Positions 1 through 64,000 of a DNA stretch of 64,000 bases are shown one piece after another; position 1 is the first letter of the stretch; each line of letters begins with the position of its first letter. The notes beneath the pieces were generated by a model, which searched no databases, had not been told where the DNA came from, and was given only the letters and a program-made list of their open reading frames with translations. The stretch is from Planctomycetaceae bacterium (GTDB taxonomy: Bacteria; Planctomycetota; Planctomycetia; Planctomycetales; Planctomycetaceae). Location: assembly GCA_002722955.1 (NCBI GenBank), contig PBMZ01000122.1, forward strand, positions 1 to 64,000, given 5' to 3'. A program made the translations under genes and the position numbers.

Positions 1-153
1 GCTACAAGTTCTGCAATGTAACTATCATGATGAAGTCCACCCAGCGGGAAGGCAAAATTGAAAACATGATTTGGAGCACAATAACCTGCTGCAAAAGCTC
101 TGCTAAAGCGCCAATCTGATGGCATGTACACTGCACCATCATTCGATAGGAAC
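1..153 (-). CDS. possible partial ORF running off the left edge
   Basis: On the minus strand an uninterrupted reading frame of about 50 codons runs from roughly 153 down to base 1 and leaves the window. Its translation looks protein-like (it includes the stretch SDWRFSRAFAAGYC and later FPLGGLHHDSYIAE) but I do not recognise the family. The frame also stays open into the antisense of the DUF1501 fragment to about 240, so its beginning is unclear. A frame this short can stay open by chance (about one in ten), and the call rests mainly on the absence of any plausible plus-strand coding sequence here. Confidence 0.25.
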
Positions 154-584
154 AAGAAGCCATCACGCCAAATTTCGACTTCGGCTGGGATACTCACATT
201 TACAACTTCGAGTTGCTCATGGACAGGCATTGCCCGATCTTCGACCGCGCAATGCCTGTCTTGTTGGACGAACTGGAAGAACGCGGCCTCTTAGAAACAA
301 CACTTGTCGTGATCATGGGCGAGTTTGGCCGCACACCAAAGATCAACGACCGAGCCGCCCGCGATCATTGGCCGCAATGTTACTTTTCGATCTGGACAGG
401 CGCTGGTTTGCAACGAGGTCGGATCATTGGCGAAAGCGACAAACTGGGCGAGCACCCCATTACCACCGCCTACACGCCACTGATGGTGGGCACGACGATC
501 GCAGAATTGGCTGGCGTCAGCACAGAAGCTCGGGCCGAAATGAATGTTCTGGACGGCGGCCGCGTGATGGAAGAGTTGATTTGA
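150..584 (+). pseudogene. DUF1501 protein, C-terminal fragment only
   Basis: The last ~137 residues of a DUF1501 (sulfatase-superfamily-like) protein are clear: FGWDTHIYNFELL, then LVVIMGEFGRTPKIN and ARDHWPQCYF, the usual C-terminal signatures. Intact members are about 430-480 residues and usually pair with a DUF1549/DUF1553 protein. Here the frame is stopped by TAG at 147-149, only eight codons before the conserved GWDTH block, and the DNA to the left shows no DUF1501 sequence in any frame. The gene has therefore lost its first two thirds by rearrangement or an assembly join. The TolB-like gene follows after 11 bases and may have been co-transcribed with it. The function of the family is unknown. 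Confidence 0.8.
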
Positions 585-595
585 GAGGCTCGGTC

Positions 596-1459
596 GTGAT
601 TCGAATCTTGATTATCGCGTTGACGTTATCACTGTCGGTCTCCCCGTTATTCGCAGAGTCAAAACGTCTAACAAACGACAACCTCTTCAAACGTGATCCT
701 CGATTCATCAAAGATGGCAAGGAAATCGTCTACGTCGTTCTCAGCCGGCGAGAACAGCTACAGATTCGTGTGTTGAATCTGACAACTCGATCAACGGCGC
801 CGCTGCATAAAGACGAACGTCGTTCTGAGTTGGAACCCACGTTTTCTCGTGACGATCGCTATTACGCGCACTTACAAAGCCGCAGTCCTGCCAGCGTGGC
901 GATGATGATTCACGACACAAAAGAAAACTCGCAGGTCGAAATCCCGCCAGCGTCTGGATTTTCTGGCATGCGAAGCCCAACCTTTTCCGCGGATGGCCAA
1001 CGTGTCTTGTATTCTTTTTCCGAGGGCGGGCGACAGAAGATCTTTTCTTGCAATCTGAAAGCTCAAGACCGAAAGACAATCGTCGACAGCATTGGTATCA
1101 ACAACTGGCCGACGTGCTCAGACGACGGCAAACGATTGGTCTTCGGGTCGACTCGAGATGGCAATTTCGAGATCTACGCAAGCGACATCGATGGTGACAA
1201 CATCCAACGATTGACGGAGACGCCAGCTCAAGACATTCGCCCGCGTGTCTCGCCCGATGGTCGACGCGTCGCCTTTTGTAGTAATCGTGACGGCAACCAT
1301 GAAATCTACATCATGAATATTGACGGCTCCGACATTCGCCGCCTAACGAATCACCCAGAACGTGATGACTATCCGGCTTGGCATTCAAATGGAAAGCAGT
1401 TGGTGGTTGTTTCCGAGCGAGCGGGACGCCATGATCTGTATCTGATCGATGTAAAATGA
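596..1459 (+). CDS. exported TolB-like / PD40 beta-propeller protein
   Basis: A protein of about 287 residues with an N-terminal signal peptide (VIRILIIALTLSLSVSPLFA) followed by WD40-like PD40 repeats. The repeats are recognisable as FSADGQRVLYS, CSDDGKRLVFGSTRDGNFEIY, SPDGRRVAFCSNRDGNHEIYIM and a final HSNGKQLVVVSERAG block. This is the TolB C-terminal propeller type, without the TolB N-terminal domain, so a periplasmic or secreted binding role is likely. The frame stays open far upstream, but the GTG at 596 is chosen because the signal peptide starts there and a GAGAGG ribosome site lies just before it, overlapping the stop of the DUF1501 fragment. A TTG at 581 is the alternative. Confidence 0.8.
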   Translation: MIRILIIALTLSLSVSPLFAESKRLTNDNLFKRDPRFIKDGKEIVYVVLSRREQLQIRVLNLTTRSTAPLHKDERRSELEPTFSRDDRYYAHLQSRSPASVAMMIHDTKENSQVEIPPASGFSGMRSPTFSADGQRVLYSFSEGGRQKIFSCNLKAQDRKTIVDSIGINNWPTCSDDGKRLVFGSTRDGNFEIYASDIDGDNIQRLTETPAQDIRPRVSPDGRRVAFCSNRDGNHEIYIMNIDGSDIRRLTNHPERDDYPAWHSNGKQLVVVSERAGRHDLYLIDVK

Positions 1460-1464
1460 CCGTG

Positions 1465-1495
1465 ATTGGTCATTGATATCTAGTCATTGGTCATT
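1465..1495. repeat. direct repeat ATTGGTCATT (two copies)
   Basis: ATTGGTCATT occurs at 1465-1474 and again at 1486-1495 between the TolB-like gene and the Fe-ADH gene. Closely related copies (TTGGTCATTGG) occur at 52152-52162 and 52166-52176, also just after a gene end. This looks like a dispersed intergenic simple repeat. No function is evident. Confidence 0.6.
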
Positions 1496-1518
1496 CTTCT
1501 CCTTCGGAGTGAGCCATC

Positions 1519-2799
1519 ATGGAAAAAGACACCGCGTTTCAAATGTCTGCGTCGAATATTCGCTTCGGTCCCGGGACGACTCGCGAAATCGGACAAGACC
1601 TGCGTGACATGCAAGCCAAGCACACGCTGGTTATTATTGATCCTGCATTGATCGACTTGCCCACCGGACAAACGGTGTTCGAATCGCTAAAGGCCGCGAA
1701 TGTCGATTTCGACGTATTCAGCCAGATCCACGTTGAGCCGACTGACGCCAGCTTCAAGGCTGCGGCCGTGTGCGCCACCGAAGGACAATTCGACACGCTC
1801 GTTGCTGTAGGTGGCGGTAGCACGATCGATACAGCGAAAGCGGCCAATCTGTATTCAACTTACCCAGCCGACTTCTTCGACTATGTCAACGCACCAATAG
1901 GCAAAGGCTTGCCAGTTCCAGGACCGCTCAAACCACTGATTGCAGTCCCAACAACTGCCGGAACCGGAAGCGAAACGACAGGCGTAGCCATTTTTGATTT
2001 CGTCGAGCTGAAAGCGAAAACAGGAATCGCCCACCGTTATCTCAAGCCGACGTTGGGCATTGTCGACTCGGACAACACAAAGACGATGCCAGCAGCCGTC
2101 GCGGCTTCGACGGGGTTGGACGTCCTAAGTCACGCGCTGGAATCTTATACCGCGATGCCGTTTAACGATCGGCCTAAACCCGCCCGCCCACTGGAACGTC
2201 CCGCCTACCAGGGCTCGAACCCAATCAGCGACATTTGGGCCATCCGAGCACTCGAGTTAATCGCCGAGTTCTTACCGCGCGCCTTCGCAGATACCAGCGA
2301 CGATGAGGCTCGCGGTCAAATGATGCTGGCAGCGGCAATTGCCGGAATCGGATTCGGCAACGCGGGAGTTCACTTACCGCATGGAATGTCTTACCCGATT
2401 GCAGGAATGGTCAAGGAGTTTCGTCCTGACGGCTTCGACACAGACCACGCAATGGTGCCTCACGGGATGTCCGTCATCTTGAACACGCCAGCAGTGGCAC
2501 GCTTTACCGCAGCAAGCGATCCGGCTCGCCACTTGACAGCCGCTTCCGCTTTAGGGGCCGACATTCGCGATGCTGCTCCGGACGACGCGGGAACGGTTCT
2601 GGCCGATCGCGTGATTCACTACATGAAGGAATTCCAGATGCCAAACGGCATTGCGGCTGTCGGCTACACGGCGGATGACATTCCCGCTCTGGTCGAGGGC
2701 ACGTTGCCTCAACACCGAGTCACCAAACTCTCGCCTAAAGAAGCAGGTTCGGCCGAACTGGCACATCTCTTCGAGGATTCAATGACGATTTGGGAGTGA
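1519..2799 (+). CDS. iron-containing alcohol dehydrogenase, hydroxyacid-oxoacid transhydrogenase type
   Basis: A 426-residue group III Fe-dependent dehydrogenase. The nucleotide site is AVGGGSTIDTAKAA (about 95-108), followed by the conserved PTTAGTGSE. Metal ligands are expected at the Asp of TGLDVLSHALES and the His residues in HLPHGMSYP and in PHGMSV. The combination NPISDIWA, LPRAFADTSDD and PHGMSYPIAGMVKEFRPDGF is characteristic of the ADHFE1-type subgroup (hydroxyacid-oxoacid transhydrogenase), which moves hydride between a 4-hydroxy acid and 2-oxoglutarate. No signal peptide, so cytoplasmic. The ATG is preceded by a GGAGTG ribosome site. Substrate assignment is by family and not certain; a general butanol-type dehydrogenase is the alternative. 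Confidence 0.85.
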   Translation: MEKDTAFQMSASNIRFGPGTTREIGQDLRDMQAKHTLVIIDPALIDLPTGQTVFESLKAANVDFDVFSQIHVEPTDASFKAAAVCATEGQFDTLVAVGGGSTIDTAKAANLYSTYPADFFDYVNAPIGKGLPVPGPLKPLIAVPTTAGTGSETTGVAIFDFVELKAKTGIAHRYLKPTLGIVDSDNTKTMPAAVAASTGLDVLSHALESYTAMPFNDRPKPARPLERPAYQGSNPISDIWAIRALELIAEFLPRAFADTSDDEARGQMMLAAAIAGIGFGNAGVHLPHGMSYPIAGMVKEFRPDGFDTDHAMVPHGMSVILNTPAVARFTAASDPARHLTAASALGADIRDAAPDDAGTVLADRVIHYMKEFQMPNGIAAVGYTADDIPALVEGTLPQHRVTKLSPKEAGSAELAHLFEDSMTIWE

Positions 2800-2821
2800 T
2801 ATGGGACGTAGCCACATCAAC

Positions 2822-2876
2822 GTAGCCTGACTCTCTGAGTCGGGCATCAATGGCCCGACTCAGAGAGTCAGGCTAC
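2822..2876. repeat. perfect 24-bp inverted repeat (7-base loop)
   Basis: Arms 2822-2845 and 2853-2876 are exact reverse complements around the loop ATCAATG. The element lies between the convergent Fe-ADH (plus) and GT39 (minus) genes, so it can act as a bidirectional transcription stop, although no clear T-run follows. The high symmetry and internal complexity also fit a REP/BIME-like palindromic repeat. Other copies were not found in this window. Confidence 0.85.
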
Positions 2877-2894
2877 AAGATAAAAAGCGCCGAG

Positions 2895-4658
2895 TTACAA
2901 ACGCTTGCCCAAAAATGGACCTTCTGAACGATACATCGACTGCATCGGTGAAATGCGCACGTTTGCTGACGAGATTCGTTTGACGTCGTCGTTGTAATTC
3001 AAGCGAAACAGCGTCATCCGGTCGCCGATCGACTTTTCTCGCCCCGTCTCTTCGCTGCGCAAAACGACTTCGCACTTGCCGAACTCGTTCAAAGTCGATT
3101 CGTGACTAAATCTCGTAAGCACATAAACCGTCTTCTCTTCAATGCGTTCATCGCGCAGGAACGAAAGGTTGTGCAAAGTTTCCACGTCATCGCGTAGATA
3201 AAACAAGCAATGAAAACCACGCAAATCGCTGACGCTCATGTCAACAAGTAAAGAGTCGTCACTATCGACAAGCGAATTGACTTCGGTCAAGAAATTCGCA
3301 TCGTGACGTGATATGTCAAAGTATTGTCCGGCCATCACATGACCGATCGCATAAAACATTGCCGTCGCAACGAACAGTCCGCGACCGGCAACCAACAAGC
3401 TTTTGTTGAGCAGCAGCCACGTCAATGTCATGGCAACAATTGGCAACGCGATGCAACCGACGATCGGCAACCATTCCGGTCCGGGTAGACGATCTCGAAG
3501 CATCCATAATGTCGCAATTCCCGGTGTCGCAACCGTTAGCAGACTAATTGCTGGGTGCCGCATCGCACGAGGCCACTCCATCATCTTCTCGCGCACAAAC
3601 AGCAGCCCGAACGATGCCAAGATCGACCAAGGAGCAATGGCATGCAACATGTAGTGGTGATGTTTGCCGTCGGGTAGCGAGAAAACAGCCGGCACGAGCA
3701 AAGCCCAGCACCAGAGGAAGCGCTGCGGCGAGTACCTCTCCGCTAATGCCTCATAACGAGTCACCCAAAATCCGAACGGAATGACAAGAGTCCACGGTGC
3801 CAGGATCCATGGCAAGTTCTGAGCGTAATACCAAATCGGCTCGCCAATGTAGCCCTCGGTCAACCGACCTTGCAGATCGTATCGCCACAGGTCAACGACA
3901 TCCGGATAGCGAACCAATGCTGCCAGCGGCCAACTGATTGCGATCCCCAGAAATGCCAACCAACCCCAAAACCAAAAGTAACGAGTGATCTGTTGCTTGT
4001 CGGCATTCCAAAGCAAGAACCCAGCGATCGGAATGACAGCCATGGCCGTTCCGAAAGCGAGCCCTTTACATAAGTTGGTCATTCCCAACACGACAAAGAA
4101 GGCCAGCATCAACCAGTTGCGATTGCCAAAGAATGGTTGAGGGACTTCGCGGCTTGATGACTTGAATGACAGTTCAATCTTCGTGAACAAAGCCAGCGAA
4201 GCCGTCACGATCATGCACAAAAAGATTTCGTCCTCAGCCAACCACGCGTAGCGAGTGAACTGGCAAGTCGTGGCAAAGACGTATCCGCTTAGCAAACCAA
4301 TCTGCCGACCAAACCAAGCCGATGCCATCCAAGCGATCAACAGCACGGTGGCCATCGCCGCCAACGTTGGTCCACTCCGGACGATCCAAACTTCGTCACA
4401 TCGACCAATCACGCTGGCAATCGATACGGTCGCCCATTGCGGAAACGGCGGACTTTCCAACCAGGGAGCATCGCCCTTCTTCGGCACGACGTAATCTCCG
4501 TCGGCCAACATCGATCGCGAACTTTGAGGCAAGACGGACTCATGAATACTGAGTGGGCGACCACCGAACAGGGAAAGTCCGAAGAGGATCAAACAAAACG
4601 TGGCCAATATTAGATAGTCGCGCCGTTCGAGCCGGTCTTCCCAAAGTGCTTCCGTCAT
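2895..4658 (-). CDS. membrane glycosyltransferase, GT39 / ArnT-PMT type
   Basis: A 587-residue multi-pass protein of the dolichyl-phosphate-mannose mannosyltransferase / ArnT superfamily. After a short cytoplasmic tail and the first membrane helix (YLILATFCLILFGLSLFG) comes the loop with PLSIHESVLPQSSRSML, the position of the acidic catalytic residue in the family (Glu where others have Asp-Glu), followed by DGDYVVP and WLESPPFPQW. About ten to twelve hydrophobic helices follow, then a soluble domain of ~120 residues at the C-terminus. The family transfers sugars from polyprenyl-phosphate donors to lipid or protein acceptors on the outer face of the membrane. The acceptor is unknown. It is transcribed alone, divergently from the truncated deacetylase. 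Confidence 0.85.
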   Translation of the reverse strand: MTEALWEDRLERRDYLILATFCLILFGLSLFGGRPLSIHESVLPQSSRSMLADGDYVVPKKGDAPWLESPPFPQWATVSIASVIGRCDEVWIVRSGPTLAAMATVLLIAWMASAWFGRQIGLLSGYVFATTCQFTRYAWLAEDEIFLCMIVTASLALFTKIELSFKSSSREVPQPFFGNRNWLMLAFFVVLGMTNLCKGLAFGTAMAVIPIAGFLLWNADKQQITRYFWFWGWLAFLGIAISWPLAALVRYPDVVDLWRYDLQGRLTEGYIGEPIWYYAQNLPWILAPWTLVIPFGFWVTRYEALAERYSPQRFLWCWALLVPAVFSLPDGKHHHYMLHAIAPWSILASFGLLFVREKMMEWPRAMRHPAISLLTVATPGIATLWMLRDRLPGPEWLPIVGCIALPIVAMTLTWLLLNKSLLVAGRGLFVATAMFYAIGHVMAGQYFDISRHDANFLTEVNSLVDSDDSLLVDMSVSDLRGFHCLFYLRDDVETLHNLSFLRDERIEEKTVYVLTRFSHESTLNEFGKCEVVLRSEETGREKSIGDRMTLFRLNYNDDVKRISSANVRISPMQSMYRSEGPFLGKRL

Positions 4659-4909
4659 CGCTGTTCCTTCCGTGGCTTCGATTTGCGCCGATTCCGATCC
4701 AATCGGTGGTTGGCTGCCCGCGAGCGCAGACTATCCCTTATCAGCCCAATTCGTGCAGAGTTTTTAAGCGATCCACCCAATGACGTCAATTGGGAATTAG
4801 CACCTTCAGTCCTTGCAATCTGCACAGACCGATATTCGACAAATCCGCGTCCGCAATGTCTCTCGCAATCGTTGTAAACAGCGAATGCCCGCCAGGGAGG
4901 TGATGATTT

Positions 4910-5520
4910 GTGTCCTATAGTTCGGCTCGGGGGACTCTTTCTCAAATCAGATTTTCGGGCGAAAGGCTTGCGGGAATGGCGGCGCCTCCAAAGAGCGAGG
5001 AACGTGTCATTGCACCTGTCGAAATCGGCGGTACCGATGCGCGCACATCTCGTGATGTCAGCAAGCAACACATTCTGACGGTTAACGTCGAGGACTATTT
5101 CCAAGTTGCCTCGTTTCAACGTTTGATCGAGCAAGATCAATGGTACCGCTTCGAAACGCGGCTCGCTCGCAACATTGACGCGACGCTTGAGCTGCTCGAT
5201 CGCTTCGACACGCAGGCCACGTTCTTTACTTTGGGGTGGATTGCGGAGCGCTCGCCTGAACTGATCGCTCGGATCTCCGAAGCGGGTCACGAGATGGCAA
5301 GCTGCGGCTTCTATCATCATCGGGCCAGTGACTTGAGCCCCGAAGAGTTTCGGGCTGACGTTATTCGTGCTCGCGATGCCATTCAGCGGGCGACCAGCAA
5401 GCCGGTTGTCGGATACCGCGTGGCCGATGATTGGCTCACGTCGGAAGACTTGTGGACGCTCGACATTTGGGCCGACGAAGGTTGCCAGTACGACTCGAGC
5501 ATCATGCCGGCTCGTTCGCC
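4910..5520 (+). pseudogene. polysaccharide deacetylase (exosortase-locus type), 3' truncated
   Basis: The N-terminal ~200 residues of a NodB-fold deacetylase. ILTVNVEDYFQVASFQRLI, RNIDATLELLDRFDTQATFF, LGWIAERSPELIARI and EAGHEMASCGFYHHR match the XrtA/PEP-CTERM-locus polysaccharide deacetylases, which are ~280-300 residues long. The GTG start at 4910 has a strong GGGAGGTG ribosome site. Homology ends at QYDSSIMPARS (about 5515); the open frame then runs ~17 nonsense codons to 5566. From the same point another frame encodes the interior of a GT2 glycosyltransferase. The C-terminal third of the enzyme is missing, so the product is unlikely to be active. Confidence 0.8.
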
Positions 5521-6047
5521 ACGAACAAAACAAAGGCGTCGCTGGCGCGATCTTGACGGGAATTGACAGTGCATCGAACGAAGTTGTCTGCTCGATGGAC
5601 TGCGATTGCACTTACGACCCGCATCAGTTGGCCGAGCTGTTGCCGTTGCTAACGGACGACGTCGATTTGGTCACAGCATCGCCTTATCACCCGGATGGTC
5701 ACGTCAAGAACGTGCCGGGATGGCGACTGTTTTTGTCCAAGGGGCTTTCGGCGATCTACCGAAGGTTACTCGACGTCGACTTGCACACGTACACAAATTG
5801 CCTCCGCGTTTATCGCAAATCCGCGATCGAGAAGCTGACTCTTGAAGAGAACGGATTCTTGGGCGTGGCCGAATTGTTGGCCAAGCTCAGCCTATCGGGA
5901 TCTCGCGTCGTCGAGCAACCCGCCACATTGGAGGTGCGCATCTTTGGCGAATCAAAAATGAAGACTTACCGCACGACTCTCGGCCATTTGGGCTTGCTCG
6001 CCCGCATGTTCGGGAATCGGCAACCGAAACCATCTCAAAAGGTCTAA
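5517..6047 (+). pseudogene. GT2 glycosyltransferase (dolichyl-P-mannose synthase-like), 5' truncated
   Basis: The C-terminal ~175 residues of a family 2 glycosyltransferase: NKGVAGAILTGI, then CSMDCDCTYDPHQLAELLP (the DXD-type region), VDLVTASPYHPDG, NVPGWRLFLSKGLSAIYR and YTNCLRVYRKSAI. Family members need a further ~100 N-terminal residues for nucleotide-sugar binding, and these are absent: the frame enters directly from the broken deacetylase gene at about 5517. The 3' end is normal and is followed 7 bases later by the aminotransferase start. The order deacetylase-GT2-aminotransferase suggests a former polysaccharide cluster that lost the DNA between the first two genes. Confidence 0.8.
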
Positions 6048-6054
6048 GTGAACG

Positions 6055-6300
6055 ATGACTCAGAATGCCGCATCGAACGACAACAAGATCACTTTGCCAT
6101 CGGATCAAAACTCAACGGGCCGCACACTCGGCACCGAAGAGATCACTAATTTGAGCGACGCTATCAACAGCGGAGTGCTCACCAGCACGAAGGGGTCATT
6201 CGTCAAGGAGCTCAAGCAGCGCTTTGCTTCGATCATTGGAGCCAAGCACGGATACGCTTGCTCGAGCGGAACGACCGCCATTCATTGTGCGGTTGCCTGT
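6055..6300 (+). pseudogene. DegT/DnrJ/EryC1 aminotransferase, N-terminal fragment
   Basis: The first ~80 residues of a PLP-dependent sugar aminotransferase: LGTEEITNLSDAINSGVL, TKGSFVKELKQRFASIIGAKH and YACSSGTTAIHCAVA, the family's conserved beginning. Intact members are 370-400 residues. Homology stops at CAVA (about 6300), and the open frame continues to 6405 only as antisense of the VOC gene. The PLP lysine and most of the fold are missing. The ATG follows the GT2 fragment by 7 bases. Its natural role would be in making an amino sugar for surface glycans. Confidence 0.8.
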
Positions 6301-6608
6301 GCTCCGCGATACATCCCAAAGCCGGCTGCAGGCAAACGTTCGCGCAATGCATTGGCGTCATCGACCTCATACGCCAAGTGGTTGACGCCTGGGTTTCCTT
6401 CGTAAGATTCCCAAGCAGTCGCTAGCTCGATCGTGGATTGTGTCAACGCGATATAGGTTTCGTCGGTGCCGATGTGAACCCATCTCGAGCCATCTGGATC
6501 AACAATGTCGTACCGAATCTGAAATTCGGGAAAGGCTGTCTGCAAGAATCGGATGGTTGCATCAATACCACGCACGGTCAGATTCGCGTGCTCAAGTCTT
6601 GCGGTCAT
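6297..6608 (-). pseudogene. VOC/glyoxalase-family protein, C-terminally truncated
   Basis: The protein begins normally at ATG 6608 with an AAGGTG ribosome site: MTARLEHANLTVRGIDATIR, then GSRWVHIGTDETYIALTQ and NPGVNHLAYEVDDANALRERLPAAG, a typical vicinal-oxygen-chelate fold. Relatives continue after the AAG motif for another ~35 residues, including the strand carrying the last metal ligand. Here the frame enters the antisense of the aminotransferase fragment and ends at 6282. The junction with the aminotransferase gene falls within about 15 bases around 6300, so two oppositely oriented genes were cut at one point. Confidence 0.75.
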
Positions 6609-6820
6609 GTTGCACCTTGATCCTTGCTTCGAGCTGTCTGTTGCTTACTAGATAGGACACTCAACAATCATAAATCGTTCGACTTTAGGTCTGTTAGTCT
6701 TATCCATGAAAACTCGAAGTGTGATTCTTGAAGTTACGCCATAACCGTCTTTGGAAATAATCCCCCACGAATTCAGGACGACCACGAATTTGTCTAAATT
6801 CGTGGGGCACTCAACTGATG

Positions 6821-7582
6821 TTAGCCGTTGGCCCGGAAACGAATGTGGCGAAAGTTGCAATCCTGCGATTCTTGGATGTAGCGGATTCCATTCTTGCAGG
6901 CACTTCGAACATCGGGTCTCAGGTGAGTTAGCCAGTCGGGAATGAACTCGGATCGAGCCATGGCATAAAGAGCCAAAGCATAGCCGTACATCTCCATAGT
7001 TATGTAACCGCGACGGCTCATTTCCCAGCCTGTCCAGCCACCAGAAAACCAATAGTTTTCATTCATCACTGAATTTGAGGTGAGGATGCCCAGCCCCATA
7101 AAGACTGTCAGCAAGTCGGTGAGCTCTTCGTGATCTTCCTCTTCGCCGGTCAGTCGGTTTTGTCCTAGCAATAAGACATGTCCCAATTCGTGAGCGATTG
7201 TCGAGACAACCGCCAGTGGATCTTCAAGCGTCGAGACCTCTAACCAAATGTCATATTGGCCGTCGGATTCTGAATACATCCCGGCTGAACCGTTGCTCCA
7301 TTGGCCATTGAATTTGGGGTGAGTTTCCTCGTAATAGTTCAGCCGCACGCTCATCGGATCGACGTCCATAAACATCGCAACACGATCCAAGAGTTCGACG
7401 ATCTCTTCATCAGTGCGTTCAAAGCTCGCCGGAAAGAAGTCTGTTGTTGGCAAGATCGTTGTTCCTGACCGCAGCTGCTCACAGGTAAACTGGTCGGCTA
7501 ACCAACCAAAGCGCTCCTCGATCCACACTTTTTCTTCTGCGCCAACAGGGCAAGTCGCTTTCGAACGAAGCCATTTCAGCAT
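6821..7582 (-). CDS. HExxH zinc-metalloprotease-like protein
   Basis: About 253 residues with no signal peptide or membrane helix. The core is VVSTIAHELGHVLLLGQNR, a gluzincin-type HExxH motif, followed about 15 residues later by EEEDHEELTDLLTVFMGLG, where an acidic residue could be the third zinc ligand. An acidic N-terminal half (TDEEIVELLDRVAMFMDVDP) precedes it. I do not recognise a named family. ATG 7582 is preferred because GAGG lies 6 bases upstream; a GTG at 7594 is in frame. It starts 18 bases after the stop of the phytanoyl-CoA dioxygenase-like gene, so the two are probably one transcript. Protease activity is inferred from the motif only. Confidence 0.7.
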   Translation of the reverse strand: MLKWLRSKATCPVGAEEKVWIEERFGWLADQFTCEQLRSGTTILPTTDFFPASFERTDEEIVELLDRVAMFMDVDPMSVRLNYYEETHPKFNGQWSNGSAGMYSESDGQYDIWLEVSTLEDPLAVVSTIAHELGHVLLLGQNRLTGEEEDHEELTDLLTVFMGLGILTSNSVMNENYWFSGGWTGWEMSRRGYITMEMYGYALALYAMARSEFIPDWLTHLRPDVRSACKNGIRYIQESQDCNFRHIRFRANG

Positions 7583-7600
7583 TGGCGGCCTCACATCGGT

Positions 7601-8647
7601 TCATTCGCTCAACGACGCTAAGACTGTCGACGCCCGCTGACCTTGCTCGGACGAGGGATCTCGAACGGAGATTCTTCTGAGGTGCAATTGGGCTCGTTCA
7701 TCGCCGCTTTGAGCCAATTCGCAGGCTTCGTCAAAGCCTTGGTCAAGGTAGACGGTGATCTTGGACAGGACGGGATTGTCGTACTCGGCCCAATAATACT
7801 GAGTCTCTGTGCTGTCCCAGTCCTTGTAGACTTCGTCCCAAGGCAGCGGGCTCATCGAGCTGAGATGCGGCATCAACATATGCTCTGCGATTGGATCACC
7901 GACACGCTGGTATCGGTTGTCGAGCGAAACTCGCAAGCGATCCTCCGTCAGATTCGGTAATGCCTGGTGCACGGTCAGAGCCGGAAAGATCAACGTGTCC
8001 CCGATCTCATAGTTTGTGGTGTGCCACTGGCCGTCCAGTTCCGAATGTTCATCCGGGTCTACATGCAAGCTTCCCGCACCCAACGAAAAGTGATGATCCA
8101 GCACGCGATCGACTTTGTGAGAGCCCCTTAAGACCGCTAGTCCTCCCAACTCGATCGGGCAATCACCAACAGGACTCCAACAGGTCAGATTCTCATGAGT
8201 CCCTTGAAAGTGAACAAAGTCTTGATGAATCGGCGTGGTGTGCTCGGTGAATTTCGGAAACCACAATCGAGCCACTTTTTGAGGTTGCGGCATCATTGGG
8301 CAACCACGCACATCCTCCAGCAAATCCATGACGGCGCGGCAATGAGCAATCTCATGGAAAGACTGCAGCTTATAGACTTCGTGATAGACGTCGGTATAAC
8401 CGAGGTCGCCTTCAGTACATCGCGCGTCTAGGCTGGCGATGCCATCGACGGGATCAGTTCCCTTCACCAACCATCCGCCTTCTTGCATCACGGTCAACAT
8501 CTCTCGGCGCAGGTCGTGTAACCGATCGGGATCCAACAGCCGTTTGAAGAACAGATAGCCGTCGTCGTCCAGACGTCGCCTCAACTCGGCAACGTCTTCG
8601 CGTGCCTCGTTGGAACCCCGCAATTCGGGCATGGTGTTTTCAGACAT
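7601..8647 (-). CDS. phytanoyl-CoA dioxygenase (PhyH)-family oxygenase
   Basis: A 348-residue Fe(II)/2-oxoglutarate-dependent oxygenase of the PhyH type. DDDGYLFFKRLLDPDRLHDLRREML is the family's N-terminal signature, followed by TPIHQDFVHFQGTHENLTCW, which carries the His-x-Asp iron ligands, and by WHTTNYEIGDTLIFPALTVHQALPN with the distal His, then LRVSLDNRYQ for 2-oxoglutarate binding. No export signal. The family hydroxylates small organic substrates; the substrate here is unknown. ATG 8647 was chosen over an upstream in-frame codon at 8677. It lies 80 bases downstream of the TPR gene and just before the HExxH protein gene. Confidence 0.85.
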   Translation of the reverse strand: MSENTMPELRGSNEAREDVAELRRRLDDDGYLFFKRLLDPDRLHDLRREMLTVMQEGGWLVKGTDPVDGIASLDARCTEGDLGYTDVYHEVYKLQSFHEIAHCRAVMDLLEDVRGCPMMPQPQKVARLWFPKFTEHTTPIHQDFVHFQGTHENLTCWSPVGDCPIELGGLAVLRGSHKVDRVLDHHFSLGAGSLHVDPDEHSELDGQWHTTNYEIGDTLIFPALTVHQALPNLTEDRLRVSLDNRYQRVGDPIAEHMLMPHLSSMSPLPWDEVYKDWDSTETQYYWAEYDNPVLSKITVYLDQGFDEACELAQSGDERAQLHLRRISVRDPSSEQGQRASTVLASLSE

Positions 8648-8727
8648 GATGGAACTCGGTGAGTAATTCAGTTGCAACGATCACTCGAACCATTTCAACA
8701 TATCTCGCGAGCTTTCGCCAACCTGAA

Positions 8728-11346
8728 CTATTCCTCGTCTTCGTCGCCTTCTTCGGATCGCGATACCGGGAATCGGCGACCTTGCCAGACGATGCCAGCA
8801 CAATCTTGGAATCCCTCGGCCTCTAACTCGACACCGATGACTTCTGGTTCCAAGTCAAAACATTCTCTTTGCAGCTCCAGCACTTGGGCCACTGCCTCGT
8901 CTTCATCGGGGGCAAGCACCCCCCACTCGATGCAGTAAGCCGACCACTCTTCCTCGCCGGCTAAGCAACCGGGCGAGTTGCCCCAGGATTCATCCAGCGG
9001 CTGCGCGACCAGCATTCGATAATAATTCACCAAGACATCCGGGTCAGGTTCGCCGTCGCGCAGAATATCGAAGTAGCCGTCTGGCATGATCCCGGCCTTG
9101 AGCAAAGTGGACTCGAACTTTTGTCGTTCGACATTGTTCGGCGGGATGTTGCCCATTTGACGCCAGACCAATCCAGACAGATTCTGAATCCCTGTTGCCG
9201 TCATATCGGTGACCTCGCTGAAGCGAATCTCGTTGATCTTTTGGAGGGCTTCGAGTCCGCTGTCGCTCCCGCTTCCCAGCAATTGGGCTGCCTCGAGCAT
9301 ATCCATGGGAGCCGGTGATTCATGATCCTCGAACTCGCGTTCGGCGGCGATGGCATCGGCGGCCGCGTCATAACACTCTAATTCGATCAGCGCGAGGGCT
9401 CGATAATAATTGGACCACATCGTGCCGGGCTCGAGCATGTCCAATCGATCGAGATACGTTAGCACGGAATCAAACTGTTCTAAATCCAAGGCGACGTTGG
9501 CCGCCATCCATGCGATTCCAGGATACTCACCGCCGTCGCGAAGATAGACGTCCAAGACATTCAGCGCGTCACGCGGTCGATCGGTCTGCCGATAAACGTT
9601 GGCAAGGTTCTCGCACGCTGACGGATTACTTCGGTCTAAACGGAATGAGCGAGCGAAACACCGCTCGGCCTCACCCTCGTTGCCAATTTCCAAGAAGTAT
9701 TCGCCGGCGCGAAGATGGTTACCGGGGCGGTTGGCATCCATCAACAAGGAAAGTTTGAACATCTTGCCCAATTCTTCGTCCGCGATGACCCCCTCCGCTT
9801 CCCCTTCGAAGTTCACTTTCAGGGCCAATCCCAATGTCGCGATCATGCTGAGCACGCTGGGTTCGTCAGGCATTGCTCGCTCAAAAGCTCTAGCCCAATC
9901 CCAGATCTCTTGAACGCTTTCTTTGAACGGCACCATCTGACGAAATCCCATCAGCGACATGACATTGCGATCATTGGTCACCGTTTCGGCGTTGTAGCGG
10001 ACGGCGAATTCGGTCATCGCGTTCATTCGTTCGTCTTCGTCTTCGATTTCATAGCAGCTCCCGATGAACGCCAGCACTTCTTGGTCGAAATCGCTGGGGC
10101 CCTCTTCTTGCATTGCGGCCGCTTGGCCTTGGCCTTGAGTTTCCGAGAACGCGTCACTCTTTTCACTTTCTCTGGAAACTTGGAAGGGCAGCGGTGCGTC
10201 GGTTTCCTCACCGGATGAAACGGCGGCAAATGGACTGACGGGAATCGAGTCGTCGAACAATCGGTCTAAACGTCGCAAAGTCAAGAAGTCGTTGGCGCCG
10301 TTTGCTTTGTCGCGAAGCTGCTGGGCCAGTTTTTCGACGCGAGCATCACCAGACAGCCGCATCGCTGCGATCAGTCGCAACCGAACATCAAACCAAATAT
10401 TCAAAACCTTCTGCTTCGAGAGCGCTCGATCGTGATCGGTCAGAATCGCAATGGCGTCTTCATAGTTGCCTTGCATCGAAGCCAGCAAGGCATCGTTCAT
10501 CGAGATCTGCAGGTCCAAAACGGTCCACTCACCCACAGGCGGTCTGTCTTCGCCGGGGCCTTCGTCGTCTGTCCAATCGATTCGCTCCATGCCGGCTGCG
10601 ATCCGAACCATGTCCAGGTTGGCGAGCATCCGCATCCTTGACTCGAATTTCAGGCTGATTTCTTCCGCTTCAACCAGCGAGGCTGCTTGGTTCATCGCTT
10701 CCAAGGCTGCTTCGAAATTGCTCTCCAACATGTAACTGCGAGCCAGTTTCGTTGCCGCGAACCATCGGCGGTCACCTCGATTCGACCATCCACCGTCTTG
10801 GCCCAAAACAGTTTGGCACTGATGCCGCGCGATCAACGGATCATCGGCCGATGTGTAAACGTCAGTTGCATATTCGCGGAAACAGGAAACACATTGCATC
10901 TTTCCAGTTTGACGACAAACCAGAATTCCTTCCGAGATGCATTGATGCATGCCTTCCGAGTTGTAGCCGTCCAGTTGCCCGATTGCCTCGGCAAGGTTCT
11001 CGTAAACACATGCGGTCATCCAAAATCGCGTGTGTTCGTATTCTGGCTGAAGGAAGTCGGCCTGGATCGCGCGAGCTTGATCTTCATCTTCCAGTACAGC
11101 AACCAACTCGATGGCGCAGTCGCGTTGCACGTCAAAGTCCAGCACATTCTGTGCTTGGTCCATGCGAAAGAACGTACCATAGATGTATTGCATCAACTTG
11201 TTGTTTTGCTTGGCCGTGCGAGCCCGCTCGCCATTCAATCTTGCGGCCGTGCGGAAATGTCCTTGATTCATCAAGTCGTTGGCGCGATCACCGATTTCCT
11301 CAAGTTGCTGTTCGATTTCATCCATTTGAGGTTCGTTGCCAGACAT
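8728..11346 (-). CDS. large tetratricopeptide-repeat protein
   Basis: An 872-residue, acidic, soluble protein rich in paired helices. TPR-like units are clearest in two places: the N-terminal third (for example KLARSYMLESNFEAALEAMN) and the second half (AGEYFLEIGNEGEAERCFAR, NLANVYRQTDRPRDALNVLD, YYRALALIELECYDAAADAI). A low-complexity Gln/Glu-rich linker near residues 385-420 separates the two parts. The C-terminus ends in acidic residues. The AGGAG ribosome site before ATG 11346 is strong. The gene lies 140 bases downstream of the HSP90-like gene on the same strand, and TPR proteins are the classic partners of HSP90, so a client- or co-chaperone-like role is plausible. No catalytic domain was recognised. 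Confidence 0.8.
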   Translation of the reverse strand: MSGNEPQMDEIEQQLEEIGDRANDLMNQGHFRTAARLNGERARTAKQNNKLMQYIYGTFFRMDQAQNVLDFDVQRDCAIELVAVLEDEDQARAIQADFLQPEYEHTRFWMTACVYENLAEAIGQLDGYNSEGMHQCISEGILVCRQTGKMQCVSCFREYATDVYTSADDPLIARHQCQTVLGQDGGWSNRGDRRWFAATKLARSYMLESNFEAALEAMNQAASLVEAEEISLKFESRMRMLANLDMVRIAAGMERIDWTDDEGPGEDRPPVGEWTVLDLQISMNDALLASMQGNYEDAIAILTDHDRALSKQKVLNIWFDVRLRLIAAMRLSGDARVEKLAQQLRDKANGANDFLTLRRLDRLFDDSIPVSPFAAVSSGEETDAPLPFQVSRESEKSDAFSETQGQGQAAAMQEEGPSDFDQEVLAFIGSCYEIEDEDERMNAMTEFAVRYNAETVTNDRNVMSLMGFRQMVPFKESVQEIWDWARAFERAMPDEPSVLSMIATLGLALKVNFEGEAEGVIADEELGKMFKLSLLMDANRPGNHLRAGEYFLEIGNEGEAERCFARSFRLDRSNPSACENLANVYRQTDRPRDALNVLDVYLRDGGEYPGIAWMAANVALDLEQFDSVLTYLDRLDMLEPGTMWSNYYRALALIELECYDAAADAIAAEREFEDHESPAPMDMLEAAQLLGSGSDSGLEALQKINEIRFSEVTDMTATGIQNLSGLVWRQMGNIPPNNVERQKFESTLLKAGIMPDGYFDILRDGEPDPDVLVNYYRMLVAQPLDESWGNSPGCLAGEEEWSAYCIEWGVLAPDEDEAVAQVLELQRECFDLEPEVIGVELEAEGFQDCAGIVWQGRRFPVSRSEEGDEDEE

Positions 11347-11486
11347 GGTAGCTCCTGTGGTCGATCTAGATCCGATTAGGCTGTGATTTGACGATTTACC
11401 GACTCAAATAGCAAGCAGAAACTGAAGAAATGTTTAACGCTTAATGGGGGGGGATTACTTCGATTGCCTAGACGGATTTCGCCCGC

Positions 11487-13358
11487 TTAGGAATCCCGTC
11501 CCCAGAGCGCTTCGGCGATCCAGTCCAGATCGTCCATTTGCTGATTGCGGGCCGATTGGTCCACGGAAGCGCCCGCGGAATTCAAAGCATTCAGCACCAG
11601 CAGTCGCAAAACGCTGGAAAGCGGTGTCCCTGTTCGCTGTGACATCACACGGTTTATCAGCGGGTGATTTCGATTCAGGACAACTTCGTTTCGCACGGCG
11701 TCTTCAACGTCCGAATCACCCAGATGGTTGTCGATCAACCGCTGAAATCCTGACGGGATACTTCCCTCTTTTCGTAGATCATCAAACGCGCGAAACAGCT
11801 CGTAACGTTCATTCAAAAAGGCCATGACCGGTTGGCGAGATTGAAAGCTAGCCGTCAAAATGCGGGCTCCCGTCGATTCCAGAAATCCTTGCCAAGTTTC
11901 ATCGACGTCTTCCAAATCACGCAGCCCCAGAACTCCTTCAGCAAAGCTTTGCGAGCCGGGACTTGCTATCCGCAAATCCGTGGCGATACCGGCTTCGTTA
12001 TCATCAGCCACGATCTGAGCTAAGAGCGTCTCCTCGAAACTGCGGACCGCATGCACGCATGGTACATCGTGGCCGTCAAACAACTGATTGACCCAGCGTT
12101 CTTGGCGACGGTCCGAGTTGTACCAGACGACGCGATCAGCATCGGTTTCGAACAAGGGATCGGCGGCACTTTGTTCCAGAATCTCATCAAACGTCAAGCG
12201 CCCCGCTGACGTCGACAACGTGTAGACTCGCCGTAAAAGATTCCGCAACCGGCGATCTTCCAAGGCGGCTCCCGCGAATGTGTAGCGATGCCAAGTTAGC
12301 GTTGCGTTGAGCCGCTCGCGGTCTGAGTCAACCAACTCTTCCAAGTGTGTGAACAATCGATCGTGCAGGCAATCAGACACGATTCGAAATCGATCGTCGC
12401 GAACCAAATCTTCGCGGCTGGCTGTTGGCGCGCAGTCGTTAAGCTCTAAGACGCCTCGCAAAAACGTAGCCCAACGAGGCAGCAAGTCTTGTATCCGACG
12501 AGAAATCACCATTCGGCGAACTGTGACCATCACCGTTGAAGTGTCACTGAAACCTGGCACGCGTTGTGGGCTGATATAAAGTGCTCCAGCAATCGACACG
12601 GGAGTTTCCATACGAATCGGAATGACGTCGAGTGGGGACTCGTCGAAGCAACTGGCTAACTCCAATTCCAGAGCTTCCGTGTCCGCGGTCGCTTCGAACC
12701 AAGAGGCCGTCATGACGTTGGCTCGTTGCTTGTTCTCGTTCAAATAAATCGGCACGGTTAAGAAGTCGGCGTATTCGCGAATCACCGACTCGAGCAATTC
12801 GGCGTCTCGTGCAAAGACACTCAATTCTTCCTTCAAATGCAACGTCACGCTGGTGCCGCTGTCTTCTCGATCGGCCGCTGTCATCAAGATGTCGGTGCCG
12901 GCTCCAGCCTCCCAGCGAACAGCTTCTGGATGATCCGTTTGACGACTGACGACGACAATCTTGTCAGCCAGCATGAAGCCGCTAAACAAACCGATTCCGA
13001 ACATTCCGATCAAGTCGCCACCGGCTCTAGCTGGCTGAACGGCTTCGGGTGCGCCGCCGCGTTTGATCAACCCGGTCATGCCGATTCCAAGTGTTCCCAG
13101 ATAAGCGTCGGCTTCGTCCGGTGTCAGTCCAACGCCGTCGTCCTCGAACTCCAATGTGTTGGCCTGTGCGTTTTGCCGTACGTTGATGCAGCCCTGAAAA
13201 GAAAGGTCGGCGCGCCTCCGTCGAGCGATAGCATCGTGAGCGTTCTGGATCAACTCGCGAATGGGAGTATCCATGCGGCTGTACAGCGACGCTCCCATGA
13301 TTTCAATAATGCCCGCAATGTCCACTTTGAATGGAATGCGGCGACTCCAGTCACTCAT
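11487..13358 (-). CDS. HSP90-family GHKL ATPase (HtpG-like)
   Basis: About 623 residues. The GHKL nucleotide pocket is complete: RELIQNAHDAIARRRR (N box with Glu and Asn), LEFEDDGVGLTPDEA (DxGxG), GMFGIGLFSGFMLAD (second Gly box) and DSGTSVTLHL (third Gly box). The middle region contains the HSP90-like VPIYLNE and the ASREDLVRDD block. It is diverged from housekeeping HtpG: for example the segment IGMTGLIKRGGAP replaces the usual lid sequence. It belongs to the group annotated simply as HSP90 family protein. ATG 13358 is preferred to an in-frame upstream codon at 13385. It is the first gene of a minus-strand set with the TPR, PhyH and HExxH genes. Confidence 0.85.
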   Translation of the reverse strand: MSDWSRRIPFKVDIAGIIEIMGASLYSRMDTPIRELIQNAHDAIARRRRADLSFQGCINVRQNAQANTLEFEDDGVGLTPDEADAYLGTLGIGMTGLIKRGGAPEAVQPARAGGDLIGMFGIGLFSGFMLADKIVVVSRQTDHPEAVRWEAGAGTDILMTAADREDSGTSVTLHLKEELSVFARDAELLESVIREYADFLTVPIYLNENKQRANVMTASWFEATADTEALELELASCFDESPLDVIPIRMETPVSIAGALYISPQRVPGFSDTSTVMVTVRRMVISRRIQDLLPRWATFLRGVLELNDCAPTASREDLVRDDRFRIVSDCLHDRLFTHLEELVDSDRERLNATLTWHRYTFAGAALEDRRLRNLLRRVYTLSTSAGRLTFDEILEQSAADPLFETDADRVVWYNSDRRQERWVNQLFDGHDVPCVHAVRSFEETLLAQIVADDNEAGIATDLRIASPGSQSFAEGVLGLRDLEDVDETWQGFLESTGARILTASFQSRQPVMAFLNERYELFRAFDDLRKEGSIPSGFQRLIDNHLGDSDVEDAVRNEVVLNRNHPLINRVMSQRTGTPLSSVLRLLVLNALNSAGASVDQSARNQQMDDLDWIAEALWGRDS

Positions 13359-13656
13359 CGATAATGGATTCCTGACCCCGAGCAAGAGTACTACTGTGCG
13401 CGGGAATAGAGAGTGGAAATGTTTTCACGAGCGGCGAGATGTGTGAGGGCCGCCAGTTCTTGGAAAGAGCGCGTTTTCCAAGCCAACGTTTAACGTATTC
13501 GCGACCGTTCCTCAAGTCGCACCAAGGTGTCTTTCGGAGGGCAATTTTGAGGCCAAGATGTCAGCAACTCAAGGTCCCGTCGATGTCGCAATTCACGGGT
13601 GGCTTGCTACGATAAGAGGCGAAACTGCTGACACGGTTTATTAACTGGAGACGCCA

Positions 13657-14697
13657 ATGACAACTCTAAGAATTCGATTGATCGCCTGCTTCGCTTTGTT
13701 GGCTTCGTTGCTGTTTGGTGATGACGCTGTTGTTGCCGAGACATCGAAGTCGAGCACCGATTCTCTGTGGGGAAATTGGGCGTTGGTGATGCCTGATGGT
13801 GCCGCTGGCTGGTTGAAGTTGTCGTTGAAGGATGGAAAGGCCAGCGGCGAGTTGTGGACGGTTGGCTCGCCTAAACAATTGACCGACGTCAAGTTGGTTG
13901 GCGATCGGATCCACTTCAAACGCAAGTGCCGCGTCGGCAAGCCCGAGTATGAAGGAGGCCCGCCAACAGGAGATCGCATCGCATGCCAGCACACAGCTAC
14001 GGCCAAGGGCAACAACATCCAGTTGGTAATGTCAAAACCAGTCAGCGATGACAAGACCGAGAAGTTGACATCTCACGGAAAGCGTATTCCGCCGCTGCCG
14101 CCAAAACCGGATATGGACAAGGTGAAGTTTGGTGAGCCCATACAGTTGTTTAATGGCCGCAATCTTGACGGCTGGATGCTGACGAACTCGAAGCAAGCCA
14201 ACGGTTGGAAGGCCGTCGATGGCGTGCTTGTCAATACGACGCCGAAGTTGGATTTCTCGCCCTATTCACGTTACGGAAATCTTCGGACCAAGCGGAAGTT
14301 CATGGACTTCAACCTGAAGATCGAGTTCAAACTTCCACGTGGCGGCAACAGTGGCATCTATCTTCGCGGTGTTTACGAAGCTCAAGTACTGAACCGAGAT
14401 AGCCGCATGCAAGGCATTCAAGGTGTGGGCGCGATCTTCGGACGCATCAAGCCTGCGATGAATGCCGGTCGACTGGGCAATCAATGGAATCAGTATGACA
14501 TCACATTGGTCGACCGCCATGCGACGGTGATCTTGAATGGTCAGAAGGTCATCGATAATCAACCCATCGCTGGTTGCACCAACGGAGCACTCCACGCCGA
14601 CGAGACGATTCCCGGGCCGTTGTACTTGCAAGGTGACCACACCACTGTGAGCTACCGAAACATCGTTCTGCGACCAGTCATCGAGCGGCAAAAGTAG
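13657..14697 (+). CDS. exported DUF1080 protein (3-keto-disaccharide hydrolase family)
   Basis: A 346-residue protein with a signal peptide (IRLIACFALLASLLFGDDAVVA). The N-terminal ~100 residues form a beta-rich domain (LWGNWALVMPDGAAGWLKL). Next is the DUF1080/PF06439 concanavalin-like domain: IQLFNGRNLDGWMLT, GWKAVDGVLVNT, FMDFNLKIEFKLPRGGNSGIYLRG and GPLYLQGDHTTVSYRNIVLRP. The family is abundant in planctomycetes and linked to glycoside and 3-keto-sugar hydrolysis. A GGAG ribosome site precedes the ATG. A hairpin follows the stop at 14719, then the DUF6807 gene, also of carbohydrate type. Confidence 0.85.
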   Translation: MTTLRIRLIACFALLASLLFGDDAVVAETSKSSTDSLWGNWALVMPDGAAGWLKLSLKDGKASGELWTVGSPKQLTDVKLVGDRIHFKRKCRVGKPEYEGGPPTGDRIACQHTATAKGNNIQLVMSKPVSDDKTEKLTSHGKRIPPLPPKPDMDKVKFGEPIQLFNGRNLDGWMLTNSKQANGWKAVDGVLVNTTPKLDFSPYSRYGNLRTKRKFMDFNLKIEFKLPRGGNSGIYLRGVYEAQVLNRDSRMQGIQGVGAIFGRIKPAMNAGRLGNQWNQYDITLVDRHATVILNGQKVIDNQPIAGCTNGALHADETIPGPLYLQGDHTTVSYRNIVLRPVIERQK

Positions 14698-14718
14698 CCA
14701 AGAATCTCAGTGGCAAGA

Positions 14719-14745
14719 AGCCCGGCTCTTTGAAAAAGCCGGGCT
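14719..14745 (+). terminator. hairpin terminator after the DUF1080 gene
   Basis: A 9-bp stem (AGCCCGGCT with AGCCGGGCT) closes a 9-base loop 22 bases after the DUF1080 stop. There is no T-run after it, so termination may be weak. The stem sequence is shared with the hairpins at 18850, 57671 and 60803. Confidence 0.6.
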
Positions 14746-14789
14746 GCTGACGCTAATGGTACTACCACCTTCATCGAGGATGACACAAC

Positions 14790-15799
14790 ATGAGACTAAC
14801 AGCTTGCTTGATCGTTTTGCTGACAGCATCGCTTTCCATCGCTGACGAACCAGCCAAGTTGCCGCGGTGCGAGATCATTCCTCAGGCCGATCATCAAGTT
14901 TCATTTCAAATTGATGGTGTCGAGAAACTTCGTTGGCATTTCGGGCCGAAATATCCTCGGCCGTTTTTCTTTCCGTTCAATGGCCCCTCTGGAGTTTCGT
15001 TAACGCGGATGGGACATCCTGGTGCTGAGAATCACGATCATCATCGGTCGGTGTGGTTTGCGTTTGCCAAATTGAACGGGATCGATTTCTGGTCTGACAA
15101 AACCAAGGCTCTCGTTCGTCAAAAACACTGGTACGCCTACCGAGACGGTGATGACGAAGCTGTCATGTCCTCAAAGCTCGGCTGGTACGACGCCGAAAAT
15201 CGTGAAGTGATGGAGCAAGACGTCGTCGCCGCAATTCGCCCGATGGATGATGGAGAGATGGCACTCGAAATCCAAACAACACTGCGACCGCCAAAGAACG
15301 TTGAGCTTGTTGAGTTGAACCAAACCAACTTTGGCGTGTTGGCCGTTCGTGTCGCTAAGTCGTTGTCCGAGCATTTCGGGGGTGGGCAGTTGACCAATAG
15401 CGATCTAAAGAAGGGCGAGCCTGAGATCTTCGGCAAGCAGGCAAAGTGGATGGATTACAGCGGAACCGTTCGTGTCGGGAAAGGTGCCGGAAGCAAGTCA
15501 ACAACCGAAGGCATTACATTCTTTGATCACCCTTCGAATCTGCGAAGCCCTTGCCATTGGCACGTTCGCGAAGACGGATGGATGGGAGCCTCGCTTTGCA
15601 TGAAGAAAGGTCACTCGCTGACACCAACGAAAACGCTGACTTTGCGATACCTCTTGCACGCGCACGCCGGAGCCTACGATCACAAGCGGGCGGCTTTGGT
15701 GTTCAGGCGTTTTCGAAGCGACCGGGTTTTGTGGTTCAACCGTCGAAAAGGAAACACCGGCAGTACGAGGTCTTTCGCAAGCAACCAAACGACGATTAA
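14790..15799 (+). pseudogene. DUF6807 (PmoA-like) exported protein with a late frameshift
   Basis: A signal peptide (MRLTACLIVLLTASLSIA) precedes a DUF6807 beta-sandwich: KLRWHFGPKYPRPFFFPFNG, LTRMGHPGAENHDHHRSVWF, ITFFDHPSNLRSPCHWHVR and YLLHAHAGAYDHKRAALVF. Near base 15703 the conserved frame is lost. The expected C-terminus (AFSKRPGFVVQPSKRKHRQY) continues in the next frame to a TAA at 15797. One missing base in the TTCAGGCG stretch explains this. The unshifted frame ends at 15806. The damage affects only the last ~30 residues, so a sequencing error is as likely as a mutation. Family members are found in sugar-degradation clusters; the reaction is unknown. Confidence 0.8.
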
Positions 15800-15810
15800 T
15801 GATTGAACAA

Positions 15811-17484
15811 TCAATGATTGAAGCGGAATTCGGCCGAAGTGAGCAGCGCCCAGACGATGTCTTTGGTGGCGGCTGCTTTGTCGCTGGACGACTTGATGTA
15901 ATTTGCCAGCTGTTGCGACTCGTCTGTTGTTGGCGTTCGGCTGAGTGTAGCCACGCAGGCGGCTTCCACGACTTTCGTCGGGTCTTCGATCTTGGCAAGT
16001 CTCTGCATTAAGCCGGGTGACTTGTCGACACTGATCAAGTTATGAAGTTCCGCACCGTTATACATGAACAATGCTTGGTCGGCGGAAGCGTCGAAACCAA
16101 CCTCGGGGCCCGGTGCTGTTGGCGCGAAGATGGTTGCAAGTTGGGCGACTCGCGATTTCAGGGCTTCGGCAACCGCGACGTCTTGCCAAACGGGATGCTC
16201 GGAACGACCCTTTCCAAACTTCGGGTCCGATTTGAGGACACCGGCGATTACGGTTTCCAATGTGCGTTTCCGCGATCCGGTGGCTTCCAAGATTGACCAA
16301 CCCATTTGTTCTGGTGAGAGTGGTTTCAGCAATGCGTGCAAATACTGACTGGGCTCTGCCGAATCCAATTTGGTTTCGCTGCTGCGCTGATAGGATTCGG
16401 TCAGTGCAAGCTGCCTCAGCATCCATTTCACGTCAAATTGATGATCGTCCAGTTGTACCGCCAGGAACTCGAGCAACTCGGGATGCGAGGCCGGATTCGA
16501 CGAATGATACAAGTCGACGGGCTCGACGAGACCGCGGCCCATCATCATGGCCCACAGCCGATTCGCCCAATTGCGGCGGAAGTCAACATTCGCATCACTG
16601 AGCATTGCGTAAGCCAGTTGTTGGCGGCGGCTGTAAATCGGAACGCCGCGGACTTTGCTGGTTGGCTTATCAATGTATTGCTTCTGCGTATTTGGCGGAT
16701 CGACGAATTCAGGTAAATCCAACAATCGAGGGTTTGTCTTATTACTCTCATTCGTGAACACCGACGTGAAGGTGACGTCGCCTTCGGCCTTTTCACCAAT
16801 GTAAGTTTTCTTCTTCTTAGAATCGGTGTAGAGGTAAGCGCGCTTCATAAAGGCAGCGAGACCGTGGTAGTGCCGCTGCAAGTAATCGTCGACATTCGGA
16901 TGGTCGTGGCACTGAGCACACTCCATGTCGCGTCCCAGGAAGACTCGGCCAAGGTCGCGTGTCACCAAATCGATGTTGAGCTTTCGGTCGAGAAAGAACT
17001 TCGCGGCAGGACGCGTGGATGCGTCAGTGCCGTCGCTAGCGAGAATCTCGAATGCCAACTGATCCAGGGGCTTGTTCTCTAAGAACGACTTTCGCAAGTA
17101 GTCGTGCCACTCCGCCACAGGGACATACACATCGGGGCGCCGCTCCATCAGCATGATGTTGAAGAGGTCGGCCATTCGTCGAGCGTATCTTGGGCTGTCC
17201 AGCAACTTGTCTATCAGTCGACTTCGTTTGTCGCCGCTCTGATCAGCCGCGAACTCGCGAACGACGGCGGCTGGTGGAATTGTGCCATGCAGATCGAGGT
17301 ACGCGCGCCGCAAGAATTCGGCGTCGGTACAGCGAGGACTTGCTTTGGTATCGAAGTCTGGTGTAGCGGCGCGCAACATCTCGTCGATCTGACCACTGAT
17401 CTCGACCAAGCCCGCCTTGTTGGCGGCGAATGCATCGGACGGTAGCAGTGAAAGGACTAGGATGATTGCAACACGCGCAGGCAC
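15811..17484 (-). CDS. exported DUF1549/DUF1553 protein
   Basis: A 557-residue protein with a signal peptide (VAIILVLSLLPSDAFA). The N-terminal DUF1549 region includes DAEFLRRAYLDLHGTIPP and ends with the heme-like CAQCHDHPNVDDY motif. The C-terminal DUF1553 region includes RRNWANRLWAMMMGRGLVEP, PLSPEQMGWSILEATG and FMYNGAELHNLI. It is shorter than typical members (700-1000 residues) and carries no extra cytochrome domain. Usually a DUF1501 gene follows, but none does here. It converges with the DUF6807 gene, the two stops being 11 bases apart. Function unknown, presumed periplasmic. Confidence 0.85.
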   Translation of the reverse strand: MPARVAIILVLSLLPSDAFAANKAGLVEISGQIDEMLRAATPDFDTKASPRCTDAEFLRRAYLDLHGTIPPAAVVREFAADQSGDKRSRLIDKLLDSPRYARRMADLFNIMLMERRPDVYVPVAEWHDYLRKSFLENKPLDQLAFEILASDGTDASTRPAAKFFLDRKLNIDLVTRDLGRVFLGRDMECAQCHDHPNVDDYLQRHYHGLAAFMKRAYLYTDSKKKKTYIGEKAEGDVTFTSVFTNESNKTNPRLLDLPEFVDPPNTQKQYIDKPTSKVRGVPIYSRRQQLAYAMLSDANVDFRRNWANRLWAMMMGRGLVEPVDLYHSSNPASHPELLEFLAVQLDDHQFDVKWMLRQLALTESYQRSSETKLDSAEPSQYLHALLKPLSPEQMGWSILEATGSRKRTLETVIAGVLKSDPKFGKGRSEHPVWQDVAVAEALKSRVAQLATIFAPTAPGPEVGFDASADQALFMYNGAELHNLISVDKSPGLMQRLAKIEDPTKVVEAACVATLSRTPTTDESQQLANYIKSSSDKAAATKDIVWALLTSAEFRFNH

Positions 17485-17577
17485 GGGAACCTCGACTTAG
17501 ACCTTAAAATTCCGCGAAAACAGATCAACCAAAGATTATACCATCAACACACCTGAAGCCTAGTGCAGCGTTGCGAT

Positions 17578-17651
17578 CGCTGGAGCCCAGGCTTTAGCCG
17601 CCCAAGGATGGTGTTCGGCCACGTTTAGGGCCTAAAGGGTGGGCTCCAGCG
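17578..17651. repeat. imperfect inverted repeat between DUF1549 and Ldh genes
   Basis: Arms 17578-17596 and 17633-17651 are complementary with two mismatches (CGCTGGAGCCCAGGCTTTA against its mate) around a ~36-base centre. A half copy of the same sequence lies at 50097-50119 after dapF. This looks like a dispersed palindromic intergenic element. It lies upstream of the DUF1549 gene and downstream of the Ldh gene. Confidence 0.6.
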
Positions 17652-17682
17652 GTGTTGCCGTAACCTTTGTGTTACTTTCGGG

Positions 17683-18735
17683 TTAAGCGGGAATGTTCAC
17701 GCCGAGCTCGCTGGCCAAATCGCACAATGCGGACCAGTTGCCGTCGTCGATGGGGATGCCGTTGGCTTGACGTTGGCTGAGTACGCTGCGTTCCGGGTCG
17801 CCTGGCAAGTAGACTTGCTCGATACCATCGATTCGCGGGACGTTGCGGACGTACTCTTCCAAGGCCGAGACTTCGGCGGCCAAATGATCCATGCCAGCCA
17901 ATTGCCCCGGCGAGATGACCAGGAAAAACGCACAGTTGCCGATCGCTGGCGGTGGATTGGGATGAGCGCATTGGCCGCCGGAGAGGCCGCCACAGATCAT
18001 CTCGATCATGAATGATAGCCCGAAGCCCTTGTAGGCTTGATCGCCGCCCATTGGCAAAATCGTTCCTGGCGGGTCACCATAAAGTTGATTGGGATCATTG
18101 GTCGGGTTGCCGTCGGGATCCAAGATCCAGCCATCGGGAACTTGGTCGCCAGCGATTTTCTTGACCCGGACTTTCCCTTCAGCCGTCGCGCTGGTGCCGA
18201 AGTCGAGGACGAATGGTCCGTCCTTGCCACCGGGCATTCCGATGCACAGCGGATTCGTGCCGAGTCGAGGTCGCTTGCCCCCCACCGGAGCCACTCGCTG
18301 CGCGGCACCGTGCGTGTTGGCACAGATCATGGCGACCATATTTTCCTCGGCAGCCATTTCGGCGTATTCACCAAGGCGTCCGATGTGAGAGGCGCGGCGT
18401 AGCGTGCCGCCAGCGATGCCGGTTTCTGCCGCTTTGCCAACCAAGCGGGTGATCAAATCGCGAGAGATGACTTGTCCGAATCCCCATCCGCCGTCGGCGA
18501 CGAGGGCACTTGCCGATTCCGAGACGACTTCGAGAGTTGATCCCGGTTGCAGCAGGTTTTCTTTAACCCGACCAATGTAAAACGGAATCCGCATGACTCC
18601 ATGAGAATCATGCCCTCGCAGGTTGGCTTGCACCAAACTATTGGCAACAACGGGAGCCTCGTCCGCAGTCGCGCCGCCAGCGGATAATAAATCGGCGGCA
18701 AATCCACGCAGTGTGTCTTCAGTGAATACAGGCAA
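17683..18735 (-). CDS. malate/L-lactate dehydrogenase family (Ldh_2) oxidoreductase
   Basis: A 350-residue NAD(P)-dependent dehydrogenase of the family that includes YlbC, MdH2 and sulfolactate dehydrogenase, which is unrelated to classical LDH. Signatures are ANLRGHDSHGVMRIPFYIGR near the N-terminus (catalytic His), RRASHIGRLGEYAEMAAEENMV, GTNPLCIGMPGG with FVLDFGTSATAEGKVRV, and GDQAYKGFGLSFMIEMICGGLSGG. It is cytoplasmic. The substrate is a 2-hydroxy acid or imine that cannot be fixed from sequence. It stands alone, with the exported KA-rich gene upstream on the same strand behind a terminator hairpin. Confidence 0.85.
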   Translation of the reverse strand: MPVFTEDTLRGFAADLLSAGGATADEAPVVANSLVQANLRGHDSHGVMRIPFYIGRVKENLLQPGSTLEVVSESASALVADGGWGFGQVISRDLITRLVGKAAETGIAGGTLRRASHIGRLGEYAEMAAEENMVAMICANTHGAAQRVAPVGGKRPRLGTNPLCIGMPGGKDGPFVLDFGTSATAEGKVRVKKIAGDQVPDGWILDPDGNPTNDPNQLYGDPPGTILPMGGDQAYKGFGLSFMIEMICGGLSGGQCAHPNPPPAIGNCAFFLVISPGQLAGMDHLAAEVSALEEYVRNVPRIDGIEQVYLPGDPERSVLSQRQANGIPIDDGNWSALCDLASELGVNIPA

Positions 18736-18849
18736 AACAAAGTCCTTCGAAAACTATCTTTGATGAAATTCGATCGCTAGAGAAGCATCGATCATACAGC
18801 TTCAAGGCAAGTTTTCCAAAGCAGCGCTTCACCACGTTCTGGAAGTTGA

Positions 18850-18880
18850 GATGCCCGGCTTCTTCGAGAAACCGGGCATC
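18850..18880 (-). terminator. hairpin terminator after the KA-rich protein gene
   Basis: A stem of GATGCCCGGCT-type sequence (18850-18860) pairs with ACCGGGCATC (18871-18880), 24 bases after the minus-strand stop at 18904. It belongs to the same stem family as those at 14719, 57671 and 60803. Confidence 0.6.
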
Positions 18881-18903
18881 TTTGAGTGGAACAGCCGTGC
18901 CAA

Positions 18904-19794
18904 TTACTTTTTCGGGTTTGCCACTTTCTTGCCGGGAACTTTAGCGGACGGTTTCTTTTCAGATGCCGGCTTCTTAGCGGCCGCTCTTTTTGCCGCGTCC
19001 TTGCTTGTGGCTTCCGGCTTCGTGCCCCCTGTTGGCTTTTGGGCGGGAGCTTTTGTAGAAGTCTTTTTCGCAGCAGCCACTTTCTTGGCGGCAGCGGCTT
19101 TCTTTGCTGCCGCTGCTTTCTTGGCAGCGGCATCTTGACTCGTTGCCTTCGATGTCTTGTCAGCCGGCTTCTTCACGCCGGAAGACTTCGCGGGAGCCTT
19201 CTTTGTGCTGCCTGGTTTCTTAGCGGCCGCGCCCTTGGCCTTGGTACTTTTATCCTTTGGGCTTTTGGCTCCGGTGGCCTTCTTGGTAGATGCCTTCTTA
19301 CTCGATGAAAGTTGCTTCTTCTGGTCGGCCGTTAAGACTGCGTAGATATCCTTCTTAAGCTTCGCGTTGGCTTCCCTGGCCGCCTTGTATTCGTCACTGT
19401 TTTGCAGGGCTTGGGCAACCGCTTGTTTGAGCTGTTTGCTGTCGACGCCCGCGACCTTAAGCTTTTCTGCTGTTTCAGTTCGGAGCGCCTTAATCTTGTC
19501 GTTGGCCTCTTTAGTGGCCTCCGCGTGCTCGGCGTAGATCGCTTTGATCTTCGCCACTTGATCATCGGTCAAGTCGGCTTTCTCGAACCGCTTCAGCATG
19601 GCGGTGACAGGATCGGCCTTCTGTGCCTTTTGCGTTTTGGCGTTTGATTTTGCTGTTTTCGCGTCGCCTTTCGTTTTGGTAGCGGCATTCTTTGCTTTGA
19701 CGGCGGCTTCTTTTTGGGTGTCATCCGCCATCAACGGAAATGCCACAGTCAATGCAAGTCCCAAGGACATGACAGTTCGTAATGCGGTTTTCAT
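18904..19794 (-). CDS. exported helical protein with a histone-H1-like Lys/Ala-rich tail
   Basis: About 296 residues. A signal peptide (MKTALRTVMSLGLALTVAFP) is followed by a Lys/Ala-rich stretch. Next comes a helical segment with LTDDQVAKIKAIYAEHAEAT and YAVLTADQKKQL, which resembles the LTxxQ repeats of Spy/CpxP-type periplasmic proteins. The last ~135 residues are almost entirely Lys, Ala, Ser, Thr and Pro, with runs such as AAAKKAAAAKKAAAAKK, like eukaryotic histone H1 tails and planctomycete H1-like proteins. A strongly basic tail on an exported protein is unusual. ATG 19794 has an AAAGG ribosome site. The next gene upstream is another LTxxQ-type protein, suggesting duplication. Confidence 0.75.
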   Translation of the reverse strand: MKTALRTVMSLGLALTVAFPLMADDTQKEAAVKAKNAATKTKGDAKTAKSNAKTQKAQKADPVTAMLKRFEKADLTDDQVAKIKAIYAEHAEATKEANDKIKALRTETAEKLKVAGVDSKQLKQAVAQALQNSDEYKAAREANAKLKKDIYAVLTADQKKQLSSSKKASTKKATGAKSPKDKSTKAKGAAAKKPGSTKKAPAKSSGVKKPADKTSKATSQDAAAKKAAAAKKAAAAKKVAAAKKTSTKAPAQKPTGGTKPEATSKDAAKRAAAKKPASEKKPSAKVPGKKVANPKK

Positions 19795-19833
19795 GTGTGA
19801 ACCTTTCAAGTGCGAGTAGGAACAAAGTGACGA

Positions 19834-20552
19834 CTACTTGCTCTTTGGTTGCCGTTGCGGTCGTCGGCTGCGCAGGTCGAGTTTCTTGCCCTTTATCTTT
19901 TCGAGGCTTGAACGCTGATCGTCGGTCAAGACGGCCAACAGATTCTCATTCACCTCTCTGCGTGCTTTCTGGAATTCCGCAAACTTCTTCCGTCGTTCCT
20001 CGTTGGAAAGTTTTTCAAGCTCCGTTCGTGACGGACGCCCGCGTTGGGCGCTGGTGAGTATTTCGCGGAACTGCTACGTTGTTCGTCTGAGATTCCCAAT
20101 TCCTTGGCGATCTCCGGGTGCATCACAACTTCAGGTCCAGACACTTGAAGAATGATTTCTTTGAGCCGGCTTTTCTGTTCGTCATTCAGGAGTTCTTCGA
20201 GGACCTTTGCCCGCTGTTGCTGAATCTTTTGAATCTCGGCATACTTCGCCCGACGTTGTTCTTCTGGCAGCTCGCGCGCCTTAGCGGATTCTTCACGAGA
20301 TACATTCGGAGCATTCTTGAGTTTCGCTTGTTGCTCTTCCGAGAACTTCAACTCTTCTTGGACGCGAGGATTGGAAAGCAATCCAACGAAGCTGGCTGTA
20401 AGACTGCGCGGGGGTCGGGCTGGGCGTCCTTCACGCTTTCGTGTGGCAGCGTCTCGACGCTTCTTCTTGGTATCGTCTTGAGCTTCGCTTGAGGAAATCA
20501 GCAAGCAGATGGCCGCAAAGGCTAACATTGATGTGACGCGTGAGTGCAACAT
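19834..20552 (-). pseudogene. exported LTxxQ/Spy-like helical protein with a frameshift
   Basis: A signal peptide (VTSMLAFAAICLLISSSEA) is followed by a charged helical protein with the segments VQEELKFSEEQQAKLKN, RRAKYAEIQKIQQQRAKVL and NDEQKSRLKEIILQ, a Spy/LTxxQ-like pattern. After ELGISDEQRS, near base 20075, the conserved helix continues in another frame: FREILTSAQRGRPSR, then FAEFQKARREVNENLL and VLTDDQRSSLEKIKGKK, ending at a TAG at 19834-19836. One missing base repairs the gene to about 240 residues. The unshifted frame stops at 19950. The AVLTDDQ motif near the C-terminus matches the AVLTADQ of the KA-rich neighbour, supporting both relatedness and the repaired frame. Confidence 0.75.
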
Positions 20553-20759
20553 GGAATTTCGCTTTCTTCAATCAAGGTTGATTTCGCAAACGCACTTGCC
20601 AAATCCCGCGCAAGCCGGTCGAGGATAGTGTCAACGGACGCCCTTCGGCACACTTCCTTTTCTGCGGCATCCAGGCTGTTATGATACCCCGTGGCTGTTC
20701 ACAAGAGAAGAATCACGCCTCATGACAGTTCGTTGTCTATCACCTTGCACCGGTCCGCC

Positions 20760-21614
20760 ATGAATTCTCCAAGCCCAATACATCCCAAATTCGAAGTGGC
20801 CTTTCAGGCTATTGATGCCGGCGAAGTAGAACAATTGCGCGAGTTGCTGCAGACTTCGCCGGAGTTGGCGAACGCGCGTGATGACGACAATCAGCCGCTT
20901 CTCATTTGTCTAGCGATACGAGGTGATGAAGTCCCGCGGCGAGTCGAACTCGCCCGCACGTTATTGGAAGCGGGAGCGAAAGTGGATGCTCGGAGCAGTG
21001 AAGATGAAGGAACGGCGTTGGCGTATGTGCTTTGTTCGGAAGATGTCGAGATGATCCCGGTGTTACTCGAATTCGGGGCCGACGTTCACGCGTCGTTTGG
21101 CGAAGAATTTGATGGCAGCGTTCTCGACGCGGCTGATCAATTGTGTCAGGACGAAGACCGCACGGATGATGATGAAATCGAAGCCATCCGGGAACTGTTC
21201 AGTGAAGCGGCTGGTCACCCGATTCCAACTCGAACACCCATCGGGGCTGCTATCCCGGTGTTGTTCGTCAGCGATTACAAGGCCGGGCTGCGTTATTACT
21301 GCGAGGTGCTCGGTTTTCAAATCGTGTTCGAAGATGGCACTGATGAAGAGATCAGCTATGCCTGTATCGAACGCGGTGGTCTGCAACTGCATCTTTCGAA
21401 ACGTTGGTGCGAAGACCAACGACACGTGGGGAATCTGTCTATTCGAGCCGCTTGCGAAGAAGTCGATCCGCTGTATGAAGAGCTTCGAAGCAACGGCGTA
21501 AAAATCCGTCGCGAACCGAAAGACGAAGAGTGGGGCTCTCGCGAGTTTCAGATTGAGGATCCGGACGGAAATTGGATTAAGTTCTTCGGTCCAATTCCTG
21601 AGGAAGAAGATTGA
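20760..21614 (+). CDS. ankyrin-repeat plus VOC (glyoxalase-fold) fusion protein
   Basis: About 284 residues in two domains. The first ~140 form ankyrin-like repeats (FQAIDAGEVEQLRELLQTSP, ARTLLEAGAKVDARSS, MIPVLLEFGADVHASF). The last ~120 form a VOC domain: AIPVLFVSDYKAGLRYYCEV, LGFQIVFEDG, GGLQLHLSKRW and EFQIEDPDGNWIKFFGPIP. The expected metal-site positions are partly kept (His of LQLHLS; Glu/Asp of the last strand). It resembles bleomycin-resistance-type VOC proteins with an added protein-binding domain. ATG 20760 starts the ankyrin part; an upstream in-frame codon at 20691 adds sequence with no homology. It converges on the broken PD40 gene. Confidence 0.8.
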   Translation: MNSPSPIHPKFEVAFQAIDAGEVEQLRELLQTSPELANARDDDNQPLLICLAIRGDEVPRRVELARTLLEAGAKVDARSSEDEGTALAYVLCSEDVEMIPVLLEFGADVHASFGEEFDGSVLDAADQLCQDEDRTDDDEIEAIRELFSEAAGHPIPTRTPIGAAIPVLFVSDYKAGLRYYCEVLGFQIVFEDGTDEEISYACIERGGLQLHLSKRWCEDQRHVGNLSIRAACEEVDPLYEELRSNGVKIRREPKDEEWGSREFQIEDPDGNWIKFFGPIPEEED

Positions 21615-21619
21615 AAGCT

Positions 21620-23702
21620 CTATTCTCGCCGAGCGTTCTCTTGGCGTGTCGACGAACTTGCCATCACGGAAATAACCCCAGCGGTCCCCGCGTTTGACGT
21701 ATTCACAGCCGCCGCTGTAGACGTTGTGAACGAGCGTACCCTTGTCGAAAAACCAACGGTCTCGTTCGCGCGCTCTTCCTTCGTCAACACGAAAGTGAGC
21801 TTGCTGGGTGACGAAGCCGTCGTCATCGAACAATTCCAGGCTGACCAGTCCGTGCTCGCGATGATGATACTCACGGCGAGCGATTTTGCCGCCTTTATAA
21901 TCGACTCGCCGAATAGCTTTGCCGTCAACTGTGAGATCGTGGTGTTTGATGAGTGTTCCGCCGGAATACCACTCGCGACGGATCACTTCATCGTGCAAGT
22001 GAATGGCGTCCGGTTTGGCTTTGAGAACTCGTAACTCGCGTGCGTCGCGAATTGCTCGAACGGCAAGAGGCGATGATGGTGCGCTTTCCAGCCCCGACCA
22101 TTCGACGGCAACGGCATGATAATTGCCCACCGGACCAACAACAAACTTGTCTCCGGGTCGCAATAGTTGATTGCTGATCCGCCGACCGTCGCGAACGACA
22201 TGGTGACCGCGCGTCTCGCAATGATTCTCGCAATGATTCTCGCAATGATTCTCGCCAGGAATCAGCTCGATTGCTCCGCCGTTGGATCGAAGGTGCGGTC
22301 GGTCGGGCTTGCGGACGACGACTAAATGGACGTCCGTCATTCGCTGAAGCATCAATGGGGAATCGGCGTCTTTGATCGATTTGAGCATGTGAAAGTTCGG
22401 GCGTTTAAGTGCCTTGTACTGTTGTTCGCTCATGCAACGCGACTCGAACGAGGTCACTGCGCGACCCTCACGCAAATTCATTTCCGCAGTATCAAACGCG
22501 CGCCGCGTGAGTTGTTCAAAGTGCGTCTTCGTCTTTCGGCCGTAAGCGATGACTTCACGTTGGACACAAATGTGGCCGCGTTCGGGAAAGCCCGCGGTTG
22601 ACTCCACTTCAATGCTGTCTCGCATTACGCGAGTGATTCGCGTGTGTGGTCCGTCTTTCAGCGGATAGTTGGTGACAAAGCTAATCTTCGTACCGTCTGG
22701 GCTACCTTTTGGATCGGTATCGTAGATGCCGGAGTTGTCGCCGATTTCAGCGGGAAATCAGACGATCGACGAGGGTTCAAAGGCTTCCCAACCATCTCCG
22801 CTACGCAGATCCGCGACCGTCGAATCGCCGCAAACCCAACGTCCACTGTTGCCGCAAGGACTAATGTCGCCAACTCCAACAGACGCCAAGATGTGAACGT
22901 TCGATGGAAATGGTTCATTCCACTTGCATCCTCGAACTAAGCCGTTGCCCAACCAACTCATGTGGCATTGCTGAAGGGTTGGCACACCAATGCGTTGGTT
23001 CTTGCCATTTAAGTCGTACCAATATCGTGTCGCCTCGAACGGATCGGCTCGATGATCCTGCCGAGCGAAGAAGATGGGATGCCGCAGATTCGGCAACAGT
23101 TGCGATCCTCGAGTCATTTCCGTCATCCGTTCGAAACCGCCGTCCGAAAGCCGGATACGGACGTAGCGGTACTGCGGCGTCTGGCGGCGAAAGCGTTGAG
23201 CACCGATCAGCCATTTGTCATCGAATGTTGTTTCTCCAATCGCTTCGGCACCCGGAACCGCCATGATGACTTTCTGTTTGCACGTGTCCATGTCGAAAAG
23301 AATGGTTTCAATCCCAGGATGCTCGCGCGTGCGTTTGTCTGGATTGGGGTGGGCGAAGAACAGCCAATTGTGATGCTTTGCGAAGCGAGGATTGAAGCCG
23401 GTACCAACAACCAGTTCCTTGTCCGCGTGCAAATCGAAAACACAAACCTGCTCGGGTTCAATCCACGATTGTCTGATGTAGCACACGTATCGCCCGTTCG
23501 GCGAGAAAGATTGGACGTTGTGGTAGTTCGCCCAATGACGAACTGTCGGTTCAAATGTCAAACGCCAAACACCGTGATTCCTTCCGGGGACTGAAACACA
23601 TCCTTCATGGCCTGAGCCGGTCTCGCAAACAGGCCGACGACAACCAATGCGGTAAGAAAAAAGCGTTGCTTGGTGAGTCCTATTGAGCCTAATGCGTCCC
23701 AC
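21620..23702 (-). pseudogene. exported PD40-propeller protein with an in-frame TGA and frameshifts
   Basis: One gene of about 690 codons read in pieces. A signal-peptide-like start (RFFLTALVVVGLFARPAQA) lies in one frame. After a shift near 23575 the body continues (VWRLTFEPTVRHWANYHN, FSPNGRYVCYIRQ, FDDKWLIGAQRF) to an in-frame TGA at 22758-22760. The same frame then resumes with FPAEIGDNSGIYDTDPKG and SPDGTKISFVTNYP and runs to the C-terminal region RRVDYKGGKIARREY and WGYFRDGKFVDTP. Near 21640 the open frame runs on into antisense of the ankyrin-VOC gene, whereas a one-base shift gives a stop at 21620-21622, just after that convergent gene. The fold is a beta-propeller like oligogalacturonate lyase and TolB relatives. 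No intact start codon is obvious. Confidence 0.7.
22214..22256. repeat. 12-bp tandem repeat, three copies plus a partial copy
   Basis: The unit TCTCGCAATGAT is repeated at 22214-22225, 22226-22237 and 22238-22249, then partly at 22250-22256. It lies inside the broken PD40 gene and, being a multiple of three, encodes a repeated ENHC tetrapeptide in that frame. Slippage expansion is the likely origin. Confidence 0.85.
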
Positions 23703-23764
23703 TTTTCTTTGAGAGGGACTGTTTTTACAAAAACAGGTCTCGAATCATCGTGCCTTTGCGAACG

Positions 23765-24487
23765 GACTAACGTTAACACGTCATGTTGGCTTGGACGCAG
23801 ACTGTCCTTTAGGTGTTCTCGAGGTGTACGCCCTGGGACGTAAGCCATCGTCAGGTGGTGGTGTCCGTCAACCTCGCCCACATCGTAAACAGCGCAAATA
23901 TTGGGATGCTCGAGCGGCGCCATCGCGCGAGCTTCGCGATGATAGCGTGCGATGGTTTCGCCGCGTTGACGCTTTTCAAATTCTCGCACTTTCAACGCGA
24001 CACGACGTCCCAATTGACGATCATGCGCCAGATACACCGTTCCCATGGCGCCACGGCCGAGCTTCTTTTCTAGGTCGTACCGACCAAAACACTGCAGGCG
24101 AATTGACTTGGGGGATCCGGAGTGATTTGCGGCTTGAGGAGTGCCTGTTTTCGTATCGTCTTCAACGGGAACGTGTGTAATGCTTGGAGATTGCGAAACG
24201 TCGGCGAAGACCTCTTCGACGATGTCGGCTTGAGCCGCGAAGCGCGCAAGATACTCTTCCCGTTTTGGCGAACGACCCTGCCGTTGCTGCAATTCGACGT
24301 CCGAAGTCAACAGCTCCCGCAGCAAGACGGTTTGTTGGCTACTATCGACCTTAACCAGATAGTCTTCCAAGGAAGGTGAATCTCTCTGGCAAATCGCCGC
24401 CTCAAAGGTTTCACAAACATCATCAATTTCCCGCAACTGATCGACGTCAAGATCTGGATACAAAGCCTGATTCAAATTACGCGACAC
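23765..24487 (-). pseudogene. Ser/Thr protein kinase, N-lobe fragment
   Basis: About 240 residues. A ~130-residue N-terminal region (EIDDVCETFEAAICQRDSP, REEYLARFAAQADIVEEVF) is typical of planctomycete Hanks-type kinases. Next comes the start of the kinase domain: FGRYDLEKKLGRGAMGTVYL (Gly-rich loop), VALKVREF (catalytic Lys), REARAMAPLEHPNICAVYDV and HHHLTMAYVPGRT. The sequence diverges after HDVLTLVRS, so the catalytic HRD and DFG motifs are missing. The open frame continues to 23558 only by running into the neighbouring PD40 gene's signal peptide. The GTG start at 24487 has an AAAAGGAT ribosome site. A DNA loss between the kinase and PD40 genes best explains the fusion. It cannot be an active kinase. 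Confidence 0.8.
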
Positions 24488-24502
24488 GGCTATCCTTTTC
24501 AG

Positions 24503-25495
24503 CTAAGCGCAAACACCAATGGATATTGTATTAGAAATGATTTTAACGTCTGTCTTTCCGTTCGGGATTTCGGTGACTGAGAACGCTCGAAACATGGTGT
24601 CGAAGTGAGCTGCGTTGTAACCACGGCCCGGCTTGAGATGTTTCGGTCCGCTGAGACGTCCGGCTGCGAGATCATCGAAGTAGCCGGTGTAGGTTTCGCG
24701 GCAATAGTCCGAGGGTGGCTCGGTCAGGACATGAGCGTTCGCGGGGTCAGTCGTCAAGCAGAGGCGATAGGTGTATGCGGGTAATCGACTATCTGCTTCG
24801 CCCGTTGTTCCTGGCAAGAATTCGGCGTTCTGATAGTCGAAGTAAACCACTCCCGCGTGTGCTTCGTTGAACTCATCTCGAGACTCACGCCCGAGCCGAT
24901 AGTCCGCGCCGGCTGTTGCCAGCAAGTCTCCCTCATACGTGGCATCGATGAAAACTCCGGCCGAACACCAGAAGTGGCGTGAGCTTCCAGCTTGTGACTC
25001 CGAATCTTTGTAGCGAAAGTCGCCAAGACTTCGGATTCGTGTGCCGACCGAACTTCGTGGCAAGTTTTGCGACAATCCGCAATCTCGATTCGCGTCAAGA
25101 TGTTGTCTAGCACGTCCGCTCGAATGACACGATGTTGAGTCAAGACAGTGATGTCCGAGCACTCACCCAACATCTCGCCAAAGACAGCTTCAGCCATCGA
25201 TGGTTCAAAGTAATAGCCATCGCGGCACAGCTTAAAGTCTGGCGAATCTTCACCGTAGCGATCGAGGTAACGTTGCCTCACGCGGTCGGTGAATTCACGA
25301 AATAGGCCGCCGATGAAGTGCCGCTTTTCGACGTCGCTCTTGCCCAGACCGCTGGCCGATATGGCGTTGGTACTCGACAAGTAAAACCGTCCGACCGAGC
25401 CCCGCTGCTGCCAACGCCGCCGCAAGTCCTCCCGGCGTACCTCCGACGACCACGACATCGAAGGAATCGGAACGGCTGGCATTATTCACGCTCAT
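24503..25495 (-). pseudogene. FAD-dependent oxidoreductase (FAD_oxidored family), degraded
   Basis: The ATG at 25495 begins FDVVVVGGTPGGLAAALAAA, a Rossmann dinucleotide site, and LLVEYQRHIG. About ten bases are then missing relative to the family, and the sequence resumes in another frame with SGLGKSDVEKRHFIGGLFRE and DGYYFEPSMAEAVFGEML. A second shift near 25030 leads to VFIDATYEGDLLATAGADYR, LGRESRDEFNEAHAGVVYFD, LPAYTYRLCLTTDPAN and TEIPNGKTDV, after which the protein ends. The last ~200 residues of the family are absent. The start overlaps the end of the symporter gene, so the two were translationally coupled. Two frame breaks plus a truncation make this a clear pseudogene or a very poor stretch of sequence. 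Confidence 0.8.
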
Positions 25496-27017
25496 CGCGG
25501 TTTCCACTCATTGTCCAAACCGTTAAGCCGCTTAAGTCTTTCTCGTTGCGACCACGGAAGACGGCGATCGCGCCAGCAAGAATCAGGAATGCCAAGTTGA
25601 CCAGGATGCCAGTCCAGTAAGAGTGAATCGGCGCCGTCAACGAATCTGGAAGCCAGCCAGCTGCGCTGACGCCGAGATAGACATTCAGCGAAATCGCGAC
25701 TGCCAGCCCAATCAATGCCGAGCGGTTGTCGATACGAGTCGTGAAGAAGCCCGCCATAAACAGTCCAAGCAAACAGCCACCGAAGACGGAGGCCACGATC
25801 CAGCTGACATCGTTCATGCTCTCTTTCTGGAGCGAGCTGAACAGGATGGCTCCAAGAATCATCAAAACGGAAGCGATCACTGCCACGATCCTGGCGCCAC
25901 GAAGATAGAAGCGGTCGTCCTTTCCCTTTGCCAGATAGGGCTTCATTAAGTCCACGGTTACGATCGTTGAGATGGCGTTGATCGACGAATCTAAACTCGA
26001 CATCGCCGCGGCCAGCACGCCGGCGATGACCATGCCCGTAATGCCAACTGGAACTTGTGTCAAAATAAAATAGGGAAAGATCGCGTCTGCCTCCAACTCG
26101 GCGACGGCGTCGTCAGGATTCACCGTGTAAAAGACAAACACGGCCGTCCCCAGAAAAAAGAAGAAAGCCCACGTTGGCACGGCAATGACTGAGTAGATCG
26201 TCGTCGCCTTTCGTGCTTCCTTCAGACTTTTCGCGGCAAGGTATCGTTGCACCACGTTCTGATCGCTGGAGTACATCGTCAGCCAGCTAACGATCCCCAG
26301 CAGCGCGACCGTCCAGAACGTCCGCTCGTTCAAGTTGAAACCCATCGAGCCAACATTGAACTTTCCGTGCTGCGTCCCAACCTCAAAAATTTGCCCAAAG
26401 CCATCTGGCAGTTGCCAAGCCACGGTCGCGAGACAGACGATCCCGCCGGCCCACAAAACAATCGACTGGACAACATCCGTCCAAATCACCGCTTCAATCC
26501 CGCCAGCAATCGTGTAGATCCCAATGAAGATTCCAACGAAGATGATCACCAGTCGAATATCCACCCCGGTCAAGAGGCTCATCGGAATCGAGACCAGAAA
26601 CAAGACCTTCGCCAGCCGAATCACCTGGAGCAGAATGAAACTCAACGTACCGTAAATCCGTACACTGTCCCCGAATCGATCGCCGAGATACTCGAATGCC
26701 GACGTTGTCTGTCCTCGCCGAAAGAACGGAATGAACACAACAATCGCCAGCACTGCCACCAGCGGCAACGTCAAATTGGTAACCAGTTGTCTCCAATCCA
26801 ACGTGTACGCAGCAGCCGGAAACGCAAGAAATGTGACGGAACTAATCGATGTTCCCAACATCGACAGACCAATCACCCAGCCAGCAAAAGACCGCCCCCC
26901 CAGGAAGTACTCCTCGGTCGTCTTGTTGCGTCGAGCAAACCATACCCCCAACCCAACTGTTCCCAGCAGGTAAAGTACAATGATGACAATATCGAGCGGC
27001 CGCGCGGTAACGTTCAT
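25482..27017 (-). CDS. sodium:solute symporter (SSS family)
   Basis: A 511-residue protein with 13 or so membrane helices. ARRNKTTEEYFLGGRSFAGWVIGLSMLGTSISSVTFLAFP is the typical first-helix region with the Na+-binding SSS signature. Further on are YTIAGGIEAVIWTDVVQSIV, SDQNVVQRYLAAKSLKEARK and VIAGVLAAAMSSLDSSINAIST, the other conserved SSS blocks. It imports an organic solute (sugar, sialic acid or similar) with Na+. Its stop overlaps the start of the FAD oxidoreductase gene, so transport and oxidation of one substrate may once have been linked. The gene is intact although its neighbour downstream is badly broken. Confidence 0.9.
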   Translation of the reverse strand: MNVTARPLDIVIIVLYLLGTVGLGVWFARRNKTTEEYFLGGRSFAGWVIGLSMLGTSISSVTFLAFPAAAYTLDWRQLVTNLTLPLVAVLAIVVFIPFFRRGQTTSAFEYLGDRFGDSVRIYGTLSFILLQVIRLAKVLFLVSIPMSLLTGVDIRLVIIFVGIFIGIYTIAGGIEAVIWTDVVQSIVLWAGGIVCLATVAWQLPDGFGQIFEVGTQHGKFNVGSMGFNLNERTFWTVALLGIVSWLTMYSSDQNVVQRYLAAKSLKEARKATTIYSVIAVPTWAFFFFLGTAVFVFYTVNPDDAVAELEADAIFPYFILTQVPVGITGMVIAGVLAAAMSSLDSSINAISTIVTVDLMKPYLAKGKDDRFYLRGARIVAVIASVLMILGAILFSSLQKESMNDVSWIVASVFGGCLLGLFMAGFFTTRIDNRSALIGLAVAISLNVYLGVSAAGWLPDSLTAPIHSYWTGILVNLAFLILAGAIAVFRGRNEKDLSGLTVWTMSGNRDERE

Positions 27018-27148
27018 GACACATTTTTAGATGGCTGCTGCCCAGACCGCAACATAGAGAAGCCAACAAGAATATCGTCTCAACTTTAGCGGCTTCACAG
27101 CAAGCCCGATTGATGTTGACTTCGCGCCTAAAGTGAAGAATGTTCGCA

Positions 27149-27364
27149 TCAATGCCGCTCATGATTTTTGGAGCGGTGGCATATCCAGTCGCCGTGGCCG
27201 TTATTCACAAACCGTGGCCTGCAATACCCTTCCTCTTTTGCTCGTTGAGTCGGTTCCCTGTTTTCACGCAGGCCAATGTGGCGCAATGTCCGGCCTGTGG
27301 CGTGGGAGGTCCAGTTGAAGTGTCTTCCGAGTTGAGTTTGGTTCACAAAGTCAAACGGTGTCAT
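27149..27364 (-). CDS. small hypothetical protein of the integrated element
   Basis: A 71-residue basic protein beginning MTPFDFVNQTQLGRHFNWTS and continuing GRTLRHIGLRENREPTQRAKEEGYC. The first part looks helix-turn-helix-like and the Cys/His-rich end (CHRSKNHERH) may bind metal. A good AAAGGA ribosome site lies 7 bases before the ATG. The start overlaps the end of the methyltransferase frame by 14 bases, a coupling that supports both being real genes. Family not recognised. Confidence 0.5.
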   Translation of the reverse strand: MTPFDFVNQTQLGRHFNWTSHATGRTLRHIGLRENREPTQRAKEEGYCRPRFVNNGHGDWICHRSKNHERH

Positions 27365-28550
27365 GTTGGCCTTTCCTTTCTGGGAAGTAGCATGAATGTG
27401 GTTTTCCTCGCGTGGAGTAACTTTCAACCGCACGAAGATAATCAGATGCGTTCTCTGACTTTGTTTTCAGGCGGGGGTGGTCGCGGGCGGAAGTGGCGAG
27501 AACATCGAGCAGTGGATTGCCGACAAGTTCCTGCCGGTGTTCGCGGGCGATTGGCCGTGTGCAGTGTTCCGGCAGTTCATACGAAGGCGGGGCAGATTCT
27601 CTTCCTTCGACGGCAACCCTGTGACGGGCAATTGCAGACTGCTCTTCGTCGTGATCGCCACCAATGAAGAACCGGTTTCGCAATTGTCAGGTATCGACCG
27701 CCATTGTTCCCGTCCCCATGAACGGATCGCAGACGAGGCCACCGTGGGGACAGAGCATCCGTATGACGTCGCGAGTTGGCTCTAATGGCTGCTGCCAAGC
27801 GTGATAGGTCGTCTCGTACTTCTCCGCGTACAGCCAGTCGTAGATTCGAGGCACGTCACGTGCGTGTCGGATATTTCGCCCCGCCGAATTCGAGAAGGCA
27901 GCGATGGGTCGCCACGACGAGTAGATGCGGTTCGTATTGAGAGCATCCGTGGAACGGCTACCACGGGACTGGAACTTGACGCCGATCTGCCATTCGTAGT
28001 TCAGGTACTCGGTCATCCGGTTGCAGAATTCGAGCAGTGTCTTCTGCCCGATGTAAGAACAAAGATAGCCACCGGGTTTGAGCCATTTTTCAGCCGCCAG
28101 TTTCGAGAGGTCGTACCAGTCATCAGCGGCTTTCTCGAACCAGACGACGTCAGTAAAGATGAGGTCAACTGACCGAGGTTCAACGGGAAGATCACGAAAA
28201 TCGCCCGTAAACAGTTGAATTGCGTCGTCCGTCAAGTCAGTGGCAGAAGCGGCGATAGCCTCTTCCCGCCGTTCCTTTCGTTTCGCCATCGAATTCAGGC
28301 GTTGTGCGGTTGTCCGGCCCGATGGGATATCGTCGCCCAAGATGTCAATTGCTTTACAAGTCTGCGCGTACTGGCCCTTTGAGCGAACTGTGACCCGTTT
28401 TTCGTAAGGATTCTTCCTTGGTATCTTTCGGCGTTTTCCATCTTTGCCGACGGTCGCCCCCCTCTCTTTCGGCAACCTGCCAGATTTGGCAAGTTCCGTC
28501 CGGTCGTTCTGAACAGTCAACCGACTGACCCCAACAGTGTCAGCAATCAT
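27351..28550 (-). pseudogene. DNA methyltransferase with HTH region, in-frame TGA
   Basis: The N-terminus has an HTH-like segment, DAMIADTVGVSRLTVQNDRTE, then GKDGKRRKIPRKNPYEKRV, as in ParB-like phage methyltransferases. The methylase domain follows: DAIQLFTGDFRDLPVEPRSVDLIFTD, LSKLAAEKWLKPGGYLCSYIG and VCDPFMGTGTMAVDT. The frame is then stopped by TGA (27687-27689). Directly after it, in the same frame, the conserved RFFIGGDHDEEQSAIARHR resumes and runs to a stop at 27351. The catalytic motif IV, normally DPPY/W after FT, reads DVVW here. The enzyme is therefore probably inactive twice over. Homologous sequence (RSLVVTLIQASPASS) also extends upstream of ATG 28550, so the 5' end may be cut. 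Confidence 0.75.
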
Positions 28551-28584
28551 CGCATCAGAAGATGCAGGGCTGGCTTGGATTAGA

Positions 28585-28875
28585 GTGACAACGAGCGACC
28601 GCCGCTTCGGCTATATCGTTGCTGAAAACGACCGAGTTGAGTTTGTGCGGCATTTTGGTCTGAAAGGCAGCGGAGTTCCGGACGACGTGCCGTGTTGGGT
28701 CACAGAAGAACTGATTGAAGAAACGATCCGTGTCTGGCAACGGTTCTACGAAGACCCATTGACTAAAGACGAAGCGTTGGTATTTCCTTTAAACGGGAGC
28801 GAGTTGCTCGAAATCGTAGAAGGGAGTCAATCGGATGAAGAAGTTCGTCGCGCTGGCGAGAGTTTCAAGCCGTGA
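28585..28875 (+). CDS. small ORF upstream of the serine recombinase
   Basis: About 96 residues from the GTG at 28585: FGYIVAENDRVEFVRHFGLK, PDDVPCWVTEELIEETIRVWQ, FYEDPLTKDEAL and LLEIVEGSQSDEEVRRAGE. It overlaps the recombinase start (28835) by 41 bases. Short ORFs of this kind commonly precede serine recombinases in planctomycete islands, but no function is known. The start is doubtful because the frame is open to 28537 and overlaps the methyltransferase 5' end on the other strand; it may be a truncated gene. Confidence 0.5.
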   Translation: MTTSDRRFGYIVAENDRVEFVRHFGLKGSGVPDDVPCWVTEELIEETIRVWQRFYEDPLTKDEALVFPLNGSELLEIVEGSQSDEEVRRAGESFKP

Positions 28876-29906
28876 ACAGGAGCGAGAAGGATTCTCTCTG
28901 GACATCCAAGTTGACGCCCTGAAAAACTTCGCCGCAAACGATGGCGGTGAAATCATTGAGATGTGGCGGATCGCTGAGACGGCCAGCAAGCAGCGCGAGC
29001 GTAAGGTGTTCAAGGAGCTTGTATCCTTCGTCAAGAAGAACGCCGCCAAGCTGGACGGCGTGCTGGTCTACAAGATTGATCGTGCCGCGCGAAACCTCTT
29101 TGACTATGTGGAACTGGAACGCCTTGAAGCCGAATACGGCGTCCCAGTCATCTGTCTGTCCCAGCCCACAGATAACTCACCAGCAGGCCGAATGGCTCGG
29201 AGAACGCTTACCAACATTGCCACGTTCTATACCGAACAGCAATCCGTCGATGTTCAAGAGGGACTGGGGCTCACCGATAACCGGCGAACGCAAAACGAAG
29301 ATGACCAAGAGCGGGGAGCGGGAGTACATCTATTACCGCTGCACGCAGTACCACAAGGGCGACCATCCTCGCGTTCGCCTGACGGAGAAAGAACTCGACA
29401 ACCAACTGCTGGAAGCGTTCAAGACCATGAGAATCGACGACGACGAATTCCGTGACAAGTTCCGTGAGGCACTTCGACAAACGACGAACAGCGATCAACG
29501 AGCATCTGCACAGCGGGCGAAGGAACTGCAACAGCAATTGATCGAGGTTCGCGAGCATCAGGACCGCCTGCTCAACCTGCGGATGTTTGAAGAGATCAGC
29601 TCCGAGACCTACGCATCAAAGAGCCTCGAACTTCGAGATCGCGAAGCCGAGTTGAAGCTCGAAATCGATGTTGCAGACCGTGGAAGGCACGAAACCATCG
29701 ACATTGCGATCAAAGCGTTTGAACTTTCGCAAAGCCTTCGTGAGCGATGGGTTACGGCGGATTTCAGCGCGAAGCGAAGAATACTCGAAATCCTCTGTTT
29801 GAACTTTTCTCTCGACGACGTAACTCTTGTCCCTGAATGGAGAAAGCCCTTCGACCTGATGGCCAAAGGGCTTGATCCGAAAGATAGTCGGGGCGACTGG
29901 ATTTGA
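28835..29906 (+). pseudogene. large serine recombinase, internally deleted
   Basis: The N-terminal resolvase domain is good: MKKFVALARVSSREQEREGF (catalytic Ser region), KLDGVLVYKIDRAARNLFDY and NSPAGRMARRTLTNIATFYT, ending at DVQEGL near 29262. The next recognisable sequence, in another frame, is SPITGERKTKMTKSGEREYI and YYRCTQYHKG from the zinc-ribbon, followed by a long coiled coil (QQQLIEVREHQDRLLNLRMF, SLELRDREAELKLEID) to the end. The recombinase domain of about 150-200 residues, and the first Cys pair of the ribbon, are missing. The last codons (DSRGDWI) are antisense of tRNA-Pro. The gene cannot make a working integrase. Confidence 0.8.
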
Positions 29907-29961
29907 ACCAGCGACCTCTGCGTCCCGAACGCAGCGCTCTACCAGGCTGAGCCACGCCCCG
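29888..29961 (-). tRNA. tRNA-Pro (CGG)
   Basis: The reverse complement folds as a full cloverleaf: acceptor CGGGGCG/CGCCCCG, D-arm with GGCTCAGCCTGGTAGAGC, anticodon stem CTGCG/CGCAG around TTCGGGA (anticodon CGG), and TPSI arm CTGGTTCAAATCCAG, with discriminator A. The 3' CCA is not encoded. The 3' half overlaps the last codons of the serine recombinase on the other strand. Confidence 0.95.
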
Positions 29962-30045
29962 TGCTTTGAAGTGGGTGCATTCTAACACGCCGGGCTGTGC
30001 GGTCAACGCTCAGCGGAGGCGGTGGCTTGGTGGAATTCGAGGTTG

Positions 30046-32355
30046 TTAGCTTAGGACGTTGTCGCCAGCGTTTTCCTTTTGCTGGAGCGTTACGGGCCAG
30101 CCTGGGAATTGGTTCGAGGCTTTGCCGTCGGTGGGGTCGATCAAGAAACGGAAAGACTCGATGTGGTAGGTCTTCGCTCTTGTGTCGATTGTGACCAAGC
30201 CGAAGCCGCTGCCTTTTTGGTGGGCTCGTTGGTAGCGGTTTGAGGGCTTCGGAACGACGGGATTGCCCACTGCGTAGACATAGACTTTGTTGCCGAAGCC
30301 ATCGATGAACTCGCCCGTGTTGGCGAGTCCATGTTTCGGACGGTTTTCGTGGGTCATTCCTTCATCGTCGGGTCGCCACCAGCGAGGATAGCCAGCGGCG
30401 ATGGCGGGTGTGCAGAATGACCAGCAGCCGTCTCGTTGCTGATCCACTCCATATTGTGCCAACGTCGTCAAGTGCTGATCGCCGTTGATGTGAAGTGGCA
30501 TTCCTTTGGAAATGATCTTGATGGCTCGGTCGCGGGCCGTTTGAGGCCAACCGCCGCAATCCAAGTCGGCCTTCAAGAAGCCATTGTAGCCACCGTGATG
30601 AGTGGCCACGCCAGCGAAGACGGTTTGGCTCAGCAAGACTTTCAGGTTGTGTCCGCGCCAATCGTTGACCCAGTGCTCGAGGAACTTCTCTTGCCGCTCG
30701 CCCAACAGCACCAAGCCAGGCTTGTCGAGAGCCGCGGTGTCGAAGTTGCGATCCGTGACGTGATCGGCTCGACCACTGCCTGTCTCGACGCGTTCGGGAC
30801 CGCTCTTGAATTGGCGATCGCCTAGGATCGCAAAGCTGACGCCTCCGTAGACCATGTCGCCGTAGTAAACGCTGATGTTTTGCTGGACGGGAGTTGGATC
30901 AAAGTAGTCGGGATGATGACCGGCACACGTTCGATGGACGACATTGACCATCCTTGCCGGTTCGCGATAGCCGCCCTTTGATGATGTGCTGCCCGAGGTC
31001 ATCTTGGCCCCGGCCTCACCCCAAATGTTGCCTTGGAATACATCGTGATCGTCGGGAATGCAGACTGTGGGACGGTCCTTTAATGCCTCACGGAACGCCC
31101 AGCCGAATTGATAGAACTTGCGTAGATAATTGAGGATCGCTGGCCCTGCCGGATCGCGGATGATGCCGAAGCCGCCGTGACTCTCGTAGAGTTGATCGCC
31201 GGAAAAATACAGCATGTCCGGGTCAAGCTTCACCAGATTGTTGGCGACCGGTTCGTAAGGAAACGCGTAATCGTTTTGGCAGGTGAGTGCTCCAAGTCGC
31301 AGCGGTCGACCGGACGGGCTGGCTTTGATCGTGCCACTCCACTCTGCCGTCGTTTCCTTGCCGTCTTTGGACTTCATGCGATAGACGAGTGTGTAAGGCG
31401 TTGCCTTGGTCGCGTCCCAATTGGGAATGCGAAACGTGGCCGTCCAAGCATCCATGTTGAGTTCGGCTTCGGCGATCCTGACAGTGTCACCGTCTTTGGG
31501 CACGTGCAGCTCGACAGTTTTGTTGTCATCTTTGCCGAGCGGTCCAGTCAACGCACTCAGCTTCAACACGAAACCTTCATCGCCTCGCGAGTCGCTTAAG
31601 GTGTACATCGACCACAGGATCGGCCCGAACTTGCGATCGGGCGAAACTGTGAATGCGTCGCCCGCGACATGCCAATCTCGAAAGCGGTACCGGCTGCCCA
31701 TGCCTTTGGGTTTCTTGTCGGCGAAGTTGTTCACCAGGGCAATGTTTCCGAGGACGTTGCCCGCAGCCACGTTGAGAGTGATCGCGTCGAGCGTTTCGTC
31801 GCCGTCGATGAGAGCCAATTGCAACAAGTATTTGCCGCCTGATGGCTTCCCGGTAAGCGATAGAGTGAAGCCCTTTTCATCGAAGTTTTTACTGAGCGGC
31901 TTTGTCTTTGAACCGAGCTGCAATTGATTGGCAACGACTCCGGCGTTGATCCCACTTCTGGCAAAGCAATTGCTACGAAATTCGTTGATGTCACTGCGAA
32001 CACCGATCCGAAATCCCGCACCACCGTCACGCTTTTGCTGTTGGACTTTCGAAATCCGAACGGACGTCTCAAAGCCGCTTTTGTTATCAGTCAGTTGATG
32101 TGTAATCAGGTGGATGCTTCGGTTGCCCGCAAACGACAAGCACTCGGCGGCCCCGTCAATGACTCGCCAGTTTTCCATCGGGTTTGCCCAGAAGTCTTCA
32201 CCCAGCCAAACGCGGTCGTGAACTTGACTCCAATCACCGACAAGACTCGCCGCGTCATCTTCTGCAGCTTGAGAATCCGCAGTACTCCCTAAACCAATGG
32301 TGGCCGTGCCGGCGGCCATGCTCTTTAGTACGATTCGTCGTGAAAGTGATGACAT
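30046..32355 (-). CDS. Tat-exported PhoD-like alkaline phosphatase
   Basis: A 769-residue protein. The N-terminal [19 protein letters not shown] is a twin-arginine signal. A beta-rich N-terminal region follows (to about residue 330), then a PhoD-type metallophosphatase core: [72 protein letters not shown] and [18 protein letters not shown]. These hold the Asp, Asn and His ligands for the Fe/Ca site. It is longer than classical PhoD (~550) because of the N-terminal addition. It is expected to release phosphate from phosphodiesters or monoesters outside the cytoplasm. It is the only gene on this transcript as far as can be seen. Confidence 0.85.
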
Positions 32356-32471
32356 CGCGAATAGACTCCGAGAATCAAGGGCGTGTTGATCTTTGTTGAG
32401 CGCGACATTGTAACGCTAGCAATCTTGCGAGGGAATCAAGCGCAGATGTGTGGAAGTCGCAACGACCAATT

Positions 32472-32536
32472 GTTTAACCCGTAGCCGTAGGCGAGGATTC
32501 TTCGATGTGGTCCTCGCCTGCGGCTACGGGTTAAAC
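32472..32536. terminator. long hairpin after the LRR gene
   Basis: 26-base arms (32472-32497 and 32511-32536) pair with a single mismatch around a 13-base loop. The hairpin begins 55 bases beyond the minus-strand stop of the LRR gene and lies upstream of the PhoD gene. No clear T-run follows, so it may be a palindromic repeat element that also stops transcription. Confidence 0.65.
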
Positions 32537-32590
32537 GATCCAATTCAGCAACGCGATACGTTCGAGCATCCATTAGCGAGTCTGGATCAT

Positions 32591-33682
32591 TCAAATCCAG
32601 ATGTCGCAGTTTGGCAGTGACTGGCTGAGTTGCTCGCAACCAGCCTCGGTGATTTGCGTGTCACATACGCTCAGAAAGGCCAAGCCTGTAAGCTTCGAAA
32701 GCTGCGGGACGATGCCGTCCGAAATCTTCGTTTCGTCAAGTGCCAAGCCTGCAAGCGAAGACAGCGACGCGAGCGAGTCGCCGGCAGAGTCAGAGATACT
32801 TGTTCCGGATAGCGAAAGTCGTTCGAGCTTCTCGAGCTGGACCAGTTCACGCACACCAGCGTCTGAGATGTTGGTGTCGTTGACACTGAGGGCAGTTAGA
32901 TTCGAGAGCTTCGCAATCGACGAAGCTGCCTGATTGGTGATCCGTGTTTGATCGCATCGGAGACATGACAGTTTCGGCAAATTCAACGCGGAAATGGCAG
33001 CATCGCCAATCGCTAATTCATCGAGCGATAGGAACTCAAGCGTGGACAACCCGCCGACGCGTGCAATGCCGGTGTCCGAGACCTCGGGATTGCATGAAAG
33101 ATCGAGGGCCTTCAGCTGCCGGAGGTTGCCGATCTCTTGCAGCACGTCATCGGTAACGCCGAGCCCATTCAGCGACAGTGTCGTCGCATCCGTCAGTTGG
33201 CCGATGAGTTCCAAATCCTCGGACGTCAACGAGTCCTCGTGCAAACGACGGCTTTCCAATTGGGCAACGGTTGCAGAATCGGTTGGTGTTGGTGCCGCTG
33301 ACTTGCGCTGGCGCAGCTTATCCCAAAGCCGGCGCGGATGCCTGAGTGAGCGCTTGGTGAAGAAGTTTTCTGGCGAGGAAAGTTCGATCAGTCCTTCCAG
33401 GCCAGCATGTGTCAACTCCATGCGGATCAAGTTCAAGCGGTCCAGTTTCGACAATGGCGCCAATGGAGTTGCCTTTGCAGCGGCCTTGTTGATCGTTGTC
33501 TTGCTGGCGAACTTTGGTGATGATGGTACTTTGTCGATGACCTCACCGACCGATCGCATCGCGTTCACGATCTTGTGCTGTCGATTTCGCAGTACGTTTT
33601 GAAGTGCCGATCGAGGATGCGCCACCGTCGAGACGATTGTCTTCAACGAGTTGATCGGATTCGGAATACGCGGCTTCGGCAA
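32591..33682 (-). CDS. leucine-rich-repeat protein
   Basis: About 363 residues. A basic N-terminal region is followed by eight or so LRRs of the RNase-inhibitor/ribosome-like planctomycete type: LKALDLSCNPEVSDTGIARV, LEFLSLDELAIGDAAISAL, LTALSVNDTNISDAGVRELV, LERLSLSGTSISDSAGDSLA and LAFLSVCDTQITEAGCEQL. There is no signal peptide, so it is probably cytoplasmic. The frame is open to 33871, over the start of the divergent DinB gene. I prefer a TTG start at 33682, which has an AGGTG ribosome site 5 bases before it and avoids the overlap; the start remains uncertain. Protein-binding role by fold only. Confidence 0.7.
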   Translation of the reverse strand: MPKPRIPNPINSLKTIVSTVAHPRSALQNVLRNRQHKIVNAMRSVGEVIDKVPSSPKFASKTTINKAAAKATPLAPLSKLDRLNLIRMELTHAGLEGLIELSSPENFFTKRSLRHPRRLWDKLRQRKSAAPTPTDSATVAQLESRRLHEDSLTSEDLELIGQLTDATTLSLNGLGVTDDVLQEIGNLRQLKALDLSCNPEVSDTGIARVGGLSTLEFLSLDELAIGDAAISALNLPKLSCLRCDQTRITNQAASSIAKLSNLTALSVNDTNISDAGVRELVQLEKLERLSLSGTSISDSAGDSLASLSSLAGLALDETKISDGIVPQLSKLTGLAFLSVCDTQITEAGCEQLSQSLPNCDIWI

Positions 33683-33735
33683 TGGAACACCTGAATTTGG
33701 TGGGCTACGAAACAGCCCGAGAAAGAAATTTGCCC

Positions 33736-34245
33736 ATGTCTGAAAATCGCGGTTTAGAGATCGCCCGAAAGCAAATCGAGTTCGCTCGTGACTATACGTT
33801 AACATTACTCGACGGCATTGACGAGAGCGATTGGTTCCGCATGCCTGAGGGCTCGCCGACGCACTTAGCATGGGAAGTTGGGCACTTAGCGATGGCAGAA
33901 TACATGCTGACGCTGTTTCGAATTCGCGGCAAGATTGACACGGACAACGAGCTGATTCCGAAGCCCTTCTTGCGGCGTTTCGTCAAGGGCTCGAAGCCAG
34001 AACCTGATCCGGAAAAGCACCTCAGTCCCGCCGAAATTCGAGGCACTTTTGACAACGTGCATCAACAAGTGATGGCGGAATTGGGCGATGTCAGCGAAGA
34101 GCAATTGCAAGACACCGTTGTCGAGCCGTATGCGGTGACAAACACGCAACTGGGGTCGTTATTTTTCTGTGCGTCTCATGAAATGCTGCACGCGGGGCAG
34201 ATAGGCTTATTGCGACGCCTGCTGGGACACAACCCGATTCGCTGA
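33736..34245 (+). CDS. DinB-family protein
   Basis: A ~169-residue four-helix protein of the DinB/YfiT-like superfamily. The three metal His positions are visible: THLAWEVGHLAMAEYML (first His pair region) and FCASHEMLHAGQIGLLRRL (C-terminal HxxxH, the usual HEMLHAGQI signature). The family includes bacillithiol and other thiol transferases and stress-induced proteins. The substrate is unknown. ATG 33736 is preferred; an in-frame ATG at 33682 exists but adds residues without homology. A second DinB-like protein is encoded at 53808. Confidence 0.8.
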   Translation: MSENRGLEIARKQIEFARDYTLTLLDGIDESDWFRMPEGSPTHLAWEVGHLAMAEYMLTLFRIRGKIDTDNELIPKPFLRRFVKGSKPEPDPEKHLSPAEIRGTFDNVHQQVMAELGDVSEEQLQDTVVEPYAVTNTQLGSLFFCASHEMLHAGQIGLLRRLLGHNPIR

Positions 34246-34320
34246 TGTAACTTCCATCGCCGAGAGCGTCATGAATCGCAAGAATCTATGGTAACCCGGC
34301 CCTCGCTTACGCGCTTTCGA

Positions 34321-34541
34321 TGTTGCGTTTTCATAGCCCGGAGGGCGGCACATCCATTGCCGGTGCCGTCAGGCACCGGATCCATTGAATATCTATCCTT
34401 AGCCCGAAGGGCGATACAACTAATCTCTAGTTCCGTAAAGTTGTGTCGCCCTCCGGGCTGTGTATGAAATCGGCTCTAAACCGTGGCCTGATGGCCACGG
34501 TTTAGGCTGTGCCGCCCTCTGGGCTAAGAAACGCGCAACAT
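34321..34541. repeat. composite palindromic element (~220 bp)
   Basis: This fills the 325-base gap between the DinB gene and hemE, where no coding sequence is seen. The outer arms (TGTTGCG...AGCCCGGAGGGCGGCACA at 34321-34352 and its imperfect complement at 34508-34541) enclose three further hairpins: GCCGGTGCC/GGCACCGG near 34360-34380, AGCCCGAAGGGCGATACAAC with its mate (34401-34420 and 34440-34459), and AAACCGTGGCC/GGCCACGGTTT (34478-34503). The nested symmetry suggests a MITE- or REP-type element, or a structured transcript 3' of dinB and hemE, which converge here. Confidence 0.7.
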
Positions 34542-34570
34542 CAAAACTCACGCGTCGGGTTATTCAGCGA

Positions 34571-35605
34571 TTACACGCCTTCGTCGTGAACGAATTGGAC
34601 CAAGGCTTTGACGTGATCAGGGTCGAGGCCCGGCATCACACCGTGTCCTAGATTAAAGATATGCCCCGGACGTCCTTCTGCGGCGTCTAACACCATGCGA
34701 GCCCGCTTCTTGATTTCCTCGATTTCCGCGAACAGGATGACGGGGTCCATGTTTCCTTGGACGGCAACGTCATGACCAACGATATTCCAAGCGTCCTTTA
34801 GGTCGATACGCCAGTCGATTCCGATGACATCACCGCCCGACTCTTTGACAAGCGGCAGCAACGACGGATTGCCGGTCAAGAAGTTGATGACCGGAGCTCC
34901 TTGGATTCCGTCCACGAGTGCCTTTGTGTGAGGCATCACGTATTCGCGATAGTCGGAAGGTGACAAACATCCCGCCCAGCTGTCGAAGATTTGGATCGCT
35001 TGGACGCCGGCTTCCACTTGAGCGTTCGCGTAATCGACCAAGCTGCGGACTAGGCAATCCATCAAGCTCTTCCAAGCCCCACGATCGCGATACATCATCG
35101 CTTTCGTGTTCTCGTAATGCCGCGAGCTGCCTCCCTCGATCGCGTACGAGGCTAATGTGAACGGAGCACCGCAGAATCCCAGCAACGGAATATCACCAGG
35201 AAGATCACGACGGATGAGCTTGACGGCGTCGAAAACGTAGCTCAGTTCATTCACGTCCTCGACGGCGCGAACGCGGTCCAAGTCCGACGTTTCTCGAATC
35301 GGGTTGTGAATGACGGGCCCCTCGCCCTTGGCGTATTCCAAGTCGAAGCCCATCGGCTGCAGAATCGGCAGCAAGTCCGCGAACAAGATCGCGGCATCAA
35401 CGCCAAGAACTCGCTGGGCCGTTAAGGTGACTTCCGCCGCCAACTCGGGTGTCTTACAAAGCTCGAGGAACGTGACTTTGTTGCGGACGGCCATGTACTC
35501 GGGCAGATAGCGACCGGCTTGTCGCATAATCCAGATCGGCGTGGTGTCGACAGGTTCGCGACGGACCGCTTTGAGAAATCGGCTGTTGTGAAGTTCTGGG
35601 GTCAT
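34571..35605 (-). CDS. hemE: uroporphyrinogen decarboxylase
   Basis: A 344-residue enzyme that decarboxylates uroporphyrinogen III to coproporphyrinogen III in heme synthesis. Full-length with the family signatures: [19 protein letters not shown] (Arg residues binding the substrate carboxylates), [19 protein letters not shown] (catalytic Asp), [30 protein letters not shown] and [10 protein letters not shown] with the conserved His. Soluble, cytoplasmic. It is transcribed alone on the minus strand, after the rhomboid gene. No other heme genes are near. Confidence 0.95.
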
Positions 35606-35738
35606 TGGGTTTCGATTGTTGTGTCCCGTCGGGACTTCTTTGGTAGTGGCGGTTTCCAGCAGCCAACGTCAAGAACGGCGGTTCGAAGCCACCGCCACAA
35701 AGGCTTAAAGTGCTAGCCTACCGATTTGCTTAGCGAAC

Positions 35739-36965
35739 CTAAAGCGTCACGGATGACTCCAACGCGGCACTATCTGGACGCTCTGGATCCACCTTAGGGA
35801 TCGAATGGTCAAAGTCGGGAAAGTCATCCGGCGATGGTGTGAACTCAAGCTTTTCGGATGACATCGCTGGGGAATCCAAATCAAGGGCGATCGGTAGCGG
35901 TACTAAGTTGTCGGGACTGGTGTTGACACCGAGCCGCTCGGCCCAGGCATCGAAGTCATCGGGGAACTCTTTTCGTAGCGCGATTTTCGCAGCGCTTCGC
36001 TCTGTTTCGTTCATTGTTCTGTATAAACGGCGGCTAAGCAGCACGCCTTCCTCGAAACTACGATTGTGCTTTAATCCATTCAGCATTGTGGACCAGGCGA
36101 TCTCGGGGTGACCTGATGTTGCTTGCGATAACGCCAGCTCTCTCCACAGCGGCGCCAAACTTGGGTCTAGGCTCAACGCTTCTTGGTAGAGCATTATCTG
36201 TCGTCCCTTGTCGACTTTGTTGCCGAACAACTTGCGTTCTTGGACGGCTTCGTACCAATGGTATCGCCCGATCCAAAACGGATGCATGGCAAAGTAGATG
36301 GCCGGTATTAAGGCCAAGTGTCCCAAAGCCACCGGAAGTCTGAAGGGGTACGACGTTGACCTCACGTACCATGTTGCCAATCCAACAACGTAGCCATAAA
36401 CGAATCCCGAAAAGTGAGCTAGGTTCGCAATCGGCATCACTTCGGCGAGCGTCAATGGAATACAAATAAATAGCCAAGCCAGCCCCATCGTGACGACTCG
36501 ATCAGGAATCTCCTCGGCAACGGCTGGGTTAAAGCGTCGCAAGACCAACAGAGCCCCGAATTGCGCGAAGATCACGCCCGAGAATCCCACGGCATTGTTT
36601 TCTGGAAGGATCTCGGCAAGCGCCGTGATCATCGCTGCGAAGATCAAAAACACAAAGTGCCAGACCGGGTTCATCCGCCGTTCTAGCGACCTGGCGAAGT
36701 ACACCGCGCAAAGCATGTTCAGCCCAAGATGAAGTAGGCCGCCATGATGGAAGGAATTGATTGGGATCCGCCACCATTGTCCTTCCCATAAATTCAACGC
36801 GCCGGACAATTCTGGTTCGTTGGTTACCATCAATTGAGCAACCGCGCCGAAGTGCCATCGCGCATCGTCTCTGCTGACGCCTCCGATCATCGCTTTCGAT
36901 TCGACAGCGATGAACAAGCCGACACAAACGACCACGAATAGCAGTGTCACACGGATTTGACGCAT
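35739..36965 (-). CDS. rhomboid-family intramembrane serine protease with C-terminal TPR-like part
   Basis: A 408-residue protein. The first ~240 residues form a rhomboid with six or seven membrane helices. FHHGGLLHLGLNMLCAVYFAR is the conserved HxxxxHxxxN region, NAVGFSGVIFAQFGALL contains the catalytic Ser (GFSG), and NLAHFSGFVYGYVVGL contains the catalytic His. The cytoplasmic C-terminal half has TPR-like helices (IMLYQEALSLDPSLAPLWRELALSQA) and an acidic tail. It cleaves transmembrane substrates inside the membrane; its substrate is unknown. It is divergent from rodA, with 78 bases between the starts. Confidence 0.85.
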   Translation of the reverse strand: MRQIRVTLLFVVVCVGLFIAVESKAMIGGVSRDDARWHFGAVAQLMVTNEPELSGALNLWEGQWWRIPINSFHHGGLLHLGLNMLCAVYFARSLERRMNPVWHFVFLIFAAMITALAEILPENNAVGFSGVIFAQFGALLVLRRFNPAVAEEIPDRVVTMGLAWLFICIPLTLAEVMPIANLAHFSGFVYGYVVGLATWYVRSTSYPFRLPVALGHLALIPAIYFAMHPFWIGRYHWYEAVQERKLFGNKVDKGRQIMLYQEALSLDPSLAPLWRELALSQATSGHPEIAWSTMLNGLKHNRSFEEGVLLSRRLYRTMNETERSAAKIALRKEFPDDFDAWAERLGVNTSPDNLVPLPIALDLDSPAMSSEKLEFTPSPDDFPDFDHSIPKVDPERPDSAALESSVTL

Positions 36966-37043
36966 GGATTTTCCTATTTCCGCTCACAGGATAATTCATT
37001 ACATAACCAGCTGACAGGTTCATTTCTCATTTCAGATATAGCC

Positions 37044-38168
37044 ATGCTCCAACGCCTTCCATGGACGATTCTGATTACGGCTATCGCATTGATGCTTGCC
37101 GGGCTGTTGGGCATCGAGCGGGGTGACGACTTGTCCGGAATCGGTCAACTCCGAAGCCGGCAACTCGTTTGGATCATCTTGTCCGTGCCAGTCATGTTTG
37201 CGGCGATCGTCGTTCCCTATCGGCGGCTGCGACCGATGAGTTACTCGCTGTTCTTAGCGAGTCTGGTTTTGCTAGTGGCGGTCTTCTTCACGCGTCCGAT
37301 CAACGGAGCGCGTTGCTGGATTCCGCTTGGCTTTATGAACTTTCAGCCTTCGGAGTTGGCCAAGCTGGCGTACATCTTGTCGTTGGCACACTATCTGATG
37401 TATCGCCAGAACTATCGCCGGTTCACGGGACTGCTGGTGCCGTTTTTCTTGACGTTGGTACCGCTGGGGCTGATTCTGGCCGAGCCCGACTTGGGAACGG
37501 CGCTGCTGTTCATGCCCGTGCTGTTCTCGATGCTGTTCGCTTCGGGGGCTCGCCCGCGACACTTGGCGTTTGTCATCATGCTGGGGATTGCGATTTCCCC
37601 GCTCCTGTGGATGAAGCTGAATCCCGAGCAGAAGTCGCGAATTGTCAGCGTCTTTCGACAACAAGACGGTGGTGCAACACCGACCGGAGACGGATTCCAC
37701 CTTCACCAATCGAAGCGAGTTTTGGCACTCGGCGGCGTGTGGGGCAGCGCCGTCACGGGTATGCCGACTGATCAACCGCGAGCCTACTTGTTGCCGGCAG
37801 CTCGGACGGACTTCGTTTTTTGTTTGATTGGGGAACGGTATGGCTTGATTGGATGTGCGGCCGTTTTCAGCCTGTATCTAATTCTTTTCGGGCGAGGTCT
37901 CTGGATCGCCGCGGCCACTCGCGAGCCCTTTGGACGACTCGTCGCTGTTGGAATCGTGTCGCTGTTGGCTTCACAAACGATCATCAACACGGGCATGACC
38001 GTCGGGCTGATGCCAATCACCGGAATCACCTTGCCGTTGATGAGCTATGGTGGGTCGAGTCTTCTTTTTACCTGCTTGGCATTAGGCCTGCTGATGAATA
38101 TCGGCATGAGGCCTGGCTATGAAATCGCCAGCGATCCGTTCCGGTATTCTTCTCGCGGCAAGGCGTAG
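37044..38168 (+). CDS. rodA: rod-shape / SEDS glycosyltransferase RodA-like
   Basis: A ~374-residue SEDS-family membrane protein with about ten helices. INGARCWIPLGFMNFQPSELAKLAYI carries the NGARSWI/FQPSE signature, AEPDLGTALLFMPVLFSML is the second conserved block with the catalytic-site Asp, and MTVGLMPITGITLPLMSYGGSSLLF is the C-terminal signature. SEDS proteins polymerise peptidoglycan glycan strands together with a class B PBP. RodA is preferred over FtsW because planctomycetes lack FtsZ and typically keep RodA-like paralogues, but the assignment between the two is by inference. ATG 37044 is chosen; an upstream in-frame codon at 36957 would overlap the rhomboid start. No mreB or PBP gene is adjacent. 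Confidence 0.8.
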   Translation: MLQRLPWTILITAIALMLAGLLGIERGDDLSGIGQLRSRQLVWIILSVPVMFAAIVVPYRRLRPMSYSLFLASLVLLVAVFFTRPINGARCWIPLGFMNFQPSELAKLAYILSLAHYLMYRQNYRRFTGLLVPFFLTLVPLGLILAEPDLGTALLFMPVLFSMLFASGARPRHLAFVIMLGIAISPLLWMKLNPEQKSRIVSVFRQQDGGATPTGDGFHLHQSKRVLALGGVWGSAVTGMPTDQPRAYLLPAARTDFVFCLIGERYGLIGCAAVFSLYLILFGRGLWIAAATREPFGRLVAVGIVSLLASQTIINTGMTVGLMPITGITLPLMSYGGSSLLFTCLALGLLMNIGMRPGYEIASDPFRYSSRGKA

Positions 38169-38283
38169 GGCTCGCGCATCGACCATGTCGTGTTGTCGGA
38201 GTGTTGACAAATCGTCATGCCGCGCAGGACGATTGGCGAAGCTTCTAGATCCAATCTGCCCAAGAACATCCCACGAGGACATC

Positions 38284-39831
38284 ATGATCGACCACAAGTG
38301 GATTCTCGCTTTCATACTGTTGGCAATTTCTAATCTTGCCAGTGCGGCTGAGCGGCCGAATATCTTGTTTATCTATGCGGACGATCAATCGCATCGAACG
38401 GTCAGTTGCTATCCGGAAGCATACGACTGGATGAAAACGCCGCACATTGACCAGTTGGCCAAAAACGGTGTGCGATTCGCTCACGCTTACATCGGAACGT
38501 GGTGCATGCCGTCGCGGGCGACGATGTTGACGGGGCATCATCAATTCGGCATCAAGTCGATGCGAATGGAAGGCCAGTATCCCGGAAGCGAATACGATCC
38601 CAAACAATGTCGCTTTTGGCCCAGTGTCTTCAGAGCCAACGGTTACACAACGGCTCAGATTGGTAAGTGGCATACTGGCACGGACACGGGATATGGTCGC
38701 GACTGGGATTATCAGATCGTCTGGAACAGGCCAAGGCACGTGAAGAACGCCGGGGCTTACTTCTATGACCAACTGCTTGAGATCAACGGTGCGAAGGCGA
38801 AGAAGGTGCCGGGGTACTCGACCGATAATTACACCAAGTGGGCGGACGAATTTATTCGGGGCGAACATCGTGACGCTGACAAACCGTGGTTCTTGTGGGT
38901 TTGCTATGGGGCCGTCCATGGACCATTCACGCCAGCAAAACGACACCTTGACGCGTTCCCAGGCGTGACGATCAAGCCGCCGGCTGACATTTTTCCGCCT
39001 CGCCCAGGGAAGCCCAAGTACATGCAATTTGTCGAGTTTTGGGTGCGCGGCACCGATGGCAAACCGGAAATGAAAGGCGGTCAATTTGGCGGCAAGACTG
39101 TCGAGGGAGCGAAGGGAATCCATGGCAACTCGTTGGACGCATGGGTGCGCCAGTATCATCAAGGAGTGCTCGGCATTGATGACGGGGTCGGTCAATTGGT
39201 GAAGGCGTTGAAAGAGTCCGGGCAACTGGACAACACGCTGATCGTCTACACGGCAGATCAAGGCATGGCTTTTGGGCAGAAGGGCTTTTGTCGCAAGATC
39301 GCTCCTTATGACGGGACCATCCGAGCTCCCATGATTGTGAGCCTGCCGAGCAAGATCGCCTCGAACAAAGTCTGTGATTCGATCGTCGGCGGTTGCGATA
39401 TCATGCCCACCTTCTTTAGTTTCGCTGGCATCGATCTTCCCTGGAAAGTCCACGGTCACGACCTGTCGCCTTTGTTGAAGAACCCGGAAGCCAATTGGCC
39501 GCATCCAACGATGACGGTCTTCACGCAAAAGAAGTTCGGAGCGGACACCGACGTCATTCCCGAAAACAGCGGTCAGTACGACATGAGCGGAGTGCCCTGG
39601 TGGGTATCTCTGGCCAAGGGGCGATACAAGTACATCCGAAACCTAGTCAAAGGCGAGACCGAAGAGCTTTACGACTTAAGAGACGACCCCGAGGAACTCA
39701 CCAACTTGGCTCTTGATCCGCGCTTCCGTAAGCAGTTGACCAAATACCGTAAGGACACGGTTGCCGAGTTGAAGCGAACGGATGCCAAGATGGTCAAGTC
39801 GCTTCCGCCAACGATGGCTGAGTTACAATAG
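38284..39831 (+). CDS. exported type I sulfatase
   Basis: A 515-residue arylsulfatase-type enzyme. The signal peptide is WILAFILLAISNLASA. The Ca site begins with RPNILFIYADDQ. The maturation motif CMPSRATMLTG contains the Cys converted to formylglycine. IGKWHTG holds the conserved Lys/His pair and VYTADQGMAFGQKGFCRK the second metal Asp (Gln replaces the more common Asn/His), with a typical C-terminal YKYIRNLVKGETEELYDLRDDPEE. It hydrolyses a sulfate ester, probably of a marine polysaccharide. Planctomycete genomes encode many of these. It is monocistronic here. The SUMF1-fold protein at 60855 lacks active-site cysteines and is not its obvious activator. Confidence 0.9.
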   Translation: MIDHKWILAFILLAISNLASAAERPNILFIYADDQSHRTVSCYPEAYDWMKTPHIDQLAKNGVRFAHAYIGTWCMPSRATMLTGHHQFGIKSMRMEGQYPGSEYDPKQCRFWPSVFRANGYTTAQIGKWHTGTDTGYGRDWDYQIVWNRPRHVKNAGAYFYDQLLEINGAKAKKVPGYSTDNYTKWADEFIRGEHRDADKPWFLWVCYGAVHGPFTPAKRHLDAFPGVTIKPPADIFPPRPGKPKYMQFVEFWVRGTDGKPEMKGGQFGGKTVEGAKGIHGNSLDAWVRQYHQGVLGIDDGVGQLVKALKESGQLDNTLIVYTADQGMAFGQKGFCRKIAPYDGTIRAPMIVSLPSKIASNKVCDSIVGGCDIMPTFFSFAGIDLPWKVHGHDLSPLLKNPEANWPHPTMTVFTQKKFGADTDVIPENSGQYDMSGVPWWVSLAKGRYKYIRNLVKGETEELYDLRDDPEELTNLALDPRFRKQLTKYRKDTVAELKRTDAKMVKSLPPTMAELQ

Positions 39832-40002
39832 CGTGCATGCGGCAGAATGATCGCGTTCCTGAAGGTCAAGAGGGTCGTTGCTATGATCTCAGGCCCAACG
39901 GGCCTCATAGAACTTCCGAATCCGGGCAAAACCTGCTCTGAAAATGCTATAATCTTCACGCATTCTGAACGATGTCACCTTTCCACTTTTGGAGATGTTC
40001 TG

Positions 40003-42062
40003 ATGAAACTGATTCTTGGGACGCTCGCTGTGCTGGGACTCTTTCTTGCGCCGGCAACTACAAATGCCGCAGAGAAGTCGAAAAGGAGGACGACTCAGAA
40101 AATGTCAGCTTGAAGGTTGGTGACGTTGCCTATGAGGCTAAGCCTGTCGGCGAAGTCGCTCGCAAGAAGATCCTGAAACGCAGCCGTCAGATTGACGCAT
40201 TGATCGGCGAGCAACTCAAAGAGAATCAGCTCGAAAGAAACGCTAGGGCAAGCGACGCCATCTTCGTGCGGCGAGTCTATCTCGACGTTGTTGGACGTAT
40301 CGCCAGCTATTCAGAAGCTCGCGAGTTTCTTGATTCCGATGACGAGAACAAACGTGCCGCGTTGATTGACAAACTGCTTGATAGCGAGGGTTATGTCAGT
40401 CACCACTTCAACTATTTCGCGGACTTGCTTCGACTTCAGTCTCGCATGCGTTATGCACCCGCGCATTACTATCTGGATTTTGTCAAGAATTCACTGCGCA
40501 CCAACAAGCCGTACGACAAATTTGTTCGCGAGCTGATCACATCCAAAGGTTACACGTGGGATAACGGTGCGGCCGGCTACTACCTTCGCGACACGGGAAT
40601 GCCGTTGGACAACATGTCCAACACAGTGCAAGTCTTCTTGGGAACTCAGTTGGTTTGTGCTCAGTGTCACAACCACCCCTTCGATTCTTGGACGCAAAAG
40701 CAGTACTACCAATTGGCAGCGTTTACTTACGGCGTCGAGACTCGTGACCGTCGGATTCCTCAATTCCGAGAACTGCAGTCGATGCGGCGTGAAGGCAAAG
40801 TCGATCGCATGACGCTTTCTTCTGCTGGCCAATTGATTGGGGCATTGAGCTTCAAAGTCAATGAAACAGAACGATCTCTCCGGCTGCCGAAAGATTATCA
40901 ATATGAAGACGCCAAGCCGCTGGAAACCATCGATCCGAAAACAATCTTCGGCGACAACGTCGAAGTCCGTGATGGCGACAGCAATGCCGAGATCTACGCT
41001 CGCTGGATGACAAGCCCGAAGAATCCGCGGTTTGCAACCGTCATCGCGAACCGTTTGTGGAAGCGTGCTTTCGGATTGGGCGTGGTCGAGCCGGTTGACG
41101 ACTTCAAGGATGGCATCGACGCCTCGAATCCCGAGTTAATGGCTTACTTGTCCGAACAGATGATCGACTTGAAGTTCGATATGAAACAGTATCTGCGGAT
41201 GCTGCTCAACACAGAGACGTATCAAGCCGAAGTGTCCGTTGCCGAGGTCACAGACGACGATACCTATCATTTCCCCGGCCCCATCTTGCGACGCGCCTCG
41301 GCTGAGCAGATTTGGGATTCCTTACTGACATTGGCTGTGCCTGAGTTAGACGATCGCAAGGGTGTGCCGCAAATCTACAACCGATACGCCATTCGCGGTA
41401 AAGATTTGGTCGAGATGGAGATGGACGAAGTTCTTGAGAAAGCCGAAGAATTGGCCAAGCAGCGACAAGCCGGCTACGAGTACTATCAAAAGACTCGCGA
41501 GCTATCCAAGGAGATGCGCGTTGCGTATCGCACACAAGATCGCGACAAGATTCGCGAACTTCAACAGAAGATGGCCGAGATTCGCAAAGAGGTTTACGGC
41601 GAAGAATACGAGCAGCAAATGCAAATGCGACGCACGCAGCAACGCGATCAGTATCGCGAGACCGATCCGCGTTGGATGGGGCTTTCAAAGCAACTGGTTC
41701 GAGCATCCGAGTTGCCTTCGCCAGCGCAGCCTGGGCACTTCTTGCGACAGTTTGGTCAGTCGGATCGAGAAACGATCGAAAACGCAAACACGGAAGCCAA
41801 CGTGCCGCAAATCTTAACGATGCTCAACGGTCCGTTGTTTTATTCGTTGGTCAATCGCAACACGTTGATTGCGAAGAACTTGACCGAAGCCGAATCACGA
41901 CCTGAGAAGCTCGACGTCATCTTCTTGAGCATCTTGAGTCGTCGGCCAACTGAGCGTGAAACGGAATTGGCCATGGACAAGATTGCCGAACAGGGCACTC
42001 GCGACGCCACGGGTTTGATGTGGGCGTTGATCAACACTCATCAGTTCTTGTTCATTCAATAA
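40003..42062 (+). pseudogene. exported DUF1549/DUF1553 protein with an early frameshift
   Basis: ATG 40003 starts a signal peptide (MKLILGTLAVLGLFLAPATT). After AAEKSK the reading frame is lost within the AAAAGG at 40081-40086. The protein then continues in another frame to 42062: EDDSENVSLKVGDVAYEAKP, FVRRVYLDVVGRIASYSEAR, VCAQCHNHPFDSWTQKQYY (the DUF1549 heme-like motif), RFATVIANRLWKRAFGLGVV and LMWALINTHQFLFIQ (DUF1553). One base lost in an A run accounts for it, so a sequencing error is quite possible. The repaired protein would be ~686 residues, the normal length. DUF1501 follows 74 bases later, the classic planctomycete pair. Confidence 0.8.
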
Positions 42063-42136
42063 GACCGAATTTCATTGACGCGCGCTAAGGCGAGTCATTC
42101 AATCGAAGACACCATCTTAAATCCGAGGACTTTACT

Positions 42137-43429
42137 ATGAGCAAAACATTCCAATGCCTGGACGATGTTTCTCGACGAGAGTTTGCGGCGTTTGTGGCCA
42201 AATCATTCCTCGGCGTTGGTCTTTATTCCGCTTTGTCGCGCGACGTGGTTGCCGATGAATCCGAGTTCGCGACACTTCCTCAAGGCACTGCGAAGAACTG
42301 CATCTACCTTTATATGAATGGTGGAATGACGCACCTCGACACGCTCGATCCCAAACCCGGTGCCGAAACGCAAGGGCCGATCGAGGCGATCGAGACGTCC
42401 GCCAAAGGTGTCATGATCAGCGAGCTGTTGCCTGGATTGGCAAAGCACATGGATAAAGCGGCCATCGTTCGCTCACTCAGCTCGACGCAGGGTGCTCACG
42501 AGCGTGGCCAGTACTTGATGAAGACCAGCTACACCCAAAGAGGCACGATTCGACATCCCGCGATGGGGGCGTGGGTCTTGCGTTTGGGTGGCCAGACGAA
42601 CAAGTCGCTACCAGGCAATGTTCGAATCGGCAATGACAGCCGTCACCCCGGTGCTGGATTTATGGAGTCGAAGTACGCTCCGCTACCCATCGGCAATCCC
42701 GAATCCGGCCTGCAAAACAGCAAGGTTATGCGTGGTATTAGCACCAGCGAATTTGAACGTCGCGTGAAGCTTTCTAATGACTTCGATACGGAGTTCCGTG
42801 CCAAGTTCAATCAAAAAAAAGTGCGCTCGTACACAAACGCTTACAACGACGCCATCAAATTGATGAGCAGCAAAGAGTTGGAAGCGTTCAACATCTACAA
42901 CGAGAACGAGCGAACTCGGAATGCTTACGGTGACAATCCATTTGGACAAGGCTGCCTATTAGCAAGACGTCTGGTCGAGAATGACGTGCGGTTCATCGAA
43001 GTCAGTCTTGGCGGCTGGGACACTCACCAAGGAAACTTTGACCGAGTTCCGGAACGAGCTCAGATCCTCGATCAAGCTCTCTCGGCATTGCTAACGGATC
43101 TTGCCGACAAGGGAATGTTGAAAGAGACGCTGGTCGTGTTGGCGACGGAATTTGGCCGAACGCCCACCATCAATCAAAACGCCGGACGCGACCACTACCC
43201 ACGAGCTTTCAGTGGGCTCCTGGCGGGCGGCGGCATCAAGGGCGGTCAAGCATTCGGAGCGACGGACGCCAAGGGTGTTGAGGTCGAAGACGGTTTCACC
43301 GAAGTCCCCGAATTCAACGCAACCATCGCCAACGCGTTGGGACTGCCGTTGAAGAAAATCGTGCACTCGCCAACTAAGCGACCCTTCACCGTCGCCGATA
43401 AGTCCGATCCGATTTCGGCGTTGTTTTAG
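42137..43429 (+). CDS. DUF1501 protein
   Basis: A 430-residue complete DUF1501 protein. The N-terminus has SRREFAAFVAKSFLGVGLYS, a weak twin-arginine-type leader. Then come NCIYLYMNGGMTHLDTLDPKP, GAHERGQYLMKTSYTQRG, LLARRLVENDVRFIEVSLGGWDTHQGNF and VLATEFGRTPTINQNAGRDHYP. The family has an alkaline-phosphatase-like fold and is probably periplasmic, but its function is unknown. It lies 74 bases after the DUF1549/1553 gene and should share its transcript. It shows what the truncated copy at 150-584 has lost. Confidence 0.9.
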   Translation: MSKTFQCLDDVSRREFAAFVAKSFLGVGLYSALSRDVVADESEFATLPQGTAKNCIYLYMNGGMTHLDTLDPKPGAETQGPIEAIETSAKGVMISELLPGLAKHMDKAAIVRSLSSTQGAHERGQYLMKTSYTQRGTIRHPAMGAWVLRLGGQTNKSLPGNVRIGNDSRHPGAGFMESKYAPLPIGNPESGLQNSKVMRGISTSEFERRVKLSNDFDTEFRAKFNQKKVRSYTNAYNDAIKLMSSKELEAFNIYNENERTRNAYGDNPFGQGCLLARRLVENDVRFIEVSLGGWDTHQGNFDRVPERAQILDQALSALLTDLADKGMLKETLVVLATEFGRTPTINQNAGRDHYPRAFSGLLAGGGIKGGQAFGATDAKGVEVEDGFTEVPEFNATIANALGLPLKKIVHSPTKRPFTVADKSDPISALF

Positions 43430-43514
43430 GATTCGGCCGTCGTAGCTTCAGCCAAACTGGCAGGTGACGGCTACCGGATACGTATTCAACCTTGGGCAAT
43501 CGGCGGAATCACGC

Positions 43515-43574
43515 CGTAGGACGGACTTGAAGTCCGTCCAGAAACGAGGCGACGGACTACAAGTCCGTCCTACG
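43515..43574. repeat. inverted repeat after the DUF1501 gene
   Basis: 24-base arms (43515-43538 and 43551-43574) pair with a single mismatch around a 12-base loop; each arm itself contains ACGGACTTGAAGTCCGT-like internal symmetry. It is the main feature of the 344-base gap 43430-43773, whose remainder holds the tRNA-Gly promoter and nothing coding that I can see. It may serve as terminator for the DUF1549-DUF1501 transcript. Confidence 0.7.
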
Positions 43575-43731
43575 TGAAGTTGCCGAAGAATCTGGTTTGG
43601 AAATTCCGTAACTCGTCGCTTCTCGGGCTTTTCTCTAACCAGCATTTCAAGGCAAATTCGCCAGCAAAACCGCCTCGCCATCCCAATTCTCCGAAAGTTG
43701 GAACGGCCCTGCCAACTTTTTTCATTATCAC

Positions 43732-43759
43732 TTGCAAGGTATCCGTCGCTACCTATAAT
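43732..43759 (+). promoter_or_regulatory. sigma-70-type promoter of tRNA-Gly
   Basis: TTGCAA (43732-43737) and a consensus TATAAT (43754-43759) are separated by 16 bases. They end 14 bases before the first base of tRNA-Gly, so transcription would start about 7 bases before the tRNA. Confidence 0.8.
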
Positions 43760-43773
43760 CTGTATCTCTCGCT

Positions 43774-43845
43774 GCGGGAGTAGCTCAGTGGTAGAGCATC
43801 ACGTTGCCAACGTGAATGTCGCGGGTTCGAATCCCGTCTCCCGCT
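43774..43845 (+). tRNA. tRNA-Gly (GCC)
   Basis: A complete cloverleaf: acceptor GCGGGAG/CTCCCGC, D-arm AGCTCAGTGGTAGAGC, anticodon stem TCACG/CGTGA with loop TTGCCAA (anticodon GCC), TPSI arm CGGGTTCGAATCCCG, and discriminator T. CCA is not encoded. It has its own promoter and lies 124 bases before the trigger factor start. Confidence 0.95.
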
Positions 43846-43969
43846 CTCTTTCAAGGTTGCAGTGAAATTTGCGGTTGATTTCGATCGCTTGACCGGCGAT
43901 TGGTCGCCGCTTTCTTTATTTATTGGCGGTTTTTGCCCCGCCAACAGCCCGCACACAAGAGCCTCTCAC

Positions 43970-45466
43970 ATGAGTGACGAAAACATCACCGAAGCCGACG
44001 AAACCGCCTCAGATGACGCCGCGGCCGAAGCAACTGAATCTGAAGAGTCTTCTTCCGCGCCAAGCGATAGCGGCATGAACCTGAATGTCGAGGTTAAGGA
44101 CATCGCGGCTTGCCGAAAGCATATCCGTGTCCGCGTCGAACGTGACGACATCGATAAGTGCTACGCAAACGCTGTCGCTGAGTACGCGGAAAAGGCCGAG
44201 GTTCCCGGCTTCCGAAAAGGCAACGTGCCCCGCAAACTCATCGGCCGTCGATTCCGAAAAGAGCTCTCGGACGAAGTCAAACAAAAGGTACTGATCGAGA
44301 GTCTTGAGCAGCTTGCCGAAGAATACGAACTAGATCCAATCAACGAACCAGACCTGGATGTCGAGAACCTTGATATCCCCGACGAAGGCGACTTCGAGTA
44401 CGAGTTCGAAGTAGAAGTGCGGCCTGAGTTCGAGCTGCCCGCTTACGATTCGTTGACGATCGAGCGACCCAGTTACGAGATCACCGACGCCGACGTCGAC
44501 GAAGCTTTGGATCGATTTCTGCTTCAATACGCCGAGCGAGCTGATCGCGAAGATGGCGCCGTCGAAGCGGGCGACTTTGTCGACGCTGATGTTTCCGTCA
44601 GCCATGGTGGTTCGGAGATCAACGACTTCAGTAACGTCTCGATCCAGGTTCGCGAAGACTTGCGGTTCCAAGACGTCGATATCAAAGGTTTTGGCGAGCT
44701 AATTGCGGGGGCTGCCGTTGGCGACACGCGTGATTGCACGGCAACCGTCTCAACTGAAGCGGCCGCGATCCAAATGCGTGGCGAAGAGGTCTCGCTGACG
44801 TTCAAGGTTAATGGAATTCAAGCCGTTGATGTCCCCGATTCGAACTCGAAGACATTCTTGTCTCGCATGGGTGTCGAGTCCGTTGAAGAGATGCGATCGA
44901 TTATCGATGGTTCGCTGCGACGACAGCTTGAGTTTGACCAACGGCAATCGGCACGCGAACAATTCTTGACACTGATTGGCGAATCGGCTGATTGGGAATT
45001 GCCCGACGAGTTGGTCAGCAAGCAAGTCGAGAACGCGCTGTATCGCGAAATGCTCGAGATGCAACAAGCGGGCTTCACCACGGACGAGATTCGTGCTCGC
45101 GAAGCAGAAATCCGTCAGAATGCTTTGACGGAAACACGGCAGGCCATGAAAGAGCACTTCATCCTGGATAAGATCGCCACGGAAGAATGCATCGTTGTGA
45201 CTCATGCCGAGCTGGAAGAGGAAATCCATCACATGGCACAGCAACGTGGCGAGAGCCCGCGGCGCGTACGTGCTCGACTGGTTAAGTCTGGCGTGATTGA
45301 AAACCTCGAAGCTCAAATCCGTGAACGTAAGGCCGTTGATCTCGCGCTGGAACGGGCAAGCTTTAAAGACGTTCCGATTGAACGCGACGAACCCAGCGAT
45401 GTGTTCGCACTGAATTTGGCGATATGCGTCCCCGAGATGCCGACAGCAACAGTTCCCGCCGAGTAA
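43970..45466 (+). CDS. tig: trigger factor (ribosome-associated chaperone / PPIase)
   Basis: A 498-residue trigger factor. An acidic N-terminal extension of ~35 residues (SDENITEADETASDDAAAEA) precedes the ribosome-binding domain, whose signature is AEVPGFRKGNVPRKLIGRRF (the usual GFRKGKxP). The central FKBP-like domain (DGAVEAGDFVDADVSV to VSLTFKVNGI) is degenerate, and the long helical C-terminal chaperone arms follow (LVSKQVENALYREMLEMQQ). It is longer than the E. coli protein (432). The frame is open to 43862, but ATG 43970 starts the protein-like sequence. It is usually followed by clpP; here a small membrane protein gene overlaps its end instead. Confidence 0.9.
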   Translation: MSDENITEADETASDDAAAEATESEESSSAPSDSGMNLNVEVKDIAACRKHIRVRVERDDIDKCYANAVAEYAEKAEVPGFRKGNVPRKLIGRRFRKELSDEVKQKVLIESLEQLAEEYELDPINEPDLDVENLDIPDEGDFEYEFEVEVRPEFELPAYDSLTIERPSYEITDADVDEALDRFLLQYAERADREDGAVEAGDFVDADVSVSHGGSEINDFSNVSIQVREDLRFQDVDIKGFGELIAGAAVGDTRDCTATVSTEAAAIQMRGEEVSLTFKVNGIQAVDVPDSNSKTFLSRMGVESVEEMRSIIDGSLRRQLEFDQRQSAREQFLTLIGESADWELPDELVSKQVENALYREMLEMQQAGFTTDEIRAREAEIRQNALTETRQAMKEHFILDKIATEECIVVTHAELEEEIHHMAQQRGESPRRVRARLVKSGVIENLEAQIRERKAVDLALERASFKDVPIERDEPSDVFALNLAICVPEMPTATVPAE

Positions 45467-45774
45467 GCTGGAACCGAATCGCCCGGATGCTGGTTGTGGT
45501 CGCCATATGCTTGGCGTTCGCGCGGAGCTTCCTGCACAACTCGATCAAGATCGAGTTGGCCAAGCAAGCTGAATTGGGCAACCCAATCCGTCCCGATATT
45601 GGCAAGTTCGACACCCGCGTTGGTGCCATGAAAACAACTGGTGGCATCAATGTCGTGGTTGGGATATGTGCAATCCATGCAGCCATTGTTTCAGGTTATC
45701 GGCGCGAGGCATCGCGTCATTGGTCTCTGTATGTCGTTCTTGCTTTCTGGCTATTGCTATCGTTGGTCGACTAG
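45424..45774 (+). CDS. small membrane protein overlapping the tig end
   Basis: A 116-residue protein with three predicted membrane segments: IARMLVVVAICLAFARSFL, GGINVVVGICAIHAAIV and WSLYVVLAFWLLLSLV. It starts inside the last 43 bases of tig and ends 9 bases before the cytochrome gene, so it sits within one tight transcript. The family was not recognised. The hydrophobic pattern and the spacing argue that it is real. Confidence 0.65.
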   Translation: MRPRDADSNSSRRVSWNRIARMLVVVAICLAFARSFLHNSIKIELAKQAELGNPIRPDIGKFDTRVGAMKTTGGINVVVGICAIHAAIVSGYRREASRHWSLYVVLAFWLLLSLVD

Positions 45775-45783
45775 AATGCAAGT

Positions 45784-47673
45784 ATGGCTCAAGCTCAGCG
45801 GAAGAATATCGTCTTAGCGTTGCTCGCAATTGTCGGCGGATTGGCAGCGTGCGCCGGTTCGTGGCTCGCCAATCTAGACGATAAGCCATCGATTTCTGGC
45901 GATATCATTCCCGTGGTCTTGCCATCGCCAGAACACTTGCCCCAGAAAGTAAACCGCAAAGGCTTTGTCTCTTCCGACGCCTGTATCAAATGCCATCGTG
46001 ATCAACACAAGACGTGGCACGATTCCTATCACCGATCGATGACTCAAGTCGCGTCGCCGGATGCCATTCGCGCCGACTTTGCAAACGTTCGTCTTGAGGC
46101 AAAGCAGCGCACCTATCAGCTAAGTCGCGAGGACGACAATTTCTTCGTCGAGATGGCGGACCCCGATTGGGAAGCGACCGCGCGAATGCATGGTATGAAG
46201 CTGGAAGAAATTGCAGATCCCCCGCGAGTCCGATTGCCAGTCGTCATGGCGACTGGCTCTCACCACATGCAGGGCTACTGGGTGCCCAGCGAGATCGGCA
46301 ATCAACTGCGTCAGATCCCGTGGTTCTATTTGATTGCCGAGGAGCTCTGGATTCCGCGCGAGGACGCGTTTCTACAACCGCCTAGCACCTTTCGCCATTT
46401 CGCAACCTGGAACGACAATTGTATCGTGTGCCACAGCGTCGCCGGCGCTCCTCGATTGGACGCCGCCACGGAAACGGTTGCCACTGAAGTCGCCGAGTTC
46501 GGTATTGCTTGCGAAGCTTGCCACGGTCCAGGCCAAGAGCACGTGAACTTTCAGAAGCGGCGAGCGCTCGGCGAATCGCTTGCAGACCTATCGGACACTA
46601 TCATCAATCCGGCAAAGTGTGATGCTCGCATCTCGTCGCAGATCTGTGGTCAATGTCACAACTTTTTCAAACCGAGAAACCCGCAAGGATTCTCGGCCGA
46701 CGGCTACACATCGCGGGCCGGTGATGACTTGTCCGAGACACGTTTGATCTGGACACATGAACGAACCAAAGATCATCCACAAAGCACTGACTTAGTTCGA
46801 GGCTGCTATTGGGACGACGGCACTTGTCGAGTCGGTGGCCGTGAGTTCCTGGGGATGATCGAATCGAAATGCTTCGCCAGCGGGAAGTTAGCCTGCGTGT
46901 CTTGCCATTCGATGCACGGCTATACCGAACCCAATGATCAAATGGGAGAAAATATGCATGGCGACCAAGCCTGTTTTCAATGCCATCAAGATTATGCGAA
47001 AGACATTCCTGGTCACACGCATCACGCGGCCGATTCCGTTGGCAGCCGGTGCTACAACTGCCACATGCCGCATACGTCTTATGCCCTGTTCAAAGGAATT
47101 CGCAGCCACCGTATCGACAGTCCCAACGCCGCAACAAGTGCGGAGACCGGTCGGCCGAACGCTTGCAACCTGTGCCATCAAGAAGAAACGCTTCAGTGGA
47201 CTTCGGAGAAACTTAAAGAGTGGTATGGTCACCCGGAAACCAAACTCACAACCGAACAACAGCAAACATCGGCCATGCTAACGTGGCTTCTGAGTGGAGA
47301 CGCCGTCCAGCGTGTGATCAGTGCCTGGCATATGGGGTGGGAACCAGCATTGCAGGCTTCCGGCAAAGAATGGCAAACACGATTCTTGGCCGAGCTACTT
47401 GAAGATGATTACGCAACCAACCGCTTTGTTGCTTTCCGGTCGCTTCGGAATCATCCTGGTTTAGGTGACATCAAATACGATTTCACGGCTCCGGTAGCGG
47501 ATCGAGAAAAGCTCAAACAACGCGTCATCGACTTATGGCAATCTCGCCTTGATCAGCTTTCGGAGAAGCTCAACTCAACAGTGTTATTGGGCGAGCAGCG
47601 GAAGCTTGACTTGCAACGAATGCAACAACTGATCGACAAACGCAACAACCGCGCCATCTTCTTACCAGAGTAA
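45784..47673 (+). CDS. multiheme c-type cytochrome, eight CxxCH motifs, probable lipoprotein
   Basis: A 629-residue protein. The N-terminal membrane segment ends in GGLAAC, which fits a lipobox. Eight heme-binding motifs follow in order: CIKCH (~67), CIVCH, CEACH, CGQCH, CVSCH, CFQCH, CYNCH and CNLCH. The layout is of the cytochrome c554 / doubled-CXXCH type, as in planctomycete multiheme proteins with a C-terminal HEAT/TPR-like helical part (from about residue 480). It would carry electrons in the periplasm; the partner is unknown. The gene sits 9 bases after the small membrane protein and 5 bases before cbiQ, indicating an operon. Confidence 0.85.
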   Translation: MAQAQRKNIVLALLAIVGGLAACAGSWLANLDDKPSISGDIIPVVLPSPEHLPQKVNRKGFVSSDACIKCHRDQHKTWHDSYHRSMTQVASPDAIRADFANVRLEAKQRTYQLSREDDNFFVEMADPDWEATARMHGMKLEEIADPPRVRLPVVMATGSHHMQGYWVPSEIGNQLRQIPWFYLIAEELWIPREDAFLQPPSTFRHFATWNDNCIVCHSVAGAPRLDAATETVATEVAEFGIACEACHGPGQEHVNFQKRRALGESLADLSDTIINPAKCDARISSQICGQCHNFFKPRNPQGFSADGYTSRAGDDLSETRLIWTHERTKDHPQSTDLVRGCYWDDGTCRVGGREFLGMIESKCFASGKLACVSCHSMHGYTEPNDQMGENMHGDQACFQCHQDYAKDIPGHTHHAADSVGSRCYNCHMPHTSYALFKGIRSHRIDSPNAATSAETGRPNACNLCHQEETLQWTSEKLKEWYGHPETKLTTEQQQTSAMLTWLLSGDAVQRVISAWHMGWEPALQASGKEWQTRFLAELLEDDYATNRFVAFRSLRNHPGLGDIKYDFTAPVADREKLKQRVIDLWQSRLDQLSEKLNSTVLLGEQRKLDLQRMQQLIDKRNNRAIFLPE

Positions 47674-47678
47674 CTTTC

Positions 47679-48380
47679 ATGTCATTTGTTGACCGCTACG
47701 GACGATCGTCGACAGTCTGCCATCGCTTGCCAGCCATGGTCAAGCTCTGGTTAGCGATCAGTATCATCGCGGTTGGAGTGTCGCTGCCCACCGAGTTTTG
47801 GCCGCTACAAGGTCTTCTGGCGTGCGTCGTCTTTTGCGGTCTGACGCTGGCGCGCGTTCCGATGTCTTACTTGCTGCGCCGGTTGGCGTTGTTCTTGCCA
47901 ATGCTGTTTGTCCTTTCGATCTCATTACCGGCGTCGCAAGGTTTCCAAGGCGGTTGGGACATCATGGCAAAGATAATCATCCGCAGTATCGTTGCCTTCA
48001 CGACAATGCTCTGGCTGATCAATGTCATGCCATTTGATGAACTGTTGGTCTCCCTACGCCGGCTGCGAGTACCGGACATTCTGCTGGCGACACTATCGTT
48101 CATGTATCGCTACATTTACGTGCTTTGGGACGAATTGGAAAAACTAACGACAGCTCGTCGTGCTCGTTCCTTTGCAAACGATCGACGTTGGACAAGCTGG
48201 CGGACATCGGCCCAAATGATCGGTATGCTCTTGATCCGCGCACTCCAGCGAGCCGAACGAGTCCACGGCGCCATGCTTTCTCGCGGCTGGAATGGCCAAG
48301 CGCACTACTTGCCTTCGCAATCAAGGGGAAGGACGCAGCCTTCCTTCAGCGACTCAGGAATCCGCTCTGGCAAAAAGTAG
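47679..48380 (+). CDS. CbiQ/EcfT-family energy-coupling-factor membrane protein
   Basis: A 233-residue membrane protein with four to five helices (VKLWLAISIIAVGVSLPTEF, LLRRLALFLPMLFVLSISLP, IIIRSIVAFTTMLWLINVMP). The C-terminal cytoplasmic part carries the coupling-helix motifs of EcfT (ARRARSFANDR and MLSRGWNG, the Ala-Arg-Gly-type signatures). EcfT joins a substrate-binding protein (CbiMN or S component) to ABC ATPases. No ATPase or S component lies nearby, so it is an orphan in this window. It begins 5 bases after the cytochrome stop. Confidence 0.75.
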   Translation: MSFVDRYGRSSTVCHRLPAMVKLWLAISIIAVGVSLPTEFWPLQGLLACVVFCGLTLARVPMSYLLRRLALFLPMLFVLSISLPASQGFQGGWDIMAKIIIRSIVAFTTMLWLINVMPFDELLVSLRRLRVPDILLATLSFMYRYIYVLWDELEKLTTARRARSFANDRRWTSWRTSAQMIGMLLIRALQRAERVHGAMLSRGWNGQAHYLPSQSRGRTQPSFSDSGIRSGKK

Positions 48381-48446
48381 ACTTTTGACGTAAGAATCGT
48401 AGAATAACAACGAAAAGCACTCAGCTTCACACAAGTGAGAATAACT

Positions 48447-49181
48447 ATGAGTAATCCAGTCCTTCGTGAATCGGTTTTTGAATCTTACGGTACTTACAAC
48501 GCACCTGCCGTGATGACGGTCGAGGGAGCGGCAACAAAGACCGGTTTCCTACTCTTGTTAGCGGGATGCAGCGCGGCCTTTTCTTGGTCGATGTTGCTAC
48601 AGAATCCCGCGGCTGCGATGCCCTGGGTGGTTGGCGGAGGCATTAGTGGATTCATTATGGCGGTCATCACTTGCTTCGTGCCTCGATGGTCCGGAGTGAC
48701 CGCTCCGATGTATGCTCTGCTGAAGGGGTTGTTCCTTGGTGGAATCTCCGCGTTATACAACACCTTTTACGACGGGATTGTTTTTCAAGCGATTTGCCTG
48801 ACGTTTGGGACGCTCTTCACGCTGCTGACGGCATATCGAACCGGCATGATCAAGGTGACTCAAAAGTTTCGCTTAGGAGTCGTCGCAGCGACCGGCGGCA
48901 TCATGCTGACTTACGTAGTGATGTTTTTCATGAGAATGTTTATGGGCGGCGTTCCGGACATCTTCTCGAACGGAATCTTCGGCATTGGGTTTAGCGTTGT
49001 TATTGTCATTGTCGCGTCACTCAACCTAGTCCTAGATTTTGATGCCATCGACCAAGGCGCACGTTACGGCGCCCCGAAATATGTCGAGTGGTACTGTGCC
49101 TTCGGTTTGATGGTCACGCTAGTTTGGCTGTATCTCGAGATTCTTCGGTTGCTGGCTATCTTACAAGCCGGTGACGACTAG
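48447..49181 (+). CDS. Bax inhibitor-1 / YccA-family membrane protein
   Basis: A 244-residue protein with seven membrane helices of the BAX-inhibitor-1-like (PF12811) type: [59 protein letters not shown] and the last block [31 protein letters not shown], where the acidic pair lies. The family contains pH-sensitive Ca2+ leak proteins. The ATG at 48447 is chosen over a GTG at 48435. It may be in one transcript with the CbiQ and cytochrome genes upstream. Confidence 0.85.
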
Positions 49182-49231
49182 CGAAGACTACGGCACTGAA
49201 GTCGCAATTGGTGATAGATGGATCGACGCCA

Positions 49232-50089
49232 ATGAAATTCACAAAGATGCATGGTGCGGGGAACGACTATGTTTTCGTCGATTGCTTCGACGAACCGTTA
49301 CCCGCTAACGCGGCTCTCGTGGCAAAATTGGTGAGCGATCGTCACACCGGCATCGGTTCCGATGGGCTAATATTGATTGCCTCGTCCGAGAATGCCGATG
49401 CTCGCATGATCATGCACAACGCCGATGGTACGCTTGCCGAAATGTGTGGCAATGGCATCCGATGCGTCGGCAAGTACCTGTACGATCACGGTCGAGTTCT
49501 CAAACAAGAGCTCGAAATCGAAACGGACTCTGGTGTCCTGTCCATCCAACTGGAAACTTACCACGGAAAAGTTCACCAAGCTCGCGTCAACATGGGGACT
49601 CCAGTTCTTGAGGCTTCTCGTATCCCGACGTCACTCAATGGCAACCCACCGGTTCTTGTGCCGCTGACGGTAAATGGCAAGCAACTGGAAGTTACATGCG
49701 TCTCGATGGGCAACCCGCATTGTGTCCTCTTCTGTGACGAGTTGCTCGATGAAACAATCAATACGTTAGGCCCTTTGATCGAGCAGCATGCCGCGTTTCC
49801 TGAACGGATTAATGTCGAGTTCGCGCAACGGATCTCACCGAATGAAGTCAACGTCCGAGTCTGGGAACGCGGCTGTGGAGAGACGCAAGCCTGCGGCACG
49901 GGCGCTAGTGCCGTTGCCGTTGCGGGCGTTTTGGCAGGACGAACAAATCGTCAATTAACATGCCACTTATCCGGCGGTACGTTGCAGCTCGAATGGCGGG
50001 AATCTGGTGAAGTTTTCATGACCGGCCCGGCGGTTGAAGTCTTCTCCGGCGAGTGGCACTTGCCAAAGGTCGCGTCGGTGGCCGCCTAA
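49232..50089 (+). CDS. dapF: diaminopimelate epimerase
   Basis: A 285-residue enzyme interconverting LL- and meso-diaminopimelate for lysine and peptidoglycan synthesis. Both active-site cysteines are in their signatures: [20 protein letters not shown] and [17 protein letters not shown]. The substrate-binding start [10 protein letters not shown] is also present. The true start is ATG 49232; the frame is open from 49208. Its presence, with RodA, fits reports that planctomycetes do make peptidoglycan. Cytoplasmic. Confidence 0.95.
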
Positions 50090-50096
50090 GTTGCAT

Positions 50097-50119
50097 CGTT
50101 GGAGTCCAGGCTTTAGCCG
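50097..50119. repeat. half copy of a dispersed palindromic repeat
   Basis: CGTTGGAGTCCAGGCTTTAG follows dapF and matches one arm of the inverted repeat at 17578-17596 with two differences. No second arm follows. Confidence 0.5.
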
Positions 50120-50125
50120 TACAAC

Positions 50126-51283
50126 CTAAGTCGTCTTCTGCCAAGCCGCCGTAAAGCGTCCACGAAGCGCATCCCAAAGTGCTGCCAGAGTCGTCGCATT
50201 CAAGCGGACGAACATCAACTGCACGCCGAAGCATTTGGACTTACGCCCGGTCATCTGGAACCAATATCCGACGACCGCGGAAAGATAAAAGCCAACGTGA
50301 AACGCAAGCAGCACGCGGTACAACGGAATCTCATCCAGTGCCAAGTTGGCTCCAGCCAACACCGCCAACAGCAACGGTGACGCCAGCCGCAGGATCTTGT
50401 GAGACATGAACTCGAACCAAATCGGGTTCTTCCATGGCAAGATCCAACTCGGATGGTGCAGCAACAATTGAGCACTGCCGGCGATCGTGCGGCGTTTACG
50501 AAGGGTTTCCTTAGTCGTCGTTTGAGATGGCGTATCGTAGGCCACGGCATTCGGTTCGAACACGCAGCGGTAGCCTTTCACGACGGCTTGCATTGGAATC
50601 ACCACGTCATCCAAGATCGTCAAATCGTGGATGCGCTCGAACAACTCTTTCCGAATTCCGTAGATCGCACCTGTCGCCCCGGGCACGGATCGAATTTGGC
50701 TCTCGTGTCGACGGATGAATTTCTCGTACTTCCAGTACATGCCAATTCCTTGGCCTACCGTCGTATTTCCCTCCGGTGCGCGGAAGACAAGCTCACCAGA
50801 AACGACGCCAACTTTCGGGTCCGAGAAATTCGCGATCAGCTCGCTAATCGAGTTCGCTTCCAGCTCTTGTCGCGAGTCCATCAACACGACGATGTCGGAT
50901 TGGCATTGCGGCACAACATCGTTCAATACGGCCGGCTTTCCGCGGCGCTCTTCGAAATGAAGCAGCCGCACCCTGTCGTCCAGATAGTTGGCAACGATGT
51001 CGGTCGTTCCATCGTTCGAGCAATCCGATGCGACCAAGATTTCGACGATTTGATCAGAGCAATCGGAAGCGATGATCTTGTCAAGCTTTCGGCCAATCAC
51101 GGCCGCTTCGTTGTAAGCGGAAACGACAACCGAAATGGACTTGGCAAGCGGCCGTTTGTCCACACGCTGACTGCGCAAGCGGGCCAACATCCAAATCAAC
51201 ATGGGATATCCCACGTAGATATGAAACAGCCCCGCAAGGCAAATCCAGAATGTGATTTGAAGAGCTACTTGCATCACTGACAT
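50126..51283 (-). CDS. membrane-bound family 2 glycosyltransferase
   Basis: About 385 residues. An N-terminal membrane helix (LQITFWICLAGLFHIYVGYP) precedes a GT2 catalytic domain: SISVVVSAYNEAAVIGRKLD, EILVASDCSNDGTTDIV (nucleotide-sugar site), DIVVLMDSRQELEANSI (DxD region), VPGATGAIYGIRKELFERI and a KRRTIAGSAQ motif in place of QxxRW. Two or three C-terminal helices follow. It resembles hyaluronan- and cellulose-synthase-like enzymes that build surface polysaccharide. ATG 51283 begins 4 bases after the deacetylase stop, so the two genes form an operon for one glycan. Confidence 0.85.
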   Translation of the reverse strand: MSVMQVALQITFWICLAGLFHIYVGYPMLIWMLARLRSQRVDKRPLAKSISVVVSAYNEAAVIGRKLDKIIASDCSDQIVEILVASDCSNDGTTDIVANYLDDRVRLLHFEERRGKPAVLNDVVPQCQSDIVVLMDSRQELEANSISELIANFSDPKVGVVSGELVFRAPEGNTTVGQGIGMYWKYEKFIRRHESQIRSVPGATGAIYGIRKELFERIHDLTILDDVVIPMQAVVKGYRCVFEPNAVAYDTPSQTTTKETLRKRRTIAGSAQLLLHHPSWILPWKNPIWFEFMSHKILRLASPLLLAVLAGANLALDEIPLYRVLLAFHVGFYLSAVVGYWFQMTGRKSKCFGVQLMFVRLNATTLAALWDALRGRFTAAWQKTT

Positions 51284-51287
51284 GAGT

Positions 51288-52127
51288 TTAACTAACTTGT
51301 GCCCCCGACAAATCGACCATCTCCTCTTGCGATTCGGCTTCACGAAGCACGCGGCGACGCAACGCGTGGTATCCGTGTTGGCCCAACAGACGCTTGGGAA
51401 TACTCAATAATCCGCGCCGCAAACGTTCTTTCCGCAAGTCACCTTTGACATAACGTCGAACGTCGTCAATCGTGGTTGTGTTCTTAATCGCAATGCGGCC
51501 AATGTTCAAAGAGCCGCGATGGCGAGTGTTGGCGTATGTTTCTGACGTGTAAACGAACCGATAGCCGACGTCCGAAGCGATCTTTCGCACGCGTTCGTCG
51601 ATGGCTCCGCCAGGGATCGATAACGTATCAACTTCGTAACCGACGGCGTCTTCCAAGTGTGACTTCGAGAAACTCAGTTCTTCACGAATCTCGCTTTCGC
51701 TCATGCGATTGAGGAATCGGTGAGTCTTCGCGTGTGATCCGATGGTCATCACGACGGGATCGATTCGCTTCAAATCGTTCAAGGAAACGCAGTGTCGCGA
51801 ACCGATCAAATCCGTCGTGACAAACAACAGTCCTTGGCATCCATGCGTTTCGAGGATTGGTCCGGCGGTCTCGTAAGAGCCCGCCCAACCGTCGTCGAAA
51901 GTTACCTGGACTAGGGTCAACACATCCGGCACATTGACACTCTTTTGCTGGTAAAATCCCGCGATCGCCTTTGTGTCAACGCAGTGTCCGCGCTGACAAA
52001 CTTCCAGCAAGTGTGCCGAAAATGTCCGTTGGTCAACAAAGTACGCCGTCACCGAAGGACTCAAATCCGAGTACTCCGCGCCGTTCGGCGTCACGTTGTG
52101 ATACATCAGTGTGATGAATGAATTCAT
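51288..52127 (-). CDS. polysaccharide deacetylase (NodB fold)
   Basis: A 279-residue protein with the NodB metal-dependent deacetylase fold: ITLMYHNVTPNGAEYSDL at the start, VQVTFDDGWAGSYETAGPIL (catalytic and metal Asp), MTIGSHAKTHRFLNRM (His ligands) and LSIPGGAIDERV. No signal peptide is visible, so it may act at the cytoplasmic face or be exported otherwise. It removes acetyl groups from a polysaccharide, probably the one made by the adjoining GT2 enzyme. It is intact, unlike the deacetylase at 4910, which is of another subfamily. Confidence 0.85.
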   Translation of the reverse strand: MNSFITLMYHNVTPNGAEYSDLSPSVTAYFVDQRTFSAHLLEVCQRGHCVDTKAIAGFYQQKSVNVPDVLTLVQVTFDDGWAGSYETAGPILETHGCQGLLFVTTDLIGSRHCVSLNDLKRIDPVVMTIGSHAKTHRFLNRMSESEIREELSFSKSHLEDAVGYEVDTLSIPGGAIDERVRKIASDVGYRFVYTSETYANTRHRGSLNIGRIAIKNTTTIDDVRRYVKGDLRKERLRRGLLSIPKRLLGQHGYHALRRRVLREAESQEEMVDLSGAQVS

Positions 52128-52147
52128 AGTTTCGTTGAAGTGTCGAC

Positions 52148-52354
52148 TTACTTGGTCATTGGGATTTGGTCATTGGTGATTGACTCTGTCCCTGTGATCT
52201 CGTCCAACAATCCGGCCAACTGTCCCGTCAAGTTCTTACGCTCGTACTTCGCTGGGTCCCACAAACCGTACTCCGGCGGAAATGTGATGCCCATTGAATG
52301 ACGTTCGATCTCTAACGCCAGCGAATTGGCGATGCCGATGGGCAGGGCAACCAT
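52148..52354 (-). CDS. possible small protein or gene remnant
   Basis: A 68-codon frame (LPIGIANSLALEIERHSMGI, TFPPEYGLWDPAKYERKNLT) that lies between the deacetylase and the divergent metallophosphatase. Protein-like sequence also extends upstream of the ATG (ILANFPIEASP) to a stop, which hints at a remnant rather than a complete gene. Its last codons come from the TTGGTCATTGG repeats at 52152-52176. No family recognised. Confidence 0.35.
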   Translation of the reverse strand: MVALPIGIANSLALEIERHSMGITFPPEYGLWDPAKYERKNLTGQLAGLLDEITGTESITNDQIPMTK

Positions 52355-52410
52355 CGGACTCGCTTCGATGGGAAAGTTCGCTAAAATCGTCGTCCTTGGA
52401 GTGACTCAAC

Positions 52411-53331
52411 ATGTACGACATCATTGGTGACATTCACGGGCATGCTGCGCGGTTGCAAAGCCTGTTAGAGAAACTTGGCTATGCGCAAGAAAGTGATCAG
52501 TGTTATCGCCATGCCACTCGCCAAGTGATTTTTGTAGGCGACTTCATCGACCGAGGGCCACAGATTCGCGAGGTGCTCGAAACAGTCCGCGCGATGGTTG
52601 AAGGCGGCTCGGCGCTGACAGTGATGGGCAATCACGAATACAACGCGATCGCGTATTCGATCGAGCGGTTGAACGAGCCGGGCCACTACTTACGCCGGCA
52701 CAATGAAAAGAACACCGGGCAATACCAGCAAACGTTGAATCAATTGTCGCCCGATGAGCTTGAGGATTGGGTTGGTTGGTTTCGCACGCTGCCGGCGTGG
52801 CTTGAGTTAGATGATTTAAGAGTTGTCCACGCCAGTTGGAATCCACCTGCAATGGCGTTGTTTGATGAGGTGCTGCAGCAATACGGCCACTTCACCGACG
52901 ATTTTATGCACGCGGCATGTGACACTGGATCGGAATTATTCCGAGCAGTCGAAACTGTGTTAAAAGGTGTCGAAGTTCCATTACCTGACGGCGTGACCTT
53001 TGCCGACAAAGACGGAAACGTTCGCCATAAGTTCCGCTCGCGATGGTACGCGTCTCCGATTGGTCAGACGGTACGCTCTTATGTGCTGGGGTCAGATAGT
53101 GGATTTCCTGATTTGCCGCTCTCGAATCAGGCCATTGCAGCAGCGTGTCCTTACTCCCCTGATGAGATTCCTGTCTTCGTCGGTCACTATTGGTTGAGAG
53201 CCGAAAATCCAAGCTTGTTGGCTTCGAATGTTGCCTGTGTCGATTACAGTGTCGCCAAGGGAGGCTTCCTCTGCGCCTACCGTTGGAATGGCGAAGCGAA
53301 CTTGTCGGATGAAAACTTCGTTACTGTTTAG
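52411..53331 (+). CDS. metallophosphatase (PrpE / ApaH-like)
   Basis: A 306-residue calcineurin-like phosphoesterase. The core motifs are all present: MYDIIGDIHGHAARL (GDIHG), VIFVGDFIDRGPQIREV (GDxxDRG), LTVMGNHEYNAIAY (GNHE), DDLRVVHASWNP (His) and FVGHYW (GH). It is close to the bis(5'-nucleosyl)-tetraphosphatase / protein Ser-Thr phosphatase branch, longer than PrpE (~240) by an insert near residues 160-230. It may degrade Ap4A or dephosphorylate proteins. A GGAG ribosome site lies 9 bases before the ATG. Cytoplasmic. Confidence 0.85.
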   Translation: MYDIIGDIHGHAARLQSLLEKLGYAQESDQCYRHATRQVIFVGDFIDRGPQIREVLETVRAMVEGGSALTVMGNHEYNAIAYSIERLNEPGHYLRRHNEKNTGQYQQTLNQLSPDELEDWVGWFRTLPAWLELDDLRVVHASWNPPAMALFDEVLQQYGHFTDDFMHAACDTGSELFRAVETVLKGVEVPLPDGVTFADKDGNVRHKFRSRWYASPIGQTVRSYVLGSDSGFPDLPLSNQAIAAACPYSPDEIPVFVGHYWLRAENPSLLASNVACVDYSVAKGGFLCAYRWNGEANLSDENFVTV

Positions 53332-53566
53332 GCTCGCCCGTGTATGGCTTCGAGCCTCGATCGTTACGACGGGCACATTCCGTCCGTGGATGCGATCCCC
53401 GTAGATCTTCCATGAAATGGAGGGATATTACTTTGACTCACTGAGCACTCGACCTAGGTTTCCGTTGCGTAAGCGTTGTGCGGAAATGAGAGGCCGCACG
53501 ACGATGGGGATTCGGCCTCGAGCCGAATGGGGTTCCGTTCCAATTGGAAAAGAAAAAGGTTGAGAC

Positions 53567-53740
53567 ATGAAACAAGCACTGCAAAGCGTCAAGAAGTTCC
53601 TGAAATCCGAAGATGGCCCGACCGCTGTTGAATACGCCGTGATGTTGGCGTTGATCGTTACGGTCTGCATCACCGCTTTTGGCCAAATCGGTACCAACAC
53701 GAACACCAAGTTCCAAGCTGTCCGGGATGCCTTGACCTAA
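53567..53740 (+). CDS. Flp/Fap-type pilin
   Basis: A 57-residue pilin subunit. A short leader (MKQALQSVKKFLKSEDGPTA) is followed by the hydrophobic helix VEYAVMLALIVTVCITAFG, with the characteristic Glu and Tyr (VEYAV) of Flp pilins five residues after the prepilin peptidase Gly. The length and the polar tail TNTKFQAVRDALT are typical. An AAAAAGG ribosome site lies before the ATG. Flp pilins build Tad pili for adhesion, but no tad/cpa genes are in this window, so this is an orphan pilin gene. The 235 bases upstream hold no gene; a small hairpin lies near 53508-53526. A terminator follows at 53769. Confidence 0.9.
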   Translation: MKQALQSVKKFLKSEDGPTAVEYAVMLALIVTVCITAFGQIGTNTNTKFQAVRDALT

Positions 53741-53768
53741 ACCCAATCAAGCTTCCGAGACTACGCAT

Positions 53769-53800
53769 CAGCCCGCTTCACCAATTGGTGGAGCGGGCTG
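53769..53800. terminator. terminator between the pilin and DinB-like genes
   Basis: 16-base arms (53769-53784 and 53785-53800) pair with one mismatch, and a T-rich stretch (TGTTCGTTT) follows on the plus strand. It separates two convergent genes. Confidence 0.8.
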
Positions 53801-53807
53801 TGTTCGT

Positions 53808-54338
53808 TTAAGCACTCATTAAGTCATCGCGCCAGCCAGTTCCGACCCAGGGAATTCCATCACCATGATCTAGTCGAAGCCGCAGGCTGAGTTGGGCAGC
53901 GTGGTGATGAATGTGTCGAATGTTGTAAACGTGCAGCTCCGCGCGAGAGAACTTGATCCAGTCGAAATCGGCAATCGTGTTCAGCGACTCGTCGGTCTCG
54001 TTGGCAAGAACGCTTGTCATCTTCTGACGGCAATGCGATAGATAGGCTTCGACGAACGCTTTGTCGTACAAAGCTTGCTGGAGTCCGCCACCGATCTCCT
54101 CGTAGTCTCCAAACGTTTCGGCGTGGTTGATGTGAAACTGCTGCTTTCGCAACTCATCCAAGTTCTGTCCAAGGTAGACGTCGGTGAAAAACAATGTGTG
54201 AAAAGCTGCTTGGCAAAACTTCAGCGAGGCCACAAACTCGGACCAATGACTATCCGGACATTGCTTGATGCAGAGACCAATCATGCACAAAGCGGCTTCG
54301 TACTGATTCGATGTCAGTTGTTTGAATGCGTCCAGCAT
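53808..54338 (-). CDS. DinB-like four-helix protein
   Basis: A 176-residue protein. The C-terminal VYNIRHIHHHAAQLSLRLRL is the HxxxH part of the DinB-like fold and SHWSEFVASLKFCQAAFHTL lies at the usual first-helix position. It is a distant relative of the DinB protein at 33736 and similar in length. Such proteins bind a metal and often act as thiol S-transferases; no substrate can be given. It is followed on the minus strand, 18 bases upstream, by the LeuA-like gene's end, so the two may share a transcript. Confidence 0.7.
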   Translation of the reverse strand: MLDAFKQLTSNQYEAALCMIGLCIKQCPDSHWSEFVASLKFCQAAFHTLFFTDVYLGQNLDELRKQQFHINHAETFGDYEEIGGGLQQALYDKAFVEAYLSHCRQKMTSVLANETDESLNTIADFDWIKFSRAELHVYNIRHIHHHAAQLSLRLRLDHGDGIPWVGTGWRDDLMSA

Positions 54339-54356
54339 GTTGATGAGTCCCTTTTG

Positions 54357-55598
54357 TTATGTCTGCACGTTTGCAACCGACTCGCTTGCTAAGTCACGCA
54401 ACACTTCGTCATCGATTGGAGTCCCCTTCGGCACGCTCTTGATGGCGTTCAAGACTTCAAGCACTTCATCGTCCGTGGCCTGAAGGCCAAGTTCCTCCAA
54501 CCGATGAGCCACCGCGCGTCGGCCGCTGTGTCGACCAATGACCAACTTGATGCCTTCCGCGCCGACTTGCTCGGGGCGGAAAGGCAAATAGGTGTCCGGA
54601 TTCTTCAACAGTCCGTCTTGGTGGATCCCGGCCTCGGTTGCAAAGATATTTGCGCCGGCGACAGGCTTGTTGGGAGCCAGCGGAATTCCAGTCAATTCGG
54701 AAACTAACTCGCAAATTGGTGAGAGCTTCGTGGTGTCGACCTTTGCCGTGACTCCAAACTGGTCCTGATGCAATGTCAGGGCGATGGCGACCTCCTCCAA
54801 CGATGCGTTTCCGGCTCGCTCACCAATTCCGTTGACTGTGCACTGCACGACGTTGGCACCTTCGTCGATTCCCGCCAGCGTGTTCGCAACCGCAAGCCCC
54901 AAATCGTTGTGCATGTGAACTGCCAAAAGAGCGCGATCGACGTTCGGCACGTTGTCTTGAATGTGCCGAATGTACTCGCGAACCTTCTCCGGAGTCAGCA
55001 GGCCCACGGTGTCTGGAAAACCGATTGTCGTCGCACCTGCATCAATGGCTGCCTTGTAACATTGGGTAATATATTCAAATTCGGTCCTGCTGGCATCTTC
55101 AGGGCTGAAGGCGACAATCTCAAATTTCGAGGCTGCGTAGGAAACCGTATCCTCAATTAAGTCAAGGACTTCCGACTCGGACTTTTGCAGTTTGTCGCGA
55201 CGGTGCAGCGGACTCGTTCCGCAAAACAGGCTGACTCCCCGTTTGTGTGTTGGATTTCCATCTAGTGCCTCGTCAGCAGCGTCGACGTCGCCTTTTACTG
55301 TGCGGCACAAGGCCGTCAAAACGGGCTTTTTCACCACGCCAATCATCTTGCGGATGGCAATCACGTCGGCCTCTGATGACGCGGGAAATCCACAATCGAG
55401 CGAGTGAACTCCGGCTGCTTCCAGAGCTTGGGCGATCCGAAGTTTGTCGTCGGGGTCAAGCGTCGCTCCCGGCATTTGCTCGCCATCGCGAAGCGTCGTG
55501 TCGCTAAACAGGATTGTTCCCGATCGGCGGTGGTGATTAATGATCGCTCGCTTCACTGTTCCGCGAACAGACCGCTCGACGCGATTGAAAAGTCCCAT
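54357..55598 (-). CDS. isopropylmalate / homocitrate / citramalate synthase-family protein
   Basis: A 413-residue HMGL-like TIM-barrel acyltransferase. [20 protein letters not shown] is the family signature with the metal Asp; [21 protein letters not shown] holds the metal Hx[16 protein letters not shown] is the second signature. Acetyl-CoA would be condensed with a 2-oxo acid. It lacks the C-terminal LeuA allosteric domain (~120 residues), having only a short helical tail ([20 protein letters not shown]), so it should not be feedback-inhibited by leucine in the usual way. Homocitrate- or NifV-like activity is possible. It is divergent from the TlpA-like gene. Confidence 0.85.
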
Positions 55599-55719
55599 GA
55601 AGTGTACCCAAAAAGATTGCTGTTAACGCGATCTGGCAAGCCCACTAGAATCCCGCCCCACGGAATCAATCCGTACCGATCTTCAATGGGCCCCAATAAA
55701 CCATTACGAGGTGAATGCC

Positions 55720-57642
55720 ATGGACGGCAAGTCTCGAACGTATTTGGCCATTCTTGTCATCTTCTTTTCCGCGACTGGTCAAGGAGACGCGGCGACTCCC
55801 ACGGTCGAGCAAACCATGCAGCTCCGGCCCATCCACAGGGGGATCGAATACGAAACGCCGAAGTCGTCCGAGTGGCCTCAATGTCGCGTCGAAGGTGAAC
55901 GCACCGGAAAAGGTTCTGGTTGGGTCGTGTTAGGTCCAACTGGGCAAGTTCTCAGACGCTTCAAGGACACAAACGGAGACAACATTGTCGACCAATGGTG
56001 TTACTACAATCGCGGAGTTGAAGTGTATCGCGACTCCGACAGTAACTACAACAATAAGGTTGATCAATCTCGGTGGTTGAACACGGGAGGCTCGAAGTGG
56101 GCCATCGACAGCAACGAAGATGGCCGCATCGATTCTTGGAAAACGCTTTCTGCTGAAGAGGCTACTCAGGTTGCCGTTACCGCATTGCTGAACAACGACT
56201 CTGCAGCGCTGGCGAAGGTGCTGGTTTCCGAAGCCGATATTCAATCATTGGGCATCGAAAAGAAACGCGCGGGAAAACTGCTTGAATCGACCAGTGATCT
56301 CTCGGGCAAGATGCGCGCGGCATTATCGCGCACGCGCAAATTGACTCGCAGCAGTAAATGGCTCAGATTTGACGCGACTAAACCAGGCGTCATCCCCGCC
56401 GACCTGAAACGCGCTAACAAAGACCTGCATGTCTACGAAAACGTGATGACGATCGTTGCCACGGGCAACGAAACCACATTCGTGCAGATTGGCGAGATGG
56501 TGCGTGTGGGCGACACCTGGAAGTTGACGCAGGTACCCCAGCCGCTCGAAGGTAATGATGTTCCGGTCACCGAGTGGGGGCCGTTGATGCAACCTGATCT
56601 GAACGTGCCGCAAGCGACCGTTCAAACACAGTTGCCCGGTTCGTTGTCTCCCGAACAACAAAAGCTACTGGAACAATTGGAGCAGCTTGATAAGCGAAGC
56701 CCTCAGCCTGCTGATGGGCAAGCCGCATTTGCGCAATACAACTCGAAGCGCGCAGATGTCTTGAACAAGCTGATCAGCCTATCCAAGACCGATGCTGAAC
56801 GGGAACGTTGGACTCGGCAAATGATCGATGGTCTGTCGTTGATCATCCAAACTGGTGGTAATGCCGAAACGTTGACTCGGCTGAAAGGAATAGAATCCGA
56901 CTTGCGCCGAGGTGCTCCGCGTTCAAAGCTGACTGCCTACGCCGTATACCGCCGCATGTTTGCAGATTACATCATCGCATCGCGCACGGCCACCAGCGTC
57001 CAACAACCCAAAGTCCAAGAGAAGTGGTATGCCGATTTAGCCACGTATATCGAAAGCTATCCACAAGGCGAGGAAGTCCCGGAAGCGATGATGCAACTGG
57101 CCATTGCCCAAGAATTCATGGGCAAGATCCCCGAAGCGAAGCAGTGGTATTCGCGGCTTGCCAGCGAGCACGGAAAGACTCAACACGGCCGCAAAGCAGC
57201 CGGTGCCTTACGTCGTATCGGATTGCCTGGCAAAACATTGGAGTTGTCTGGTCCCAGTCTCGACGGAGGCGGCGCAATTGACCTTAAACGCCTTCGTGGC
57301 CGTGTTGTTTTGGTCTACTTCTGGTCGACTTGGTGTCGTCCTTGTACAGAAGATTTGCCCCAAATTCTCAATCTGTATGCACAACATCGGAATCAGGGTT
57401 TTGAGATTGTCGGCATCAACCTGGACAACACGAAAGAACCAGTGCGTCCATTCTTGACTCAACAACGAGTAGGCTGGCCACAAATCTTTCACCCGGGTGG
57501 TCTAGAGAGCACGTTGTCAATCGACTTTGGCATCATGACACTGCCAACAATGTTCTTGGTCGACAAACGGGGCATCGTTGTGAACCGGAATATTACGGTC
57601 GCTGACCTCAAGCGGGACTTGCCTGAGTTGCTGAAAAAGTAG
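55720..57642 (+). CDS. exported TlpA/ResA-type thioredoxin with an N-terminal multi-domain region
   Basis: About 640 residues. A signal peptide (TYLAILVIFFSATGQGDAA) precedes two EF-hand-like loops (DTNGDNIVDQW and DSNEDGRIDSW), which may bind Ca. Then come a ~200-residue middle region and TPR-like helices (AMMQLAIAQEFMGKIPEAKQ). The C-terminal ~150 residues are a TlpA-like thioredoxin: GRVVLVYFWSTWCRPCTEDL with the WCRPC redox pair, VGINLDNTK and MTLPTMFLVDKRG with the cis-Pro. It should act as a periplasmic disulfide reductase. ATG 55720 is chosen because GAGG lies 8 bases before it; a GTG at 55711 is the alternative. A terminator follows at 57671. Confidence 0.85.
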   Translation: MDGKSRTYLAILVIFFSATGQGDAATPTVEQTMQLRPIHRGIEYETPKSSEWPQCRVEGERTGKGSGWVVLGPTGQVLRRFKDTNGDNIVDQWCYYNRGVEVYRDSDSNYNNKVDQSRWLNTGGSKWAIDSNEDGRIDSWKTLSAEEATQVAVTALLNNDSAALAKVLVSEADIQSLGIEKKRAGKLLESTSDLSGKMRAALSRTRKLTRSSKWLRFDATKPGVIPADLKRANKDLHVYENVMTIVATGNETTFVQIGEMVRVGDTWKLTQVPQPLEGNDVPVTEWGPLMQPDLNVPQATVQTQLPGSLSPEQQKLLEQLEQLDKRSPQPADGQAAFAQYNSKRADVLNKLISLSKTDAERERWTRQMIDGLSLIIQTGGNAETLTRLKGIESDLRRGAPRSKLTAYAVYRRMFADYIIASRTATSVQQPKVQEKWYADLATYIESYPQGEEVPEAMMQLAIAQEFMGKIPEAKQWYSRLASEHGKTQHGRKAAGALRRIGLPGKTLELSGPSLDGGGAIDLKRLRGRVVLVYFWSTWCRPCTEDLPQILNLYAQHRNQGFEIVGINLDNTKEPVRPFLTQQRVGWPQIFHPGGLESTLSIDFGIMTLPTMFLVDKRGIVVNRNITVADLKRDLPELLKK

Positions 57643-57670
57643 CCTGCGAAGATGCTACATCGCAAACGTA

Positions 57671-57707
57671 AAGAAGCCCGGCTCTTCGCAAAAGCCGGGC
57701 TTCTTTT
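57671..57707. terminator. bidirectional terminator after the TlpA-like gene
   Basis: A 13-bp stem (AAGAAGCCCGGCT with its complement) closes a 9-base loop and is followed by TTTT. It lies between the convergent TlpA and GT87 genes. It shares the GCCCGGCT stem with the hairpins at 14719, 18850 and 60803. Confidence 0.85.
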
Positions 57708-57758
57708 GTGGTTGTGCCAAATTGCCAGACGCAAGACACCAAGCTCTAGCGAGCGTAG

Positions 57759-59168
57759 CTAGGCGGCTTCTTTCAACGATGCATCGATAACATCCGGCGA
57801 TTCCGTTTCATCAGATGTCGGCGGCGAGTCCATCTTCTCAGCTAAGGTCTGTTGAAACGCAGCCGATCGAGTGATCAGCACTCGCCCACTGGCGATCAGA
57901 ATAAGTGTGGTACACCAGGTCAACGAACCATAAGCAAGCAGCGTGTTGCCCATCGGCCGTCCGACGATGTCTTTCGCTGCGAGGCCTCCCAAACAAAAGG
58001 CGATTGCCAGGCAAGCCGCAACGAAGTGATCACGACGGCGATAAAGATAGTCCGCGACACAAAACGCGATCGGTGCGACCAACGTGCAAAAGTGTTGTTT
58101 ACTACTCATGGGCGAGAGAAGCAGCATTGCCGCCAGCACGGTACCGCCTTGTCCCAGCCGGAAGAACGCTAACTCATCGCCGTTCATGTTCTTTGTGTGA
58201 CTTGGCCAAGTGACATAGGCCAACAACAACAGAACGCCGCCTTGTAAACAAAGCGTACATCTTCGGATGGCGTCAGGGGAAAGTGACGCGATGCTGACGT
58301 CGAAATGATGATCCAAGAAGTCCTCTTCGGCGATTGGCGTTCCGAGCCTGTGAACCGTCCCAGCCAGGCTTTGATTTAACAGATTCCAAGAAACCCAAGC
58401 GTGCTCGTTGTGAGCCGCCTTGCCAACGCCGACGTTGCGAACAAACGTGTTGAACCAAACTTCGCCCCAGATACGGTTGTCTTGTCGAGGGTAGAGCACA
58501 TCTGGCAACAAGGTCGCGGCTGCAATTGCCACCAACATGGAAACGACGGCCACGACGCGGCGCTGTGAAATCAGAACTGGCAAGAACAACGCAGGCGTCG
58601 CTTTACAGGCCGCCGCGATTCCCGCCCAAGCTCCCGTCTGTTTGTCGCGGTCCATCCCCCAATACCAAATGGCCACTAATGAGCACATAAAAACAACGAG
58701 GTCATGGCCTTGATACTCGATCGGTGAGATCAGAAACCTTGCCCCTAACAATGCGGTCGCCGTAAAGAAAACCCACTTCGGTGGGCTCAACGAAGATTGC
58801 AACCAGTTCAGCTTACCTGTAACAACAGGCCAAACGCGCATCATCACCATGTAGGTGACTCCGCCGGCCAGCAAGATGTTGGTGAAGTACCAGATGCCTC
58901 GACGTACGGATTCTTCGAACGGCAGCAATGGCACAAACAGCAAGCTAAAAAACGGCGGGTAAGTGAACGCTTTGATCTCGTCGCCGCGGTAGACTTCTTC
59001 GCCGTCGGCGAGTCTTTGAGAGCCCGTGTGATAATAGTCTTGGTCGCCGTGATGTTTTCGGGCGGACACTAAACAGGTGGCGACAATGATGGCCACGCCA
59101 ATGTATCCGACAACCCAGCACTGCCGCAAAATGGTGAGCGCACTCTTGTCGGGAGACAACCGATCCAT
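57759..59168 (-). CDS. GT87 (DUF2029) membrane mannosyltransferase-like protein
   Basis: A 469-residue protein with ten to twelve membrane helices. The first periplasmic loop DQDYYHTGSQRLADGEEVYR, followed by FTYPPFFSLLFVPLLPF, is the conserved GT87 start, where the acidic residue is catalytic. Later come GVWAGIAAACKATPALFLPV-like (here GAWAGIAAACKATPALFL) and LLSPMSSKQHFCTLVAPIAF. GT87 enzymes move mannose or arabinose from polyprenyl-phosphate donors onto envelope glycans. The acceptor is unknown. It is single on its strand between two terminators. Confidence 0.8.
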   Translation of the reverse strand: MDRLSPDKSALTILRQCWVVGYIGVAIIVATCLVSARKHHGDQDYYHTGSQRLADGEEVYRGDEIKAFTYPPFFSLLFVPLLPFEESVRRGIWYFTNILLAGGVTYMVMMRVWPVVTGKLNWLQSSLSPPKWVFFTATALLGARFLISPIEYQGHDLVVFMCSLVAIWYWGMDRDKQTGAWAGIAAACKATPALFLPVLISQRRVVAVVSMLVAIAAATLLPDVLYPRQDNRIWGEVWFNTFVRNVGVGKAAHNEHAWVSWNLLNQSLAGTVHRLGTPIAEEDFLDHHFDVSIASLSPDAIRRCTLCLQGGVLLLLAYVTWPSHTKNMNGDELAFFRLGQGGTVLAAMLLLSPMSSKQHFCTLVAPIAFCVADYLYRRRDHFVAACLAIAFCLGGLAAKDIVGRPMGNTLLAYGSLTWCTTLILIASGRVLITRSAAFQQTLAEKMDSPPTSDETESPDVIDASLKEAA

Positions 59169-59365
59169 GGTTCAATCCTGCTGAAAACCTTGTCCATTAG
59201 GCCGTAGATTCTCCACAAGCCCGGTTGCATCAATAGGTTGCGGGTTAGGGAGGCGCGAGAGATTGTAGGTATTGGCAGTTTTCCAAGCAAGAGCGATTGA
59301 TAATCGAAGGCCAACGGCGAAGAGAATTGTCATTAGTTATTTCTCATTGGCCATATCAAAGAAAC

Positions 59366-59402
59366 AAAAAAGCCGGTTTGCGTTGTGCAAACCGGCTTTT
59401 TT
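59366..59402 (-). terminator. strong terminator after the Gfo/Idh/MocA gene
   Basis: A perfect 16-bp stem (59366-59381 with 59387-59402) with a 5-base loop. It is flanked by A-runs and T-runs, so on the minus strand it ends with a T-run after the 59428 stop. The surrounding 59169-59427 holds nothing else I can identify. Confidence 0.9.
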
Positions 59403-59427
59403 GAAGGAACTTGCTTCCAGCGAGTCA

Positions 59428-60738
59428 CTAGATCACTTCGGTGACGCCAGGAACTGGAATCGGATAGGCACCGTTCTCGTCGGGGACGGTTGGTGGCTCG
59501 GCGTCGAATGAGAAGTCTTCTGGCATGATCGACTTCTCTGAGTTGATCGCGGCATCCCATTTGACGGGCTTGCCCGAGTAAACAGCCATGCGGCCCATGA
59601 TTGACGTCATCGTGCTCTTGGCACCGTACTCGCCTTCGTTGTAAGGCTCGTTGGCACGGATGGCTGCAAACAGATCGTCGTGCTCGGTTTGGTACGGGTT
59701 GTTCTTCTCGCCACGATAACGCCACTTGTCATCACCGGAAACGATTTGGGCGCCGCCGATGTTCGAGTAGCCTTTCGAGCCGTGAGCGTGTTCGCTAACG
59801 CTGTTGAAGCAGTTTCGGATGTGTCGGCATTCGCTGAACATGTAGCTGCCATCGGCGTACTTGTACTGAACGGCGAAGTGATCGAAGATTTCGCCGTACT
59901 TGGGATCGGTGCGGACTTGGCGACCGCCCATGCCGATACACTCGACGGGATAGTCATCCTTCAGCCAGTTGCAAACGTCGATGTTGTGAATGTGTTGCTC
60001 GGTGATGTGATCGCCACACAACCAGTTGTAGTAGTACCAGTTTCGCATTTGGTACTCCATCTCGGTGCGGCACTCTTCACGACTCTTGCGAGGATCCCAA
60101 ACTCCACCGCTATTCCAATAGGCTCGCATAGCAACGATGTCGCCGATCGCGCCATCCTTGAGCCGTTTCATGGTTTCCAGGTAAGTGTATTGGTGGTGGC
60201 GCTGCAAACCGACGCCGACCTTGAGATCTTTCTTCTTCGCTTCTTCGACAGCCGCCAAGACTTTGCGAACGCCCGCGGCGTCGGTGGCAACTGGTTTTTC
60301 CATGAAGACGTGCTTGCCAGCATCAATGGCTGCCTCGAAGTGAATCGGTCGGAATCCGGGCGGCGTCGCCAGGATAATCAGATCGATGTCGTCGTTCGCC
60401 AACATTTCCTTGTAAGCATCGAAGCCGATGTACTTACGATCGTCGGCGACTTTGATTCGGTCCGGATTCGAGTTGGCGAGGTTCTTCTTGATGGCCTTCA
60501 ATCCATCATCCAACCGATCCGTGAACGCATCGGCCATCGAGACAAGTTCCACGGGACCTTCGGTGGAAAGTGCTTGCGAGGCAGCGCCACGACCACGCCC
60601 GCCGCAGCCGATCAAGCCAACTCGGATGGTTTCGTCATTGGCGGCGAACGCACCAGCGTTGACGCCCAAAGTTGCCGCAGCGCCAATTGCGGCACCGCTT
60701 GTCTTTAAGAAACTGCGTCGTGTCGTGTTGTCGGACAT
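59428..60738 (-). CDS. Tat-exported Gfo/Idh/MocA-family oxidoreductase
   Basis: A 436-residue protein. The twin-arginine signal is NTTRRSFLKTSGAAIGAAAT. The NAD-binding Rossmann domain begins IRVGLIGCGGRGRGAASQA, and the family signature is GKHVFMEKPVATDAAGVRKV (EKP). The C-terminal sheet domain includes WLCGDHITEQHIHNIDVCNW, containing the catalytic His pattern. Such exported members are abundant in planctomycetes and oxidise or reduce sugars or inositols; the exact substrate is unknown. It is followed by a strong terminator. A paralogue begins at 63145. Confidence 0.9.
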   Translation of the reverse strand: MSDNTTRRSFLKTSGAAIGAAATLGVNAGAFAANDETIRVGLIGCGGRGRGAASQALSTEGPVELVSMADAFTDRLDDGLKAIKKNLANSNPDRIKVADDRKYIGFDAYKEMLANDDIDLIILATPPGFRPIHFEAAIDAGKHVFMEKPVATDAAGVRKVLAAVEEAKKKDLKVGVGLQRHHQYTYLETMKRLKDGAIGDIVAMRAYWNSGGVWDPRKSREECRTEMEYQMRNWYYYNWLCGDHITEQHIHNIDVCNWLKDDYPVECIGMGGRQVRTDPKYGEIFDHFAVQYKYADGSYMFSECRHIRNCFNSVSEHAHGSKGYSNIGGAQIVSGDDKWRYRGEKNNPYQTEHDDLFAAIRANEPYNEGEYGAKSTMTSIMGRMAVYSGKPVKWDAAINSEKSIMPEDFSFDAEPPTVPDENGAYPIPVPGVTEVI

Positions 60739-60802
60739 GAATGATCTCCGTGGTAAATAAAGCGATGATTTCCTGTTTACAGCGTAATTGAGTAACTCTT
60801 GA

Positions 60803-60834
60803 AGAAGCCCGGATTTTTGAAAAGCCGGGCTTCT
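60803..60834 (-). terminator. terminator after the SUMF1-fold gene
   Basis: A 10-bp stem (AGAAGCCCGG with CCGGGCTTCT) closes a 12-base loop, 21 bases beyond the minus-strand stop at 60855. It belongs to the recurring stem family. Confidence 0.75.
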
Positions 60835-60854
60835 AAATCGGTAGTTTCAGAAAC

Positions 60855-61967
60855 TTAGTCTCTTTCCTTCTTAACGTTGTCAGGAACTAAGTCGTACTTC
60901 TTCTGATTTTCTTTCGAGGTAGGTTTCAGCGGACGCAGCAATCGAAACCCGACGTGCAAGGCGTCCGTGTGATACCAAATACTCTTGGGAATCTGTGGGT
61001 CTTGGATTTTCCAATCTTCGTTCGAGGGATGTCTCGCCGCACTACGAAGGCCTTCGGGGTCGTCATCCCATGAGCCACCACGAACGACTCGCGGATAAAG
61101 CGTCTTTGGCACGAGCAAAGCGTCCAAGATGCCGATCCCGCTCTTTAACGTCGAGTAGTGTTTCTCGCTGTGTTGGTCCAGGACCCATTCCGATACGTTG
61201 CCATGCATGTCGTAGAGACCCCATGGATTCGGCTTCTTCTTGCCGACTTTGTGGTAAGCGTCGTCAGCGTTCTCGTAATGCCAAGCGTAGTCGTCCAGTT
61301 TCGATGGATCGTCACCGAATGAGTAAGCGGTGGTCGTGCCAGCTCGGCAAGCGTATTCCCACTCAGCTTCTGTGGGCAGTCGATAGAAGTGACCAGTCTT
61401 CTCTGAAAGCCAGCGGCAGTACATCTTGGCTGCCAACTGAGTCATACAGATCGCCGGGTACTCGTCGTGACCCATGTCGAACGTCATGTCAGTGTAAGGC
61501 TTCGTTGGACGGCTGACGGCGTCGGCTTTCTCGTCCAAGGGGGTCGCTTTCTTGCCGATCAGCTTGCGACGTTGGATGTCCAAGTTAAAACTCCAAACAT
61601 CGTACTCGTCCCAGGTGACTTCATACTTGCCCATCCAAAACGGCTCGATGTTGACCTCGACTTGAGGCCCTTCGTCGTCGCTGCGATCCTCTTCGCTCTT
61701 GGGGCTGCCCATCTTGAATTTGCCGCCAGGAATGGGCACCATCTCGAACGAGACAGACGTGCCCGGAATTTTTTCCTTATAGGCCTTCATTTCGGCCTTG
61801 CCTTTTGCTTTGGCAGTTTTCTCGGCCGATTGAAGATTGGAATTGGCAACCAGCGCTACGGATGCGATGATAAGAAAGCACGTGATCGCCTTCAAAAGAC
61901 GGAAGTTTGCGGTCGAGGTCCGAATCCCACGGCAATTACATTTGGTTGGAAACATGCGCAGAATCAT
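60855..61967 (-). CDS. exported SUMF1/FGE-fold protein without the catalytic cysteines
   Basis: Up to 370 residues. A signal peptide ([20 protein letters not shown]) leads to a formylglycine-generating-enzyme-sulfatase fold: [75 protein letters not shown] and [20 protein letters not shown]. True formylglycine enzymes have a Cys pair soon after the GGSW region; none is present here, so sulfatase activation is unlikely. The fold is also used for binding. ATG 61967 overlaps the divergent apbE start by 14 bases; an ATG at 61955 or a TTG just before the signal peptide would reduce this. Confidence 0.8.
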
Positions 61968-63126
61968 TCAATCTAGAGTTTGCTTGTGGCTGACTAGCTT
62001 CTTACTGAGTGCGACGGTTGGCTTCAGTTCTGAGCGTCCGTGCGAGAATGAATCGGGTCCGGCGTCAAAAAACGCCAAAGGTGACCAGAATAAACAACCA
62101 TTGGTTGAGCTAAGCCGATTCGAGTTCACTGAAGTCCACATGGGGACTCAATTCAAACTGACAGTATACGCCGAGAAGAAATCAATCGCAAACAAGGCAG
62201 CCGCTTCCGCATATGCACGCATCAAGGAACTCAATTCCATTCTCAGCGACTACGACCCCGAAAGCGAGCTGATGAGTCTTTGCCGCAACTCGCAACCAGA
62301 CCAGCCAGTGAAGGTCAGCAAAGAGCTATTCACCGTGCTCAAAGAGTCTCAACGAATTTCGAAGCTGTCGGCAGGAGCCTTCGACGTCAGCGTTGGTCCG
62401 GTCGTCAAGCTTTGGCGGCGCAGTCGTCGGCAGAAGAAATTGCCAATGGACGAGCGGCTTGCTGAAGCACGCGGTTTGGTTGATTACCGCAAAATCCAAC
62501 TTGACGAGGATTCGCAAACTGTGGAACTGATGAAACCAGGCATGCGACTCGACCTGGGCGGCATTGCCAAGGGCTATGCGGGTGACGAAGCACTGTCTGT
62601 GCTGCGGAAGCACGGAATTCGCAGCGCGTTAATTGATGCCGGGGGAGACATCGTTGCCGGTGATCCGCCGCCCGGATCGAGTGCTTGGCAGATCAGCATC
62701 GAGGCCGCGGACTCGAACAAGAAAGCCACTCGCAACATCTATCTGGCGAACGCAGCCGTCGCGACATCTGGCGATGCTTATCAATATGTCGAGATCAACG
62801 GTACGCGTTATTCTCACATCGTTGACCCGCACACTGGGCTCGGCCTGACAGATCGCAGTAGCGTTACCGTCATCGCGAAAACGGGAATGGAAGCCGACGC
62901 ACTGGCATCCACTGTGAGTGTGCTTGGACCGACCAAAGCTGTGATGTGGGCAAGTTTCCCCGGCATTCCGCGCGTGAGTGCGTTAATCGTCGCCATGCGC
63001 GACGGCTTGCCAAAGCACGTTACAACTGGCGCTTTCGCTCAATACTTCGACCGACCTGGATCGAAGGACACTCGCAAAGATCTCAACAAACTGTATGGTA
63101 AGGGACGTCGCTTGAAACAAAGGTAA
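61954..63126 (+). CDS. apbE: FAD:protein FMN transferase (ApbE family)
   Basis: A ~390-residue protein with an N-terminal leader ([19 protein letters not shown]). ApbE signatures are present: [60 protein letters not shown] (flavin site), [15 protein letters not shown] and [20 protein letters not shown]. It transfers FMN from FAD onto Thr/Ser of flavoproteins such as NqrB/C or RnfG, in the periplasm. No target gene is nearby. The ATG at 61954 is taken as start since the frame upstream overlaps the divergent SUMF1-fold gene. The next Gfo/Idh/MocA gene begins 18 bases after its stop. Confidence 0.9.
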
Positions 63127-63144
63127 GCACAAGGCATTACTTTG

Positions 63145-64000
63145 ATGCAATCAAAACTCTCACGACGTTCGTTCTTACAATCAACCGCCGCGATTTCCTT
63201 TCCTACCATCGTCTCCGCAACAGCCCTTGGCGGAAATGCGAAAGCGGCCGCCAACTCAAGGATTCAAGTTGGTGTCATCGGCTTAGGATCTCGCGGATTC
63301 AATCTCGTTGACGAGTGTCTCAAGCTGGACGATGTTCAAATCGTAGCCCTGTGCGATGTTGATCCGTTCCATCATCGAGATCGACCGTGGGGAACGGGGC
63401 CTGCGTATGGTTTGAAGCCAGGATTGCAACGTGTTAGTCGCGCGTATGCCAAAAACAAGTCGGGAAAAGCAGCCAGCGGGATTCAGACAACAAGCGACTT
63501 TCGAGAAATCTGCGAACGCAAGGATATCGACGCAGTGGTTGTTGCGACGCCCGACCATTGGCATGCCCTCTGCACAATAACCGCGTTAAAGAATGGAAAA
63601 GATGTTTATTGCGAAAAGCCGGTGACGCATTTATTCCGAGAAGGCCAATTGGTTATCGAGGAAGTCGCACGACAGAAAGCCGTCTTTCAAACGGGCTCTC
63701 AACAGAGATCAGCGAATGAATTCCGCCAAGCCGTCGAGGTTGTACGCAACGGCCACCTAGGAAAAGTCACCCGCGTCGAAGTAGGATTGCCTCCGGGTTA
63801 CGAAAAGCCGATGGGCGACGCCAGCGTGACGTCGCCTCCAGAACACATTGATTACGATCTCTGGTGTGGACCTTCGCCCGCACTTCCATATATGAGAGCT
63901 CGCCATCATCGCTGGTGGCGAGGCCATCGTGCATACGGCGGCGGTGTCTTAATGGACTGGATCGGGCATCACAACGACATCGCACACTGGGCACTCGACG
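63145..64000 (+). CDS. Gfo/Idh/MocA-family oxidoreductase, cut by the window end
   Basis: The frame is open from ATG 63145 to the end of the window (285 codons). SRRSFLQSTAAISFPTIVS is a Tat signal. IQVGVIGLGSRGFNLVDECL is the Rossmann start, VVVATPDHWHALCTITAL and KDVYCEKPVTHLFREGQLVI carry the family's His and EKP motifs, and HHRWWRGHRAYGGGVLMDWI with GHHNDIAHWALD is the usual start of the C-terminal domain. It is a planctomycete-type exported member, paralogous to 59428 but of another subgroup. It probably shares a transcript with apbE (18-base gap). Confidence 0.9.
   Translation, partial: MQSKLSRRSFLQSTAAISFPTIVSATALGGNAKAAANSRIQVGVIGLGSRGFNLVDECLKLDDVQIVALCDVDPFHHRDRPWGTGPAYGLKPGLQRVSRAYAKNKSGKAASGIQTTSDFREICERKDIDAVVVATPDHWHALCTITALKNGKDVYCEKPVTHLFREGQLVIEEVARQKAVFQTGSQQRSANEFRQAVEVVRNGHLGKVTRVEVGLPPGYEKPMGDASVTSPPEHIDYDLWCGPSPALPYMRARHHRWWRGHRAYGGGVLMDWIGHHNDIAHWALD

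Follow-up and report, generated by a model that had tools for sequence, protein, structure and literature searches.

In eukaryotes, the TPR domains of co-chaperones clamp the C-terminal MEEVD peptide (PMC8629791), and systems such as Hop/Sti1 and FKBP51/52 resemble the locus described here in that an HSP90 is paired with a TPR protein. No Hop-like protein has been discovered in bacteria (PMC8629791), and a genome-wide co-evolution study of bacterial Hsp90 identified no obligate bacterial co-chaperone, with the hsp90B and hsp90C paralogues left out of that analysis (PMC3708813). Bacterial HSP90s have been split into groups A, B and C (PMC1525184). HtpG (bacterial hsp90A) has the same three domains, catalytic Glu, Asn, Asp and Arg positions and final C-terminal helix as the HSP90 studied here, and likewise no MEEVD; it differs in forming a separate clade, and at the HtpG loci that were examined neither of the TPR families described below supplies a partner. 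A second relative, PRK14083/NF010683 (Listeria lmo0942-like, also in Streptomyces and Paenibacillus), likewise stands outside HtpG and is followed immediately by a TPR-like gene, but forms a distinct clade with 100/100 support, and its partner is a CxxC/RNGN protein of 320-380 aa (about 1,000-1,140 aa in actinobacteria) instead of the 872-aa TPR protein found here. The locus analysed lies in a stretch of 64,000 nucleotides from a Planctomycetaceae bacterium, referred to as the window, and its features are collected in Table 1.

Table 1. Positions in the window of the HSP90 gene, the TPR gene and their neighbours, with the basis of each assignment
Feature	Position	Strand	Basis
Diverged three-domain HSP90, 623 aa	11487..13358	-	PF00183, catalytic residues, structural match, own clade
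HSP90 with alternative start TTG at 13385, 632 aa	11487-13385	-	
HSP90 final helix, residues 610-628 (632-aa frame), ...DDLDWIAEALWGRD	11502..11558	-	HtpG last-helix position
HSP90-TPR intergenic gap, 140 bp, no terminator-like site	11347..11486	-	
TPR solenoid protein, partner gene, 872 aa	8728..11346	-	Pfam TPR_2, AF2, co-occurrence, adjacency
Conserved cysteine region of TPR protein (C113, C144, C152, C155; VCRxTGKxxCxxCFRE)	10882..11010	-	Conservation
C-terminal alpha/beta domain of TPR protein, residues 773-855, then short acidic tail	8782..9030	-	AF2 secondary structure
PhyH-like dioxygenase, neighbour outside conserved module	7601..8677	-	PF05721, E 3e-15
HExxH protein, neighbour outside conserved module	6821..7594	-	No Pfam family above cut-off

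The HSP90-like ATPase

The Pfam model PF00183 places the ATPase in the HSP90 family (37.7 bits, cut-off 24.4). Among the NCBIfam models, the PRK14083 'HSP90 family protein' and HtpG matched it best. Both equivalogs scored below their cut-offs, with 283 bits against 455 for NF010683/PRK14083 (E 4e-84) and 205.7 bits against 371 for NF003555 (HtpG), and the protein is placed outside the HtpG clade. The 623-aa version was preferred to the longer one because the orthologues, when aligned, begin at the ATG near 13358. The alignment showed that the positions of HtpG E34, N38, D80 and R336, which make up the GHKL ATP site and the middle-domain catalytic Arg, are kept, and ATPase activity is predicted for the protein. 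In the AlphaFold2 model (mean pLDDT 80.8, 27 orthologues used) the N-M-C architecture with the C-terminal helices was found as in TRAP1 and HtpG, and TRAP1, HtpG and Hsp90 structures matched the model over its full length, with E values of 5e-29 or better among the 50 matches listed. Judged from the model, the ATPase is a full HSP90 in which both the ATP-driven clamp and the region for C-terminal dimerisation are retained. A phage protein family of unknown function (phrog_32952) also matches the HSP90 middle region (E 7e-15), so that HSP90-like proteins are apparently encoded by some phages.

The source genome has three HSP90-type genes, namely HtpG on contig C80, the window gene on C122 and a third on C183, and the window HSP90 shares about 29% identity with its own HtpG over the matched part. 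In a tree computed without two loci whose reading frames were wrong (L024 and L031), the relatives of the window HSP90, the HtpG proteins and the PRK14083-like proteins fall on three separate branches, each with 100/100 support, the deeper order and the root being left unresolved by the tree.

The TPR protein

The 872-aa protein scored just above the cut-off of PF07719 TPR_2 (28.2 bits against 27), while the remaining TPR models scored below theirs, and consensus TPR proteins were among its PDB matches. AlphaFold2 predicted an alpha-solenoid in two halves and a small C-terminal alpha/beta domain (mean pLDDT 88.8), and QPL, WGVLA and VWQG motifs are conserved in this domain. The closest solved folds found by Foldseek were scaffold solenoids, i.e., APC/C subunits, Ski3, Ctr9 and OGT, with low TM-scores of about 0.2 by query length, which reflect a generic superhelix likeness only. 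In the N-terminal part, C113, C144, C152 and C155 are nearly invariant, and the cysteine region is suggested to be a candidate metal or redox site, because C113, C152 and C155 are jointly missing from two duplicate copies of the protein. The family is restricted to Planctomycetota: when the genomes of 84,980 species were scanned, 74 loci were obtained, essentially all of them from this phylum, and the few non-planctomycete MAG names among them (e.g., 'Pelobacter') are probably mislabelled. The TPR protein evolves faster than the HSP90, with 30-43% identity to the window copy versus 50-67%.

The first-pass annotation had described two genes on the same strand, a HSP90-family ATPase with GHKL motifs, diverged from housekeeping HtpG, and a very large TPR protein directly downstream. 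The positions of the reading frames were confirmed, all of them on the minus strand, and the description of both proteins held in the family models, the catalytic residues, the comparison with the HtpG elsewhere in the genome and the predicted solenoid.

Co-occurrence and gene order

Among 170 genomes of the family, 44 held both genes, 2 the HSP90 only, 2 the TPR gene only and 122 neither, a co-occurrence with a Fisher p of 9e-36 by a statistic which ignores phylogeny. The concern about relatedness is partly met because contrasts within genera agree: in the mixed genera g57, g31, g30, g34 and g75 the species hold both genes or neither. Of the four exceptions, three come from assemblies that are only 61, 71 and 86% complete; the remaining one, G144 (99% complete), has an HSP90 gene that is cut by the end of its contig. 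When 59 relatives were compared, HSP90 orthologues (51% identity or more) and TPR orthologues were found in the same nine genomes, the source genome included. Against the pair counts one genome, G196 (93% complete), in which the TPR protein is present and the HSP90 orthologue absent. In most of the 44 family genomes with both genes the two are unlinked, so that their co-occurrence is not simple hitch-hiking. Across planctomycetes the two genes have been acquired and lost in step, and this suggests a dedicated bacterial HSP90/TPR machine.

The 74 loci partly overlap the genomes of the family search. In 22 of them the TPR gene has an HSP90 orthologue as its neighbour; in 21 this is directly upstream on the same strand and in one it is divergent. 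HSP90 precedes TPR in all 21 of the named tandems, and the gaps elsewhere range from an overlap to 688 bp and are often short. The tandem is kept in about two dozen genomes from deep planctomycete lineages, including G045, a member of the same class and another family with 51% HSP90 identity, and more distant families, as in G306, G546 (= Pla163), Isosphaeraceae and Pirellulaceae. The recurrence in distant genomes that the first-pass annotation had proposed as a check on the ATPase-TPR adjacency was therefore observed within Planctomycetota. On the other side, HSP90 was upstream in only 19 of the 51 named TPR loci with at least 2 kb of upstream sequence, which counts against the pair. The tandem state is clustered on the unrooted TPR tree, requiring 8 changes versus 16.7 expected from shuffles, and because of this clustering and of the spread over Pla163, Isosphaeraceae and Pirellulaceae, the simplest reading is that the tandem was ancestral and was repeatedly broken up. 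A promoter and terminator scan gave 2 promoter-like and 7 terminator-like sites versus 3.8 and 7.4 expected, i.e., chance level.

HSP90-TPR neighbours in other bacteria

A PRK14083-like HSP90 followed by a TPR-like gene was found in Listeria monocytogenes, where the gap is 11 bp and two TPR-like copies are present, in Paenibacillus, in three Streptomyces and in several planctomycetes, and the third HSP90 of the source genome (on C183) is among these. This third gene (L042:11694-12797, G000:C183:45727-46758) has small-family TPR genes on both flanks, and the one downstream is broken by an in-frame TAG, through either gene decay or an error in sequencing. Tandem duplication of the TPR partner next to one HSP90 is frequent in the large as well as the small TPR system; two copies beside one HSP90 were seen at L128, L130 and L131, and duplication also occurs in Listeria (L272:4899-6867) and in G049. 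In Xanthomonas vasicola and P. aeruginosa (L278:3971-8194 and L280:3890-8131) an HSP90-like 'ATP-binding protein' is followed by a TPR protein of 764-774 aa after 24 bp and 36 bp, respectively, and this pair is possibly a third HSP90-TPR lineage. A plasmid of Pseudanabaena (L277:3228-8810) carries an 877-aa HSP90-like protein whose gene adjoins one for a TIR-domain protein, and a TPR gene follows two genes downstream.

As a control, about 20 planctomycete HtpG loci were searched, mostly about 1-1.5 kb on each side, and neither TPR model matched, while the TPR partner adjoined HSP90 at five loci of the small-TPR clade. The large TPR and the small CxxC/RNGN TPR were related by hhalign with a probability of at most 18%, the best local alignment at this low probability pairing their N-termini and CxxC motifs. 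TPR proteins of three kinds stand beside non-HtpG HSP90s, i.e., the planctomycete large TPR, the CxxC/RNGN TPR found in Bacillota, Actinomycetota and planctomycetes, and the TPR of Xanthomonas and Pseudomonas. We raise, as a tentative generalisation with somewhat less than an even chance of being right, that non-HtpG bacterial HSP90s are generally two-component systems in which each clade has its own downstream TPR protein from at least three TPR families. If this is true, the HSP90-TPR partnership in bacteria would be independent of the eukaryotic MEEVD system and would use another docking mode.

Proposed mechanism and alternative explanations

The pairing proposed in the first-pass annotation drew support from the recurrent tandem, from a single phyletic pattern which persists even when the genes are unlinked, and from the other non-HtpG HSP90s that adjoin TPR genes. 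A functional link between HSP90 and TPR is by itself very likely, and we regard it as probable that the two form a dedicated pair, presumably as a physical complex in which the TPR protein is the adaptor. The HSP90, outside the HtpG lineage, would be an ATP-driven clamp, and the long TPR solenoid would most likely be its obligate adaptor or co-chaperone, which would bind the HSP90, or the HSP90 together with a client, and could thereby choose clients or retain them while the ATPase cycle proceeds. Physical binding, the co-chaperone role, ATPase activity, the clients and a metal at the cysteine site are put forward here as predictions.

Docking by analogy with the C-terminal tails of eukaryotes was not supported. 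In systems of the Hop and FKBP type the HSP90 ends in MEEVD, whereas the window HSP90 ends DLDWIAEALWGRDS and matches the final helix of HtpG, and no MEEVD-like C-terminal extension was found in the alignment or in the AlphaFold2 model. This final helix is nearly invariant in the clade and is preceded by a variable loop. The conserved C-terminal peptide DLDWIAEALWGRD was considered as an MEEVD-like docking tail and rejected, because AlphaFold2 models it with confidence as a helix that coincides with the last helix of HtpG. Eukaryote-style docking on the HSP90 tail is unlikely because the HSP90 stops at this helix, and since it has no peptide tail for a dicarboxylate clamp of the eukaryotic type, docking would need a surface, either of the HSP90 or of the C-terminal domain of the TPR protein.

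The alternative that survives best, though we consider it unlikely, takes the TPR protein as a dedicated client, i.e., a large solenoid which needs HSP90 for its folding or assembly. A private client predicts the same co-occurrence and operon pattern as an adaptor, and both the faster evolution of the TPR protein and the genomes with two TPR copies per HSP90 agree with it. What speaks for an adaptor instead is that different TPR families, unrelated or very distant, recur beside three clades of non-HtpG HSP90s, which a generic adaptor explains better than three private clients.

The TPR protein could also be a separate sensor that merely needs HSP90, and a signalling or conflict system, in which a GHKL/HSP90 ATPase switch and a TPR sensor serve, e.g., anti-phage defence or stress sensing, is more doubtful still. 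The patchy presence inside genera, the tandem duplication of the TPR gene and the TIR gene beside the distant HSP90-like gene of Pseudanabaena are consistent with such a system, but no effector domain is conserved nearby in the orthologue neighbourhoods or the 74 loci, the four proteins scanned gave no significant PADLOC match, and the complete HSP90 architecture, in which M and C domains are present, speaks for a chaperone. A known anti-phage defence system was rejected, the best match in PADLOC 2.0.0 being TmtA with E 0.006 over 64 residues. That two independently useful genes are neighbours by chance would fit their being unlinked in most genomes, but is highly improbable given the matched presence and absence, the order conserved across distant families and the negative HtpG control.

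An equally improbable reading is that HSP90 and TPR belong with the PhyH dioxygenase and HExxH genes to one four-gene chaperone/enzyme module, as the first-pass annotation had supposed from genes on one strand with short gaps in the window. Homologues of PhyH, HExxH and the glyoxalase were found in 0 of the 74 TPR loci, nor were they found in the shared orthologue neighbourhoods examined, which contradicts the four genes as a conserved unit, and no further neighbour conserved beyond close relatives was found in the orthologue neighbourhoods. The HExxH protein weakly resembles the aKG-HExxH peptide beta-hydroxylase (E 0.0055).

Significance

No description of an HSP90-TPR operon was found in the literature searched, and we regard it as new provisionally, because the search excluded most subscription journals. 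The adaptor reading preferred here would amount to an HSP90/TPR machine that bacteria have been believed to lack. A private, co-inherited TPR partner of a non-HtpG HSP90 would make the existence of bacterial HSP90 co-chaperones directly testable, and cultured organisms in which this question may be addressed include Singulisphaera, Aquisphaera, Aporhodopirellula, Streptomyces and Paenibacillus.
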